A stretch of DNA of 47,326 nucleotides, from positions 1-47,326 of the forward strand of contig JAFAOG010000526.1 of the NCBI GenBank assembly GCA_019237945.1. The letters run 5' to 3'. How positions within the stretch are numbered: position 1 is the stretch's first letter; each line of letters opens with the position of its first letter. This DNA comes from Deltaproteobacteria bacterium (GTDB taxonomy: Bacteria; Myxococcota_A; Polyangia; Haliangiales; Haliangiaceae). Shown here piece after piece: positions 1 through 47,326 of the stretch. The notes under the pieces were generated by a model. The model saw only the letters and a list, made by a program, of their open reading frames with translations. It made no database searches and was not told where the DNA came from. Position numbers and translations under genes: made by a program.

Positions 1-1
1 C

Positions 2-517
2 GATCCGAGCGCGCCGCAGGAGGTCACCGACTCGCCGACCGAAGCGAACGGCGGCACGACGGCCTACCGCCACTTCGTCGAAGGCTGCGCGGCGATGGAC
101 CGCGGCGACACGGAGAGCGCGGAGCACCTGTTCCGCCAGGCGATCGATCTCGAGCCGTCGATGGCGGCCGCGCTGACCAACCTCGGCAACCTCGTCTACC
201 GCCAGGGCGAGTCCGACGAAGCCCGCCGTCTCTACGAGCGCGCGCTCGAGCACGACCCGCAGCAAGCGGAGGCCCGCTACAACCTCGCGAACCTGCTCGA
301 CGACGTCGGCGAGACCGAGCTCGCGATCGCGGAGCTACGGAAGGTCTGCGCCGCCGCGCCCGACTTCGCCGACGCGCACTACAACCTCGGCCTCATGCTC
401 GCGCAGGTCGGCGGCTCGGCGCAGGCCAAGCAGTACCTCGAGCGCTACCTCGAGCTCGACGGCGGCAGCGAGTGGGCCTCGCATGCGCGCCAGTATCTGG
501 GCACGTTCGCCGCCTGA
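2..517 (+). CDS. TPR-repeat protein, C-terminal part
   Basis: The frame is open from the first bases of the window, so the N-terminus lies upstream and its domains are unknown. The visible 171 residues carry at least three tetratricopeptide repeats, with the usual pattern of small and aromatic positions, for example ALTNLGNLVYRQGESDEA, ARYNLANLLDDVGETELA and AHYNLGLMLAQVGGSAQA. TPR arrays are protein-protein interaction scaffolds, and nothing here indicates the partner. The protein ends with a short helix and a TGA stop. An internal ATG at 95 could also be a start, but the TPR pattern already begins before it (AYRHFVEGCAAMDRGD), so a longer protein is more likely. The next gene follows 21 bp later on the same strand. 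Confidence 0.85.
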   Translation, partial: DPSAPQEVTDSPTEANGGTTAYRHFVEGCAAMDRGDTESAEHLFRQAIDLEPSMAAALTNLGNLVYRQGESDEARRLYERALEHDPQQAEARYNLANLLDDVGETELAIAELRKVCAAAPDFADAHYNLGLMLAQVGGSAQAKQYLERYLELDGGSEWASHARQYLGTFAA

Positions 518-526
518 GACTTCCGG

Positions 527-532
527 CATACT
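527..532 (+). promoter_or_regulatory. -10-like hexamer for beta-helix lipoprotein
   Basis: CATACT ends 6 nt before the GTG start at 539. This is the same spacing as at several other genes in the window and fits a leaderless or nearly leaderless transcript. A GGAGG at 533-537 is too close to serve the GTG at 539 but is well placed for the in-frame GTG at 545. Confidence 0.4.
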
Positions 533-538
533 GGAGGC

Positions 539-2029
539 GTGCGTGTGGTGTGGTTGCTCGCGGTCGTCGGCTGTGGCCGGCTCGGCTTCGATGCACATGG
601 CGACGGCGGCGGCGATGGCGCCGGGCCGGATGCGCCGGACGTCGGCTACTTCATCGGCCCGGGCGGTGACGACGCGAACCCCGGCACGCGGCACGCCCCG
701 TGGCGAACGATCACGGCTGCGGTTCCGCGGCTGGTGCCCGGCGATCGGCTCACGCTACTCGACGGCGATTACGATATCCGCGCGGTCGGTCTGTTCGACG
801 TCGACTGCATGACCGTCATGAATGGCACCGCGGCCGCGCCGATCGTCGTGCGCGCGGATCATCCGCGGCGAGCGCGGCTGTTCAACGGGGGTCGGATGAT
901 CGATCTCCAGCACTGTGCATACTGGGAATTCGACGACCTGTTCCTCGACGGGCAGGACGACATGACGAACACGCTCGGCGATGTCGCGACGCTCTACAAC
1001 GACGACCACGTGACCGTGCGCGGCCTCCTCGTGCGGCACGCGAACCGCTACAACAACAACTACTGCGTCGATGTCGGGCACTCGACCAACATGCTCGTCG
1101 AGGACGTCGAGACCTACGAGTGCTTTCGCGGCGGGTTTTCCGACTATGACTCGACGGGCAGCATCTATCACCGCATCTACAGCAACGGCCGCGGGATCGC
1201 CGATGCGGTCGGCGGCTACACATCGACGTGTCCCGGCGGCGACACCGGGCTGTTGTCGTATTACTCGCGCGCTGCGACGATCGAAGACGCCATCTTCGAG
1301 GACGCTTGCGATGCGGGTCTCGCCATCACGGCGGGCAGCGTCGCAACCGGCGATACCGGCGTCGGCGATAATCACTCGATCACGAATGTGATCACGCTCG
1401 GGCCGAGCGCGGACGGCCTCCTGATCGCGAGCCACTGCAACACCGCGCAACCCTGCTCGACGCCCGATCGTTATTGCAGCAACAACCGGATCTCGAACAG
1501 CGTCGCGTTCGGCACCTCGAACGGTTTCCACGTGCAAGGCGTCAACAACACGCTCGATCACCTCACGTCGATCGGGGTCACCGGCAACGCAATCCAGCTC
1601 GACGTCGAGACGCCGGCGGCCCTCGCAACCGCGTCGGCGATGGTCGGCAGCACGCTCGCGGTCGACGGCAAGGTCGGCTTCCTCGCGGTCTCGCAGACGA
1701 ACTGGAGCTTCGCACAGGTCGATGCGTTTCAGACGATGACCGCGTTCTCGCCGAACGACAACCACATCAGCGGCGGCATGACGCTCGATCCGCAGCTCGG
1801 CAACTGCACCGCGGTTTTGCCGCCGGGCAGCCCGATGATCGGCGCGGGCGTCGGCGGCACGAATCTGGGCGCCGACATCCGCACGCTCGCATCGACGGGC
1901 GCGCCGGCGTGGAAGCCCGCGTGGGCGGGCTGCGGCGCGGTGGTCGCCGGCGTCAACGACGATCCGTCGACGTCGTGCATCGGCGTGCACGCGCGGCTCG
2001 GGGTCGGCGCCGGCTGCCCTCAGCCGTGA
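539..2029 (+). CDS. Right-handed beta-helix repeat lipoprotein
   Basis: The 496-residue protein starts with a lipoprotein signal (MRVVWLLAVVGC, candidate lipidated Cys12). An Asp/Gly-rich linker follows, then a motif typical of parallel beta-helix (pectate-lyase/DUF1565-like) proteins: GDDANPGTRHAPWRTITAAV, followed by PGDRLTLLDGDY. The body has repeated short strands with Asn ladders and NNxI turns, as expected for a beta-helix. Such proteins bind or cleave polysaccharides at the cell surface, but no catalytic residues can be assigned, so the substrate is unknown. There are several Cys pairs, consistent with an exported protein. The in-frame GTG at 545 is an alternative start with a better Shine-Dalgarno (GGAGG at 533-537). 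The 3' end overlaps the convergent cdsA gene by 10 bp (2020-2029). Confidence 0.8.
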   Translation: MRVVWLLAVVGCGRLGFDAHGDGGGDGAGPDAPDVGYFIGPGGDDANPGTRHAPWRTITAAVPRLVPGDRLTLLDGDYDIRAVGLFDVDCMTVMNGTAAAPIVVRADHPRRARLFNGGRMIDLQHCAYWEFDDLFLDGQDDMTNTLGDVATLYNDDHVTVRGLLVRHANRYNNNYCVDVGHSTNMLVEDVETYECFRGGFSDYDSTGSIYHRIYSNGRGIADAVGGYTSTCPGGDTGLLSYYSRAATIEDAIFEDACDAGLAITAGSVATGDTGVGDNHSITNVITLGPSADGLLIASHCNTAQPCSTPDRYCSNNRISNSVAFGTSNGFHVQGVNNTLDHLTSIGVTGNAIQLDVETPAALATASAMVGSTLAVDGKVGFLAVSQTNWSFAQVDAFQTMTAFSPNDNHISGGMTLDPQLGNCTAVLPPGSPMIGAGVGGTNLGADIRTLASTGAPAWKPAWAGCGAVVAGVNDDPSTSCIGVHARLGVGAGCPQP

Positions 2030-2889
2030 ATGCCGCGCGCGAGCAGGTACGTGTAGACGTACGGCGCGATGAACAGCACGGCGTCGATGCGATCGAGGAT
2101 GCCGCCGTGGCCGGGCAATAGTGCGCCGGAGTCCTTCACGCCGACGCTGCGCTTGATCAGCGACTCGGCGAGGTCGCCGAGCTGGCCGAGGATGCCGCCC
2201 GGGATCGCGATCAGCACGACGTCGATCCACTCGAGGTACGTCGCGAACGCCAGCTTCATCACGATCACACCGACGAGCGAGCCGGCAAGGCCGCCGATCG
2301 CGCCCGCCCACGTCTTCTTCGGCGAGACCGCCTCGTAGAGCTTCGCCTTGCCGAGGAAGCGGCCCGCGAAGTAGCCGCCGGTATCGGCGAGCCACGCGAC
2401 GACGAGCACGATCACGACCGTATCGCCCGCCTGCTTGGGATCGATCAGCTTGAGCTTCGCGAGGTACGTCGTCAGGAAGCCCGCGTAGACGATGCCGGTG
2501 ATCGTGCCCGCGATGCGCGACGCGACGCTCGGGATGTCGCGGAAGCGGAACAGGTAGTAGAGCGCCGGCACGACCACCGCGAACGCGGCCGCGATCGAGC
2601 CACCCTCGACGGAGATGCGATCGAGCGCGTGCGGCAGATCGTGATAGCGATAGAGCGCGATCGGATCGAGCCAGTAGAACGCGAGGCACGCGAGCGCGCC
2701 CATGACGAGCGCGGGGTTGCGATCCTCGGGCGGCAGCAGCATGCCGAACAGCTCGCGCATCGCGAGCAGCGACGCCGCGAAGATCAGCGCCCAGGTCGGC
2801 TCGGGCCGGTGGTAGTGCAGGATCAGCAGCAGGATCGGGACGGCGACGACCGCGACCAGAAACCGCTGCGCGAGATTGCCTAGGGCCAA
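2020..2889 (-). CDS. cdsA: Phosphatidate cytidylyltransferase (CDP-diglyceride synthase)
   Basis: CdsA makes CDP-diacylglycerol from phosphatidic acid and CTP in the inner membrane, the entry step to phospholipids. The 289-residue protein is strongly hydrophobic with about seven to eight membrane segments. It ends with the family signature, visible as KRSVGVKDSGALLPGHGG followed by ILDRIDA near residues 240-265, including the conserved Lys-Asp and Asp-Arg-Asp positions. The length is normal for the family. The start is a TTG at 2889, 15 nt after the uppS stop, and the Shine-Dalgarno is weak, so translational coupling to uppS is likely. The uppS-cdsA order is common in bacteria. The gene end overlaps the convergent beta-helix lipoprotein gene by 10 bp. 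Confidence 0.95.
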   Translation of the reverse strand: MALGNLAQRFLVAVVAVPILLLILHYHRPEPTWALIFAASLLAMRELFGMLLPPEDRNPALVMGALACLAFYWLDPIALYRYHDLPHALDRISVEGGSIAAAFAVVVPALYYLFRFRDIPSVASRIAGTITGIVYAGFLTTYLAKLKLIDPKQAGDTVVIVLVVAWLADTGGYFAGRFLGKAKLYEAVSPKKTWAGAIGGLAGSLVGVIVMKLAFATYLEWIDVVLIAIPGGILGQLGDLAESLIKRSVGVKDSGALLPGHGGILDRIDAVLFIAPYVYTYLLARGIHG

Positions 2890-2904
2890 AGTGCTCGGAG
2901 CTAA

Positions 2905-3642
2905 CTACACGTCCGACTGTTCGGCAAGCTGCGCGCTGGTCAAGCCGAAGCGCCGCTCGCGCTCGCCGTAGGACTCGAGGCACTTGGCGAGGTGCTCGCG
3001 GCGGAAGTCGGGCCACATCACGTCGACGAACATCAGCTCGGCGTACGCGACCTCCCACAGCATGAAGTTCGACACGCGCTGTTCGCCGCTCGTGCGGATC
3101 AACAGGTCGAGCGCGGGCAGGTGCGCGGTCGGCAGGTAGCTGCCGAGGCGATTGCAGTCGAGGTCCTCTACGCGCAGCGTGCCGGCGGCGATGTCGTTGG
3201 CGGCCTGGCGTGCGGCGCGCGCGATCGACTCGCGGCCGCCGTAGCTGAGAGCGAGCGTCAGCACCATGCCGGAATTTCCGCGGCTCGCCGCGCGTAGCTC
3301 ATCGAGCGGGTCGCGCACGAAGTTCGGCAGCCGCTCCGTATCGCCGAGCGCCTCGAGCCGGATGCCGTTGTCCATGATCTCGGCGCGCTCGTCGCGCAGG
3401 TAGTCGCGCAGCAGCTCCATCAGGCCTTTGACCTCGTCGGCCGGGCGCGCCCAGTTCTGCGACGAGAAGGCGTACAAGGTCAGCGCCTCGATGCCGAGCT
3501 GGCGCGCTGCCCGCGTGATGTCGCGGACGCTCTCCGCACCGGCGCGATGGCCTTCCAGCCTCGGCAAACCACGCGTCTGCGCCCAGCGGCCGTTGCCGTC
3601 CATGATGATGCCGAGGTGTCGAGGCAGACTGCTGGTGGTCAT
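2905..3642 (-). CDS. uppS: Isoprenyl (undecaprenyl) diphosphate synthase
   Basis: UppS condenses isopentenyl diphosphates onto farnesyl diphosphate to make the C55 carrier used for peptidoglycan and O-antigen. The 245 residues contain all the cis-prenyltransferase blocks: HLGIIMDGNGRWA near residue 8 with the catalytic Asp, GHRAGAESV, LTLYAFSSQNWARP, and the C-terminal RTSGEQRVSNFMLWEVAYAE with WPDF. The ATG at 3642 was chosen because the conserved HLGIIMDGNG block follows directly. The open frame continues far upstream, but that part has no family similarity and runs antisense to the PspA gene. The gene is divergent from the PspA gene, with 42 bp between the starts, and is followed by cdsA as a two-gene lipid operon. 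Confidence 0.96.
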   Translation of the reverse strand: MTTSSLPRHLGIIMDGNGRWAQTRGLPRLEGHRAGAESVRDITRAARQLGIEALTLYAFSSQNWARPADEVKGLMELLRDYLRDERAEIMDNGIRLEALGDTERLPNFVRDPLDELRAASRGNSGMVLTLALSYGGRESIARAARQAANDIAAGTLRVEDLDCNRLGSYLPTAHLPALDLLIRTSGEQRVSNFMLWEVAYAELMFVDVMWPDFRREHLAKCLESYGERERRFGLTSAQLAEQSDV

Positions 3643-3684
3643 CGTTGCGGCTGCCCCATTGATCTCGTACGCTCGATGGAAGCC
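3643..3684. promoter_or_regulatory. Divergent promoter gap uppS / pspA-like
   Basis: Only 42 bp separate the divergent start codons, so the two promoters must overlap or sit inside the opposite gene. On the + strand TACGCT (3668-3673) is a -10-like hexamer. Initiation about 7 nt downstream would put the transcript start near 3680, between the two candidate ATGs of the PspA gene (3676 and 3685). This favours 3685. Confidence 0.4.
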
Positions 3685-4542
<858 letters not shown>

Positions 4543-4656
4543 CTCGCGCGGCCCGGTGACCACGTCCGGTCGCCGATTTCCGGACACGTTTCGACACGAT
4601 TCTCCGTCGAGAACCTTTCGAAACCGTGAAGCCGCGGCGCCCCTGTGACGCCGCAC

Positions 4657-4679
4657 GTCGGCGACCGTGAATCGCCGAC
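4657..4679 (+). other. Small perfect hairpin after pspA-like gene
   Basis: An 8-bp perfect stem (GTCGGCGA / TCGCCGAC) with a 7-nt loop lies in the 208-bp gap between the PspA gene and the PDZ gene. No T-run follows, so it is a weak terminator candidate at best. Confidence 0.35.
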
Positions 4680-4750
4680 CACAACGCGGCCAACCGCGCC
4701 CACCAAATCGCGGATCTACCCGCGGATCGGTGCTTGCACAGCTCGCGCGC

Positions 4751-5962
4751 ATGCGCGCCGTGCGAGTCCTGCTGTTTCTTGCCCTGTCGGGTGCGGTCGC
4801 CCACGCCGATGACGCCAAGCCGGCGGACCCACATCCCGCCGACGCCGCGGCGCCCGCCGCCCCGACGCGCGCGAAGGTCCCGCTCCGCGTCGTTCGCATG
4901 CTGCCGGAGACGAAGCAGGCGCTGCTGTTCGACCGGACCAAGGGCACCCATGTCGTGGTCGAGTCCGGCCAGGCGGTCGAGGGCTACCTCGTCGATTCGA
5001 TCGACGACGACGAGGTGACGCTGCTGTCGGATAGCGGCGCCACGGTCGTGCTCGCCGCCCCCGACCCGGCGTGGCGGCACCGCCGCGATGGCGAGAGCAC
5101 GGCAGACGCCGGCAAGCCGGCCGCGAAGCCCGCTGCGAAGCCCGCAACGGCGGCGACAACGGCGAAGAGTGGCGAGCCGCAGCCGGCGGATCCGTACGCG
5201 GATCTCGCGGTCGGTGGCGAGCTCGGCACCGGCGCGGACGGCGTGCGCGTCGTCGAGGCGCCGGATGCGCCGGCAATGGCGCCGACGTCGACAACGACCG
5301 CGCCGGCGATTGGAACCGGTGCGGATGGCGTGCGCGTCGTCGAGGCGCCGGGCGCTCCGGCAACCGCAACCGTCACGGCTCCGGCAACCGCAACCGCTCC
5401 GGTAACCGCAGCCGCAACCGTCCCGGCAACCGCAACCGCAACCGTAACCGCAACCGAAGCTGCAACCGCAACCGTTCCCGCTTCCGTTCCCGCTTCCGTT
5501 CCCGCAACCGCTTCCGCTCCCGCAACCGTTCCCGCTTCCGTTCCCGCTCCTGCCGCCGGCACCGACGCCGCGAAGATCGACCACTACAACGCGGGCGTGG
5601 ACGCCCTCGCAGCCGCTCTGACCGGTGCGCCCGCGCCTGCCCCCGCGGCCGGCGCCGCCGGCACCACCGTCCTGGCGCGCGCCGACGTCAAGGCGGCCCT
5701 CGCCAGCTTCGGTACGCTCGCCGGTTCGATCCGCGGCTCGTTCACGCCCGTCGGCGTGCGCGTCGACAGCGTCGCGGCCGGGTCGCTGTTCGCGAAGGCG
5801 GGGTTGCAGGCCGGGGATGTCGTCAGCGCCGTCGACGGCGCGCCGCTGCGGTCGCTCGACGATGCGGCGGATCTGTATGCGCGGGCGGGGACGGCCAAGG
5901 TCGTGAGCGCGTCCGTGATGCGCAGCGGCAAGCCGATGACGCTTCGCGTGGCCATCCAGTAG
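4751..5962 (+). CDS. Exported GspC-like PDZ protein with Ala/Thr/Val-rich repeat linker
   Basis: The ATG at 4751 gives a clean Sec signal peptide (RVLLFLALSGAVAHA, cleavage after residue 19). An upstream in-frame ATG at 4667 would bury this signal behind an Arg-rich tail. Residues about 35-95 look like the periplasmic HR-type domain of type II secretion protein GspC. A roughly 60-residue low-complexity linker of Ala-Thr-Val-Pro follows. The C-terminal 90 residues resemble the GspC PDZ region: the pre-PDZ helix ADVKAALASFGTLAGSIRG, then GVRVDSVAAGSLFAKAGLQ and AGDVVSAVDGAPLRSLDDA. GspC links the outer-membrane secretin to the inner-membrane platform, but no other gsp genes are adjacent and no N-terminal TM anchor remains. 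It may therefore be an orphan periplasmic PDZ protein. Confidence 0.75.
   Translation: MRAVRVLLFLALSGAVAHADDAKPADPHPADAAAPAAPTRAKVPLRVVRMLPETKQALLFDRTKGTHVVVESGQAVEGYLVDSIDDDEVTLLSDSGATVVLAAPDPAWRHRRDGESTADAGKPAAKPAAKPATAATTAKSGEPQPADPYADLAVGGELGTGADGVRVVEAPDAPAMAPTSTTTAPAIGTGADGVRVVEAPGAPATATVTAPATATAPVTAAATVPATATATVTATEAATATVPASVPASVPATASAPATVPASVPAPAAGTDAAKIDHYNAGVDALAAALTGAPAPAPAAGAAGTTVLARADVKAALASFGTLAGSIRGSFTPVGVRVDSVAAGSLFAKAGLQAGDVVSAVDGAPLRSLDDAADLYARAGTAKVVSASVMRSGKPMTLRVAIQ
5370..5555 (+). repeat. Imperfect 6/12-bp coding repeat (AACCGC / CTTCCGTTCCCG)
   Basis: Within the PDZ gene the units AACCGC and CTTCCGTTCCCG recur many times with small changes, encoding the Ala-Thr/Ala-Val-Pro-Ala-Ser linker. 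The number of units is divisible into the reading frame, so length changes would keep the frame open. Such a tract is prone to slippage and may vary between strains. Confidence 0.8.
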
Positions 5963-5985
5963 TTTCGCGCGCGGCTGCGCTGGTT

Positions 5986-5991
5986 TAGGAT
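5986..5991 (+). promoter_or_regulatory. -10-like hexamer TAGGAT for PilZ gene
   Basis: TAGGAT ends exactly 6 nt before the GTG start at 5998, with TTTCGC 17 nt upstream as a poor -35 candidate. There is no convincing Shine-Dalgarno, so the transcript is probably leaderless. Confidence 0.5.
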
Positions 5992-5997
5992 CGGGGT

Positions 5998-6630
5998 GTG
6001 GGAGTGGTCCGGCTCGAGCTCCGGTTAGGTAGCCAATCGGAGTGGATCAAGATCTTTGATCCGCGCGATTGGACCGTGTTCGTGCCGACGAGCGAGCCGA
6101 TCGACAACGGCACGCAGCTGCGGATCGACCTCAACGTCGGTGGCTGGCTGGTGACGTTGCGCGGGACGGTGGTCGGGACGCGCGAGGAGCCGCCCGGGAT
6201 CGTGGTCGCGCTGGGTGGGACGGAGCGCGAGAAGATCAACTACCTAAACGGGTTCGTGCGCGGTGGGCTCCTGAACCTGCGCGAGAAGCGCCGGCTGCCG
6301 GTAAAGCTGCAGGTGACGTATGGCGCGGTCGAGGGGCCGGCGACGACGGTGACGAAGGACATCAACGAAGAAGGCGTGTTCCTGTTCACCGACAAGCCGC
6401 TGCCCGAGACCAGCCAGGTGCACATGCTGGTGACGGTGCCGGGCAAGGCGCAGCCGCTGAGCCTGGTCGGCAAGGTGTCGCATACGATCCTCGCGCACGA
6501 CGAAGAGGCGCCCGGGATGGGGATCGTGTTCGACCTCGACGATGCGACGCGCGAGCAGCTGGCGGCGGTGATCAAGGAGATCGAGGACGCGCTCGAGAAG
6601 GGCGTGCTGCCCGTGCCGGTCGTCGAGTAA
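5998..6630 (+). CDS. PilZ domain protein (c-di-GMP-binding type, variant motif)
   Basis: The 210-residue cytoplasmic protein has an N-terminal beta-rich region (1-90, possibly a degenerate YcgR/PilZN-like module) and a C-terminal PilZ domain (about 92-195). The first PilZ motif RxxxR is present in LREKRRLPV. The second, usually [D/N]xSxxG, reads DINEEGVF, with Asn in place of Ser. PilZ domains bind cyclic di-GMP and control motility, adhesion or polysaccharide export. Whether this variant still binds cannot be judged from sequence. Related 'TIGR02266-type' PilZ proteins are common in Myxococcota. It starts with GTG and sits 35 bp after the PDZ gene on the same strand. Confidence 0.88.
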   Translation: MGVVRLELRLGSQSEWIKIFDPRDWTVFVPTSEPIDNGTQLRIDLNVGGWLVTLRGTVVGTREEPPGIVVALGGTEREKINYLNGFVRGGLLNLREKRRLPVKLQVTYGAVEGPATTVTKDINEEGVFLFTDKPLPETSQVHMLVTVPGKAQPLSLVGKVSHTILAHDEEAPGMGIVFDLDDATREQLAAVIKEIEDALEKGVLPVPVVE

Positions 6631-6674
6631 GTTAGCGAAGTTGCGCGCTTGGCGTGGGGGTGCAAGGGTGTGGC

Positions 6675-7547
6675 GTGGCACGCCGAGCTTCCCGCGCACG
6701 TCCGGCCGAAGCGCCGGTGACGTGGCGTGATGGCGTGCATCTGACGGGGACGCCGATCTGGTGCGACGCGCGGCGGCGGCGCGATGTGTGTTTCGTTTCG
6801 AGCGCGGATCGGATCGGGCCCGGGCATGGGCAGCTGATCGCGACGCCGCTGACGCTGTCGCTGATCGGTGCGAAGGATCAGCTGGGCGTGCCGCTGCGGC
6901 GACCGTTCACGCTCGGGACGTTGCGGCTGGAGCTGATCCCGAGTGGACGCGGCGTCGGCGCAGCCGCGCTGCACGTCGAGGCGGGCGAGCGCAGCGTGCT
7001 GTATGCCGGCGCGATTCGCACGACCGCGCAGCCGGCGCTCGAGGGTGCGGACGTGCGAGCGGCGGATGCGGTCGTTGTCGCGTCGCCGCTGGCCGAGGAG
7101 GTCGAGCTGCCGGCGCTGCCCCAGGCGGCGGAGCAGCTGGCGGCGTGGGTGCGCGAGCATGCGGCGAGCGTGATCGTCGTCGATACGATCGTCGACGGCA
7201 TCGAGATCATCGGCTGGCTGCGCTCGCTCGGCATCGAGGTCGCGGCGACGCGCGCGCTGCGCGAGGCGAAGCTCGCGGCGGGGCTGGCGGAGCCGGCGCC
7301 GAAGGGGCCGGTGTTCGTCAAGGTCGAGGGCGATCGCACGAAGCCGCCGCCCGGCGCCGCGATCCAGCGCGTGACGGCGCGGAGCTGGCCGTTCGTGTCG
7401 AGCGATCGCGAGCTGCTCGCGTGGATCGAGCAGACGCGCGCGAAGCAGGTGTTCGTCACCGGCGCGGGTGCGCAGCGGATCGTCGATGCGATCGGCGCGC
7501 GCGCGAAGCGGCTCGGTCCACCGACGCAGATGAGCCTCGCATTGTGA
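6675..7547 (+). CDS. Degenerate metallo-beta-lactamase-fold (beta-CASP-like) protein
   Basis: The 290-residue protein resembles the overall layout of ligase-associated DNA exonucleases/beta-CASP MBL proteins. It has an early block DGVHLTGTPIWCDARRRRDV, a later strand-turn LHVEAGERSVLYAGAIRT at the position of the 'YSGD' strand, and a C-terminal Rossmann-like half. However, the HxHxDH metal motif is absent, so metal-dependent hydrolysis is unlikely. The family assignment is an inference from pattern only. The start is uncertain: in-frame GTGs occur at 6654, 6660, 6675 and 6717, and I chose 6675 because AAGGG sits 6 nt upstream. Its stop overlaps the ATG of the penicillin-binding protein gene (TGATG), so the two are co-translated. 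Confidence 0.6.
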   Translation: MARRASRARPAEAPVTWRDGVHLTGTPIWCDARRRRDVCFVSSADRIGPGHGQLIATPLTLSLIGAKDQLGVPLRRPFTLGTLRLELIPSGRGVGAAALHVEAGERSVLYAGAIRTTAQPALEGADVRAADAVVVASPLAEEVELPALPQAAEQLAAWVREHAASVIVVDTIVDGIEIIGWLRSLGIEVAATRALREAKLAAGLAEPAPKGPVFVKVEGDRTKPPPGAAIQRVTARSWPFVSSDRELLAWIEQTRAKQVFVTGAGAQRIVDAIGARAKRLGPPTQMSLAL

Positions 7548-9685
7548 TGCGCGTCGTCGTCACGAACCGGCGCGACGGCGGCTGGTGGTGGCGACTACCG
7601 GTCCTCGCGCTGATCTGGCTCGCGATCGCAGCGCCGATCGTGGCGGCGCTCGTCGTCGCATCGACGCTGCGGCGGTGGGCGCGCGATCTGCCCGACGTGC
7701 CGGATCTCGCGGCGTGGCGCGCGCAGGCGGCGCAGACGTCGCTGGTGCTCGCGGCGGATGGCAGCCACCTCGCGGAGCTGCCGTTTCGCGACGGCGCCGT
7801 CGTCGGGCATCGCACGCTGGTGCCGCTCGATGCGTTGCCGCCGCAGCTCGTCGAGGCGGTGCTCGCGGCGGAGGATGTGCGGTTCTTCCAGCATCGCGGC
7901 GTCGACTATCCGGCGATCGTGCGCGCGGCGTGGATGAACTATCAGGCGGGGCGCGTCGTCGAGGGCGCGTCGACGATCACGCAGCAGGTCGCGCGCAATC
8001 TGTTGCCGGCGGAGATCGGAACCGAGCGCAGCGTGCGGCGCAAGGTCCGCGAGGCGCTGCTCGCGCGGATGATCGAGAAGCGGTGGAGCAAGCGCGAGGT
8101 GCTCGAGGTCTACATGGACTTCGTGTTCCTCGGCGAGGGCGCGTACGGTATGCAGGCGGCCGCGCGCGCGTACTTCGATCGCGATGTCGGTGCGCTCGAT
8201 CTCGCGCAATCGGCGCTGCTCGCGGGGTTGATCCAGTCGCCGGGGCGGCTCGATCCGTTTCACCATCCCGAGACCGCGAAGGCGCGCCGCGACGAGGTGC
8301 TCGCCCGCATGACGCGCGCGAAGCTGATCGACGAGCCGACGCGCGCGAAGGCAGCGGCCGAGCCGATCGTGCTGCACCGGCCGCACGCGAGCTATGGCAC
8401 GCGCGTGCCCTGGTACACCGAGCAGGTGCGCCAGCTCGTCGCCGGTGCGTTTCCGGAGGACTTCGCGCGCGGCGGGCTCGTGATCGAGACGGCGGCGCTG
8501 CCGGCGCTCGGCACGCAGCTCGAGCACGACGCGGTGGCGCACGCGAAGGCCTGGAACGGCGCGCAGGTCGGTGCGCTCGTGTGGGATCACACGACGGGAT
8601 ATGTCGAGGCGCTCGTCGGCGGCACGCAGTGGGGCCACGACAAGTTCGATCGGATGGTGCTGTCGTGTCGCCAGCCCGGCTCCGCGTTCAAGCCGCTCGT
8701 CTACGGAGCCGCGCTCGATGCGGGCGCGATCACGCCGGGCACCGCGCTGCGCGACGCGCCGATCAGCGAGTACGACGAGGTGACGAATGTCCACTGGAAG
8801 CCGAAATCCGGCGGTCACTTTCGCGGTGTCGTGCTCGCGCAGGATGCGTTCGCGGCGTCGCTCAACGCGCCGGCGATCGACGTGTTCGACCGCGTCGGGG
8901 CGCCGGCGGTCGTCGCGCTCGCGAAGAAGCTCGGCATCACGTCGCCGCTCGCGCCCGTCAGGCCGCTGGCGCTCGGCGCGAGCTGCGTGCGTCCGATCGA
9001 GCTGGCGCGCGTGTTCGCGATCGTCGCGCGGCGCGGCTGGAGCATCTCGCCGCGGCTCGCGGTGCGCGTGCGGCGCGGTGATGACGTGCTGTTCGACGGC
9101 AGTGTCCCCGAGGATCCGGCGCTCGATGCGGCGCATCGCTTCGATCGAATCGTCGCGCTCACCGGCGCGGACCCCTCGGAGCGCGTCTCCGCCGACGGCG
9201 GCCAGCTCCTCGACGAGCGCACCGCGTTTCAGCTGCAGGACATGATGGCAGCCGTTGTCGATCGCGGCACCGCCGCCGCCGCCGGCACGCTCGGCCGTCC
9301 CGCCGCCGGCAAGACCGGCACGACGAACGACAACACCGACGCGTGGTTCATCGGCTTCACCGGCCGTGCGCTCGCCGCCGTGTGGATCGGCTTCGACGAT
9401 CCGAGCACGAAGCTCGGTGCGCAGGGCGATGGCGCGCACGCGGCGCTGCCGCTGTGGATGAAGGCGATGCGCGCGGCGGAAGGCGATCGTCCGAAGGTCG
9501 CGGTGCCGGGTGCGGCGCCCGCGGGCATGGAGCGCGCGTCGATCGATCGCGAGACGGGTTTGCTCTCCGCGCCTGGAGCGCCGGGCCTCTCGCTGTGGTT
9601 CCGCGCGGGCACCGCACCGACCGAAGTTTCCGGACAGCCGGGCACGTCTCCAACGGACTTCGGCGCAGCGACGCGGCAGTTCTGA
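7547..9685 (+). CDS. Class A penicillin-binding protein (transglycosylase/transpeptidase)
   Basis: This bifunctional peptidoglycan synthase has 712 residues. A TM anchor at about 17-40 is followed by a GT51 domain with catalytic Glu in AEDVRFFQHRGVD (E109), GASTITQQVARNLL and EKRWSKREVLEVYMDFVFLG. The transpeptidase domain has the SxxK motif in GSAFKPL (S379, K382), SLN (438-440) as SxN, and KTGTT at 589-593. All active-site motifs are intact. It polymerises and cross-links glycan strands on the periplasmic face of the inner membrane. Size and motif spacing fit PBP1A (MrcA/PonA) type enzymes without the long OB insert, and a PBP1C assignment is not excluded. The ATG overlaps the upstream stop by one base, and an adjacent GTG at 7544 is an alternative start. 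Confidence 0.95.
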   Translation: MRVVVTNRRDGGWWWRLPVLALIWLAIAAPIVAALVVASTLRRWARDLPDVPDLAAWRAQAAQTSLVLAADGSHLAELPFRDGAVVGHRTLVPLDALPPQLVEAVLAAEDVRFFQHRGVDYPAIVRAAWMNYQAGRVVEGASTITQQVARNLLPAEIGTERSVRRKVREALLARMIEKRWSKREVLEVYMDFVFLGEGAYGMQAAARAYFDRDVGALDLAQSALLAGLIQSPGRLDPFHHPETAKARRDEVLARMTRAKLIDEPTRAKAAAEPIVLHRPHASYGTRVPWYTEQVRQLVAGAFPEDFARGGLVIETAALPALGTQLEHDAVAHAKAWNGAQVGALVWDHTTGYVEALVGGTQWGHDKFDRMVLSCRQPGSAFKPLVYGAALDAGAITPGTALRDAPISEYDEVTNVHWKPKSGGHFRGVVLAQDAFAASLNAPAIDVFDRVGAPAVVALAKKLGITSPLAPVRPLALGASCVRPIELARVFAIVARRGWSISPRLAVRVRRGDDVLFDGSVPEDPALDAAHRFDRIVALTGADPSERVSADGGQLLDERTAFQLQDMMAAVVDRGTAAAAGTLGRPAAGKTGTTNDNTDAWFIGFTGRALAAVWIGFDDPSTKLGAQGDGAHAALPLWMKAMRAAEGDRPKVAVPGAAPAGMERASIDRETGLLSAPGAPGLSLWFRAGTAPTEVSGQPGTSPTDFGAATRQF

Positions 9686-9774
9686 CATCGCCGCCATGCC
9701 CCGTTCCGGACGCTGGTCGGCATCGTTTGGCACCTACATCGAGATCGCGCGGCTGCGTCGTCAAACTCGCAACC

Positions 9775-10323
9775 ATGACGAAACTTCCTTTGCTGTGTCT
9801 CGTCGCTGCGTGCGGTTCGGATCCGGTCAACTACTCGGCGCCGGTCGGCATCGAGCTCAAGGCGAAGTCCGGTGATGCATCCGCGAGCTCGATCACCGAA
9901 CAGAAGGACATCACGACCGAGAGCGGCAACCCGTACGGCGCGTTCACGAACGCCGCGACCCAGAAGCTCGGAGGCAAGGCGCCGTCTTCGATCGGTCTCG
10001 ATCAGCTCACGCTGACGCTCGGCGGCCAGTCCAGCGGCGTCAACGCGCTCGAACAGGTGGTCACCGTCGACGTCGACGTCGCGTTTGTCGTGAACAACTC
10101 GAACAACAGGTACGACGCGGGGCACGTCACCTCACCGACCGGCGTCGGGCCGGTCGACATGTCGACCATCTTCGACTGGTCGAAGGTCGCGGCTGCGGAT
10201 CGCACCGAGATGCTCGGAGGCAGCTTCAAGGTCGTGCTGCGCGCGCCGGCGGCTACGAGTTTCGCGGCTGGAAATGCCGAAGCCAGCCTTCAGGTGACCT
10301 TCACGTTTGCTGCGTTCCAGTAG
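9775..10323 (+). CDS. Small lipoprotein of unknown function
   Basis: The 182-residue protein begins with a lipoprotein signal peptide, MTKLPLLCLVAAC, with the lipidated Cys at 13 followed by Gly-Ser. The mature part is predicted to be beta-rich (many alternating Val/Thr strands such as VVTVDVDVAFVVNN and ASLQVTFTFAAF). I recognise no family. The open frame continues upstream into the penicillin-binding protein gene, but the lipobox sets the start at 9775. It is preceded by 89 bp without a clear promoter and followed 39 bp later by the tat genes. Confidence 0.8.
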   Translation: MTKLPLLCLVAACGSDPVNYSAPVGIELKAKSGDASASSITEQKDITTESGNPYGAFTNAATQKLGGKAPSSIGLDQLTLTLGGQSSGVNALEQVVTVDVDVAFVVNNSNNRYDAGHVTSPTGVGPVDMSTIFDWSKVAAADRTEMLGGSFKVVLRAPAATSFAAGNAEASLQVTFTFAAFQ

Positions 10324-10350
10324 CGGGCCTCACACCCCCGGATCGGGTGC

Positions 10351-10356
10351 TATGCT
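10351..10356 (+). promoter_or_regulatory. Extended -10 (TGcTATGCT) for tat operon
   Basis: TATGCT preceded by TGC forms an extended -10. It ends 6 nt before the ATG at 10363, which has no Shine-Dalgarno. This fits leaderless transcription of tatB-tatC. Confidence 0.55.
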
Positions 10357-10362
10357 GCCGAC

Positions 10363-10926
10363 ATGTTTGGCATGGGCGGCAGCGAGATCCTCGTGATCTT
10401 GATCGTCGCGCTCCTGTTTCTGGGGCCTGACAAGCTGCCCGATGCCGCCAAGACGATCTCAAAGGGGATCCGCGACCTGAAGAAGCAGACGCGGGTGCTC
10501 CAGGAGACGATCGAGAACGACGAGCACATCGGCGGGGCGATCCGCGACCTCAAGAGCGCGCTCAACGGCGAGCCGGAGCCGCGGCCGGTCGTGCGCAAGC
10601 CGGCCACCCCCGCGAAGCTGCCCGACGGCGCCGTCGAGAATCAGATCCTGCCGCCGACCGAGGCTGCCGCGGAGTCGCCCGGTGGCGCGTTGCCGGCCGC
10701 GGAGTCTCCCGCTGCGGCGCCGCCCGCGTCTGCTCCGGCCGCACCGATCGCCGGCGCTCCCGAGCCCGCGGCAAGCGCGCCCGACGTCGCGGCCGAGCCG
10801 CCTGCGAAGCCGCCGATCACGCTGCCGGTCGCAGCGGGCGAGGGTGCGAAGGCTGTCGATGACGAGACGGCGCAGGAGCTCGCGAAGCTGATCAAGCCTG
10901 CTGCCGGGACGGTCGCGAAGTCGTAG
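10363..10926 (+). CDS. tatB: Sec-independent translocase protein TatB/TatA type
   Basis: The protein of 187 residues starts with MFGMGGSEILVILIVALLFL, a short N-terminal membrane helix. The hinge is GPDKLPDAAK and an amphipathic helix follows (ISKGIRDLKKQTRVLQETI), the standard TatA/B layout. A Glu near position 8 (GGSEIL) and the long Ala/Pro-rich C-terminal tail (about residues 70-187) favour the TatB role, the partner of TatC in the receptor complex for folded twin-arginine substrates. TatA-like function cannot be excluded because no second tatA/B gene is in the window. The tatC start follows 3 bp after the stop, so the two form an operon. Confidence 0.88.
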   Translation: MFGMGGSEILVILIVALLFLGPDKLPDAAKTISKGIRDLKKQTRVLQETIENDEHIGGAIRDLKSALNGEPEPRPVVRKPATPAKLPDGAVENQILPPTEAAAESPGGALPAAESPAAAPPASAPAAPIAGAPEPAASAPDVAAEPPAKPPITLPVAAGEGAKAVDDETAQELAKLIKPAAGTVAKS

Positions 10927-10929
10927 CTC

Positions 10930-11784
10930 ATGGCGAAGGAGAGCGTCGATCGCGAGACCGAGCTCGAAGCCGGTCGCATGCCGTTCCTGCAGCACCTGGC
11001 GGAGCTGCGAGACCGCGTGCGCAATGCGGCGATCGCGTTCGTTCTCGCGTTCCTCGTCTGCTGGTACTTCTCGAAAGAGATCCTGGCGTGGCTCGAGAAG
11101 CCGCTGCTCGACATCTGGAACCAGCACTGCGACGTCGCCGAGCAGGTGACCTGCCTCGGCCACGGGCTCGTCAAGGCGGGCACGAGCTGGGGCCCACCCA
11201 AGCTGATCTACACGGGCCTGACCCAGCCGTTCTGCGTCGACATGAGCGTCGGCATGTGGGCCGGCATCTTCGTCGCGTCGCCGATGATCTTCTATCAGCT
11301 GTGGCAGTTCATCGCGCCCGGCCTCTACAAGAAGGAGCGGCGCATCGGCGTCACGTTCGCCGTCGTCAGCGCGATCTTCTTCGTGTGCGGCGCGCTCTTC
11401 TGCTTCTACTTCGCGCTGCCCAAGCTCTACGACTTCCTGCTCTCGTACAACTCGCGCACGCTGCTGTCGCTGCCCAATCTCCAGGAGTATCTCGACCTGA
11501 CGCGCGACATGATGCTCGCGTTCGGCGCGATCTTCGAGCTGCCGCTGCTCATCTACTTCCTCGCGATGATCGGCGTCGTCACGCACCGCTCGCTGTGGAA
11601 GTTCAGCCGGTGGTTCATCGTGCTCGCGTTCATCATCGGCGCGGTCCTGACGCCCGGCCCCGATGTCGTGTCGCAGTTCATGATGGCGACGCCGATGATC
11701 GTCCTCTACAACATCTCGATCCTGTTCGCGTGGCGCGTCACCGTGAAGCGCGAGCGCAAACAGAAAGAGATGGAGCAGAGCTAG
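10930..11784 (+). CDS. tatC: Twin-arginine translocase subunit TatC
   Basis: TatC is the polytopic inner-membrane receptor for twin-arginine signal peptides. The 284 residues show the conserved N-terminal cytoplasmic motif FLQHLAELRDRV, six hydrophobic segments, and the family region YQLWQFIAPGLYKKERR, with FAFGAIFELPLLIYFL-like TM4 (FGAIFELPLLIYFLAMIG) and TPGPDVVSQFMMATPMIVLY near the end. The first periplasmic loop is longer than in E. coli and contains three Cys (NQHCDVAEQVTCLGHG and later PFCVDMS). The SDR protein at 44611 in this window carries a twin-arginine signal and is a possible substrate. The TAG stop shares the palindrome CTAG with the convergent gene's stop. Confidence 0.97.
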   Translation: MAKESVDRETELEAGRMPFLQHLAELRDRVRNAAIAFVLAFLVCWYFSKEILAWLEKPLLDIWNQHCDVAEQVTCLGHGLVKAGTSWGPPKLIYTGLTQPFCVDMSVGMWAGIFVASPMIFYQLWQFIAPGLYKKERRIGVTFAVVSAIFFVCGALFCFYFALPKLYDFLLSYNSRTLLSLPNLQEYLDLTRDMMLAFGAIFELPLLIYFLAMIGVVTHRSLWKFSRWFIVLAFIIGAVLTPGPDVVSQFMMATPMIVLYNISILFAWRVTVKRERKQKEMEQS

Positions 11785-12959
11785 AGGTCGTCCCAGGGCA
11801 CGCGACGGAACCAGCCGTATGCGAGGCCGCCGCCGACGAGCGCCCAGATCACGAGCGCGATGACGGCGATGTTGCGACGCTCGTCGCGCTTGCGCTCGAG
11901 GAAGTCGGAACGCGTCTTGTCGAGCGCGGAGTACGCCTCGGGCGAGTCAGCCGCGATCTGGATCGACTGCAGCTTCTGATCGATCTCGGCGTACGCCGCC
12001 TTCTCGCGCGAGCTCGCGTAGAGGTGCGCGGGCAAAAAGCCGAGCAGCACGGCGAGCAGCGCGCCGGCGATCATGCGGACCTTCTCGTCGGCGAGCGGGC
12101 CGAGCTTGCTCTTCACCGACGTGACCGGCGCCTGGGCGGCGATGTTCGGCTGGCTCGCGCGCGTCGGCGGCACGACCGGAGCGGCGGCGGGCGGCGTCGT
12201 CGTGCGCTTGCGATCGAACTTCTTGTCTTCCTCGGCGAGGTCGACCTTGAAGTTGTCGCTCTCCGCATCGGGCGGCGCGAACATGTCGACCGGCTCGTCC
12301 TTCGGCTTCGCCTTCTTCGTCGGGCCGCCCGCGTCCTTTGCCGGCGGCGGAGCGAACATCGGCTCGGGCGACTTCTCGATCGCCGCCTCCTCCGCGTCGG
12401 TGCCGTCGACGGAGCCGAGCGAGAACGTCGCGTCTTCGCGCTCGAGCGCGCCGAGGCCAGAGTGCGCCGCCTCGCCGAATCCCGCCGCGAGACCGCTCGT
12501 GTAGGCACCTGCGACGGGCGGCGGCGTCGACGGGCGCGGCATGCTCGCGAGCGCGCTCGGTGGTGCCGACGGCCGCGACGGTGGCTGGTCGCCGAGGATC
12601 GAGCCCGACGGCCGCGGCGGCGGCTGCGCAGCGGCGGGCGGCGTCGTGGGGCGCGCGACCGGCAGGCCCGCGGGCGGCGTGGCCGGGCGTACCGGCAGCG
12701 GCGTGGCGCGCGACGGCGACGTCTCCGCGTCTTCGACCGAGCAGCATGCGCCGAGTCGTTCGAGGTCGCGTACGTACGTGTCGGCCGTCGCGCGGTCGAC
12801 GTTGCCCTTGACGCGAAAGCGACCGGCATCGAGACGCTTCTCGAGCTCCTCGACGGGCAGGCCGTAGTGCTTCGCGATCGCCTCGGCGAGGCGCGCCGTG
12901 CCGCCCGGAGATCGGTCCACTGCCCCCTCGACGAACACGTGAAACATCACGGACATCAT
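11781..12959 (-). CDS. Pro-rich protein with two C-terminal membrane helices, unknown
   Basis: The 392-residue protein has three parts. Residues 1-75 form a compact alpha/beta module (FHVFVEGAVDRSPGGTARLA, later DTYVRDLERLGACCSVEDA) whose last part looks like the helix-strand end of ribosomal L7/L12 C-terminal domains. Residues about 76-290 are Pro/Ala/Ser-rich and probably disordered. The C-terminus has two TM segments (VRMIAGALLAVLLGFLPAHL and NIAVIALVIWALVGGGLAYG) separated by a roughly 55-residue helical loop. This suggests an N-terminal cytoplasmic sensor tethered to the inner membrane, but I do not recognise the family. It converges on tatC, and their stop codons overlap by 4 bp. ATG at 12956 is an equally possible start. 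Confidence 0.75.
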   Translation of the reverse strand: MMSVMFHVFVEGAVDRSPGGTARLAEAIAKHYGLPVEELEKRLDAGRFRVKGNVDRATADTYVRDLERLGACCSVEDAETSPSRATPLPVRPATPPAGLPVARPTTPPAAAQPPPRPSGSILGDQPPSRPSAPPSALASMPRPSTPPPVAGAYTSGLAAGFGEAAHSGLGALEREDATFSLGSVDGTDAEEAAIEKSPEPMFAPPPAKDAGGPTKKAKPKDEPVDMFAPPDAESDNFKVDLAEEDKKFDRKRTTTPPAAAPVVPPTRASQPNIAAQAPVTSVKSKLGPLADEKVRMIAGALLAVLLGFLPAHLYASSREKAAYAEIDQKLQSIQIAADSPEAYSALDKTRSDFLERKRDERRNIAVIALVIWALVGGGLAYGWFRRVPWDDL

Positions 12960-13017
12960 CTCACAGGTGCAGATCCCTCCCCCGCCGGAAAACTTGCGAA
13001 CCGCGATCCGGTGCCCC

Positions 13018-13023
13018 TAGCCT
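13018..13023 (+). promoter_or_regulatory. Candidate promoter for 51-aa ORF
   Basis: TTGCGA (12994-12999) and TAGCCT (13018-13023) are spaced 18 nt apart. The second hexamer ends 5 nt before the ATG at 13029, matching the leaderless pattern seen elsewhere in the window. Confidence 0.4.
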
Positions 13024-13028
13024 CGATC

Positions 13029-13184
13029 ATGCACCTCGGCACCAAGCGCTTGAAGCTGGGAATCGGATGGTCGTCGCGTCGGCTGCGCCTCGGCGTCGCC
13101 AACAGCGGGACGCCGTCGTCCTGGATCGCGCCCGCGAAGCCCGACCCGACGGAGCGTAGCCAGAAGAACAAGAAGCGGCGGTAG
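13029..13184 (+). CDS. Possible 51-residue basic protein
   Basis: The short ORF encodes a Lys/Arg-rich peptide beginning MHLGTKRLKLGIGWSSRRLR and ending in NKKRR. No family is recognised and codon evidence is thin at this length. In its favour, a -35/-10-like pair sits directly upstream with the same hexamer-to-start spacing as other genes here, and the TAG stop lies immediately before the inverted-repeat element. Against it, the region is also open in other frames. Confidence 0.35.
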   Translation: MHLGTKRLKLGIGWSSRRLRLGVANSGTPSSWIAPAKPDPTERSQKNKKRR

Positions 13185-13186
13185 CG

Positions 13187-13348
13187 AACCCGCGAATCAC
13201 CTGCCACGCGCCGGTCTCGCCGCGGCAGCTTGCGCGATCGCTTCGTCGCCGCCGGCTCGCGTTCCGCCCGGGAGCGCTTCGAGGCGTCTCCTCGCGCTCG
13301 CACAAGCTGCTCGGCGATCCTCGGCTCGTGGCAGGTGATTCGCGGGTT
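13187..13348. mobile_element. MITE-like element, 162 bp with 22-bp perfect TIRs
   Basis: The arm at 13187-13208 is an exact reverse complement of 13327-13348 (22 of 22; arm begins AACCCGCGAATCACC). AGCG flanks both ends (13183-13186 and 13349-13352), as a 4-bp target duplication would. Further inside, parts of the arms still pair imperfectly (CAGCTTG at 13225-13231 region against CAAGCTG near 13303-13310), so the whole may fold back. It encodes no protein. It supplies part of the TAA stop of the minus-strand gene that follows. A convergent-gene terminator hairpin is the alternative, but the loop of about 118 nt and the flanking AGCG fit a small inverted-repeat transposon better. Confidence 0.6.
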
Positions 13349-14216
13349 AGCGCTCGGGCAGGTACACGTCGACGACGGCCCCGCGCGCACCATCACGGCG
13401 CACCAGCGCGCCGCGCTCGCCTTCGCAGTTTCCGCGAGCGGTGCAACGGACGTCGCGTGCGTGAGCGAGGGGAATCGCGACGACGAGATCGGCGAGCGGG
13501 GTGAGCTCGTCGGGCTCGCCGCGGCGATCGCCGTCGCGATCGGCCCACAGCACGAGCGAGGCGAACGCGGGGTCGTTCGCGTCGATGATACCGTCGCCGT
13601 TGGCGTCGAGCTGCGCGAGCGCTTCGTAGCCGTTGCGCGCGCCGGGGACGCCATCGCCGAACAGCTCGTCGCCGCGCGTGATCATGCCGTCGCCGTCGCG
13701 GTCGAGGGCGAGCCACGGCGTCTTCGCGGTCGGCCAGTCGCTGATCACCGGCTCGCCGCGAAACGCGAATGCGCGCGCGTCCTGGCGGAATGCGATCGCC
13801 TCTCCGTCGAACGCGACGACGAGCGGCGTGTTGCAGCCGCGCCGCGGACCGAGCTCCTGCGTGCAGTGGCGCTCGAAGTCGCGGCCGAGCAGCGGCGCGA
13901 CGGCGTCGTAGCGCGCGTCCTCCTCCGCCGTCGTCACGCGCAAGCCCCGGCCGTGCGGGCCCCAGCACGGGTCGTTGCGCTCGGCGCGGCAGACCCACTC
14001 GACGCCTTGCTGCTCGCGCGCGGTCAGCCGGTGAAACCACGCCGCGCCCGGCGGCAGCGGCGGCGGATGCTCGACGCGCGAGCGCTGCGCTTCGATGACC
14101 TCGGGCACGAGCGGCTCGGCCTCGAGCGTCGGCAGCGGCGCCTCGGTCGGCGGCTCCTGGCCGGCGCGCTCGCAGGCGGCCGCGATCAGCAACGACAGCA
14201 GCAGATGGACCCGCAT
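13347..14216 (-). CDS. Lipoprotein with EF-hand/dockerin-like calcium loops
   Basis: The 289-residue protein starts with a lipoprotein signal, MRVHLLLSLLIAAAC (Cys15). The C-terminal half has calcium-binding loops of the DxDxDG type: DRDGDGMITRGDEL, LDANGDGIIDANDP and DRDGDRRGEPDEL, as in EF-hand/dockerin-like repeats. Four Cys in the middle part may form disulfides. A surface calcium-binding role is likely, but the partner is unknown. A TTG start at 14228 would add four residues; the ATG at 14216 fits the signal better. The TAA stop consists of two bases of the inverted-repeat element and one base of the flanking AGCG. Deleting the element in silico would leave the frame open for roughly 78 further codons, so the C-terminus may have been set by the insertion. 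Confidence 0.8.
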   Translation of the reverse strand: MRVHLLLSLLIAAACERAGQEPPTEAPLPTLEAEPLVPEVIEAQRSRVEHPPPLPPGAAWFHRLTAREQQGVEWVCRAERNDPCWGPHGRGLRVTTAEEDARYDAVAPLLGRDFERHCTQELGPRRGCNTPLVVAFDGEAIAFRQDARAFAFRGEPVISDWPTAKTPWLALDRDGDGMITRGDELFGDGVPGARNGYEALAQLDANGDGIIDANDPAFASLVLWADRDGDRRGEPDELTPLADLVVAIPLAHARDVRCTARGNCEGERGALVRRDGARGAVVDVYLPER

Positions 14217-14316
14217 CTGCGAATCCAACGCACAGCGCGCGGCCGCGATCTACGCGCGCGCCAGCCCGGATCGCGCCGCATGAATCTGCGCGCGGCGACC
14301 CAAGGATCGCGGGTCG

Positions 14317-16824
14317 TCAGTTGTCGTCGGACGGCGGCGGCACCCGCGACGACGCCTCGTTGAAGCCGTCGCGTGCACGCGCGTTGTCGGGATCGAGCTG
14401 CAGCGCCTTCTTGTAGTTGTCGGCGGCCGTCGCGTTCTGGCCGGCGCCGAGGTAGGCGTCACCGAGCAGCGTGAACACCTGCGAGCTGCGCGGCGACAGC
14501 TTGGCCGCCTTGCGAAGGTGTGCGATCGCATCGCCGAACAGGCCCTGGCGCAGTGCGATCTGGCCCATGCCGATCACGCTCGCGACGTTCTTGGCGTCGA
14601 GCTCGTTCGCCTTCTTGAACGAGGCGGCGGCACCCGCGGTGTCGCCGGAGGCCAGCTGCTGCTGGCCGAGGTTCGCGTAGAACTCCGCCTTCTTGTCGGG
14701 CGCAGCGCCGTCGCCCGGATCGCTGACGGTCGTGTTGCCGCCGCCGTACGGATCCTGCGGGCCATCGGCGCCCGACGGATCGCTGGACTTCGGATCCTTC
14801 GGCGGCGGGTTTGTGACGACGACGTTCGTCGGATTCGTCGGATTCGTCGGGTTCGTCGTCGTGGTGGTCGTCGTGTTCGGGCCGCCCGGGCGGCGCTTCG
14901 CGAGGTCGTCACTCGACGAGAAGTCGATCTTGTCGGGCACCTTTGTCGTCGTGCCGCCGCCCGTGTTCGTCGCCGTGCCGCCACCCGTATGCGTGGTGGT
15001 CGGCGCGGGATGCTTGTCGCCCTTCGCGACGATCGCCGACGCGCCGGAGCCCGTCGCGGCCGCAGCGGAGCCGTTGTCGATCACCGTCGACGGCGGGACA
15101 TCCGTCGGCGGCGGCGCGGCGACCGGTGCCGTCGCGACCGGCGGCACGGACTTCGACGGCTCGCTCTTGTGCGTCAGCGCGAACGCGATCGTGCCGCCGA
15201 CCGCGAGGAACGCGAGCACGCCGATCAGCAGCGGCCAGCGCTTGCCGCGCACCGGCTCGTCGTAGAGCGACAGGTCGGTCGTCCCCGGATCGCGCGAGCT
15301 CTTCTTCGCGCGCGGGTCGACGTCGTCGTCCTCGTACCAGACCTGCGAGACACTCGGGTCCTGCGTCGGACCTTGCGATGCACGCTTCGCGCGGCCGACC
15401 GGCGCATCGATCACGCCGGTGACCGGCGCCTGTACGTCGACGGTGGGCACGCCGACCTCGGGCGTACCGGTGCGACGGCGCTCCGACGCGGGCGCGGCAT
15501 GCGCGGGCGCGGCCTCGAGCGGCGGCGGCATCGCGGGCGCGCCACCTTGCCCGCCCGGCGCGAAGGCCGGCGCATTATGCGGTGCGAACCCCGGCGCACT
15601 CTGCGCGACCGCGGCGAAGCCCGGCGAGGCGCTCTCGTAGCCGGAGACCGTGCGCGCGAGATTCTGCGGCGCAGGGGCAGGCGCGGGAGCCGGCGGCACC
15701 GGCGATGGCGGCAGCTTCGGCAGCTCGGCCGCCTTCTGCGACTGCACCGGTTGATCGGCCGGCGACGCGATGCCCATCTTCTGCATCACGCGCGACACGC
15801 TCGGCGGCGGAATGCTCTCGCGGCGCCGCGCGATCGTATCTTCCATCACCTCGCCCGTCTCGATGCCGCGGCGGAGCGCCTCGACCATGCGCGTCGTCGT
15901 CGCGAACCGGTTCTCCGGATCCTTCGCGAGCATCTTCGCGACTGCCGCTTCCATCCACAGCGGTACGCCGGGGCGCTTCGTGGGCAGCGGCGCGGGCACC
16001 TCGGTGACCTGCTTCGTCAGGATGTCGAACACGCGCGAGCCGGTGAACGGCGGCGAGCCGGTCAGCATCTCGTACGCGACGCAGCCCAGCTGATAGATGT
16101 CGGCGCGGCGGTCGATGCGGTCACCGCGCGCCTGCTCGGGCGACATGTAGCGCGGATCGCCGAACGTCATGCCGAGCGACGTCGACGCGGCCTGCGCATC
16201 CGTCTCGACGAGCTTCGCGAGACCGAAGTCGAGTAGCTTGACGAAGTTCGCGCGGCCGCGGCGCACCGCGAGGTAGATGTTGCGCGGGCGAAGGTCGCGA
16301 TGGACGTAGCCGATCGCGTGCGCCTCCATCAGCGCCTCGCCGACCTGGATCAGGATATCGGCGACACGCTCGACGCTCAGCTGATGCTCGCGCGCGAGCA
16401 CGGAATCGAGCGTCTCGCCTTCGAGCAGCTCCATCGCGAGGTAGAGCCGGCCATCGGCGGTGCGGCCGAAGTCGTGGATCTCGACGATGTGCTCGTTGTC
16501 GATCTCGGCGACCGTCGTCGCCTCGCGGCGGAACCGCTCGACCGCGAGGTCATCGCGCGACAGCTCGGTGTGCAGCACCTTGATCGCGACCTTGCGGCGC
16601 AGCGTGACGTGCTCGGCACGATAGATCGTTCCGGACCCGCCCTGGCCGAGCGGCTCGATGATCTGGAACCGCTCGCCGAGCACCTTGCCGATCAGAGGAT
16701 CGCTGACCTCTTGCCGCGCCTTCGGCCGTCCGCAGTTCGGGCAGAACAGTGCGGTGTCGGCGTACTGGTGCTTGCAGCCGGCGCAGGTGATCGAGGCCAT
16801 CTGGGTCATGTCATGTCGGGACAT
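14317..16824 (-). CDS. Membrane Ser/Thr protein kinase with zinc ribbon and TPR domain
   Basis: The 835-residue protein has five parts. A zinc ribbon (C14, C17, C28, C31) is followed by a Hanks-type kinase domain at about 50-325 with GQGGSG loop, VAIK Lys82, HRDLRPRN (catalytic D177, with Arg replacing the usual Lys179), DFG 199-201 and SPE. A Pro/Ala-rich juxtamembrane stretch reaches to 528, with one TM helix (530-550). A Thr/Asn/Pro-rich region follows, then three TPRs (about 713-815). The kinase is cytoplasmic and the TPRs are probably periplasmic. The Lys-to-Arg change in the catalytic loop may lower activity. ATG 16824 was preferred to an upstream start at 16869 because the zinc ribbon follows directly. 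It lies 74 bp downstream of the GspE-N gene on the same strand and may share its transcript. Confidence 0.92.
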   Translation of the reverse strand: MSRHDMTQMASITCAGCKHQYADTALFCPNCGRPKARQEVSDPLIGKVLGERFQIIEPLGQGGSGTIYRAEHVTLRRKVAIKVLHTELSRDDLAVERFRREATTVAEIDNEHIVEIHDFGRTADGRLYLAMELLEGETLDSVLAREHQLSVERVADILIQVGEALMEAHAIGYVHRDLRPRNIYLAVRRGRANFVKLLDFGLAKLVETDAQAASTSLGMTFGDPRYMSPEQARGDRIDRRADIYQLGCVAYEMLTGSPPFTGSRVFDILTKQVTEVPAPLPTKRPGVPLWMEAAVAKMLAKDPENRFATTTRMVEALRRGIETGEVMEDTIARRRESIPPPSVSRVMQKMGIASPADQPVQSQKAAELPKLPPSPVPPAPAPAPAPQNLARTVSGYESASPGFAAVAQSAPGFAPHNAPAFAPGGQGGAPAMPPPLEAAPAHAAPASERRRTGTPEVGVPTVDVQAPVTGVIDAPVGRAKRASQGPTQDPSVSQVWYEDDDVDPRAKKSSRDPGTTDLSLYDEPVRGKRWPLLIGVLAFLAVGGTIAFALTHKSEPSKSVPPVATAPVAAPPPTDVPPSTVIDNGSAAAATGSGASAIVAKGDKHPAPTTTHTGGGTATNTGGGTTTKVPDKIDFSSSDDLAKRRPGGPNTTTTTTTNPTNPTNPTNVVVTNPPPKDPKSSDPSGADGPQDPYGGGNTTVSDPGDGAAPDKKAEFYANLGQQQLASGDTAGAAASFKKANELDAKNVASVIGMGQIALRQGLFGDAIAHLRKAAKLSPRSSQVFTLLGDAYLGAGQNATAADNYKKALQLDPDNARARDGFNEASSRVPPPSDDN
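14828..14854 (+). repeat. Three 9-bp coding repeats (Asn-Pro-Thr)
   Basis: GTCGGATTC is repeated three times (the last unit with one change), encoding NPTNPTNPT in the extracytoplasmic linker of the minus-strand kinase. It is a likely slippage site that keeps frame. Confidence 0.8.
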
Positions 16825-16898
16825 TCGGTCGCGCCTGACGGACGACCAAGAGCCCTGATGGTAGCGCACCGCCCGGCGGGGCGCCCGTTACGAAATAT

Positions 16899-17576
16899 CT
16901 AGGAATCCGACTTCTTGAGGGCTTCCAGCAGCTCGGCTTCGGTCACGACGCCCTTCTTCACGAGCAGCTGGCAAAGCGCGGCGAACTTCGCCTCGACGCC
17001 GGGGTCCGGCGCCATCGAGGTCAGCGGAATCTGGGCGGTCACCGAGATCTCCGACTCCGTGAGCGTCGCCACGTCGATCGCCAGTGGTGTCTTGCGCGTC
17101 ACGACCGACTTCGGGCGCGGGCGCGGGACGACTGCCGTCGAGATCGCCTTGTAGCCCTTCTCGACGAGCTCCTCGATCGCCGACAGCGGCAGCGCCGTGA
17201 CCTCGATCTCGCAGTGCGTGATGTGCTCGAGCTCGAGGATCGCCGACGCATCGGTCGGATCCGCCATCGCGATCCGCAGCACGCGGGTCTGGCCCTCGGT
17301 CGCGACCTGGAGCGGCAGCACGCGCAGCCGGTAGCAGACGTCCTTGGACACGGCGCGCAGCGCGTCGGGGTCGACCTGGACGTCGGCGGGGTCGATCAGC
17401 GGTACCCGGGTCTGCTTGCGCAGCGCGCCGATCAGGGCGACCTCGTCGACGCCAAGCTCGCGGATCAGCACGTGAACGAGCGGTTCCTGACGCTGCGCGG
17501 CGATGCGGCCCGCCTTGACCGCGTTGTCCTTGGTCACGAGCCCCGCCTCGATCGCGATCTCGGCCAACGTCTTCAT
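16899..17576 (-). CDS. Stand-alone GspE/PilB N-terminal (MshEN-type) domain protein
   Basis: The 225-residue protein matches the N-terminal domain of type II secretion/type IV pilus ATPases but has no ATPase domain. It opens with TLAEIAIEAGLVTKDNAV, then RVPLIDPADVQVDPDALRAV, RLRVLPLQVATEG and RIAMADPTDASAILELEHIT, which are standard GspE-N blocks. MshEN domains of this class can bind cyclic di-GMP, so a regulatory or adaptor role is plausible. The C-terminus repeats a short helix-turn-helix-like piece (LLVKKGVVTEAELLEALKK) similar to its own N-terminus. The ATG is only 8 nt downstream of the tRNA-Arg gene on the same strand, so tRNA processing would create the mRNA 5' end. Kinase gene downstream. 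Confidence 0.87.
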   Translation of the reverse strand: MKTLAEIAIEAGLVTKDNAVKAGRIAAQRQEPLVHVLIRELGVDEVALIGALRKQTRVPLIDPADVQVDPDALRAVSKDVCYRLRVLPLQVATEGQTRVLRIAMADPTDASAILELEHITHCEIEVTALPLSAIEELVEKGYKAISTAVVPRPRPKSVVTRKTPLAIDVATLTESEISVTAQIPLTSMAPDPGVEAKFAALCQLLVKKGVVTEAELLEALKKSDS

Positions 17577-17584
17577 GTCAGCAG

Positions 17585-17658
<74 letters not shown>

Positions 17659-17734
17659 AGGCGGGCCAATGGTTACCCTATGTCTTCCCCGTTCGCCAGC
17701 GTTCGCTGGCTCACTCCATGTCAGGCCCCATTGG

Positions 17735-17740
17735 TAGCGT
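17735..17740 (+). promoter_or_regulatory. Extended -10 (TGgTAGCGT) for unknown gene 17747
   Basis: TAGCGT preceded by TGG ends exactly 6 nt before the GTG start. The same TGGTAGCGT string precedes the lipoprotein gene at 29747. Confidence 0.55.
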
Positions 17741-17746
17741 CAGGCG

Positions 17747-18535
17747 GTGGCGATCGACTATGTGCTGGGAGTTGGCTGCGAACCGCAGGAGCGGCTCGGC
17801 GTCGAGCGCCTGGTTCAGATGAACCGCACCCGCATCCTCGCGCGCACCGCGCTCGCCCAGATGCGCGAGGACGGCGACCAGCGCGCGCCGAAGGAGATCG
17901 AGATCCAGCTGACGATGCGCACGCAGGGCGGCGATTCCGCGCGCGGTGTCACGCTGCAGGATCTGCTCGATGACAGCGACGGCCTCGATATCGTCGCCGA
18001 GCATTGCAAGCAGTGCCCCGCGGATCTCGGTCGCGAGTTCGCGTGTCATCGCCGCATTCGCTATCCGATTCCCGAGCGCGTCGAGCAGTGGCTGCTGTCG
18101 CGCTTGCCGGAGAACCTCGGCTGCACCGCGGGCGCGATGCTCGTGCGCGCGCTCGGCGAGCTCGGCTGGGATGGCGCACCGACCGCGAAGCTGCGCGCGT
18201 CCGGCGATACGTTCTTCGAGAGCCGCGTCGCGCATGGCGTTCGCTGGGAGAGCAAGGACGGCTCGATCGAGATCAGCTCCGACCAGCTGTTCCAGATGCT
18301 GTTCCTCGTCGGGCCGGTCGCGCCGACCCACGCGCTGATGCTCGCCCTGTTCTGCGGCGTCATTCCCCACGACACGAGCCTGCACGACCTGAAGGATGAG
18401 GCCGGCCGCCGCCGCGTGCTGGCGCAGGCGCACGTGCCGACTGAATCCGACCCGGAGATCGAGCAGCTCGCCGCATTCCTGCGCGTGCTCGCAGTTGCTG
18501 CGCGTCTCGAGGTGCCGGTGCTGATCGACGGCTGA
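17747..18535 (+). CDS. Hypothetical protein, unknown function
   Basis: The 262-residue soluble protein has no recognised domain. It has a Cys cluster, [18 protein letters not shown] (about residues 86-103), that could bind metal. The C-terminal part is helical ([20 protein letters not shown]) and ends with VPVLIDG. Codon use, length and a clean promoter-like box argue that it is real. The text of the N-terminus ([20 protein letters not shown]) has no signal peptide. Divergent from the tRNA gene, followed 19 bp later by the malic enzyme gene, which has its own -10-like box. Confidence 0.75.
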
Positions 18536-18541
18536 CGGTGC

Positions 18542-18547
18542 TACGAT
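18542..18547 (+). promoter_or_regulatory. Extended -10 (TGcTACGAT) for malic enzyme gene
   Basis: TACGAT with TGC before it ends 7 nt before the ATG at 18555; there is no Shine-Dalgarno. Confidence 0.5.
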
Positions 18548-18554
18548 CGCCCAT

Positions 18555-20834
<2,280 letters not shown>

Positions 20835-20881
20835 AGCTTATTGAAGTGTGAGACGGCTGCGCAGCCAGGCCCGACCCGGCG

Positions 20882-20887
20882 TACAAT
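20882..20887 (+). promoter_or_regulatory. -10 hexamer TACAAT for OmpA/TSP3 gene
   Basis: TACAAT ends 9 nt before the GTG at 20897; it is one of the closest matches to TATAAT in the window. Confidence 0.5.
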
Positions 20888-20896
20888 AGAAGCTGG

Positions 20897-22207
20897 GTGC
20901 GGAGACTTGCTGTACTGGCATGCGTGCTCGCGTCAGCGTCGCGCGCACACGCGGATGACACGATGGAAGTCGGCCTGTTCGGCGGCGGCCTGCTGTCGAA
21001 CGATCACAGCCAGTTCTATCAGTACGGGAAGTTCCCCGATGCGAACCGTCCGCCGTTGCAGGTGCTGAGCCCCGAGCTCGGACTTCGCTTCGCCTACTTC
21101 TTCCTGCCGAACTTCGGCGTCGAAGCCGAAGGCTCGATGGTGATCGCGACGACGCAGGGCATGGACGCCGCCGGCACCGGCACCGATCAGAGCGCGAAGA
21201 TCTACAGCGGGCATGTCCAGGCGATCTACCAGTACCCGCTGCCCGATCTGAAGCTCGTGCCGTTCGCCGCGATCGGCGCGGGCGTGTGGCAGACGAGCTC
21301 CGACTACCTCGGCAGCGACACGGACTGGCCGCTCCACATCGGCGTCGGAGCGCGGTTCTTCGTCGCCGATCAAGTCGCGGTGCGCGCGGACTTCCGCTAC
21401 CTGCGCGGCCCGTCGATCGACGATCCGTACACGCTCAACGACGGCTACGGCGAGCTGATGATCGGCGTGCAGTGGGTGCCCGGTGCGAGCGGCGGCGGTG
21501 GCAGCGAAGGCCCGCCTCCTCCACCGCCGGTCGATCGCGACAGCGACGGCGACGGCATCCCCGACTCGCTCGACAAGTGCCCGAACGAGCCCGAGGACAA
21601 GGACATGTTTCAGGACGACGACGGTTGTCCTGATCCCGACAACGACGGCGACGGCATCCCCGACGCGCAGGACAAGTGCCCGAACGAGCCCGAGGACAAG
21701 GACGGCTTCCAGGATCTGGACGGCTGCCCCGATCCCGACAACGACGGCGACGGCATCCCCGACGCGATCGACAAGTGCCCGAACGAGCCGGAGACGATCA
21801 ACGGCAACCAGGACGACGACGGCTGCCCCGATCGCGGCGATCCGCTCGTCATCATGTCTCCCGATCGCCTCGACCTGCTCGACGCGATCACGTTCAAGGG
21901 CACGACGATCCAGAAGCAGTCGCTCAACGTGCTCGGCCAGATCGGCGCCACGCTGCGCGCGCACACCGAGATCTGGCGCCTCCGCCTGACCGTTCACGTC
22001 CAGCCGACGAAGGATTCCGACAAGGACATGGAGCTGTCGCAGAAGCGCGCGCAGGTGCTCAAGGACTGGCTCGTCCAGTACGGCATCGATGCCAAGCGCC
22101 TCGAGCCGCGCGGCTTTGGCGGCACCAAGCCGCTCGTTCCGCCGGATACGAAGGGCTCCGCCGCGATCAACGAGCGCGTCGAGCTGATCATTCTCGAGCG
22201 CAAGTAG
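20897..22207 (+). CDS. OmpA-family outer-membrane protein with thrombospondin type 3 repeats
   Basis: The 436-residue protein has a signal peptide (MRRLAVLACVLASASRAHA, cleaved after 19). An eight-strand-type beta-barrel spans about 20-195. A Gly/Pro linker leads to three 33-residue thrombospondin type 3 calcium-binding repeats (DNDGDGIPDAQDKCPNEPED type, residues 215-313), then a C-terminal OmpA-like peptidoglycan-binding domain (about 325-436) with LSQKRAQVLKDWLVQYGI and RLEPRGFGGTKPL. It would tether the outer membrane to peptidoglycan, with the rigid calcium-bound repeats as a spacer. The OmpA domain lacks an obvious classical N-x2-L-x2-R-R core but ends with NERVELIIL. Common arrangement in Myxococcota. 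Confidence 0.93.
   Translation: MRRLAVLACVLASASRAHADDTMEVGLFGGGLLSNDHSQFYQYGKFPDANRPPLQVLSPELGLRFAYFFLPNFGVEAEGSMVIATTQGMDAAGTGTDQSAKIYSGHVQAIYQYPLPDLKLVPFAAIGAGVWQTSSDYLGSDTDWPLHIGVGARFFVADQVAVRADFRYLRGPSIDDPYTLNDGYGELMIGVQWVPGASGGGGSEGPPPPPPVDRDSDGDGIPDSLDKCPNEPEDKDMFQDDDGCPDPDNDGDGIPDAQDKCPNEPEDKDGFQDLDGCPDPDNDGDGIPDAIDKCPNEPETINGNQDDDGCPDRGDPLVIMSPDRLDLLDAITFKGTTIQKQSLNVLGQIGATLRAHTEIWRLRLTVHVQPTKDSDKDMELSQKRAQVLKDWLVQYGIDAKRLEPRGFGGTKPLVPPDTKGSAAINERVELIILERK
21539..21835 (+). repeat. Three tandem 99-bp repeats (TSP3 units)
   Basis: Units 21539-21637, 21638-21736 and 21737-21835 are highly similar at DNA level (shared GACGGCGACGGCATCCCCGA). Each encodes one TSP3 repeat in the OmpA protein. 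The strong nucleotide identity suggests recent duplication or gene conversion. Confidence 0.9.
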
Positions 22208-22227
22208 GTCAAAAACTGGCGCACGCG

Positions 22228-22250
22228 GATCGCCGGTGATAACGGCGATC
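22228..22250 (+). promoter_or_regulatory. Hairpin directly before lipoprotein start
   Basis: An 8-bp perfect stem (GATCGCCG / CGGCGATC) with loop GTGATAA ends 1 nt before the ATG at 22252 and occupies the ribosome-binding region. It could be a terminator-like stem for the upstream gene or a translational control element. No T-run follows. Confidence 0.4.
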
Positions 22251-22251
22251 T

Positions 22252-23115
22252 ATGAAGCGCCTCTCCGTGCTGCTGTTCGCTGCGTGCACGTCCGGTGGCT
22301 ACCATCCCGCGCCTCCGCAGGCGCATCACGGCGCGTCGCTGCGCGGCATCTCGCTCGCGGCCGTCGACGGTGCGACCGCGATCTGTCCCGGCGTGCCGTT
22401 CCAGGTGATCGTCTCGGGCACGACCACCGATGGCCGCCAGCTCGCGACGCCGACGTCGTTCCACGGCGGCCTGCCCTGGGTCGAGGACCACGGTCTGCCG
22501 TGGGATCGCTTCGAGCTCTCCGCATCGGTCGGCAGCCTGACGCCCTCGGCGCTCTACGTGCCGCCGTCGTCGATCGTCGCGCTCGCCGAGACCCGCACGA
22601 TCGGGATCCAGGCGATCGATCGCGCGAACCCGCGCAACATCGCCGACGCCCAGGTGCCGGTCGATTTCGACTGCGCGCAGTCGCTCGCAGTGCACGGGGC
22701 GCTGGGTGCGCCCGGCAAGCCCGGCGGTGTCGGCGGTCAGGTCGAGATCCGCATCGGCCACCTCGCGACGCGTGCCCATGGCGACATCGTGCTCGTGAGC
22801 GTCGACTCGGCCCTCGGTCGCAACAACTACCTGCTCGAGCCGGGCGCCGGCACGCTCGCCGTCGATCTGACCGGCGGCGTCGGTGGCAGCGGTGCGGCGG
22901 GCGGTCCCGGCGGCTCGGCGGTGATTCGCGTCGATGCGAGCGACAGGCTGCTCGCCGAGGCCGTCACGATCCACAACCCCGGCGGCGAAGGCATCGTGAA
23001 GGGCCGCGCCGGGGCGGCTCCGCAGATCACGTTCGAGGATCCGTCGACGCTGTTCGCCGACGAGCTCGCGGAGGGCGTGCCGATCGCGCTGCCGCGGGTC
23101 GCGAACCGTAAGTAG
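22252..23115 (+). CDS. Lipoprotein with glycine-rich C-terminal region
   Basis: The 287-residue protein starts with MKRLSVLLFAAC, a short lipoprotein signal (Cys12). The middle part (about 25-150) reads like an Ig-like/beta-sandwich surface domain. From about 155 a Gly/Pro-rich stretch (GALGAPGKPGGVGGQVEIRI) and a second (GGVGGSGAAGGPGGSAVIRV) occur. These resemble collagen-like or Gly-rich loops found in surface proteins of Myxococcota. No family is recognised. It follows the OmpA gene by 44 bp and converges on the FHA regulator gene 3 bp away. Confidence 0.8.
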   Translation: MKRLSVLLFAACTSGGYHPAPPQAHHGASLRGISLAAVDGATAICPGVPFQVIVSGTTTDGRQLATPTSFHGGLPWVEDHGLPWDRFELSASVGSLTPSALYVPPSSIVALAETRTIGIQAIDRANPRNIADAQVPVDFDCAQSLAVHGALGAPGKPGGVGGQVEIRIGHLATRAHGDIVLVSVDSALGRNNYLLEPGAGTLAVDLTGGVGGSGAAGGPGGSAVIRVDASDRLLAEAVTIHNPGGEGIVKGRAGAAPQITFEDPSTLFADELAEGVPIALPRVANRK

Positions 23116-23118
23116 CCG

Positions 23119-24447
<1,329 letters not shown>

Positions 24448-24453
24448 CTACAT

Positions 24454-24459
24454 AGCGTA
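24454..24459 (-). promoter_or_regulatory. -10-like hexamer TACGCT for FHA regulator
   Basis: On the minus strand TACGCT ends exactly 6 nt before the GTG at 24447. It lies between the kinase stop codon (24462-24464) and the regulator start, so the regulator may be transcribed both from here and by read-through. Confidence 0.5.
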
Positions 24460-24461
24460 TC

Positions 24462-27400
24462 TCAGTCGCACTTCGGCGTCGACGCCTCCAGGCGGCCGCC
24501 GCTGGCGATCAGCGGGACACGACAGGCGATTTCGCGGATGAGTGACGCAGCCGGTCGCGTGTCGAGTGGGATGTCGAGGAGGGCCGGCGAGCGCGAGGCG
24601 GCTTCGATCCGGCCGTCGGGCAGGAAGCGACCGCCCATCATGCCGTCGAGGACCTTGAAGTTGTAGACGAGGTCCTCGCCGGTGGCGCGGTCCCAGATCG
24701 TGAGCTGGCCGCGGGCGAGCCGGAGGATGAGGGAGCCGGTGGCGTCGAAGACGGGGACGCCGCCCGATTGCTCGGCGCTCTCGAGGTTGCGGGTGACGTC
24801 GCCGGTGGTCGTGTCGAGGATCGCGACCGCGCCGTTCGTCATCTGGGCGAGCGCCCAGTGCTGGTCGGGCGAGATCGCCATGTACTCGACGCGATCGTGG
24901 ACATCGACCTCGTGCACGACCTTGCCGTTCTGCAGGCGAAGGACCTTGCCCGCGCCGGTGCCGACGAGCGCGCCGCCCGCAATCGGCGCGACCGCGTAGA
25001 CGTCGGGCAGGTCCATCAGCTTGGTCAGCTGGTTCGTCGAGATCGTCCACTGCCAGAGCGCGGTCTTCTCCTCGCAGATGTAGACGTGGTCGGCGTCGAG
25101 GAAGCTCGGGTTGCCGAGGTGGCGGTCGCCGTGGGGGAGATGGGCGAGTGGCTTGCCGTCGGCGAGCACGGTCATGCCGTCGGCGTCGTTGACGATCGTG
25201 CGGCCGGAGACGCGATCGCGATCGGCGCTGTACAGCTCGTCGTTCTCGGGGAGCGTGCCGAGGAACGAGCGGCCGTCGTAGAGCTTCACGGGCTCGCCGG
25301 GGCACATGTACGCGTCGAGCGCGCCGGTGGGGCCGAAGCTCGGGTGCGCGCAGATGTCGGGATCGAACAGGAGCTGGTCGTCGGCGGCGGCCGCGATCAC
25401 GAACGAGCTGTCCTCGCCGAGCGAGGCGATCGCATCGCCGGTGCGCACGAGGTAGCGCGTGGGCGTGACGTGCGCGGGGCGCTCGCCGACGAGCAGGCCG
25501 TGCTTGTAGTGATGGACGATGCCGTCGTTGCCCGACGACCACACCTCGTCGCCTTGCATGACGAACTGATACTGCTCCTGCGCGATCGAGAACGTCAGGA
25601 TCGACTTGCCGGCCACGTCGTAGAGCGCGAGCTCGCGTTCGTTCGCGACGCCGACCTCGCCGTCGGCTCCCAGCGCGATCAGCTGCGGGCGGATCTCCGG
25701 CTTGAACGTGAAGCGCTCGGTGCCGTCGCTGCGCAGCACGTGGACCTTGTCGCTCTTGTCGATGAAGCCCGCGAACTGCCAGTCGGCGCTCGCCGCGATC
25801 TCGTTGCGCGCGTCGGTGGCGAGGACCCTGGTCGCGCCGGTCTGCAGGTCGAGGCGCGTGACCGTGTTGCCTTCCATGTAGAGCGCGGAGCGGCCATCGG
25901 GCGCAACGACCGGCTCGCCGGCGGATTGCTCGGTCGGGCCGCGGAGCGTCTTGTGGTCGCTTCCGTCGAAGCCGAGGATGTGGAAGCCACTGCGGTCGAG
26001 CGCGACGACCTCGTCGGCGTTGGGGCCAAGTGCCGCGAGCCACGGCTGCTCCTTGGTCTGGATCGTGTGCGCGATCTTGTGGTGCGCGTCGATCACGAGG
26101 ATCGCCTTCGACACGGGCGTGATGAGGCCGCCGTCGGGCGTCGGGTGCAGCTCGCTGACGAATGGCTGCTGGGTGTCGAGGTCGGCGAGCAGCGCGCCCT
26201 TGCCGTCGTACGTGCGGATGTGGCCTTGCTGATCGCCGGTGGCGAACCAGCCGTTGCCGGCGACGAGCATCTCGGTGCCGTGGCCGATCGAGACGTGGCG
26301 TTCGGCGCCGCGCCCGCGGTTCGCGATCGAGATCATCTGGCGCAGGCCGCGCGTGTCGGCGCCGCGCTCGAGCGCCGCACGGAAGTACGCGAGCGCCGCG
26401 AGCGGCCGGTTGTTCGTCAGCTCGCCGTGGCCGTAGCCGATCAGGCTCTGCGTCAGGCGATCTTCGGCGAGCGTGGCGGCTTGCTTCGCCTGCGTCGCGC
26501 TCGCCTCGGCCTGATGCTTGGACTCGGTCGCGGCGAGCGACAGATACGCCATCACGCCCGCGATGCCGGTGAGCGCGACCATCACGGCCGCGACGATGCC
26601 GCGGCGAATGCGGCGGGCGCGCTGCTGTGCGGCGACGGCGGCATCGGCGAACGCGCGCTCCTGCTCGGTCAGCGCGGTCGAACGCGCGGCGAGCCGGCGC
26701 AACTCGGCGAGCGCTTCGCCGCGCCACAGCAGGTCGGGGCGGCGGCCGGCTTCGTGCCAGCGCCGCGCGGCGGCATGGACGTCACCCATCAACGCGCGAT
26801 CGGCGGCGTCTTCGCTGCGCCAGCGCGCGAGTCGCGGCCAGCGCTCGGCGAGACACTCGTGGACGATCTCGACGACGGCTTCCCCAGGGGGGAGCCCCCC
26901 CTCCCCACCGGCAAAGCCGGTAGGGCCCCCACCCCCCCTTGGGCCTTCGTCGTCGCGCACGACGAGCAGGCGGGCGTCGATCAGGTGCGCGAGCACGCCG
27001 CGAGCACCGGGCAGCTGCTCGAGCTCGGCGCGCGCCGATGGGATGCGCGTGCCGTCGGCGGCGACGAGGCGCGCGAACAAGTCGCGCACGGTGTCCTGAT
27101 CGCGGCGCGCGAGCGAGGCGTAGAGCTGATCCGCGTACGTCGCGAGTGCACCGGCGACGCCGCCGAGCGCGAGGTAGGCATCGTGCGTGATCTTGCGCGC
27201 CTGCTTGTCGCGCGTCTGCCACAGCTGCGACGCCGTGAACGACAGCAGCGGCAGCGACGCGGGCCGGCCCGCGACCTCGGCGACCATGTCGTCGACGACC
27301 TGCGGCTCGACGGTGACGGCGGCGCGGCGCGCCGGCTCGACGACGATGCGGCGCAGCGCCTCGGGCGGCGGCGTCGCGAGCACGAACACCTCGAAGCGAC

Positions 27401-29636
27401 CGCGGAACGCCGCCTCCGCTTCGATCACCGTCGCGAAGTCATCGCGCAGGGTGGCGACGACGCGCACGGGCGCACCGGGCCCATCGGCGGCGGCGGCGAG
27501 CGTCTCGGCGAACCGGCGGCGCTCGTTCTCGTCGGCGCACAGCGTGACGAGCTCCTCGAGCTGATCGACGACGATCACGAGCCCGCGCTGCGCACTCTCG
27601 CCGAGCTCGCGCAGCCGCGTCACGAGCGCGCTCTCGTCCTGCGAGTCGCTCGACACCGGCGGCAGCGACGCGAGCACGTGCATCGGGTGGCGACCCGGCC
27701 GCATCGTCAGGATGCGGTGCTGCTCGCCGAGCCGCGGCACCACGCCGGCGTGAATGAACGAGCTCTTGCCGACGCCGCTGGGCCCCAGCACCGCGAGCAG
27801 CGGCGCGCGCACGAGCCGGTTCGCCAGGTTCTCGACCTCGCGCTCGCGCCCGACGAAGTGATCGGCATCGCGCTCGCGGTACGCGGCGAGCCCCGGATAC
27901 GGCGAGGCGTCGTCGGGCTCGTGCTGCGTGTCGCTGTCCTCGGTCGACAGCGCCGCGAGCCGCTGCCCGGCCGCATCGTCATCGCGCTCGAAGCCCCACG
28001 GCGCCGCCATCAGCCGCGCTGCGCCGCGCCCGCTGCGCCACAGCAGGAACAGCTCCGGCTCGCTCGAGGGCAGCGGCGCGATCACCTGCGCGAGCGGCGA
28101 CAGCCGCACCACGACGTGACCGCTCGCATCGAGCAGCGCGACCTCGCCATCGCGCAGCGGCTCGCCCCACACGAGCACGCGCTCGCGATCGCGCCGCCGC
28201 GGTCCCTGCCAGCTCTCGGCCGCCGCGCCCGCACCACCGACGACAAGGTGATACGCGAGCAGCGGCTCGAGCGGCTTCAGGGCCTCCGCCGCCGCCTCGA
28301 CATCCGCCGCCAGCGCCGCCGCGGTGCGCGCGCGATCGCGACCATCGACGCGCTCGGCAAGCTTCTCGAGCCCATCCGCCCCCGCGAGCGCCGCCGCCAG
28401 CCCGGGCAACGGCTGGGTGCACGCGAGCACGCTGGCGCGCGCGAGCTCGATCCACGGCGCGCCATCATCGCGTCCCACGACCGCACGCGCCCGCTCGCGC
28501 ACCGTCGCATCGAGCGTCGTCAGGTTCGACAGTGCGATCACGGCGAGCCACCGACACGTGATCGCGACGAGCTCTCGCAGCGCCGCATCCGCCTCGACGG
28601 TCGTCGTCGCGCCGGTCAGTCGCGCGATCGCATCAGCGATCGGTTGCGGGCCGGCGCGCAGCCACGCGTCGCGCGTCGCCGGATCGAACACGGGCACGTT
28701 CTCGGGTGCCCCGGTCCCCGCGCCGCGCCGGATCGCATCACCGAACGCGAGCGCGGTCTGCCAGCGGTCTTCCGGGCGCTTCGCGAGCGCACGCACGATC
28801 GACTCCGCGAGCGTCTTCGGCACGAAGTCCGGCGGTTCCGGGACCGCCGCCGCGCGATGCATCTCGACGAGCTCCGCGCGCTGCTCCGCGTGAAACGGCA
28901 GCTGCCCGCACACGCAGCGATACGCGAGCACGCCGAGCGCGTAGATGTCGCTGCGCGCGTCGACCTCGGCCGCCGAGTCCCACTGCTCGGGCGACATGTA
29001 GTGCGGCGAGCCGAGCGTCGTGCCGTGCCCGGTGAGCCCACCTTCGTCGACACCAGGCGCGCTCAGCACGTCCTCGGCCTTCGCGATGCCGAAGTCGAGC
29101 AGCTTCGGCAGCAGCTGCCCGGCGCGCTCGATCACCATCACGTTCGCGCCCTTGATGTCGCGATGGACCATGCCCATCTCGTGCGCCGTGTGCACGACCT
29201 CGCACAGCCGCGCGAACAGCGGCCCGAAGATGCTCGCCGGCATCGCGCCACGCCGCGCGATCAGCTCGTCGAGCGTCATGCCGCGCACGTGCTCCATTGC
29301 GATCCACAGCACGCCATCCGGCTCCGCGCCGAACGCGTACACGTGCGCCGCATACGGATGGTCGAGCCGGCTCGCGAGCTTCGCCTCGCGCAAGAACCGC
29401 TCGACGCGATTGGGCGCCGTCGCGACGTCGTGACGCAGAACCTTGATCACCGCGCTGCGCCCGAGCTGCGCTTGCTCCGCGCGAAACACCTCGCCGCTGC
29501 CGCCCTTCCCCAGCCGCTCGAGCAGCATGAACTTGCCGAGCGACCGACCGATCAGCTCAGGCGCAGCTGTCGCCCGCTCGACCGGCGACGCCGGCAAGAT
29601 CTCCGTCGACGGGTCATCAGACCGCGGAGCCCCCAC
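24462..29636 (-). CDS. Giant Ser/Thr kinase - STAND NTPase - beta-propeller membrane protein
   Basis: The 1724-residue protein starts with a Hanks-type kinase domain (about 34-305: GKGGSG 43-48, Lys65, HRDIKGAN with D160, DFG 181-183, SPE). A helical region (320-570) follows. Next is a STAND-type NTPase resembling nSTAND1, introduced by SPYPGLAAYRERDADHFVGR, with Walker A GPSGVGKSS (618-626) and Walker B LVIVVDQLEE (686-695). One TM helix (about 1013-1034) leads to a roughly 650-residue region of WD40/PQQ-like beta-propeller repeats with poor WD signatures. The propeller would lie outside the cytoplasm, with the NTPase and kinase inside. All kinase motifs are intact. The downstream FHA regulator is a plausible phospho-target reader. 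Residues about 897-919 derive from an inserted GC palindrome. GTG start; a -10-like TAGCAT lies 9 nt upstream. Confidence 0.93.
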   Translation of the reverse strand: MGAPRSDDPSTEILPASPVERATAAPELIGRSLGKFMLLERLGKGGSGEVFRAEQAQLGRSAVIKVLRHDVATAPNRVERFLREAKLASRLDHPYAAHVYAFGAEPDGVLWIAMEHVRGMTLDELIARRGAMPASIFGPLFARLCEVVHTAHEMGMVHRDIKGANVMVIERAGQLLPKLLDFGIAKAEDVLSAPGVDEGGLTGHGTTLGSPHYMSPEQWDSAAEVDARSDIYALGVLAYRCVCGQLPFHAEQRAELVEMHRAAAVPEPPDFVPKTLAESIVRALAKRPEDRWQTALAFGDAIRRGAGTGAPENVPVFDPATRDAWLRAGPQPIADAIARLTGATTTVEADAALRELVAITCRWLAVIALSNLTTLDATVRERARAVVGRDDGAPWIELARASVLACTQPLPGLAAALAGADGLEKLAERVDGRDRARTAAALAADVEAAAEALKPLEPLLAYHLVVGGAGAAAESWQGPRRRDRERVLVWGEPLRDGEVALLDASGHVVVRLSPLAQVIAPLPSSEPELFLLWRSGRGAARLMAAPWGFERDDDAAGQRLAALSTEDSDTQHEPDDASPYPGLAAYRERDADHFVGREREVENLANRLVRAPLLAVLGPSGVGKSSFIHAGVVPRLGEQHRILTMRPGRHPMHVLASLPPVSSDSQDESALVTRLRELGESAQRGLVIVVDQLEELVTLCADENERRRFAETLAAAADGPGAPVRVVATLRDDFATVIEAEAAFRGRFEVFVLATPPPEALRRIVVEPARRAAVTVEPQVVDDMVAEVAGRPASLPLLSFTASQLWQTRDKQARKITHDAYLALGGVAGALATYADQLYASLARRDQDTVRDLFARLVAADGTRIPSARAELEQLPGARGVLAHLIDARLLVVRDDEGPRGGGGPTGFAGGEGGLPPGEAVVEIVHECLAERWPRLARWRSEDAADRALMGDVHAAARRWHEAGRRPDLLWRGEALAELRRLAARSTALTEQERAFADAAVAAQQRARRIRRGIVAAVMVALTGIAGVMAYLSLAATESKHQAEASATQAKQAATLAEDRLTQSLIGYGHGELTNNRPLAALAYFRAALERGADTRGLRQMISIANRGRGAERHVSIGHGTEMLVAGNGWFATGDQQGHIRTYDGKGALLADLDTQQPFVSELHPTPDGGLITPVSKAILVIDAHHKIAHTIQTKEQPWLAALGPNADEVVALDRSGFHILGFDGSDHKTLRGPTEQSAGEPVVAPDGRSALYMEGNTVTRLDLQTGATRVLATDARNEIAASADWQFAGFIDKSDKVHVLRSDGTERFTFKPEIRPQLIALGADGEVGVANERELALYDVAGKSILTFSIAQEQYQFVMQGDEVWSSGNDGIVHHYKHGLLVGERPAHVTPTRYLVRTGDAIASLGEDSSFVIAAAADDQLLFDPDICAHPSFGPTGALDAYMCPGEPVKLYDGRSFLGTLPENDELYSADRDRVSGRTIVNDADGMTVLADGKPLAHLPHGDRHLGNPSFLDADHVYICEEKTALWQWTISTNQLTKLMDLPDVYAVAPIAGGALVGTGAGKVLRLQNGKVVHEVDVHDRVEYMAISPDQHWALAQMTNGAVAILDTTTGDVTRNLESAEQSGGVPVFDATGSLILRLARGQLTIWDRATGEDLVYNFKVLDGMMGGRFLPDGRIEAASRSPALLDIPLDTRPAASLIREIACRVPLIASGGRLEASTPKCD
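26883..26945. repeat. In-frame GC-rich palindromic insert in the giant kinase gene
   Basis: This stretch is unlike the flanking code: runs of C and G (AGGGGGGAGCCCCCCCT) and a perfect hairpin ACCGGC-AAA-GCCGGT. On the coding strand it reads GPRGGGGPTGFAGGEGG between two normal alpha-helical parts of the STAND region. It looks like a palindromic repeat element that inserted without breaking the frame. Its spread in the genome cannot be judged from one window. Confidence 0.6.
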
Positions 29637-29645
29637 GCGGTAACC

Positions 29646-29651
29646 ATGCTA
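29646..29651 (-). promoter_or_regulatory. -10-like hexamer TAGCAT for giant kinase gene
   Basis: Minus-strand TAGCAT ends 9 nt before the GTG at 29636, inside the 110-bp divergent gap shared with the lipoprotein gene at 29747. Confidence 0.4.
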
Positions 29652-29732
29652 ACCCACGCCGCCGCGTTGCACATCACGTGCAAACCGCCTCCGCCCCAGC
29701 GTTTTCCCGATCCAGCGCCGCGCAAGCTTTGG

Positions 29733-29738
29733 TAGCGT
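29733..29738 (+). promoter_or_regulatory. Extended -10 (TGgTAGCGT) for lipoprotein 29747
   Basis: TAGCGT preceded by TGG ends 8 nt before the ATG; identical to the box before the gene at 17747. Confidence 0.5.
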
Positions 29739-29746
29739 CACGCGCG

Positions 29747-30646
29747 ATGAGCACCAAGTATGTCGCCCTTGCCCTGCTCGCGATCGCGGCCTGCGGTCCC
29801 TCCGACAAAACCCGCCCCGGCGGCGGCAACGGCCCCGACGCCAACGGTGGCGGCGGAGGCGGCGGAGGCGGCGGTGGCAGCGGCAGCGACGGCTGCTCGG
29901 ACGCCGCCAAGCTCGTCTACACGGTCGACCAGAACAACAAGTTCTCGCAGTTCGATCCGTCGACAAAAACGTTCCACGACCTCGGCACGCTGAGCTGCCC
30001 GGCGGGCTTCGGCGCGACCCCGTTCTCGATGGGCGTCGATCGCAACACGATCGCGTGGGTGCTCTACAGCGACGGCTCGCTCTATCGCGTCGACATCCAG
30101 AGCAACCTCGCCTGCACGAAAACCAACTGGCACTCGACGTCCAACCTCACCCAGTTCGGCATGGGCTTCTCGACGAATACCTCGGGCGGCACCGACGACA
30201 CCCTCTTCGTCGCCGGCGGCAGCTCGGTCGGCACGGGCACCACCTCCACCCTCGCGAAGCTCGACACGACGGCCTTCACCGCGATGAACGTCGGCTCGGT
30301 CAACGGCTGGCCGGAGCTCACCGGCACGGGCGCGGCCGAGCTCTGGGGCTGGTTCCCCTCCGACATGAACGGCCAGACGACGCCGAGCGTGCAGAAGCTC
30401 GACAAGACGAACGGCCACGCCGTCACCACGTACATGCTCCCGACGCTCAAGGGCATGCCGACCGCCTGGGCATTCGCCTTCTGGGGCGGCGACTTCTGGA
30501 TCTTCCTGCAAAAGGATCTCGAGACGTCGACGACCGTCTATCAGATCGACGGCTCGAACGGCTCGATCAAGGGCATGACGGCCGCCAGCGGCTACACGAT
30601 CGTTGGCGCCGGCGTCTCGACCTGCGCCCCGATCGTGATCCAGTAG
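29747..30646 (+). CDS. Lipoprotein with Gly-rich linker and propeller-like domain
   Basis: The 299-residue protein begins MSTKYVALALLAIAAC (lipidated Cys16), then a Pro/Gly/Asn linker with a run of Gly (GGGGGGGGGGG). The rest (about 65-299) contains repeated blade-like strands, for example KLVYTVDQNNKFSQFDPSTK, SLYRVDIQSNLACTK and TVYQIDGSNGSIKGM. These suggest a small beta-propeller on the outer membrane. It is typical of Myxococcota surface lipoproteins. No function can be assigned. The longer open frame upstream was rejected because the lipobox fixes the start. It is divergent from the kinase gene. Confidence 0.82.
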   Translation: MSTKYVALALLAIAACGPSDKTRPGGGNGPDANGGGGGGGGGGGSGSDGCSDAAKLVYTVDQNNKFSQFDPSTKTFHDLGTLSCPAGFGATPFSMGVDRNTIAWVLYSDGSLYRVDIQSNLACTKTNWHSTSNLTQFGMGFSTNTSGGTDDTLFVAGGSSVGTGTTSTLAKLDTTAFTAMNVGSVNGWPELTGTGAAELWGWFPSDMNGQTTPSVQKLDKTNGHAVTTYMLPTLKGMPTAWAFAFWGGDFWIFLQKDLETSTTVYQIDGSNGSIKGMTAASGYTIVGAGVSTCAPIVIQ

Positions 30647-30690
30647 CGCGCATCCGCGGCGCGACGCGCGCCCGCACTCTTCGACCCGCT

Positions 30691-30990
30691 CGCGCGCGTT
30701 CTCCCGCCCCACGCGCGCAGGCGCTCTTCTCTGGCGTCTCGCGCGCGTTTTCCCGCCCGCGCGCAGGCGCTCTTCTCTGGCGTCTCGCGCGCGTTCTCCC
30801 GCCCGCGCGCAGGCGCTCTTCTCTGGCGTCTCGCGCGCGTTCTCCCGCCCGCGGTCATCGGCCTGTTCGTGCGGGCTCTTCTCCTCTCTCGCGCGCGTTC
30901 TCCCGCCGCGGTCTTCGGCCGGTTCGTGCGCGGCTCTTCTCCGCGCGCGCGTTCTCCCGCTCCCCGCGCGCAGGCGCTCTTCTCTCTCTT
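30691..30990 (+). repeat. Tandem repeats of about 46 bp
   Basis: The anchor CGCGCGCGTT recurs at 30691, 30740, 30786, 30832, 30890 and 30944. The units 30740-30785 and 30786-30831 differ by one base; outer units are more diverged (spacing 49, 46, 46, 58, 54). There is no spacer-repeat structure as in CRISPR. Confidence 0.85.
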
Positions 30991-31013
30991 GTTTGTAAAA
31001 CTCCGAAGGGGAG

Positions 31014-31136
31014 CGCTCGCTCGAGGGTCAGGCGCTGTGGACCCTGTTGAGGGCGCGTACGAGTAGCGGTGCGCCAGCGCGCGCCCTCCACAAGTCCACC
31101 AGCGCCACCACGCGCTCTGCCGACCGCTCGCTCGAG
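31014..31136. repeat. REP-like hairpin pair upstream of RAYT gene
   Basis: CGCTCGCTCGAG occurs at 31014-31025 and 31125-31136 as a direct repeat. Between them are two stems: AGGGTC/GACCCT (31024-31029 with 31040-31045) and GAGGGCGCG/CGCGCCCTC (31049-31057 with 31080-31088, extendable with one mismatch). Such paired palindromes next to a RAYT gene are expected for REP elements, but identity as a REP family needs genome-wide copies. Confidence 0.45.
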
Positions 31137-31233
31137 CGCCCGGGTTAGTGGCCAAGCGGGTTGCACACCGCGTATGCGGCGCCGTCTCCACCGCGAGCAT
31201 GCACGCCGCGCGCACGGGTGCGTTCTGCAACGC

Positions 31234-31260
31234 TTGACACATCCCGATCTACATTATAGC
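31234..31260 (+). promoter_or_regulatory. Promoter of RAYT gene (TTGACA / TATAGC)
   Basis: A perfect -35 TTGACA (31234-31239) and a -10-like TATAGC (31255-31260) with a 15-bp spacer. Initiation near 31267 leaves a leader of about 4 nt before the ATG at 31271. No Shine-Dalgarno is present. It is the only consensus -35 noticed in the window. Confidence 0.6.
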
Positions 31261-31270
31261 CTTTTTCAAG

Positions 31271-31999
31271 ATGACGATAAGGTGGCGCATTGAGGAGCAG
31301 CAGCTCGCGCTCGACCTGTGGCCCCGCACCTGGGGCGGCCGGCGCGAGGGCGCGGGTCGCAAGCCTGGCCATACGAGCGATGCACCGCATCGGGCGCGCC
31401 CCGTCGTCCGCAAGTACGACGTCCAGCACGTCGTGCTGCGCACGTGCAAAGGCCTGCCGCGGCTGCGGCGCGGCAAGACGTATCAGGCGATCGCACGCGC
31501 GCTGCGCAAGACGCTCGGCGAGAGCACCTTTCGCGTCTGCCACACCTCGATCCAGCGCAACCACCTGCACTTCCTGATCGAGGCGAACGACAAGGGCGCG
31601 CTCAGCCACGGGATGCGTTCGCTCGCGATCATGGCCGCGCGCGCGATCAACCGCGTGCTCGGCCGGACCGGCCGGGTGTTCGCGTATCGCTATCACGCGA
31701 CGGCGATCTCGAGCCCGCGCCAGATGCGCAACGCGCTGTCGTACGTGCTCAACAACTGGCGCCGCCACGACGAGGACGAGAGCTGTGAAGCCGCGCACCG
31801 CGCTGCGCTCGACCCGTACTCCACGGCCCTCGCCTTCCGCGGCTGGCGCCAGGGCGTGTTCGCGATCCCGCCCGACTGCGAACGGTTGGCCGGCTACGAA
31901 CCGCTGCCCGCCGCAGAGCCGGAGACGTGGCTGCTGCGCGTCGGGTGGGAGCCGCACGGACCGATCAGTGCGTTCGAGGTTCCGGGCCGCTTGTCGTAG
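31271..31999 (+). CDS. REP-associated tyrosine transposase (RAYT, Y1/HUH family)
   Basis: The 242-residue protein belongs to the IS200/IS605-related TnpA_REP group. Evidence: the HUH motif in QRNHLHFLIEAN (H98, H100), a candidate catalytic tyrosine in ALSYVLNNWRRH (Y158), and the N-terminal basic motif GRREGAGRKPG (23-33), often seen in RAYTs. RAYTs act on single-stranded palindromic REP sequences and are normally single-copy, domesticated genes. Here REP-like hairpins and tandem repeats lie upstream and a decayed 3'-end duplication downstream. All catalytic residues appear intact, so it may be active. Transcribed from its own near-consensus promoter with almost no leader. Confidence 0.9.
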   Translation: MTIRWRIEEQQLALDLWPRTWGGRREGAGRKPGHTSDAPHRARPVVRKYDVQHVVLRTCKGLPRLRRGKTYQAIARALRKTLGESTFRVCHTSIQRNHLHFLIEANDKGALSHGMRSLAIMAARAINRVLGRTGRVFAYRYHATAISSPRQMRNALSYVLNNWRRHDEDESCEAAHRAALDPYSTALAFRGWRQGVFAIPPDCERLAGYEPLPAAEPETWLLRVGWEPHGPISAFEVPGRLS

Positions 32000-32056
32000 G
32001 CGCGCAGCTTCACGGCCGTTCACGCACGCCCCGCGGCGAGGTTCCGGGCCGCTTGT
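31975..32056 (+). repeat. 20-bp direct repeat of the RAYT gene 3' end
   Basis: CGAGGTTCCGGGCCGCTTGT occurs at 31975-31994 (last codons of the RAYT gene) and again at 32037-32056, followed in both by a similar GTAGC...TAGCTTC stretch. A shorter third copy (CGAGGTTCCA) lies near 32079. This is a decayed tandem duplication after the transposase. Confidence 0.8.
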
Positions 32057-32116
32057 AGCTAGCCGCGTAGCTTCGCGCCGAGGTTCCACGCGCGGGCGTT
32101 CGCGTGTCATCGCTGC

Positions 32117-32524
32117 ATGCGACGTGCGTTCGCCGTCCTCGCCATGGCCGGTTGCCTCAGCGCACAGCCCGGGCCCGGCCGCAGCTTCTCGACGCTGCGC
32201 GCGGTGGCGGGCGTCGTCGCGAGCGCCGTCGTCGCATTCGGTGCCGGCCAGGCGATCGACGGCGCGTGGCCGGCCGCGTGGGAGGGCGCCGTGCTCGACA
32301 GCGTGTTCATCGGCTCGACCGTGTACGGGCTCCGTGGGTTCGGCTGTATCGCCCAGCCGGCGCACGTGACGTGCGAGCCGCCCGCGCTCGTCGCGTTCTG
32401 GATCGGCGTGCTCGGATTCATCGGCTCGCGCGCGTGGCAGGTGTACGAGAGCGCGGCCGCGCCCGGGCGGCGGCATCACGCGATCGTGCGCGCGCTGCAG
32501 CGAGGGGACGCGAGCGGGCCGTGA
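32117..32524 (+). CDS. Small membrane-associated lipoprotein, unknown
   Basis: The 135-residue protein begins MRRAFAVLAMAGC, a lipoprotein-type signal (Cys13). Two further hydrophobic stretches follow (LRAVAGVVASAVVAFGAG and LVAFWIGVLGFIGSRAW), which is unusual for a simple lipoprotein and suggests a membrane-embedded mature part. Two Cys in FGCIAQPAHVTC could pair. No family is recognised. The gene is 117 bp after the RAYT gene and 21 bp before the methyltransferase gene, on the same strand. Confidence 0.65.
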   Translation: MRRAFAVLAMAGCLSAQPGPGRSFSTLRAVAGVVASAVVAFGAGQAIDGAWPAAWEGAVLDSVFIGSTVYGLRGFGCIAQPAHVTCEPPALVAFWIGVLGFIGSRAWQVYESAAAPGRRHHAIVRALQRGDASGP

Positions 32525-32530
32525 CGCTGG

Positions 32531-32536
32531 TACGCT
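32531..32536 (+). promoter_or_regulatory. Extended -10 (TGgTACGCT) for methyltransferase gene
   Basis: TACGCT with TGG before it ends 9 nt before the GTG at 32546. Confidence 0.4.
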
Positions 32537-32545
32537 GCGCGCGTT

Positions 32546-33685
32546 GTGATCACCGTCTCGCTCAGCGCAGCCGCCGCGACGTTCGTCGCCGGAGGCGGCC
32601 GGGACATCGATACCGCGCGCGTGCCCGGGTTGCCGGCGCTCGAGGCGGGGGCGCACGTGCAGCTGGTCGGTGCGGCCGGTGAGGAGGTTGGCATCGCGGT
32701 CGCGGATCCCGACAACGCGAAGCTGCGCGTGCTCGCAGTACCCGCCGACGGATTCACGAAGCTCGACGCCGCGCTGCTCGGGTTGCGTGTCGAGCGCGCG
32801 CTCGCGTGGCGCAAGCGGCTCGGCTTGCCCGGCGCCGAGAATGCGTATCGGCTCGTGCATGGCGCGGGCGATGGTCTGCCCGGGTTCGCGTGCGATGTGA
32901 TGGGACGCGCGGCGGTCGTGTATGCGTACGGCGAGGGACTGCGCGCGCTCGGGAAGCAGCTCGCGGAGGCGGTCGTCGGGTTCGCGCAGCTCGAGGGTGC
33001 GGTGATCAAGCGGCGGAGCAAGGGTGGGAGCGACGACGTGCCGCAGGATGTGATCGGGCGCGTCGACGAGAAGGCGATCGTGCGCGAGCACGGCGTGGCG
33101 TACGAGGTCCATCCGCTCGCCGGGCTCAACGTCGGGCTGTTCACCGACATGCGCGAGCAGCGGCTCGGGCTGCCGCGGTTTGCGCCCGGGCAGCGCGTGC
33201 TGAATCTGTTCTCGTACACGGGGGCGCTCGGGCTCGCATGTGCGCGCGCGGGCGCGGCGAGCGTGACGAACGTCGATACCTCGCAGGGCGTGCTCGCGTG
33301 GGCGAAGGGCAACTTCGATCGCAACCAGCAGGCGGGGCGGTACGAGGCCGGCGATGCGCGCCGGTATCTGCAGCGGGCGGCGCGCGACAAGGAACGGTAC
33401 GACCTGGTGATCGTCGATCCGCCGAGCGCGGGCGTCGGGTGGGCGACCGGGCGCGATTATCCCGAGCTGATCGCGGCGGCGTCTGCGGTGATTCCGGAGG
33501 GTGGGTTGCTGTGGCTCGCGAGCAATACCGTCGAGCTCGGGCCGCTCGCGAAGCTGGCCGGCAAGGGGTTGCGCGGGCGCGCGAGCGTGATCGTCGAGCA
33601 GGCGGGCTTGCCGCCCGAATATCCGACGGTCGTCGCGCAGCCGCAGGATCGCTACCTCCAGGTGTTGGTGCTACGACTCCTCTAG
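32546..33685 (+). CDS. RlmI/RlmK-type 23S rRNA methyltransferase
   Basis: A class I SAM-dependent methyltransferase of the COG1092/RlmI group, 379 residues. The N-terminal PUA-like domain (1-75) is followed by the EEHEE-type region (RLVHGAGDGLPGFACDVMG) and the Rossmann domain with RVLNLFSYTGALGLACARAG as SAM motif I and the catalytic-type DPPS loop (DLVIVDPPSAG). In E. coli RlmI makes m5C1962 in 23S rRNA; the exact target here is inferred only. The catalytic Cys of 5-methylcytosine enzymes is not obvious near DPPSAG, so the base modified is uncertain. GTG start. The next gene begins 1 nt after the stop, indicating co-transcription with the YedK protein. Confidence 0.88.
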   Translation: MITVSLSAAAATFVAGGGRDIDTARVPGLPALEAGAHVQLVGAAGEEVGIAVADPDNAKLRVLAVPADGFTKLDAALLGLRVERALAWRKRLGLPGAENAYRLVHGAGDGLPGFACDVMGRAAVVYAYGEGLRALGKQLAEAVVGFAQLEGAVIKRRSKGGSDDVPQDVIGRVDEKAIVREHGVAYEVHPLAGLNVGLFTDMREQRLGLPRFAPGQRVLNLFSYTGALGLACARAGAASVTNVDTSQGVLAWAKGNFDRNQQAGRYEAGDARRYLQRAARDKERYDLVIVDPPSAGVGWATGRDYPELIAAASAVIPEGGLLWLASNTVELGPLAKLAGKGLRGRASVIVEQAGLPPEYPTVVAQPQDRYLQVLVLRLL

Positions 33686-33686
33686 G

Positions 33687-34388
33687 ATGTGCGGCCGGTA
33701 CACGCTGACGTCGCAGGAAGGGCTCGTCGAGGACTTCGAGGCGGCGCTCGATAGCGAGGCGCCGAAGAACCCGTGGTTCAAGCCGCGATTCAACGTCGCG
33801 CCGACGCAGGACGCGCCGATCGTGCGACTGCGCGAGGGCATGCGTGTGATCGAGATGATGCGATGGGGGCTCGTGCCGTTCTGGGGCGGCAAGTCCGGCG
33901 CGAAGCCGCCGCTGATGATCAACGCGCGCGTCGAGGGGATCGCGAGCAAGGCCGTGTTTCGCGATGCGCTCGAGCGCCGGCGCTGTCTCGTGCCCGCCGA
34001 TGGATTCTTCGAGTGGAAGCGCGAGGGCAAGGCGAAGCAGCCGATGTGGTTCCATCCGGCGGCGCGCGGACGGTTCGCGTTCGCGGGGCTGTGGGCGAAG
34101 GCGAAGGTCGAGGCCGGCGAGCTGCACAGCTATGCGATCGTGACGGGGCCGCCGAACGAGCTCGTGCGCCCGGTGCACGATCGAATGCCGGTGATCCTCG
34201 ACCGCAGCGCGTGGGGCGCGTGGTTCGACCCCGCAACGACCACGGAGCAAGCGCGCGCGCTCCTGATCACGCCGCCGAAGGATGGCTGGCGCGTCGAGCC
34301 GGTGTCGCCGTGGGTGAACGCCGCCGACCACGATGACCCGACGTGCATCGCACCGACCGGTGCGCCCGCCCAGGGCTCGCTGTTCTGA
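33687..34388 (+). CDS. YedK/HMCES-type abasic-site crosslinking protein (SRAP)
   Basis: SRAP proteins form a covalent thiazolidine with abasic sites in single-stranded DNA and protect forks. The 233 residues start with MCGRYTL, where Cys2 (exposed after Met removal) is the nucleophile. Other conserved parts are present: RFNVAPTQ, RWGLVPFWG, INARVEG (Asn), CLVPADGFFEW (Glu) and PVHDRMPVIL (His). The full set of active-site residues is intact and the size is standard. The start codon is 1 nt after the methyltransferase stop, so the pair is likely translationally coupled. The ATG must be the start because Cys2 is catalytic. Confidence 0.96.
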   Translation: MCGRYTLTSQEGLVEDFEAALDSEAPKNPWFKPRFNVAPTQDAPIVRLREGMRVIEMMRWGLVPFWGGKSGAKPPLMINARVEGIASKAVFRDALERRRCLVPADGFFEWKREGKAKQPMWFHPAARGRFAFAGLWAKAKVEAGELHSYAIVTGPPNELVRPVHDRMPVILDRSAWGAWFDPATTTEQARALLITPPKDGWRVEPVSPWVNAADHDDPTCIAPTGAPAQGSLF

Positions 34389-34471
34389 TACTGCGCGCAT
34401 GTAGGCCGTGACCGCGCGTTCACGCGAGCGCGTCGCATCCACGCGATTTCGCGAGGGCATGCGCCTTGCTG

Positions 34472-34477
34472 TAGCGT
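34472..34477 (+). promoter_or_regulatory. -10-like hexamer TAGCGT for lipoprotein 34484
   Basis: TAGCGT ends exactly 6 nt before the ATG; a GAGG 1 nt from the ATG is too close to act as Shine-Dalgarno. Confidence 0.5.
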
Positions 34478-34483
34478 CGAGGC

Positions 34484-35302
34484 ATGAGGATCGGGGCGTT
34501 GCTCCTGCTGGGAGCCTGCTACACGGGTGCGCGCGCGAATCGCGACGTCTCGATCGCCTGGCGCGGGCGCCCCGCCGCCGAGCTCGACGATCGCTGGGGC
34601 GCGCCGGCGCAGCAGCAAGGCCCGGTGCGCGTGTGGACGTTCCAGACCGAGCACATCGAGCTGCCCGACTTCGCGGCGCAGCTGCACCCGGTCGCGGCGG
34701 TCGCGCACGTCGACGGCCCCGGTATCAGCGGCACCGCGGTCGCGCAGGGCACGCAGCTCGATGTCGCGTGGCATCCGGGCGAGCTGCTGCGCGTGCATCA
34801 CTCGGCGGCGGCGCTGCTCGACGGGCCGACCGTCATCGACATGCAGGGCGAGGCGCTGCACTGGGGCCCACCGAACGACGCGAACATTCACTGGGGCACG
34901 CTGCTCGGCGCGCACGTCGGCATGGGCGTCGCGGGCAGCGCGGCGACGCCGCTGCCGTCGGGCCACGTCTATGTCGGCGGCATGCTGACGCCGACGATGG
35001 GTCTCGTCGGCAGCTACTCGTTCGTGTCGGCGACGGGCGACGCGGGCGCGGTGATCGATCAGGCAGCCGGCATCGCGGCGCAGTACTGGCCGGCGACGCG
35101 CATCGCGCTGCGCGCGGGACCCGCGCTGATCCTCGCGTCGAAGCCGGGCCTGACGGACTTCGCGCTGAAGCCCGGTGCGAGCGTGGGCGCGAGCTACGCC
35201 GCGATCAAGGTCGGCACGCTCGCGCTCGATGTCTACGCGGATGTGTGCGGGGGGCCGGGCGTCGCGTTCGGTTCGCTCGGCGTCGGCGTCAATTTGAATT
35301 GA
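34484..35302 (+). CDS. Lipoprotein with beta-barrel-like C-terminal half, unknown
   Basis: The 272-residue protein starts with MRIGALLLLGAC (Cys12). Residues 25-110 form a small beta domain (VRVWTFQTEHIELPDFAAQL). From about 140 to the end the pattern of alternating Gly/aromatic strands (HVGMGVAGSA, HVYVGGMLTPTMGLVGSYSF, LALDVYADVC) resembles an outer-membrane beta-barrel. No family recognised. The final 14 bp overlap the convergent SecD/SecY fusion gene (35289-35302). Confidence 0.75.
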   Translation: MRIGALLLLGACYTGARANRDVSIAWRGRPAAELDDRWGAPAQQQGPVRVWTFQTEHIELPDFAAQLHPVAAVAHVDGPGISGTAVAQGTQLDVAWHPGELLRVHHSAAALLDGPTVIDMQGEALHWGPPNDANIHWGTLLGAHVGMGVAGSAATPLPSGHVYVGGMLTPTMGLVGSYSFVSATGDAGAVIDQAAGIAAQYWPATRIALRAGPALILASKPGLTDFALKPGASVGASYAAIKVGTLALDVYADVCGGPGVAFGSLGVGVNLN

Positions 35303-37631
35303 GCAGCGTGCGTGCGGCCGGCACGTGCTCGGTCGGCACGAGGACATCGATCGCCGCAAACGCACCGAAGCCGCCGAGGATCGTGCGGACGTGCGCGCTC
35401 GCGAGGTGACACGGGATGCCGGCATCGCGGAGCTGGCGCTCGACCGCCTCCGCGCGCTGCGCCGAGTGCACCGTCCACACCGGATCGAGCTCGATGCGGC
35501 GGGCGCGCCAGTCGTCGAACGCGTCGAGCGCAAACGCCGCGATGATCGCCATCGTGATCGGATCGACGATCGTCGGCGACTTCGAGCCGAGCGCGACCAT
35601 GCCGCTGACGACCGCGAGCGCGGCGAGCGAGAGCATCGTCGCACGGCCCCACGAGCGCCACGACACGCCCGTCGACGGCGGCCACGCGAATGCCGCCGAC
35701 CACAGCACGACGAACACCGCCGCAACGGCATCGGCCGCGCCGGCGTGCGCGTGGAGGTACTCGACGGCATCCCACGTCCGCGACACGACCGGGTTGTCAT
35801 TGATCCAGGCGAGCGCGCCGAACACGAGCACGACGCCCGCCCCCTGCGCGAGCGGGATGATGCCCGAGGTCGGGACGCGCAGCCGGCGCTCGCCGACGCC
35901 GTAGATCCGCCAGCGCAGAAAGATCGCGACGGGCACCGCGAGCGAGATCGCCTGGAACACGAGGAACGCCATCGACGCGTTCGGCACGTGCGCGAAGCCT
36001 TTGACGACGAGCACCGCCCAGCCGCCGGCGATCAGCGCCGCGTAGCCGTTGCCGAGGCCCCAGTTGCGAATGATCGTCGCGACGCCCGCGAGGAACGCCG
36101 TCGCGGCCCCGAACGCGACCACGACCTCGAGGCGCGCCATCGCTGACGGCTCCATCAGATCGTCGTACGTGATCGATTGCAGATATGTCGTCAGCGTCCA
36201 CGCCTGCAGCGCGGTGAGCAGGATCGCGAGCACGACGAACGCGTCGCGGATCGGACGCCGCGCCTCCGAGCCCGCGTGCCGGCGCTTGCGCCACACGGTG
36301 ACCGCGAGCAGCTCGGCGAGCAGGTACGCGCCGATCAGCGGGGTCAGGCCGATCGCGCCGAGGTTCAGGTGATCGCGGGCGAGCGCCTCCTTCGACACCG
36401 TCGGGATCGGCAGGTACGACAGTGCGAGCACGGCCGCCGGCGCGAGCAGCGTCACGAGTACTCGCGAGACCGGCAGCGGCCCCGGCGCGATCGCCGGGAT
36501 GCGACGCCGCACCGGACGCAGCGCGCGCACGATCCACCACACGAACGCGCCGATGCCGACGCCGCCGGCGAGCCCGAGCAGTGCGCGGCCGAGCCACATC
36601 TGCAGCGTCGTGTCGGTCGGCGCCATCACGTCTTGCGACACCAGCGCGCCCCCCGCCGGCAGCGACCCCGCCTTGAGCACCTTGACCAGCACGTCGCGAT
36701 CGCGCTCCTGCTTCGCCGGATCGCCGCCGCCCATCGTGATCACGGCGCGACCGCCGCGGATCGTACCGTTGATCACCGGTGCCGAGCGCACCTCGTCGCC
36801 GCTGCAGATCGCGAGCTTCTTGCCGACGATGCGCGTCGTCAGGTCGCCGAAGATCTGCGCGCCCTCGCGCGTCATGTCGACCGAGACGACCGGCCGGTTC
36901 GTGTTCGGATCGTAGGTTCCGACCGCGTTCGCGACGCCCTCGCCATCGAAGCCGACCGCATCCGCGAGCATGTACGTGCGCCAGTACGTGCCGTTCTCGG
37001 TCTCGACGCGCTCGTAGCCGACGTGCGCCGCCGGGGGCGGTGACCAGCCGAGCGAGCGTGCCTTGTCGAGCGCCGCGCCGAGCTCGTCGGTCGTGCGCGC
37101 GCGCAGGTAGTAGTCGGTGTGCACGCCGCCGCCGCCTTCGGGGCGCCACTGGTCGACCTCGGCGTCGAGCGGCCACTGATCTTTCATCGGCAGAGCCAGC
37201 AGCGAGACCAGGCGCTTCATCTCGTCGGTCTCGAGCACCTCGTGGAACTCGAGGCGCTTCTGCGTGAGGCCCTCGGCGACGGCGTGGATCTCGTCCGCGG
37301 TGACGCCGCCGAGCAGGATCTCGACCGTCCCGTCGCTGCGCAGCACGGTCGTCGTGCCGTGCGCATCGAGCTCGTCCGTGACGCGGCGCAGGTCGTAGCC
37401 CGGCGGTGGCTGCCAGACGAGGCGCGCACCCCCATACCGACCGACCGCGTCCCCGCGCCCGCCGGCGAACCGCACGAATCGCCCGGGCACCGGCTGCGCC
37501 CAGTACACGACGACGAGGTACACGGCCGCGAGCAGCCCTCCGATGACGCCCGCCCGCAGCGGACGCACCGGCACGAATTCGTCGTCGGGTTTCGGCTCGA
37601 CGCCACTGGCTACCGCAGTAGGCAACGTCAT
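35289..37631 (-). CDS. SecD-head / SecY-fold / DUF2007-like fusion membrane protein
   Basis: The 780-residue protein joins parts of three families. (1) Residues 24-46 TM, then a periplasmic region whose end (246-326) matches the SecD P1 head: RPVVSVDMTREGAQIFGDL, GKKLAICSGDEVRSAPVING and VLVKVLKAGSLPAG; a TM follows (345-368), as in SecD. (2) Residues 388-710 follow SecY helix by helix: SYLPIPTVSKEAL (TM1), LNLGAIGLTPLIGAYLLAEL (TM2), GLGNGYAALIAGG (TM4-5), LRVPTSGIIPLAQG (before TM7) and a last TM ending in ALDAFDDW. (3) Residues 714-780 resemble the small DUF2007 domain (VWTVHSAQRAEAVERQLRDA). SecD TM3-6 are absent. It could be a specialised export channel or a regulator; the family calls are by motif only. 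ATG 37631 avoids overlap with the divergent lipoprotein. Confidence 0.8.
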   Translation of the reverse strand: MTLPTAVASGVEPKPDDEFVPVRPLRAGVIGGLLAAVYLVVVYWAQPVPGRFVRFAGGRGDAVGRYGGARLVWQPPPGYDLRRVTDELDAHGTTTVLRSDGTVEILLGGVTADEIHAVAEGLTQKRLEFHEVLETDEMKRLVSLLALPMKDQWPLDAEVDQWRPEGGGGVHTDYYLRARTTDELGAALDKARSLGWSPPPAAHVGYERVETENGTYWRTYMLADAVGFDGEGVANAVGTYDPNTNRPVVSVDMTREGAQIFGDLTTRIVGKKLAICSGDEVRSAPVINGTIRGGRAVITMGGGDPAKQERDRDVLVKVLKAGSLPAGGALVSQDVMAPTDTTLQMWLGRALLGLAGGVGIGAFVWWIVRALRPVRRRIPAIAPGPLPVSRVLVTLLAPAAVLALSYLPIPTVSKEALARDHLNLGAIGLTPLIGAYLLAELLAVTVWRKRRHAGSEARRPIRDAFVVLAILLTALQAWTLTTYLQSITYDDLMEPSAMARLEVVVAFGAATAFLAGVATIIRNWGLGNGYAALIAGGWAVLVVKGFAHVPNASMAFLVFQAISLAVPVAIFLRWRIYGVGERRLRVPTSGIIPLAQGAGVVLVFGALAWINDNPVVSRTWDAVEYLHAHAGAADAVAAVFVVLWSAAFAWPPSTGVSWRSWGRATMLSLAALAVVSGMVALGSKSPTIVDPITMAIIAAFALDAFDDWRARRIELDPVWTVHSAQRAEAVERQLRDAGIPCHLASAHVRTILGGFGAFAAIDVLVPTEHVPAARTLLNSN

Positions 37632-37804
37632 CGCGTCGGGTATCGCACGTGGGGAGTGGCCGCGGGGAACCGAATCCCGGTGTCGCAGCCGGTTTTCGCG
37701 CAGCCGTTTGCACGAACGAGGCAGCACCGATCGCGCCGTGATCACCGCGCGCCGCGAAACCGCACCCTGGGGCGATGGCCACCTGATTGCAACGTCGCGG
37801 CGAC
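37632..37804. promoter_or_regulatory. Divergent gap, 173 bp
   Basis: This region separates the starts of the SecD/SecY fusion and the Cys-rich lipoprotein gene. I see no strong promoter hexamers or hairpins; GATACC (minus strand, close to 37631) is a poor candidate. Confidence 0.3.
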
Positions 37805-38428
37805 ATGACAACCACGAAGCTCATCGGCGCGATCCTGCTCTGTGTTCTCACCGCGTGCGCGGGACAGCTGTCACCCACGGGCGGCGGTAACGGCGGAGGC
37901 GGCGGCGGGCAAGGCGGCGGCGGTGCCGGCGGCGGCGGTGGCGGCGGCGGCGGCGGCGGCAGCAACGGTGGCGGCGGCAGCAACGGCGGCGGCGGCGGAA
38001 TGACCGCGACGCAGTTCCTGACGCAGATGGAGATGAAGATGTGCGACGAGGCATTCACGTGCCAGTCGAGCTTCCCCGCGAACCAGGGCGTGACGTTCGC
38101 CGACGAGTTCGGCGCCAGCGCGAGCGTCTGCTACTCCGACTACGCCGCGTACGACATGCCCGCGCAGGTCGAGAGCGAGATCAGCGCCGGCAAGATCCAC
38201 TTCGACGCCACGGCCGCGGCCAGCTGCGTCGGCGGCATCTCGTTCGGCACGTGCAGCGCGTTCTGGACGAACGGACCGACGTTCCCGGCCGCGTGCGATA
38301 CCGCGCTCGTCGGCACGATCGCCGACGGTGGGGCGTGCGTCGTCGACTACGACTGCTCGGCGCAGGGCTCGGTCTGCGATCCGACGGCCCACACCTGCGG
38401 ACCGCAGGCGCAGGGCTCGGGCGCGTAG
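37805..38428 (+). CDS. Cys-rich lipoprotein with poly-Gly linker
   Basis: The 207-residue protein begins MTTTKLIGAILLCVLTAC (lipidated Cys18). A linker of about 50 residues almost entirely of Gly with Asn/Ser follows, from a GGC-repeat tract near 37885-38000. The folded part (about 68-207) has ten or more Cys in spaced pairs (MKMCDEAFTCQSS, GGACVVDYDCSAQGSVCDPT), suggesting a disulfide-rich surface domain. The last module looks like the short Cys-rich repeats common in Myxococcota surface proteins. No function assigned. The poly-Gly coding tract is prone to length change in steps of three. Confidence 0.8.
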   Translation: MTTTKLIGAILLCVLTACAGQLSPTGGGNGGGGGGQGGGGAGGGGGGGGGGGSNGGGGSNGGGGGMTATQFLTQMEMKMCDEAFTCQSSFPANQGVTFADEFGASASVCYSDYAAYDMPAQVESEISAGKIHFDATAAASCVGGISFGTCSAFWTNGPTFPAACDTALVGTIADGGACVVDYDCSAQGSVCDPTAHTCGPQAQGSGA

Positions 38429-38439
38429 GCCCGCTGGAA

Positions 38440-38491
38440 AAAACATGGGGCGGCACGTGTTCTTTGCGCATCCACCATCACGTGCCGCCCC
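38440..38491 (-). terminator. Rho-independent terminator for the ABC importer operon
   Basis: A 13-bp perfect stem (GGGGCGGCACGTG, 38447-38459, with 38479-38491) has a 19-nt loop. Read on the minus strand it is followed within 3 nt by TTTTTT (38437-38444 region). It lies about 135 bp after the stop of the ABC ATPase gene at 38626, the last gene of the minus-strand operon. It could also help to stop + strand transcription from the lipoprotein gene. Confidence 0.75.
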
Positions 38492-38625
38492 GAACCAGCC
38501 GTCTCCAGCCAGCCCATTCGGTTGTCGAACACTCGGTCGCTAGTGCAGCGGATGTGCCACGCGATCCGAGCAATGCCGTCGCGTAGTTGCGCGCACGCGC
38601 ATGATCCCGCCGGTTGACGAACTGT

Positions 38626-39357
38626 CTACCGTCGCTGCCGCCGGAAGTACTCGCGCGCGACGTCGGTCTTCGGATTCGCGACGACCTCCGCCGGCGGCCC
38701 GTCCTCCGCGATCGTGCCGCGATCGATCACCCACACGCGGCTCGCGATATCGGTCGCGAACTGCATCTCGTGGGTGACGACGAGCATCGTCATGCCGCGC
38801 GTCGCGAGGTCCTTGATCACGGCCATCACCTCGTCGCGCATCTCCGGATCGAGCGCGCTCGTCGGCTCGTCGAACAGCAGCACCTCGGGGTCCTGCGCGA
38901 GCGCCCGCGCGATCGCGACGCGCTGCTGCTGCCCGCCGCTGAGCTCGTGCGGATACGCGCCGTGGCGATCGCCGAGCCCCACCCGCTCGAGCAGCTCGCG
39001 CCCCCGCCGGGCCGCCGCACCGCGCTCGACGCGCCGCACGATCTGAGGCGCGAGCGCGATGTTCTCGAGCGCCGTCAGGTGCGGGAACAGGTTGAACTGC
39101 TGGAACACCATGCCGACCTTGGTGCGCAGGCCGCGTAGATCGGCGTCGCGCTTGCCCGGCGCGAGCGTCGCGCCCGCGATCACGACCTCGCCCGCATCGA
39201 ACGACTCGAGGTAGTTGAGGCAGCGCAGCAGCGTCGACTTGCCGCCGCCGCTGGGGCCGACGATCGCGATCGTCTCGCCCTTGGCAACCTCCGCCGACAC
39301 ATCGCGCAGCACCTCGCGCGTGCCGTGCCGCTTAGAGAGCTTGCGGACGCTGATCAC
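38626..39357 (-). CDS. Polar amino acid ABC transporter, ATP-binding protein
   Basis: The ATPase of a GlnQ/HisP-type importer has 243 residues with all motifs: Walker [11 protein letters not shown]-loop [12 protein letters not shown], signature LSGGQQQR, Walker [15 protein letters not shown] and H-loop VVTHEMQFA. Length is normal. Its GTG start lies within the 3' end of the binding-protein/permease gene (26-bp overlap), so the two are translationally coupled. Together they make a two-gene importer. The ligand (polar amino acid) is inferred from family membership; GlnQ-type enzymes serve Gln, Glu, Arg or His systems. A strong terminator follows downstream. Confidence 0.95.
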
Positions 39358-40789
39358 GCGCCAGCCTCCTCTCGAGCCGCCGCGCCAGTTCCGACAGCGG
39401 GAAGCTCAGCGCGAGATAGAGCCCCGCGCACAGAAGGCCCGGCACGAGCCAGCCGCGCAGATCGACCGCCGCGATCGTCATTCGCTTCGTCAGCTCGATC
39501 ACCGTGATCACGCTGACCAGCGACGAGTCCTTCAGCAACGAGACGAAGTCGTTCGTCATCGGCGGCAGCGCGAGCCGCAGCGCCTGCGGCAGCAGGATGT
39601 GTTGCAGCGTCTGCACCGGCGACATGCCGAGCGCCTTCGCCGCCTCGGTCTGGCCGCGCGGGATCGCCAGGAGGGCCCCGCGATAGACCTCGGCCTCGTA
39701 CGCGCCGTAGTTCAACCCGAGCCCGAGCACGGCCGCCGTCACCGGCGCGAGCGAGTAGTACGGCGCGAGCCCGTAGTAGAGGACGAACAGCTGCAGCAGC
39801 ACCGGCGTGCCGCGGAACAGCTCGATGTACACGCGCGCGAGCCCGCCCCACACCGGCCCGCAGAACACGCGCGCGACCGCGAGCAGGATCCCGATCGGCA
39901 CCGCGAGCAAGAACGCGAGCACGCTCAGCTTCAACGTGACGAGCGCGGCATCGACGAACTGCCACACCATCGCCGCATCGACGGTGCGCGACCGCGTGAC
40001 ATCGGCGATCGCCGGCGGCGCGTCGGTCTGCCGCTTGTCCCACAGCTTGTTCTTCTCGAGGATCCGCTGCAGCTCGCCGTCGGCGCGCATCGCATCGAGC
40101 GCCGAATCGATCGCGCGCTTGAGATCCGGATCGCTCCGGCGGATACCGATCACGTACGTGCCGCGCGCGACCTCCGCCGGCAGGCACGTGATCCCCGCGC
40201 GCGGACAGCCGTAGCGGTCGGCGATGATGTTGTCGAGCAGCACGCCGTCGAGCCGGCCCTGCTCGAGATCGAGGTACGGCTCCTCGTTGCCCTCGTAGAG
40301 CACCGGCTCGAAGCCCGCCGCGCGCAGCAGGTCGTGGGCGTACGTCTGGTTGAGCGTGCCGACGCGCTTGTTCTTGAGATCGGCGAGGGACGTGTACGGC
40401 GCGCCCTTTCGCACCGCGAGCGTCTCCGCATAGATGAAGTACGGCGCCGACAGCAGGATCCGATCGGCGCGATCCTTCGTCGCCTCGAGGCCGTTCATCG
40501 CGATGTCGAAGTCGCCGCGCTCGAGGCTGGGGACCAGGTTGCTCCAGTTGTACTGGACCATCTTGGCCTTCACGCCGAGCCGGCGCGCGAGCGCATCCAT
40601 GATGTCGACCTCGAACCCGATCAGGTGACTGGGGTTCTGCGGGTCCTCGTACAGGTAAGGCTCCCCACCTTGGACGTCGGCGCCCCACGTGATCTCGCCA
40701 CGCTGCTTGATGTGGGCAAGCGTGCTCCCGTGCTCGTCGCCACTGCAGGCAGCGAGCACGATCCACAGCGCAAGCAACGCGCGGCTCAC
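39332..40789 (-). CDS. Fused amino acid-binding lipoprotein and ABC permease
   Basis: The 485-residue protein combines a substrate-binding domain (about 25-260, SBP family 3: LIGFEVDIMDALARRLGVKA, MNGLEATKDRADRILLSAPY, LDGVLLDNIIADRYG) and a HisM/GlnP-type permease (about 275-485) with the EAA loop EAAKALGMSPVQTLQHILLP. Such SBD-TMD fusions are known in Gram-positive GlnP. Here the protein also has a lipobox (MSRALLALWIVLAAC, Cys15), so the binding domain would sit on the outer face of the inner membrane. GTG start at 40789 chosen from the signal peptide; the frame is open much further upstream but runs antisense to the next gene. Divergent from the diiron protein gene with 27 bp between starts. 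Confidence 0.92.
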   Translation of the reverse strand: MSRALLALWIVLAACSGDEHGSTLAHIKQRGEITWGADVQGGEPYLYEDPQNPSHLIGFEVDIMDALARRLGVKAKMVQYNWSNLVPSLERGDFDIAMNGLEATKDRADRILLSAPYFIYAETLAVRKGAPYTSLADLKNKRVGTLNQTYAHDLLRAAGFEPVLYEGNEEPYLDLEQGRLDGVLLDNIIADRYGCPRAGITCLPAEVARGTYVIGIRRSDPDLKRAIDSALDAMRADGELQRILEKNKLWDKRQTDAPPAIADVTRSRTVDAAMVWQFVDAALVTLKLSVLAFLLAVPIGILLAVARVFCGPVWGGLARVYIELFRGTPVLLQLFVLYYGLAPYYSLAPVTAAVLGLGLNYGAYEAEVYRGALLAIPRGQTEAAKALGMSPVQTLQHILLPQALRLALPPMTNDFVSLLKDSSLVSVITVIELTKRMTIAAVDLRGWLVPGLLCAGLYLALSFPLSELARRLERRLARDQRPQAL

Positions 40790-40804
40790 GGCGCGAGTAT
40801 GCAG

Positions 40805-40810
40805 TAAAAT
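40805..40810 (+). promoter_or_regulatory. -10 hexamer TAAAAT for diiron-protein cassette
   Basis: TAAAAT is close to consensus and ends exactly 6 nt before the ATG at 40817, which has no Shine-Dalgarno. It lies in the 27-bp divergent gap with the ABC importer gene. Confidence 0.6.
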
Positions 40811-40816
40811 ACCCAC

Positions 40817-41779
40817 ATGGACCTGGCGCGCATGCTCGACAAATGCGTCCGCGACCAGTGGTCGATCGACGACCTCGACTGGACGATCCCGCCGCCGAAG
40901 ATGCCGCGCGACAAGGAGGAGGCGGTCGTCCAGGCGTTCGTCGACATGGCCGGCATCGAGCTGCTCGCCGGCGCGCTGTTCGATGTGCAGCGCAAGAAGA
41001 CCGCAGACCCGACGTTGCGCAAGATCTTCTCGACGTTCGTCGCCGACGAGAAGCGCCACTCGGCGGTCGCCGCGCGCCTCGCCCAGCACTACGACGTCCA
41101 CCACTACCGCACGTACACCGAGTCTCCCGCGCTGACCGATTTCCGCCCGCACTTCCTCGCGCTCGTCGAGAAGGCCTCGCCGGAGATCGCGAACGCGTAC
41201 ATCACGTCGGGCGAATTGATCCTCGACGTCGCGCTGCTCCGCTCGCTCGACGACTATGTCGCCGACGACATGTCCGCGCGCGCGATGCACCTGATCAACC
41301 GCGACGAGTCGCGCCACATCGCGATCGACTTCCACATGACGGAGCACTACTGCTCCGACGAGCACCTCGCGGAGATCCGCAGCCGCCCGCGCCCGCCGGT
41401 GCGCGAGATGGCCGCCGGCGTCGCCGCGCTCGCGCGCATGATGTGGCACGCCAAGCCGTTCCTCCAGCAGGTGTTCCTCGCGCCGATGGACCGCACGGAT
41501 CCCTCGGGCCGCCGCGTACAGGAAGCGTTCAAGCGCATCCAGCTCGTGCTGCGCAAGCCGACGGTCGCGCGCACGCCGTGGTCGAAGATGATGATCGGCT
41601 TCCAGGACCTCTACAACCACCCGGTCATCGGCAAGGTCCTCGGCCGCGTGCTGCTGCGCTTGCTCGGCGCGGAGGATCGCGCCGCACGCATCCTGTTCAC
41701 GAAGGAAGAGCTCGCGCGCACCGAGCGCATGAGCTTCGACGAGCTCGCCGAAGAAGCGCTCGCGGTCAAGTACTCGTGA
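40817..41779 (+). CDS. Ferritin-like diiron protein (AurF-like oxygenase candidate)
   Basis: The 320-residue helical protein carries two sets of iron ligands: E48, then E78 and H81 in ADEKRH, E133 in SGELILD, and E164 with H167 in NRDESRHIAIDFH (H173 near). This is the arrangement of ferritin-like diiron oxygenases, including AurF-type N-oxygenases, and of ribonucleotide reductase-like enzymes. The substrate is not evident. The C-terminal 100 residues are specific to this protein. The gene starts a coupled cassette: its stop overlaps the start of the APH-fold kinase gene by GTGA (41776-41779). Sulfation or phosphorylation of its product is therefore conceivable, but that is inference. Confidence 0.8.
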   Translation: MDLARMLDKCVRDQWSIDDLDWTIPPPKMPRDKEEAVVQAFVDMAGIELLAGALFDVQRKKTADPTLRKIFSTFVADEKRHSAVAARLAQHYDVHHYRTYTESPALTDFRPHFLALVEKASPEIANAYITSGELILDVALLRSLDDYVADDMSARAMHLINRDESRHIAIDFHMTEHYCSDEHLAEIRSRPRPPVREMAAGVAALARMMWHAKPFLQQVFLAPMDRTDPSGRRVQEAFKRIQLVLRKPTVARTPWSKMMIGFQDLYNHPVIGKVLGRVLLRLLGAEDRAARILFTKEELARTERMSFDELAEEALAVKYS

Positions 41780-42798
41780 GCCTGCCCGACGGGCTGCGCG
41801 CTCGCCTCGCCGAGCTGTATCCCGGCGCCGAGGTCGTTCGCGTCACGCCGCTCGGCGACGACGGCACCTCGGGCGCGGCGATGAAGGCGCTCGGCTACGG
41901 CCGCCCGCTGCAGGTCGAGCTCGCCGGCGGCCGCACGATCGTGTTCCACACCGCGCGCCCCGACGACTTCGGGCACGACCGCCGCAGCGACCGCACCGCA
42001 AATCTGCTGCTCGCATTCGACACGTTCGGCAAGCTGCCGCATCACGTCGCCGCGATCGACATGGGCCTCGTGCGCGGCGACGGCTCGCTGTCCACGCTCG
42101 CCGACACGGGCGAGCCGTACCTGATCACCTCGTTCGCGCCGGGCACGCTCTACGCCGATGATCTGCGTCGCGTCAGCAGCGGCACCGCCACGCCCGCCGA
42201 CGTCGCGCGCGCCGAGACGCTCGCGAAGACGCTGCTCGAGATCCATGCGGTCCCCGGCACGCACGCCGGCGCGTACACGCGGGCGGTCCGCGATCTGCTC
42301 GGCCACGGCGAGGGCATCTTCGGGCTCGTCGACTCGTATCCCGCGGACGTCGTGCCCGCCGCTCGGCTGCGCGCACTCGAGGAGGCCGCGCTCGCGTGGC
42401 GCTGGAAGCTGCGCGATCAGACGCGCCGGCTGCGCCGCACGCACGGCGACTTCCATCCGTTCAACATCGTGTTCGGCGATCGCGGCGTCGTGCTGCTCGA
42501 TGCGTCGCGCGGCAGCGAGGGCGATCCCGCCGACGACGTCGCGTGCCTGACGATCAACTATCTGTTCTTCCGCACGCCCGCGCTGTGGGACGCGTTCTGG
42601 CGCACGTACCTCGCCGGAGATACGTGCGACGTGCTCGCGGCGGTCGCGCCGTTCTACGCGTGGCGCGCGCTCGTGCTCGCGTCGCCGCTGTGGTACCCGC
42701 ACCTCGCCGCCGAGGATCGCGACCGCATCCTCGGCTTCGCGGAGCGTGCGCTCGCCGCCGACCGGTTCGATCCCGCGTGGGGCGTGGAGGCAATGTGA
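41776..42798 (+). CDS. Phosphotransferase of the aminoglycoside phosphotransferase (APH) fold
   Basis: The 340-residue protein has the APH/choline kinase Brenner motif HGDFHPFNIVF (catalytic Asp225) followed by VVLLDASRGSEGDPADDVA, where the metal Asp is normally in the LIDFxxA position (here D242). The N-lobe is short (IVFHTARPDDFGHDRRS) and lacks a clear family-typical Lys, so ATP binding is inferred. APH-fold enzymes phosphorylate small molecules, including antibiotics. GTG start at 41776 overlaps the upstream stop. The stop overlaps the GTG of the APS-kinase-like gene (42795-42798), giving a tightly coupled three-gene unit. Confidence 0.82.
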   Translation: MSLPDGLRARLAELYPGAEVVRVTPLGDDGTSGAAMKALGYGRPLQVELAGGRTIVFHTARPDDFGHDRRSDRTANLLLAFDTFGKLPHHVAAIDMGLVRGDGSLSTLADTGEPYLITSFAPGTLYADDLRRVSSGTATPADVARAETLAKTLLEIHAVPGTHAGAYTRAVRDLLGHGEGIFGLVDSYPADVVPAARLRALEEAALAWRWKLRDQTRRLRRTHGDFHPFNIVFGDRGVVLLDASRGSEGDPADDVACLTINYLFFRTPALWDAFWRTYLAGDTCDVLAAVAPFYAWRALVLASPLWYPHLAAEDRDRILGFAERALAADRFDPAWGVEAM

Positions 42799-43286
42799 GC
42801 GGCATCGTCGTGTGGTTCACCGGGCTGCCGTCGTCGGGCAAGTCGACGCTCGCGGCCAGCGTCGCCGGCGAGCTGCGCCGTCGCGACATCCCCGCGGTCA
42901 CGCTCGACAGCGACGACATTCGCGCGATGCTGCCTTCGCTCGGCTACGACGATGCCGGCCGCACCCAGCTCTACGCGCTGCTCGCCCGCCTCGCCGCTCA
43001 CATCGCGCGCCAGGGCCATGTCGTGCTCGTGCCCGCGACCGCGCACCGGCGCGCCTATCGCGATGCGGCGCGTGCGCTCGCGCCGGCATTCTTCGACGTG
43101 TTCGTCGACACGCCGCTCGACGAGTGCCGCCGCCGCGACACCAAGGGGCTCTACGCCACGAGCACGCCCGCTGCGCCGGGCGCCGGCACCGAGTACGAGC
43201 CGCCGGTCGCGCCCGCGTTTCGCATCCGTCCCGGCGAAGCCGATGCCGCGGCGCGGATCGCCGATCGCATCGCGCAGAGCGCGTGA
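42795..43286 (+). CDS. Adenylylsulfate kinase-like protein
   Basis: The 163-residue P-loop kinase has Walker A GLPSSGKST and LDSDDIRAMLP at the position of the APS-binding LDGDNVR loop. VFVDTPLDECRRRDTKGLYA matches the CysC block with the RDxKGLY sequence. In sulfate assimilation APS kinase makes PAPS. Here no sulfurylase (CysN/D) is near, so the enzyme may phosphorylate another nucleotide or a pathway intermediate. Length is shorter than E. coli CysC (201) because the N-terminus begins directly at the P-loop. GTG start overlapping the upstream stop (GTGA). Confidence is higher for the fold than for the substrate. Confidence 0.82.
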   Translation: MSGIVVWFTGLPSSGKSTLAASVAGELRRRDIPAVTLDSDDIRAMLPSLGYDDAGRTQLYALLARLAAHIARQGHVVLVPATAHRRAYRDAARALAPAFFDVFVDTPLDECRRRDTKGLYATSTPAAPGAGTEYEPPVAPAFRIRPGEADAAARIADRIAQSA

Positions 43287-43390
43287 CGCGTCATTGCCGT
43301 TCTGAGGATGTACCGGCGGCGCGCGCGACGTGTCGCATGTCGTCGCAGGATGGACGGGCATGCGCGATCCGTGCGACTGGTTGAGGGGTC

Positions 43391-44614
43391 GTGTCGCGTG
43401 CGAAGTCGGAGCTCGCCGTCGCAGCCTGGGGCGCCGCGACGTTCGGCGCACTGCTCGCGAGCTACAGCGCGTTTCGCCCGGTGCGCGATGCGCTGATCCT
43501 CGACGGCGATCCCGATCAGCTGCCGTGGCTGTTCACGGCGACGTTCATCGCGGTCAGCGTCGTGTCGCCGCTGTGGGGCGCGGCGGTCGCAAAGAGTCCG
43601 CGGCGCGTCGTGCCGATCGCGTTTCACGTGTTCGCGGCGTGCGCGCTCGCGTTCTTCGCCGTGATCCGCGCGAACACCGCGCCGGTGACGGTCGGCCGCG
43701 TGTTCTACGTGTGGAGCGCCGTCTTCAACCTGTTCGTCGTCAGCGTGTTCTGGTCGCTGCTCGCCGACCTGCTCGGGCCGGGCGTCGCGCGCAAGCTGTA
43801 CGGGCCGATCGCGGCCGGCGGCACGGTCGGCGCGTTCGTCGGGCCGCTGCTGACCAAGGAGCTCGTCGGTACGATCGGCGTCGCGGGCGTGCTCGTGATG
43901 AGCGCGGTGCTGCTCGAGCTCGCCGTGATCGGCACGGCGCAGCTGCGGCGCGTCGCGCGCGACGTCGAGACGATGGAGGCGGATCCGCCGGTCGAGGGCG
44001 GCGCGCTCGACGGCCTCAAGCATGTCGCGCGATCGCCGTATCTCGCGTCGATCGTCGGCTACGTGCTGTGCACGGCGTGCGCGGCGACGTTCGTCTATCT
44101 CGCGCAGGCGAAGATCGTCCACAGCGCGCTGCCGAGCCGCGAGGACCGCACCGACTTCTTCTCGACGATCGATCTGTGGGTCAGCGCGGTGACGTTCGTC
44201 GTGCAGCTCGCGATCGCGGGGCCGCTGATCCGGATCGTCGGGCCGGGCCTCGTGCTCTGCGTGCTGCCGCTGATCCAGGGCATCGGCATCGCGTGGCTCG
44301 TGCACGCGCCGAGCCTCGGTGCGCTCGCCGTGATCGCCATCGCCGGTCGCTCGGCGACGCACGGCCTGACGCGCCCGTCGCGCGAGCTGCTGTTCACCGT
44401 GATCCCGCGCGCCGACAAGTACCGCGCGAAGAACGTGATCGACACGATGGTCTACCGGCTCGGCGACTTCGGCTCGAGCTGGCTCAACAAGGGGCTCGCC
44501 GCCGCCGGCCCCGCTGTCTTGACGCTCGCCGCGCTCCCGCTGACGCTCGCGTGGCTCGCCCTGGCGGCCTGGCTCGGCGTCGCGTTCCGCCGGCGCGCAA
44601 AGGAGACTTCATGA
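43391..44614 (+). CDS. MFS-type transporter, NTP/NDP exchanger-like
   Basis: The 407-residue membrane protein has about twelve hydrophobic segments. SAFRPVRDALILDGDPDQLP near the start and SRELLFTVIPRADKYRAKNV near the end are typical of bacterial MFS proteins related to the ATP/ADP (NTP/NDP) exchange transporter group. Substrate assignment is uncertain; no nucleotide-exchanger signature residues can be checked from memory. The GTG start at 43391 is 104 bp after the cassette gene; a GAGGGG stretch lies just upstream but too close. The stop overlaps the ATG of the next gene (ATGA, 44611-44614). Confidence 0.82.
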   Translation: MSRAKSELAVAAWGAATFGALLASYSAFRPVRDALILDGDPDQLPWLFTATFIAVSVVSPLWGAAVAKSPRRVVPIAFHVFAACALAFFAVIRANTAPVTVGRVFYVWSAVFNLFVVSVFWSLLADLLGPGVARKLYGPIAAGGTVGAFVGPLLTKELVGTIGVAGVLVMSAVLLELAVIGTAQLRRVARDVETMEADPPVEGGALDGLKHVARSPYLASIVGYVLCTACAATFVYLAQAKIVHSALPSREDRTDFFSTIDLWVSAVTFVVQLAIAGPLIRIVGPGLVLCVLPLIQGIGIAWLVHAPSLGALAVIAIAGRSATHGLTRPSRELLFTVIPRADKYRAKNVIDTMVYRLGDFGSSWLNKGLAAAGPAVLTLAALPLTLAWLALAAWLGVAFRRRAKETS

Positions 44615-45711
44615 ACCGCCGCACGTTCCTGCTTACGACGCTCGCCGCCTGCGCCGCCCCCGCCACGAAGAGCACGCCGATGCCGACCACACCGACCACG
44701 CCGACGAAGAAGAAGGTCCTCGTGCTCGGCGGCACCGGCTACATCGGCCCGCACATCGTGCGCGCGCTCGTCGCGGCAGGTCACACGGTGACGCTGTTCA
44801 ACCGCGGCAAGACACACACCGAGCTGTTCCCCGACCTCGAGAAGCTGCACGGCGATCGCGACGGCCACCTCGAGGCCCTGCAAGGCCGGAAGTGGGACGC
44901 CGTGATCGACGACGCCGGCTTCGTGCCGCGCATCGTCGAGCAGTCGGCGAAGCTGCTCGCGCCGAGCGTCAAGCAGTACGTCTTCATCTCGACGATCTCC
45001 GTCTACAAGGACATCGCCAAGCCGGGCATGGACGAGACGGCCGCCGTCGACGAGCTCCCCGCCGACGCCAAGGAAGAGGACAAGCGCTACTACGGCCCGT
45101 TCAAGGCGGCCTGCGAGAAGACCGTCGAGGCTGCCCTCCCCGGCCGCGCGACGATCCTCCGACCCGGCGTGATCGTCGGCCCCGGCGATCCGACCGGCCG
45201 CTTCACGCACTGGGCCTCGCGGATCGCAGACGGCGGCGACGTGCTCGCGCCGGGCGACGGCACGACGCCCGTCCAGTACATCGACGTCCGCGATCTCGCC
45301 GCGTTCGTCGCGCGCGTCGTCGCCGACACCACGGTCGGCACGTACAACGTCCTCGCCCCCGAGCACATCACGCCGATCAAGGACTTCCTCGCGCAGATCA
45401 ACGCCGCGACCGGCAACCACGCGCAGATCATCTACGTGCCCGCCGACTTCCTCGAGAAGCAGGACGTCCACGGCTGGTCCGACATGCCGCTCTGGCTCCC
45501 CCCGACAGGCGACTTCGCCGGCATCGGCACGCAATCGAACGCGCGCGCGGTCGCCAAGGGCCTGACGTTCCGCCCGCTCGCCGAGACCACGAAGGACACG
45601 CTCGCCTGGCTGCAAACGGTCCCCGAGGCGGACCGGCCGAAGCTCGCCTCGACGGGCATCTCGCGCGACCGCGAGGCGAAGGTCATTGCGGCGTGGCGCT
45701 CGCACGGCTAG
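44611..45711 (+). CDS. Tat-exported NAD-dependent epimerase/dehydratase-family lipoprotein
   Basis: The 366-residue protein starts with a twin-arginine lipoprotein signal, MNRRTFLLTTLAAC (lipobox Cys14), then a Thr/Pro linker. The SDR domain begins KKKVLVLGGTGYIGPHIVRA with the GxxGxxG nucleotide motif. It continues with YVFISTISVYKDIAKPG and a catalytic-type YYGPFKAACEK (YxxxK-like: Tyr with Lys four residues on). Extended SDRs of this type act on sugar nucleotides or isoflavone-like substrates, but an exported copy is uncommon since folded, cofactor-loaded enzymes need Tat. TatC is encoded in this window. An ideal Shine-Dalgarno (AGGAG, 44601-44605) precedes the ATG, which overlaps the transporter stop. 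Confidence 0.88.
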   Translation: MNRRTFLLTTLAACAAPATKSTPMPTTPTTPTKKKVLVLGGTGYIGPHIVRALVAAGHTVTLFNRGKTHTELFPDLEKLHGDRDGHLEALQGRKWDAVIDDAGFVPRIVEQSAKLLAPSVKQYVFISTISVYKDIAKPGMDETAAVDELPADAKEEDKRYYGPFKAACEKTVEAALPGRATILRPGVIVGPGDPTGRFTHWASRIADGGDVLAPGDGTTPVQYIDVRDLAAFVARVVADTTVGTYNVLAPEHITPIKDFLAQINAATGNHAQIIYVPADFLEKQDVHGWSDMPLWLPPTGDFAGIGTQSNARAVAKGLTFRPLAETTKDTLAWLQTVPEADRPKLASTGISRDREAKVIAAWRSHG

Positions 45712-45736
45712 CCGCGCGCGCAACCCAGAGGATCTA

Positions 45737-45817
45737 GCCCCAAAGAACCCAAAGCGCCCAAAGTTCCGGAACCTGATCCGGACTCCGACCCTTTGGGTTC
45801 TTTGGGTTCTTTGGGGC
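45737..45817. repeat. 81-bp hairpin of 9-bp units (CCCAAAGAA / TTCTTTGGG)
   Basis: Arms 45737-45763 and 45791-45817 pair in 25 of 27 positions, around a 27-nt loop that itself contains TCCGGA palindromes. Each arm is built from about three TTTGGGTTC-type units, and the DNA is much richer in A/T than its surroundings. It may be a bidirectional terminator or a dispersed palindromic repeat. Confidence 0.7.
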
Positions 45818-45827
45818 CAAATTTCTG

Positions 45828-45833
45828 TAGAGT
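45828..45833 (+). promoter_or_regulatory. -10-like hexamer TAGAGT for repeat protein 45840
   Basis: TAGAGT ends exactly 6 nt before the GTG start, with no Shine-Dalgarno in between (TCCGAC). Confidence 0.5.
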
Positions 45834-45839
45834 TCCGAC

Positions 45840-47326
45840 GTGAAGCGGGTCATCGCCGTCGTCGCTGTGGTCCTTGTCGTGATCATCGCTTGGTGGCTTC
45901 GTGCGCATCACCGCGACACGAAGCAGACCGCGCACGACCAAGACAGCGCGCAACAGAGCAGCGGCGATTCGCACGCGCGCAAGGGGCCGCAGGCGCCTGC
46001 GACACTGTCGGGCCGGGTCACGCGCAAGCCCGACGGGGCGCCGGTGGCGAATGCGACCGTGTCGATCGCGCGCGCGGAGCTCGGCGCGGAGTTCCTGCCG
46101 TCGCAGGCGCCGACGCTCGTGACGCAGACCGACGCGAGCGGCCAGTGGCGGCAGCCGATCGCGCCCGGGACGTACATCCTGGCGGCGACGGCGCCGGGGT
46201 TGTTGCCCGAGGCGCTGCCGAAGCTCGTCGTCGGTGAGGGCGAGCAGCGCGGTGGGCTGGACTTCGCGCTCGAGGCCGGCGGCACGCTCGTCAAGGGCAC
46301 GGTGACCGACGTCGGCGGCGGCCCGATCGCCGGCGCGCGCATCACGCTGAAGCGCAGCGAGGACTTCTCGCTCACCGGGCAGCCGGACTTCGCGACGCTG
46401 ACCGGCCAGGACGGCACGTATCAGCTGCAGGTGCGTGATGGCGACTACAGCGTGCATGCGGCGCACGACGACTACACGAAGGCGCAGAAGTCGATCGAGG
46501 TGAAGGGCAAGCCGATCACCGTCGACTTCACGCTCGTGCCCGGCGGCTCGATCAAGGGGCGCGTGATCGCGCGCGAGAGCGGCAAGCCGGTGGCGGGCGC
46601 GTGGATCGACGTGCGCGGCAAGCGATCGAACTCGTTCGGCGTCGGCGAGGCAGTCAGCGACGACGAGGGCAACTTCCAGCTCCACTCGCTCGCGAGCGGC
46701 GCGATCTCGCTGAGCGCGGCCGGGCCCGGGTATGCGAGCAGCAGCCCGACCGTCGTCGAGCTCGGCGTCGGCGAGCAGGTCGACGGAATCACGATCAAGG
46801 TCGATCACGCGTACACGATCAGCGGCAAGGTCGTCGACAAGCGCGACAAGACGAAGGGCGTGCCCGCGATCCTGATCGGCGGCTTCTCGATCGCGTCGCA
46901 GCAGGTCGCGCTCGCGCACGAGCCGACCGACAAGGACGGCCGCTTCGAGATCGTCGGCGTGCGGCCCGCCGCGTACACGCTCGCCGCGTTCGGCGAGGGC
47001 AAGGTCCCCGATATCGGCAAGACGGTCGAGGTCGTCGACAAGGACATCAAGGACGTCGTGATCGAGCTCGAGACCGGCGTGTCGATCAGCGGGCGCGTCG
47101 AGCCACCGCAGGCCGCGCAGATCGCGCTGCGGCTCGACGGCGAGATCGGGCTCGCGAACATGTTCCAGATGGCGAAGGTCGTGATGGTGCGTGCGAAGGC
47201 GGACCCGCAGACCGGTGCGTTCAAGCTCGAGCACGTGCCGGCGGGCAAGCTCGTCGTCACCGCGGATACCGAGGACGGCGCAGCCGGCAAGACGCCGGTC
47301 GAGATCGCGGAGGCGGATCTCGCGAA
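45840..47326 (+). CDS. Carboxypeptidase-regulatory-like repeat protein, N-terminal part
   Basis: The frame runs from GTG 45840 to the end of the window (about 495 residues, 3' end missing). It starts with a signal-anchor helix, KRVIAVVAVVLVVIIAWWL, so the protein is membrane-tethered and exported. After a Gln/Ser/His-rich linker come at least four to five copies of the CarboxypepD_reg-like/prealbumin fold: LSGRVTRKPDGAPVANATVS, VKGTVTDVGGGPIAGARITL, IKGRVIARESGKPVAGAWID and ISGKVVDKRDKTKGVPAIL. Such beta-sandwich repeats act as surface adhesin or polymer-binding modules in Myxococcota. No catalytic domain is seen in the visible part. It follows the hairpin repeat by 22 bp. Confidence 0.88.
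   Translation, partial: MKRVIAVVAVVLVVIIAWWLRAHHRDTKQTAHDQDSAQQSSGDSHARKGPQAPATLSGRVTRKPDGAPVANATVSIARAELGAEFLPSQAPTLVTQTDASGQWRQPIAPGTYILAATAPGLLPEALPKLVVGEGEQRGGLDFALEAGGTLVKGTVTDVGGGPIAGARITLKRSEDFSLTGQPDFATLTGQDGTYQLQVRDGDYSVHAAHDDYTKAQKSIEVKGKPITVDFTLVPGGSIKGRVIARESGKPVAGAWIDVRGKRSNSFGVGEAVSDDEGNFQLHSLASGAISLSAAGPGYASSSPTVVELGVGEQVDGITIKVDHAYTISGKVVDKRDKTKGVPAILIGGFSIASQQVALAHEPTDKDGRFEIVGVRPAAYTLAAFGEGKVPDIGKTVEVVDKDIKDVVIELETGVSISGRVEPPQAAQIALRLDGEIGLANMFQMAKVVMVRAKADPQTGAFKLEHVPAGKLVVTADTEDGAAGKTPVEIAEADLA

Follow-up and report, generated by a model that had tools for sequence, protein, structure and literature searches.

A single-chain fusion of a SecD P1 head, a plugless SecY fold, and a DUF2007 domain as a candidate accessory channel or insertase

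The window, by which we mean the whole 47,326-nucleotide stretch of DNA analyzed here, carries on its minus strand a gene of 780 codons plus stop (35289..37631) whose product is a SecD(TM1-P1-TM2)-SecY(TM1-10)-DUF2007 fusion. The gene begins with an ATG at 37631 and ends with a stop codon at 35289-35291; the frame is open over 780 codons, and the start Met is the same in the relatives P0003, P0005, and P0007. GC content by codon position was 0.72/0.51/0.90 in the longest frame at the locus, which runs to 840 amino acids. Pfam matched the protein to SecDF_P1_head (residues 218-326; E 7.2e-18; 65 bits, cutoff 27), SecY (residues 426-585; E 4.3e-11; 43.2 bits, cutoff 32.2), and DUF2007 (residues 724-778; E 3.3e-7; 30.8 bits, cutoff 25.7). 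With the single sequence, the SecY match covered only positions 4-155 of the 306 in the profile, or half, and a profile built from a 44-row alignment spanned residues 16-410 of the SecY chain. The SecY match on which the initial annotation turned is thus real by both routes.

The usable AlphaFold model was built from the same 44-row alignment; the single-sequence model reached a pLDDT of only 42.4. Structure comparison found both a SecY fold, with its ten helices, and a SecD P1 fold in the fusion model. The eight closest solved structures by Z were all SecY in complex with SecA, and the plug-deletion SecY structures 2yxq and 2yxr were also among the matches. TM7, a lateral-gate helix, was modeled with low confidence (pLDDT 55-65), which counts against reading the protein as a channel.

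Hydropathy gave 12 transmembrane peaks and one borderline peak (1.51) within DUF2007. The chain, whose features all lie on the minus strand, opens with a SecD-like TM1 (residues 24-45 in the model, 27-45 by hydropathy; 37497..37562), which is followed by the base and head of P1 (residues 50-336; 36624..37484). This region is predicted to be periplasmic and includes the SecDF P1 head (PF22599; residues 218-326; 36654..36980). A second SecD-like helix, TM2 (residues 342-371 in the model; 36519..36608), leads through a basic linker into SecY TM1. P1 therefore lies between two transmembrane helices as in SecD/SecDF, as judged by Pfam, the model, the structure match, and hydropathy. The ten-helix SecY-fold domain (residues 380-715; 35487..36494) contains what is left of the plug region (residues 419-427, aligned with E. 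coli residues 57-80; 36351..36377), a paralog-specific Glu440 at the position of E. coli SecY Gln93 in TM2 (36312..36314), and, by comparison with median loop lengths, a shortened cytosolic loop C4 (residues 572-592; 35856..35918). Loop C5 is also shortened and has no Arg357 (residues 648-660; 35652..35690). The C-terminal DUF2007 domain (PF09413; residues 714-780; 35292..35492) is predicted to be cytosolic. Its fold was read only from the model, in which strands and helices alternate over residues 715-779; DUF2007 alone had no solved-structure match at E ≤ 1 by phmmer. Pfam, the profile, and the model therefore agree with the initial annotation in placing a SecD head between SecD-like TM1 and TM2, SecY TM1 to TM10, and DUF2007 on one chain.

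We infer that both halves keep their native topology, with P1 periplasmic over the SecY pore and DUF2007 cytosolic. The linker between SecD-like TM2 and SecY TM1 (residues 368-389) has five Lys or Arg and no Asp or Glu. The N terminus ahead of TM1 is not positive (two Lys or Arg, four Asp or Glu), and this counts against the proposed topology and against a channel.

We then asked what the SecD part retains. No match to the SecD/SecF membrane domain (PF02355) was found in the fusion protein by Pfam; after SecD TM2 the chain becomes SecY. The movement of SecDF has been ascribed, in the part of the source cited, to a proton wire involving SecD D519 and SecF R247 (PMC8669966). Without the proton-relay helices of SecD, which are absent, the head is unable to pull in the manner of SecDF, and the "pulling" head proposed in the initial annotation is not supported.

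The same three-part architecture was sought elsewhere. There were 28 relatives (P0003-P0030; 33-78% identity), all of which have P1 and are matched by the SecY-like profile; the six closest (P0003-P0008) are 62-78% identical over their full length. Of 95 genomes searched, at least 12 carry the fusion, and within the window's genus it is present, patchily, in at least 6 of 16 genomes. The window's own genome is included in both cases; these counts are lower bounds from a survey by genome within the phylum in which part of the matches were fetched. Searching genome contigs with the single fusion protein as a query gave no match, and searching with alignment A5 gave at least three loci, those named being on the already represented contigs of G011, G007, and G002. 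Thus, the fusion is a genuine family and not an accident of assembly: the 28 relatives and at least 12 genomes rule out an assembly or frameshift chimera. In some members of the genus the gene seems to be disappearing. The SecY part is missing beside the P1 frame at L037 (G022) and L039 (G009), and only pieces are present at L047 (G008) and L048 (G013).

The SecY paralog also occurs without P1. In 12 of 13 stand-alone SecY-like loci no P1 gene was present in the fetched stretch, which counts against reading the fusion as a channel. Comparing gene lists by eye, we saw no neighbor genes shared among fusion and stand-alone loci, except at L035 with L037. One protein, P0041, has the opposite order, SecY-DUF2007-P1 (SecY 54-306; DUF2007 399-452, at 18.3 bits under the cutoff of 25.7; P1 head 617-700), with one hydrophobic segment (481-499) ahead of P1. 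With this single segment, P1 would again be outside. G347 has a SecY-like frame with a P1 frame immediately after it. Together, the order in P0041 and the adjacency in G347 show that P1 and the SecY paralog are linked in the reverse order too. The DUF2007 tail is harder to follow by Pfam, and many relatives score under the cutoff. It passed in one of four stand-alone paralogs (L026, with L024 and L025 below and none in L023) and in none of six further fusions (L033 and L030 below; L031, L032, L035, and L036 unlisted). We nevertheless treat the tail as one domain, because the family's own profile continues to its end.

The plug and the cytosolic docking loops are regarded as basic to how SecY works, and C4 and C5 are the loops at which SecA and the ribosome dock. 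In all 21 aligned canonical SecYs these elements were full length (19-20, 31, and 31 residues for plug, C4, and C5). The plug, TM2a, had a median length of 7 residues in the 31 fusion rows, with a range of 5-19, and of 9 residues in 21 stand-alone paralogs (range, 6-11), versus 20 in the 21 canonical rows (range, 19-20). Of the 32 fused proteins in the range P0002-P0042, 21 went into the 31 fusion rows, together with 10 proteins from loci; near-copies were dropped, as were the fragment P0016 and L029, which is identical to P0030. The stand-alone rows include one identical pair (L025 and P0034). The canonical set consists of the SecY of the window's own genome, top-scoring canonical matches among those listed, and two database proteins, P0045 and P0046, which we judged canonical. 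The plug is missing from the family: its profile has nothing that corresponds to E. coli SecY residues 59-70. Most of C4 is lost (median of 12 residues in fusions and 13 in stand-alone paralogs, versus 31), as is about a third of C5 (21 and 19, versus 31). Arg357 was present in 2 of 52 paralog rows versus 22 of 22 canonical rows, and position 93 was Glu in 50 of 52 paralog rows versus Gln in 21 of 22 canonical rows. Core SecY residues were kept: Gly182 in 52, Gly186 in 51, Gly81 in 50, Pro84 in 49, and Gln131 in 47 of the 52 rows. Among the positions of SecY's hydrophobic pore ring, which we take to be 82, 86, 187, 191, 278, and 408, in agreement with the alignment, two of six are changed. Of the 31 fusion rows, 23 have Tyr at position 187 and 25 have Ala, Ser, or Gly at position 278; positions 82, 86, 191, and 408 are mostly aliphatic.

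Arg357 likely links the ATPase cycle of SecA to opening of the plug, according to the cited part of an earlier study (PMC6021171), so the joint loss of Arg357 and the plug makes sense. The same part of that study describes an R357E mutant that retains SecA binding, and ribosome-induced opening was not blocked by R357E (PMC3689939). Since SecA still binds and the ribosome still opens the channel, the suggestion that the fusion is motor free leans mainly on the shortening of C4 and C5. In bilayers, SecY is ion conducting once its plug is deleted (PMC3689939), and therefore the pore of the fusion would need another seal, a further point against a channel.

We next compared conservation across domains. 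Mean pairwise identity over 38 fusion rows, which include near-copies, was highest for the P1 head (0.508), followed by DUF2007 (0.471), and lowest for the SecY part (0.352) and P1 base (0.351). In the SecY tree, the 22 canonical rows stood apart from the 52 paralog rows at 100/100 support, and paralog end branches reached 2.4 changes per site. By these sequence comparisons, the SecY part is a fast-evolving paralog rather than a canonical channel copied recently; the tree and the losses rule out an ordinary SecY ortholog. P0041 grouped with the G347 protein (96/73), apart from the 30 forward fusions, which suggests that the reversed fusion arose independently, that is, by two separate joinings. 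However, a single clade of all P1-linked rows survives an AU test (p 0.104), long branches meet in this tree (P0041 with the G347 protein among them), and the stand-alone L063 sits among the fusions. In a P1-head tree made by a quick method, labeled by a length rule and lacking the L094 P1, which was too short, 10 of the 11 SecD heads branched together with two rows cut by contig ends (support, 96), and the fusion heads formed a separate fork (91). Support was weak at many forks, and stand-alone P1 proteins were interspersed with the fusions.

The genome also encodes ordinary Sec components, which lie elsewhere, as the initial annotation had expected. Canonical secY is on contig C201 (E 1.2e-114), its frame beginning at the contig edge. 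A genome-wide search placed secD/secF, with the SecD/SecF membrane domain, on C444; two weak RND matches were on C10 and C198, and none of these was in the window, in line with the absence of a nearby secF. No SecE (PF00584) was found at E ≤ 1e-3 in the whole genome, let alone near the fusion, by a search that also missed 2 of 14 controls. A single SecA (a SecA_DEAD match) was found, on C629, and no second one, in a genome about 94% complete. When 13 other proteins of the window were scanned with Pfam, the only translocation genes were those for TatA/B and TatC (10363-11784).

We tentatively favor the idea that this one-chain combination of a SecD head, a plugless SecY fold, and DUF2007 acts as an accessory channel or insertase independent of SecA and the ribosome. 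DUF2007 would sit in the cytosol, at the usual docking place of SecA or the ribosome, and would gate or recruit on that side. The open vestibule would admit a substrate, such as a segment of a membrane protein or an export intermediate that has stalled, and the substrate would leave sideways through the lateral gate or outward to the periplasm. In the periplasm it would be bound by the P1 head, which would prevent backsliding, giving a Brownian ratchet without a proton-driven stroke. That the fusion is under selection is argued by the 28 P1-bearing relatives and by the conservation of the P1 head and DUF2007 above that of the SecY part. The fuller version, a plugless, motor-free, one-chain Sec machine that moves polypeptides by trapping alone and whose parts were joined in both orders, we regard as doubtful.

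The main rival to a channel or insertase is a non-conducting scaffold, a pseudo-translocase whose SecY fold would hold P1 near the SecYEG exit while DUF2007 plays a reporting or regulatory role on the cytosolic side. We consider it a serious possibility: the plug, C4/C5, and two pore-ring residues are changed, the SecY part is less conserved than the P1 head and DUF2007, L037 has P1 without a SecY part, and occurrence within the genus is patchy. However, core SecY residues and Glu93/Gln131 are nearly invariant over 52 rows with such long branches, and the whole SecY fold seen in the model of P0002 is hardly needed for a mere anchor. Either the accessory translocase or the non-transporting relic offered by the initial annotation may prove right; a dead relic is unlikely, given the retention of core motifs and of a nearly invariant new Glu in 52 diverged rows. 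Decay without function in the window's own genome would fit the partial loci in G008, G013, G022, and G009 and the fast evolution of the SecY part, but it is very improbable given the intact frame, the closely similar, full-length relatives, and the strong conservation of the P1 head and DUF2007.

A second ordinary translocase, resembling SecA2/SecY2 of Gram-positive bacteria, in which SecA or the ribosome would drive a few substrates and P1 would serve as a built-in SecDF substitute, is improbable, although the complete SecY fold, its nearest structures being SecA complexes, and the canonical secY elsewhere would suit it. About two-thirds of C5 is left at the median, and Arg357 is dispensable in E. 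coli for binding of SecA or the ribosome, as far as the cited parts of the sources go (PMC3689939, PMC6021171). Against it stand the loss of most of C4 and of Arg357, the shortened C5, the one SecA, and a Pfam scan of 13 other window proteins that turned up no accessory Sec gene. The SecA2/SecY2 system likewise pairs a diverged second SecY with a canonical one, in the part of its description cited (PMC5076819), but it has a second SecA, and no Asp-like genes were recognized among the neighbors of the fusion by a general Pfam scan.

Among top-ranked titles and abstract openings in the open-license literature, we found no description of this family in searches for SecY paralogs or SecD-SecY fusions, and a search of the same literature for papers with both SecY and DUF2007 gave none. 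Compared with SecY/Sec61-alpha (PF00344, TIGR00967), the fusion lacks the plug and Arg357, has a short C4, a shorter C5, an altered pore ring, Glu for Gln93, and an extra C-terminal domain, and falls on a separate side of the tree (100/100). Compared with the P1 of SecD/SecDF, it lacks the proton-relay membrane domain and continues into SecY. The SecYEG-SecDF-YajC-YidC holotranslocon also brings a SecY channel and a SecD head together, as the cited part of PMC8669966 describes, but as separate subunits with further partners, whereas the fusion is one chain with cut-back cytosolic loops. Transport by the fusion would separate the ratchet from the motor of the Sec system, and a lack of transport would mean that SecY had become a scaffold or sensor. 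The architecture raises the question of whether trapping can replace proton-driven pulling in the work of a SecD P1 head. Plug-deletion mutants (2yxq, 2yxr; E. coli Δ60-74, PMC3689939) are likewise plugless SecY channels, but they are laboratory constructs, whereas the deletion in the fusion is natural, and Arg357 and most of C4 are gone along with it. A plugless, loop-reduced SecY with a joined SecD head is thus a natural experiment on the SecY fold without motor docking.

The fusion gene lies on the minus strand, from 37631 down to 35289 (780 codons), and its start Met is common to the window protein and its close relatives. Pfam placed three domains in the window protein above the cut-off: SecDF_P1_head, the periplasmic head region of SecD (P1; residues 218-326), SecY (residues 426-585, only the first half of the profile with this single sequence), and the C-terminal DUF2007 (residues 724-778). 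Divergent family members often score under the DUF2007 cut-off. NCBIfam matches to SecD (207-339) and SecY (422-552) were far under the curated whole-protein cut-offs, as expected because only parts of SecD and SecY are present. When a 44-row family profile was compared with solved structures, we found SecY (5ch4_Y, E 8.9e-33) over residues 16-410, almost its full length, and SecDF (3aqo_A, E 1.7e-26). We hold the three-part architecture with very high confidence.

A search of 5.8 billion proteins found 28 P1-bearing relatives besides the window protein (P0003-P0030, 33-78% identity), all 28 of which matched the SecY-like profile; two weaker matches had ordinary SecD/SecF domains. The sources named one Kofleriaceae and one Deltaproteobacteria organism for these relatives, and among the matches listed, three matching contigs were labelled Myxococcales or Deltaproteobacteria. 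P1 and the SecY-like part shared a single frame in at least 12 of 95 genomes, counting the window's own (G000, G002, G004, G007, G011, G012, G018, G019, G020, G026, G031 and G025, whose copy is cut by a contig end). These include at least 6 of 16 genomes in the same genus as the window and at least 11 of 30 in its family. Occurrence is patchy. We also observed apparent losses. Locus L037:5391-7121 (G022) encodes P1 and the following helix with no SecY part, and its flanking genes resemble those of a full fusion in the same genus (L035:5452-8388, G019); here the SecY half appears to have been lost naturally. A short P1 protein (L039, G009) was placed among fusion heads in the tree. Two congeners carry only pieces, DUF2007 pieces included (L047:715-1494, G008; L048:6590-7012, G013), and in L048 the P1 fragment continues straight into DUF2007 with the middle missing; both are apparent remnants. 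The fusion gene looks accessory rather than essential.

The SecY half is a paralogue of canonical SecY. In a 74-row tree, 22 canonical SecYs split from 52 paralogues (31 fusion, 21 stand-alone rows) at 100/100; the branch separating them measures 2.09 changes per site. A SecY-like paralogue without P1, of about 380-540 residues, was found in at least 10 of the 282 phylum genomes searched, in one of which (G347) P1 adjoins the SecY-like frame. Further P1-less proteins were seen at L023, L025 and L026, and others came from a separate protein search. The fetched stretch held no P1 gene at 12 of 13 stand-alone SecY-like loci, which counts against a strict P1-SecY partnership. In P0041 the order is reversed: SecY (54-306), DUF2007 (399-452, below cut-off), then P1 (617-700). 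Because a single hydrophobic segment (481-499) precedes P1, the head would again be outside. In G347 (L094:3399-5514), an overlapping P1 frame directly follows the SecY-like frame, and its start resembles the remainder of DUF2007; the pair may be two genes or a frameshifted copy of a P0041-type fusion. The P0041 and G347 proteins group together (96/73), but a single clade of all P1-linked rows was not rejected (p 0.104).

We then asked what the paralogues have lost. Loops C4 and C5 are the docking loops for SecA and the ribosome. We aligned the paralogues to E. coli SecY plus 21 canonical SecYs. C4 (240-270) had a median of 12 residues in fusions and 13 in stand-alone rows versus 31 in canonical rows, C5 (338-368) 21 and 19 versus 31, and the plug span (E. 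coli 57-76) 7 and 9 versus 20. Arg357 was kept in 2 of the 52 paralogues versus 22/22 canonical rows; pore-ring Ile278 and C4 residues Tyr248 and Arg251 were found in none of the 52. Published work states that plug-deleted channels conduct ions (PMC3689939) and that the SecA ATPase cycle is likely coupled to plug opening via Arg357 (PMC6021171). The joint loss of plug and Arg357 is coherent. The same papers report that R357E SecY still binds SecA (PMC6021171) and that R357E does not block ribosome-induced opening (PMC3689939). The case for lost docking comes from the shortened C4 and C5. Other canonical residues were retained (Gly182 52/52, Gly186 51/52, Gly81 50/52, Pro84 49/52, Gln131 47/52, Pro276 45/52), and TM2 Gln93 was Glu in 50/52; most of these positions fall within the cytosolic vestibule or at the lateral gate.

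We tentatively favor an open-vestibule SecY-type channel or insertase on which SecA and ribosomes would not dock; in it, P1 would be the periplasmic catcher and DUF2007 would regulate from the cytosolic side. It is also quite possible that the SecY fold is a non-conducting scaffold for P1. A second translocase powered by SecA or the ribosome is unlikely, and a relic seems very improbable.

The SecD portion consists of P1 and both flanking helices; the remaining SecD is absent. The P1 head is the most conserved fusion domain (mean pairwise identity 0.508 over 38 rows, versus 0.471 for DUF2007 and 0.352 for SecY). PMC8669966 attributes the movement of SecDF to a proton wire that involves SecD D519 and SecF R247. 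Pfam found no match to the proton-wire-bearing SecD/SecF domain in the window protein. The P1 head of the fusion may bind but cannot be driven in the SecDF manner.

Stand-alone P1-head proteins without the remaining SecD also occur (L038:2919-5025, L039, L040, L044, L045, L046, L049, L050, L054); some appear lipoprotein-like by eye, and two adjoin in G005. Elsewhere in the window, TatA/B and TatC genes adjoin at 10363-11784, a 1724-residue protein with protein kinase and nSTAND1 NTPase domains is encoded at 24462-29636, and a single frame at 39332-41620 joins solute-binding protein and ABC permease domains beside an ABC ATPase (38626-39357).
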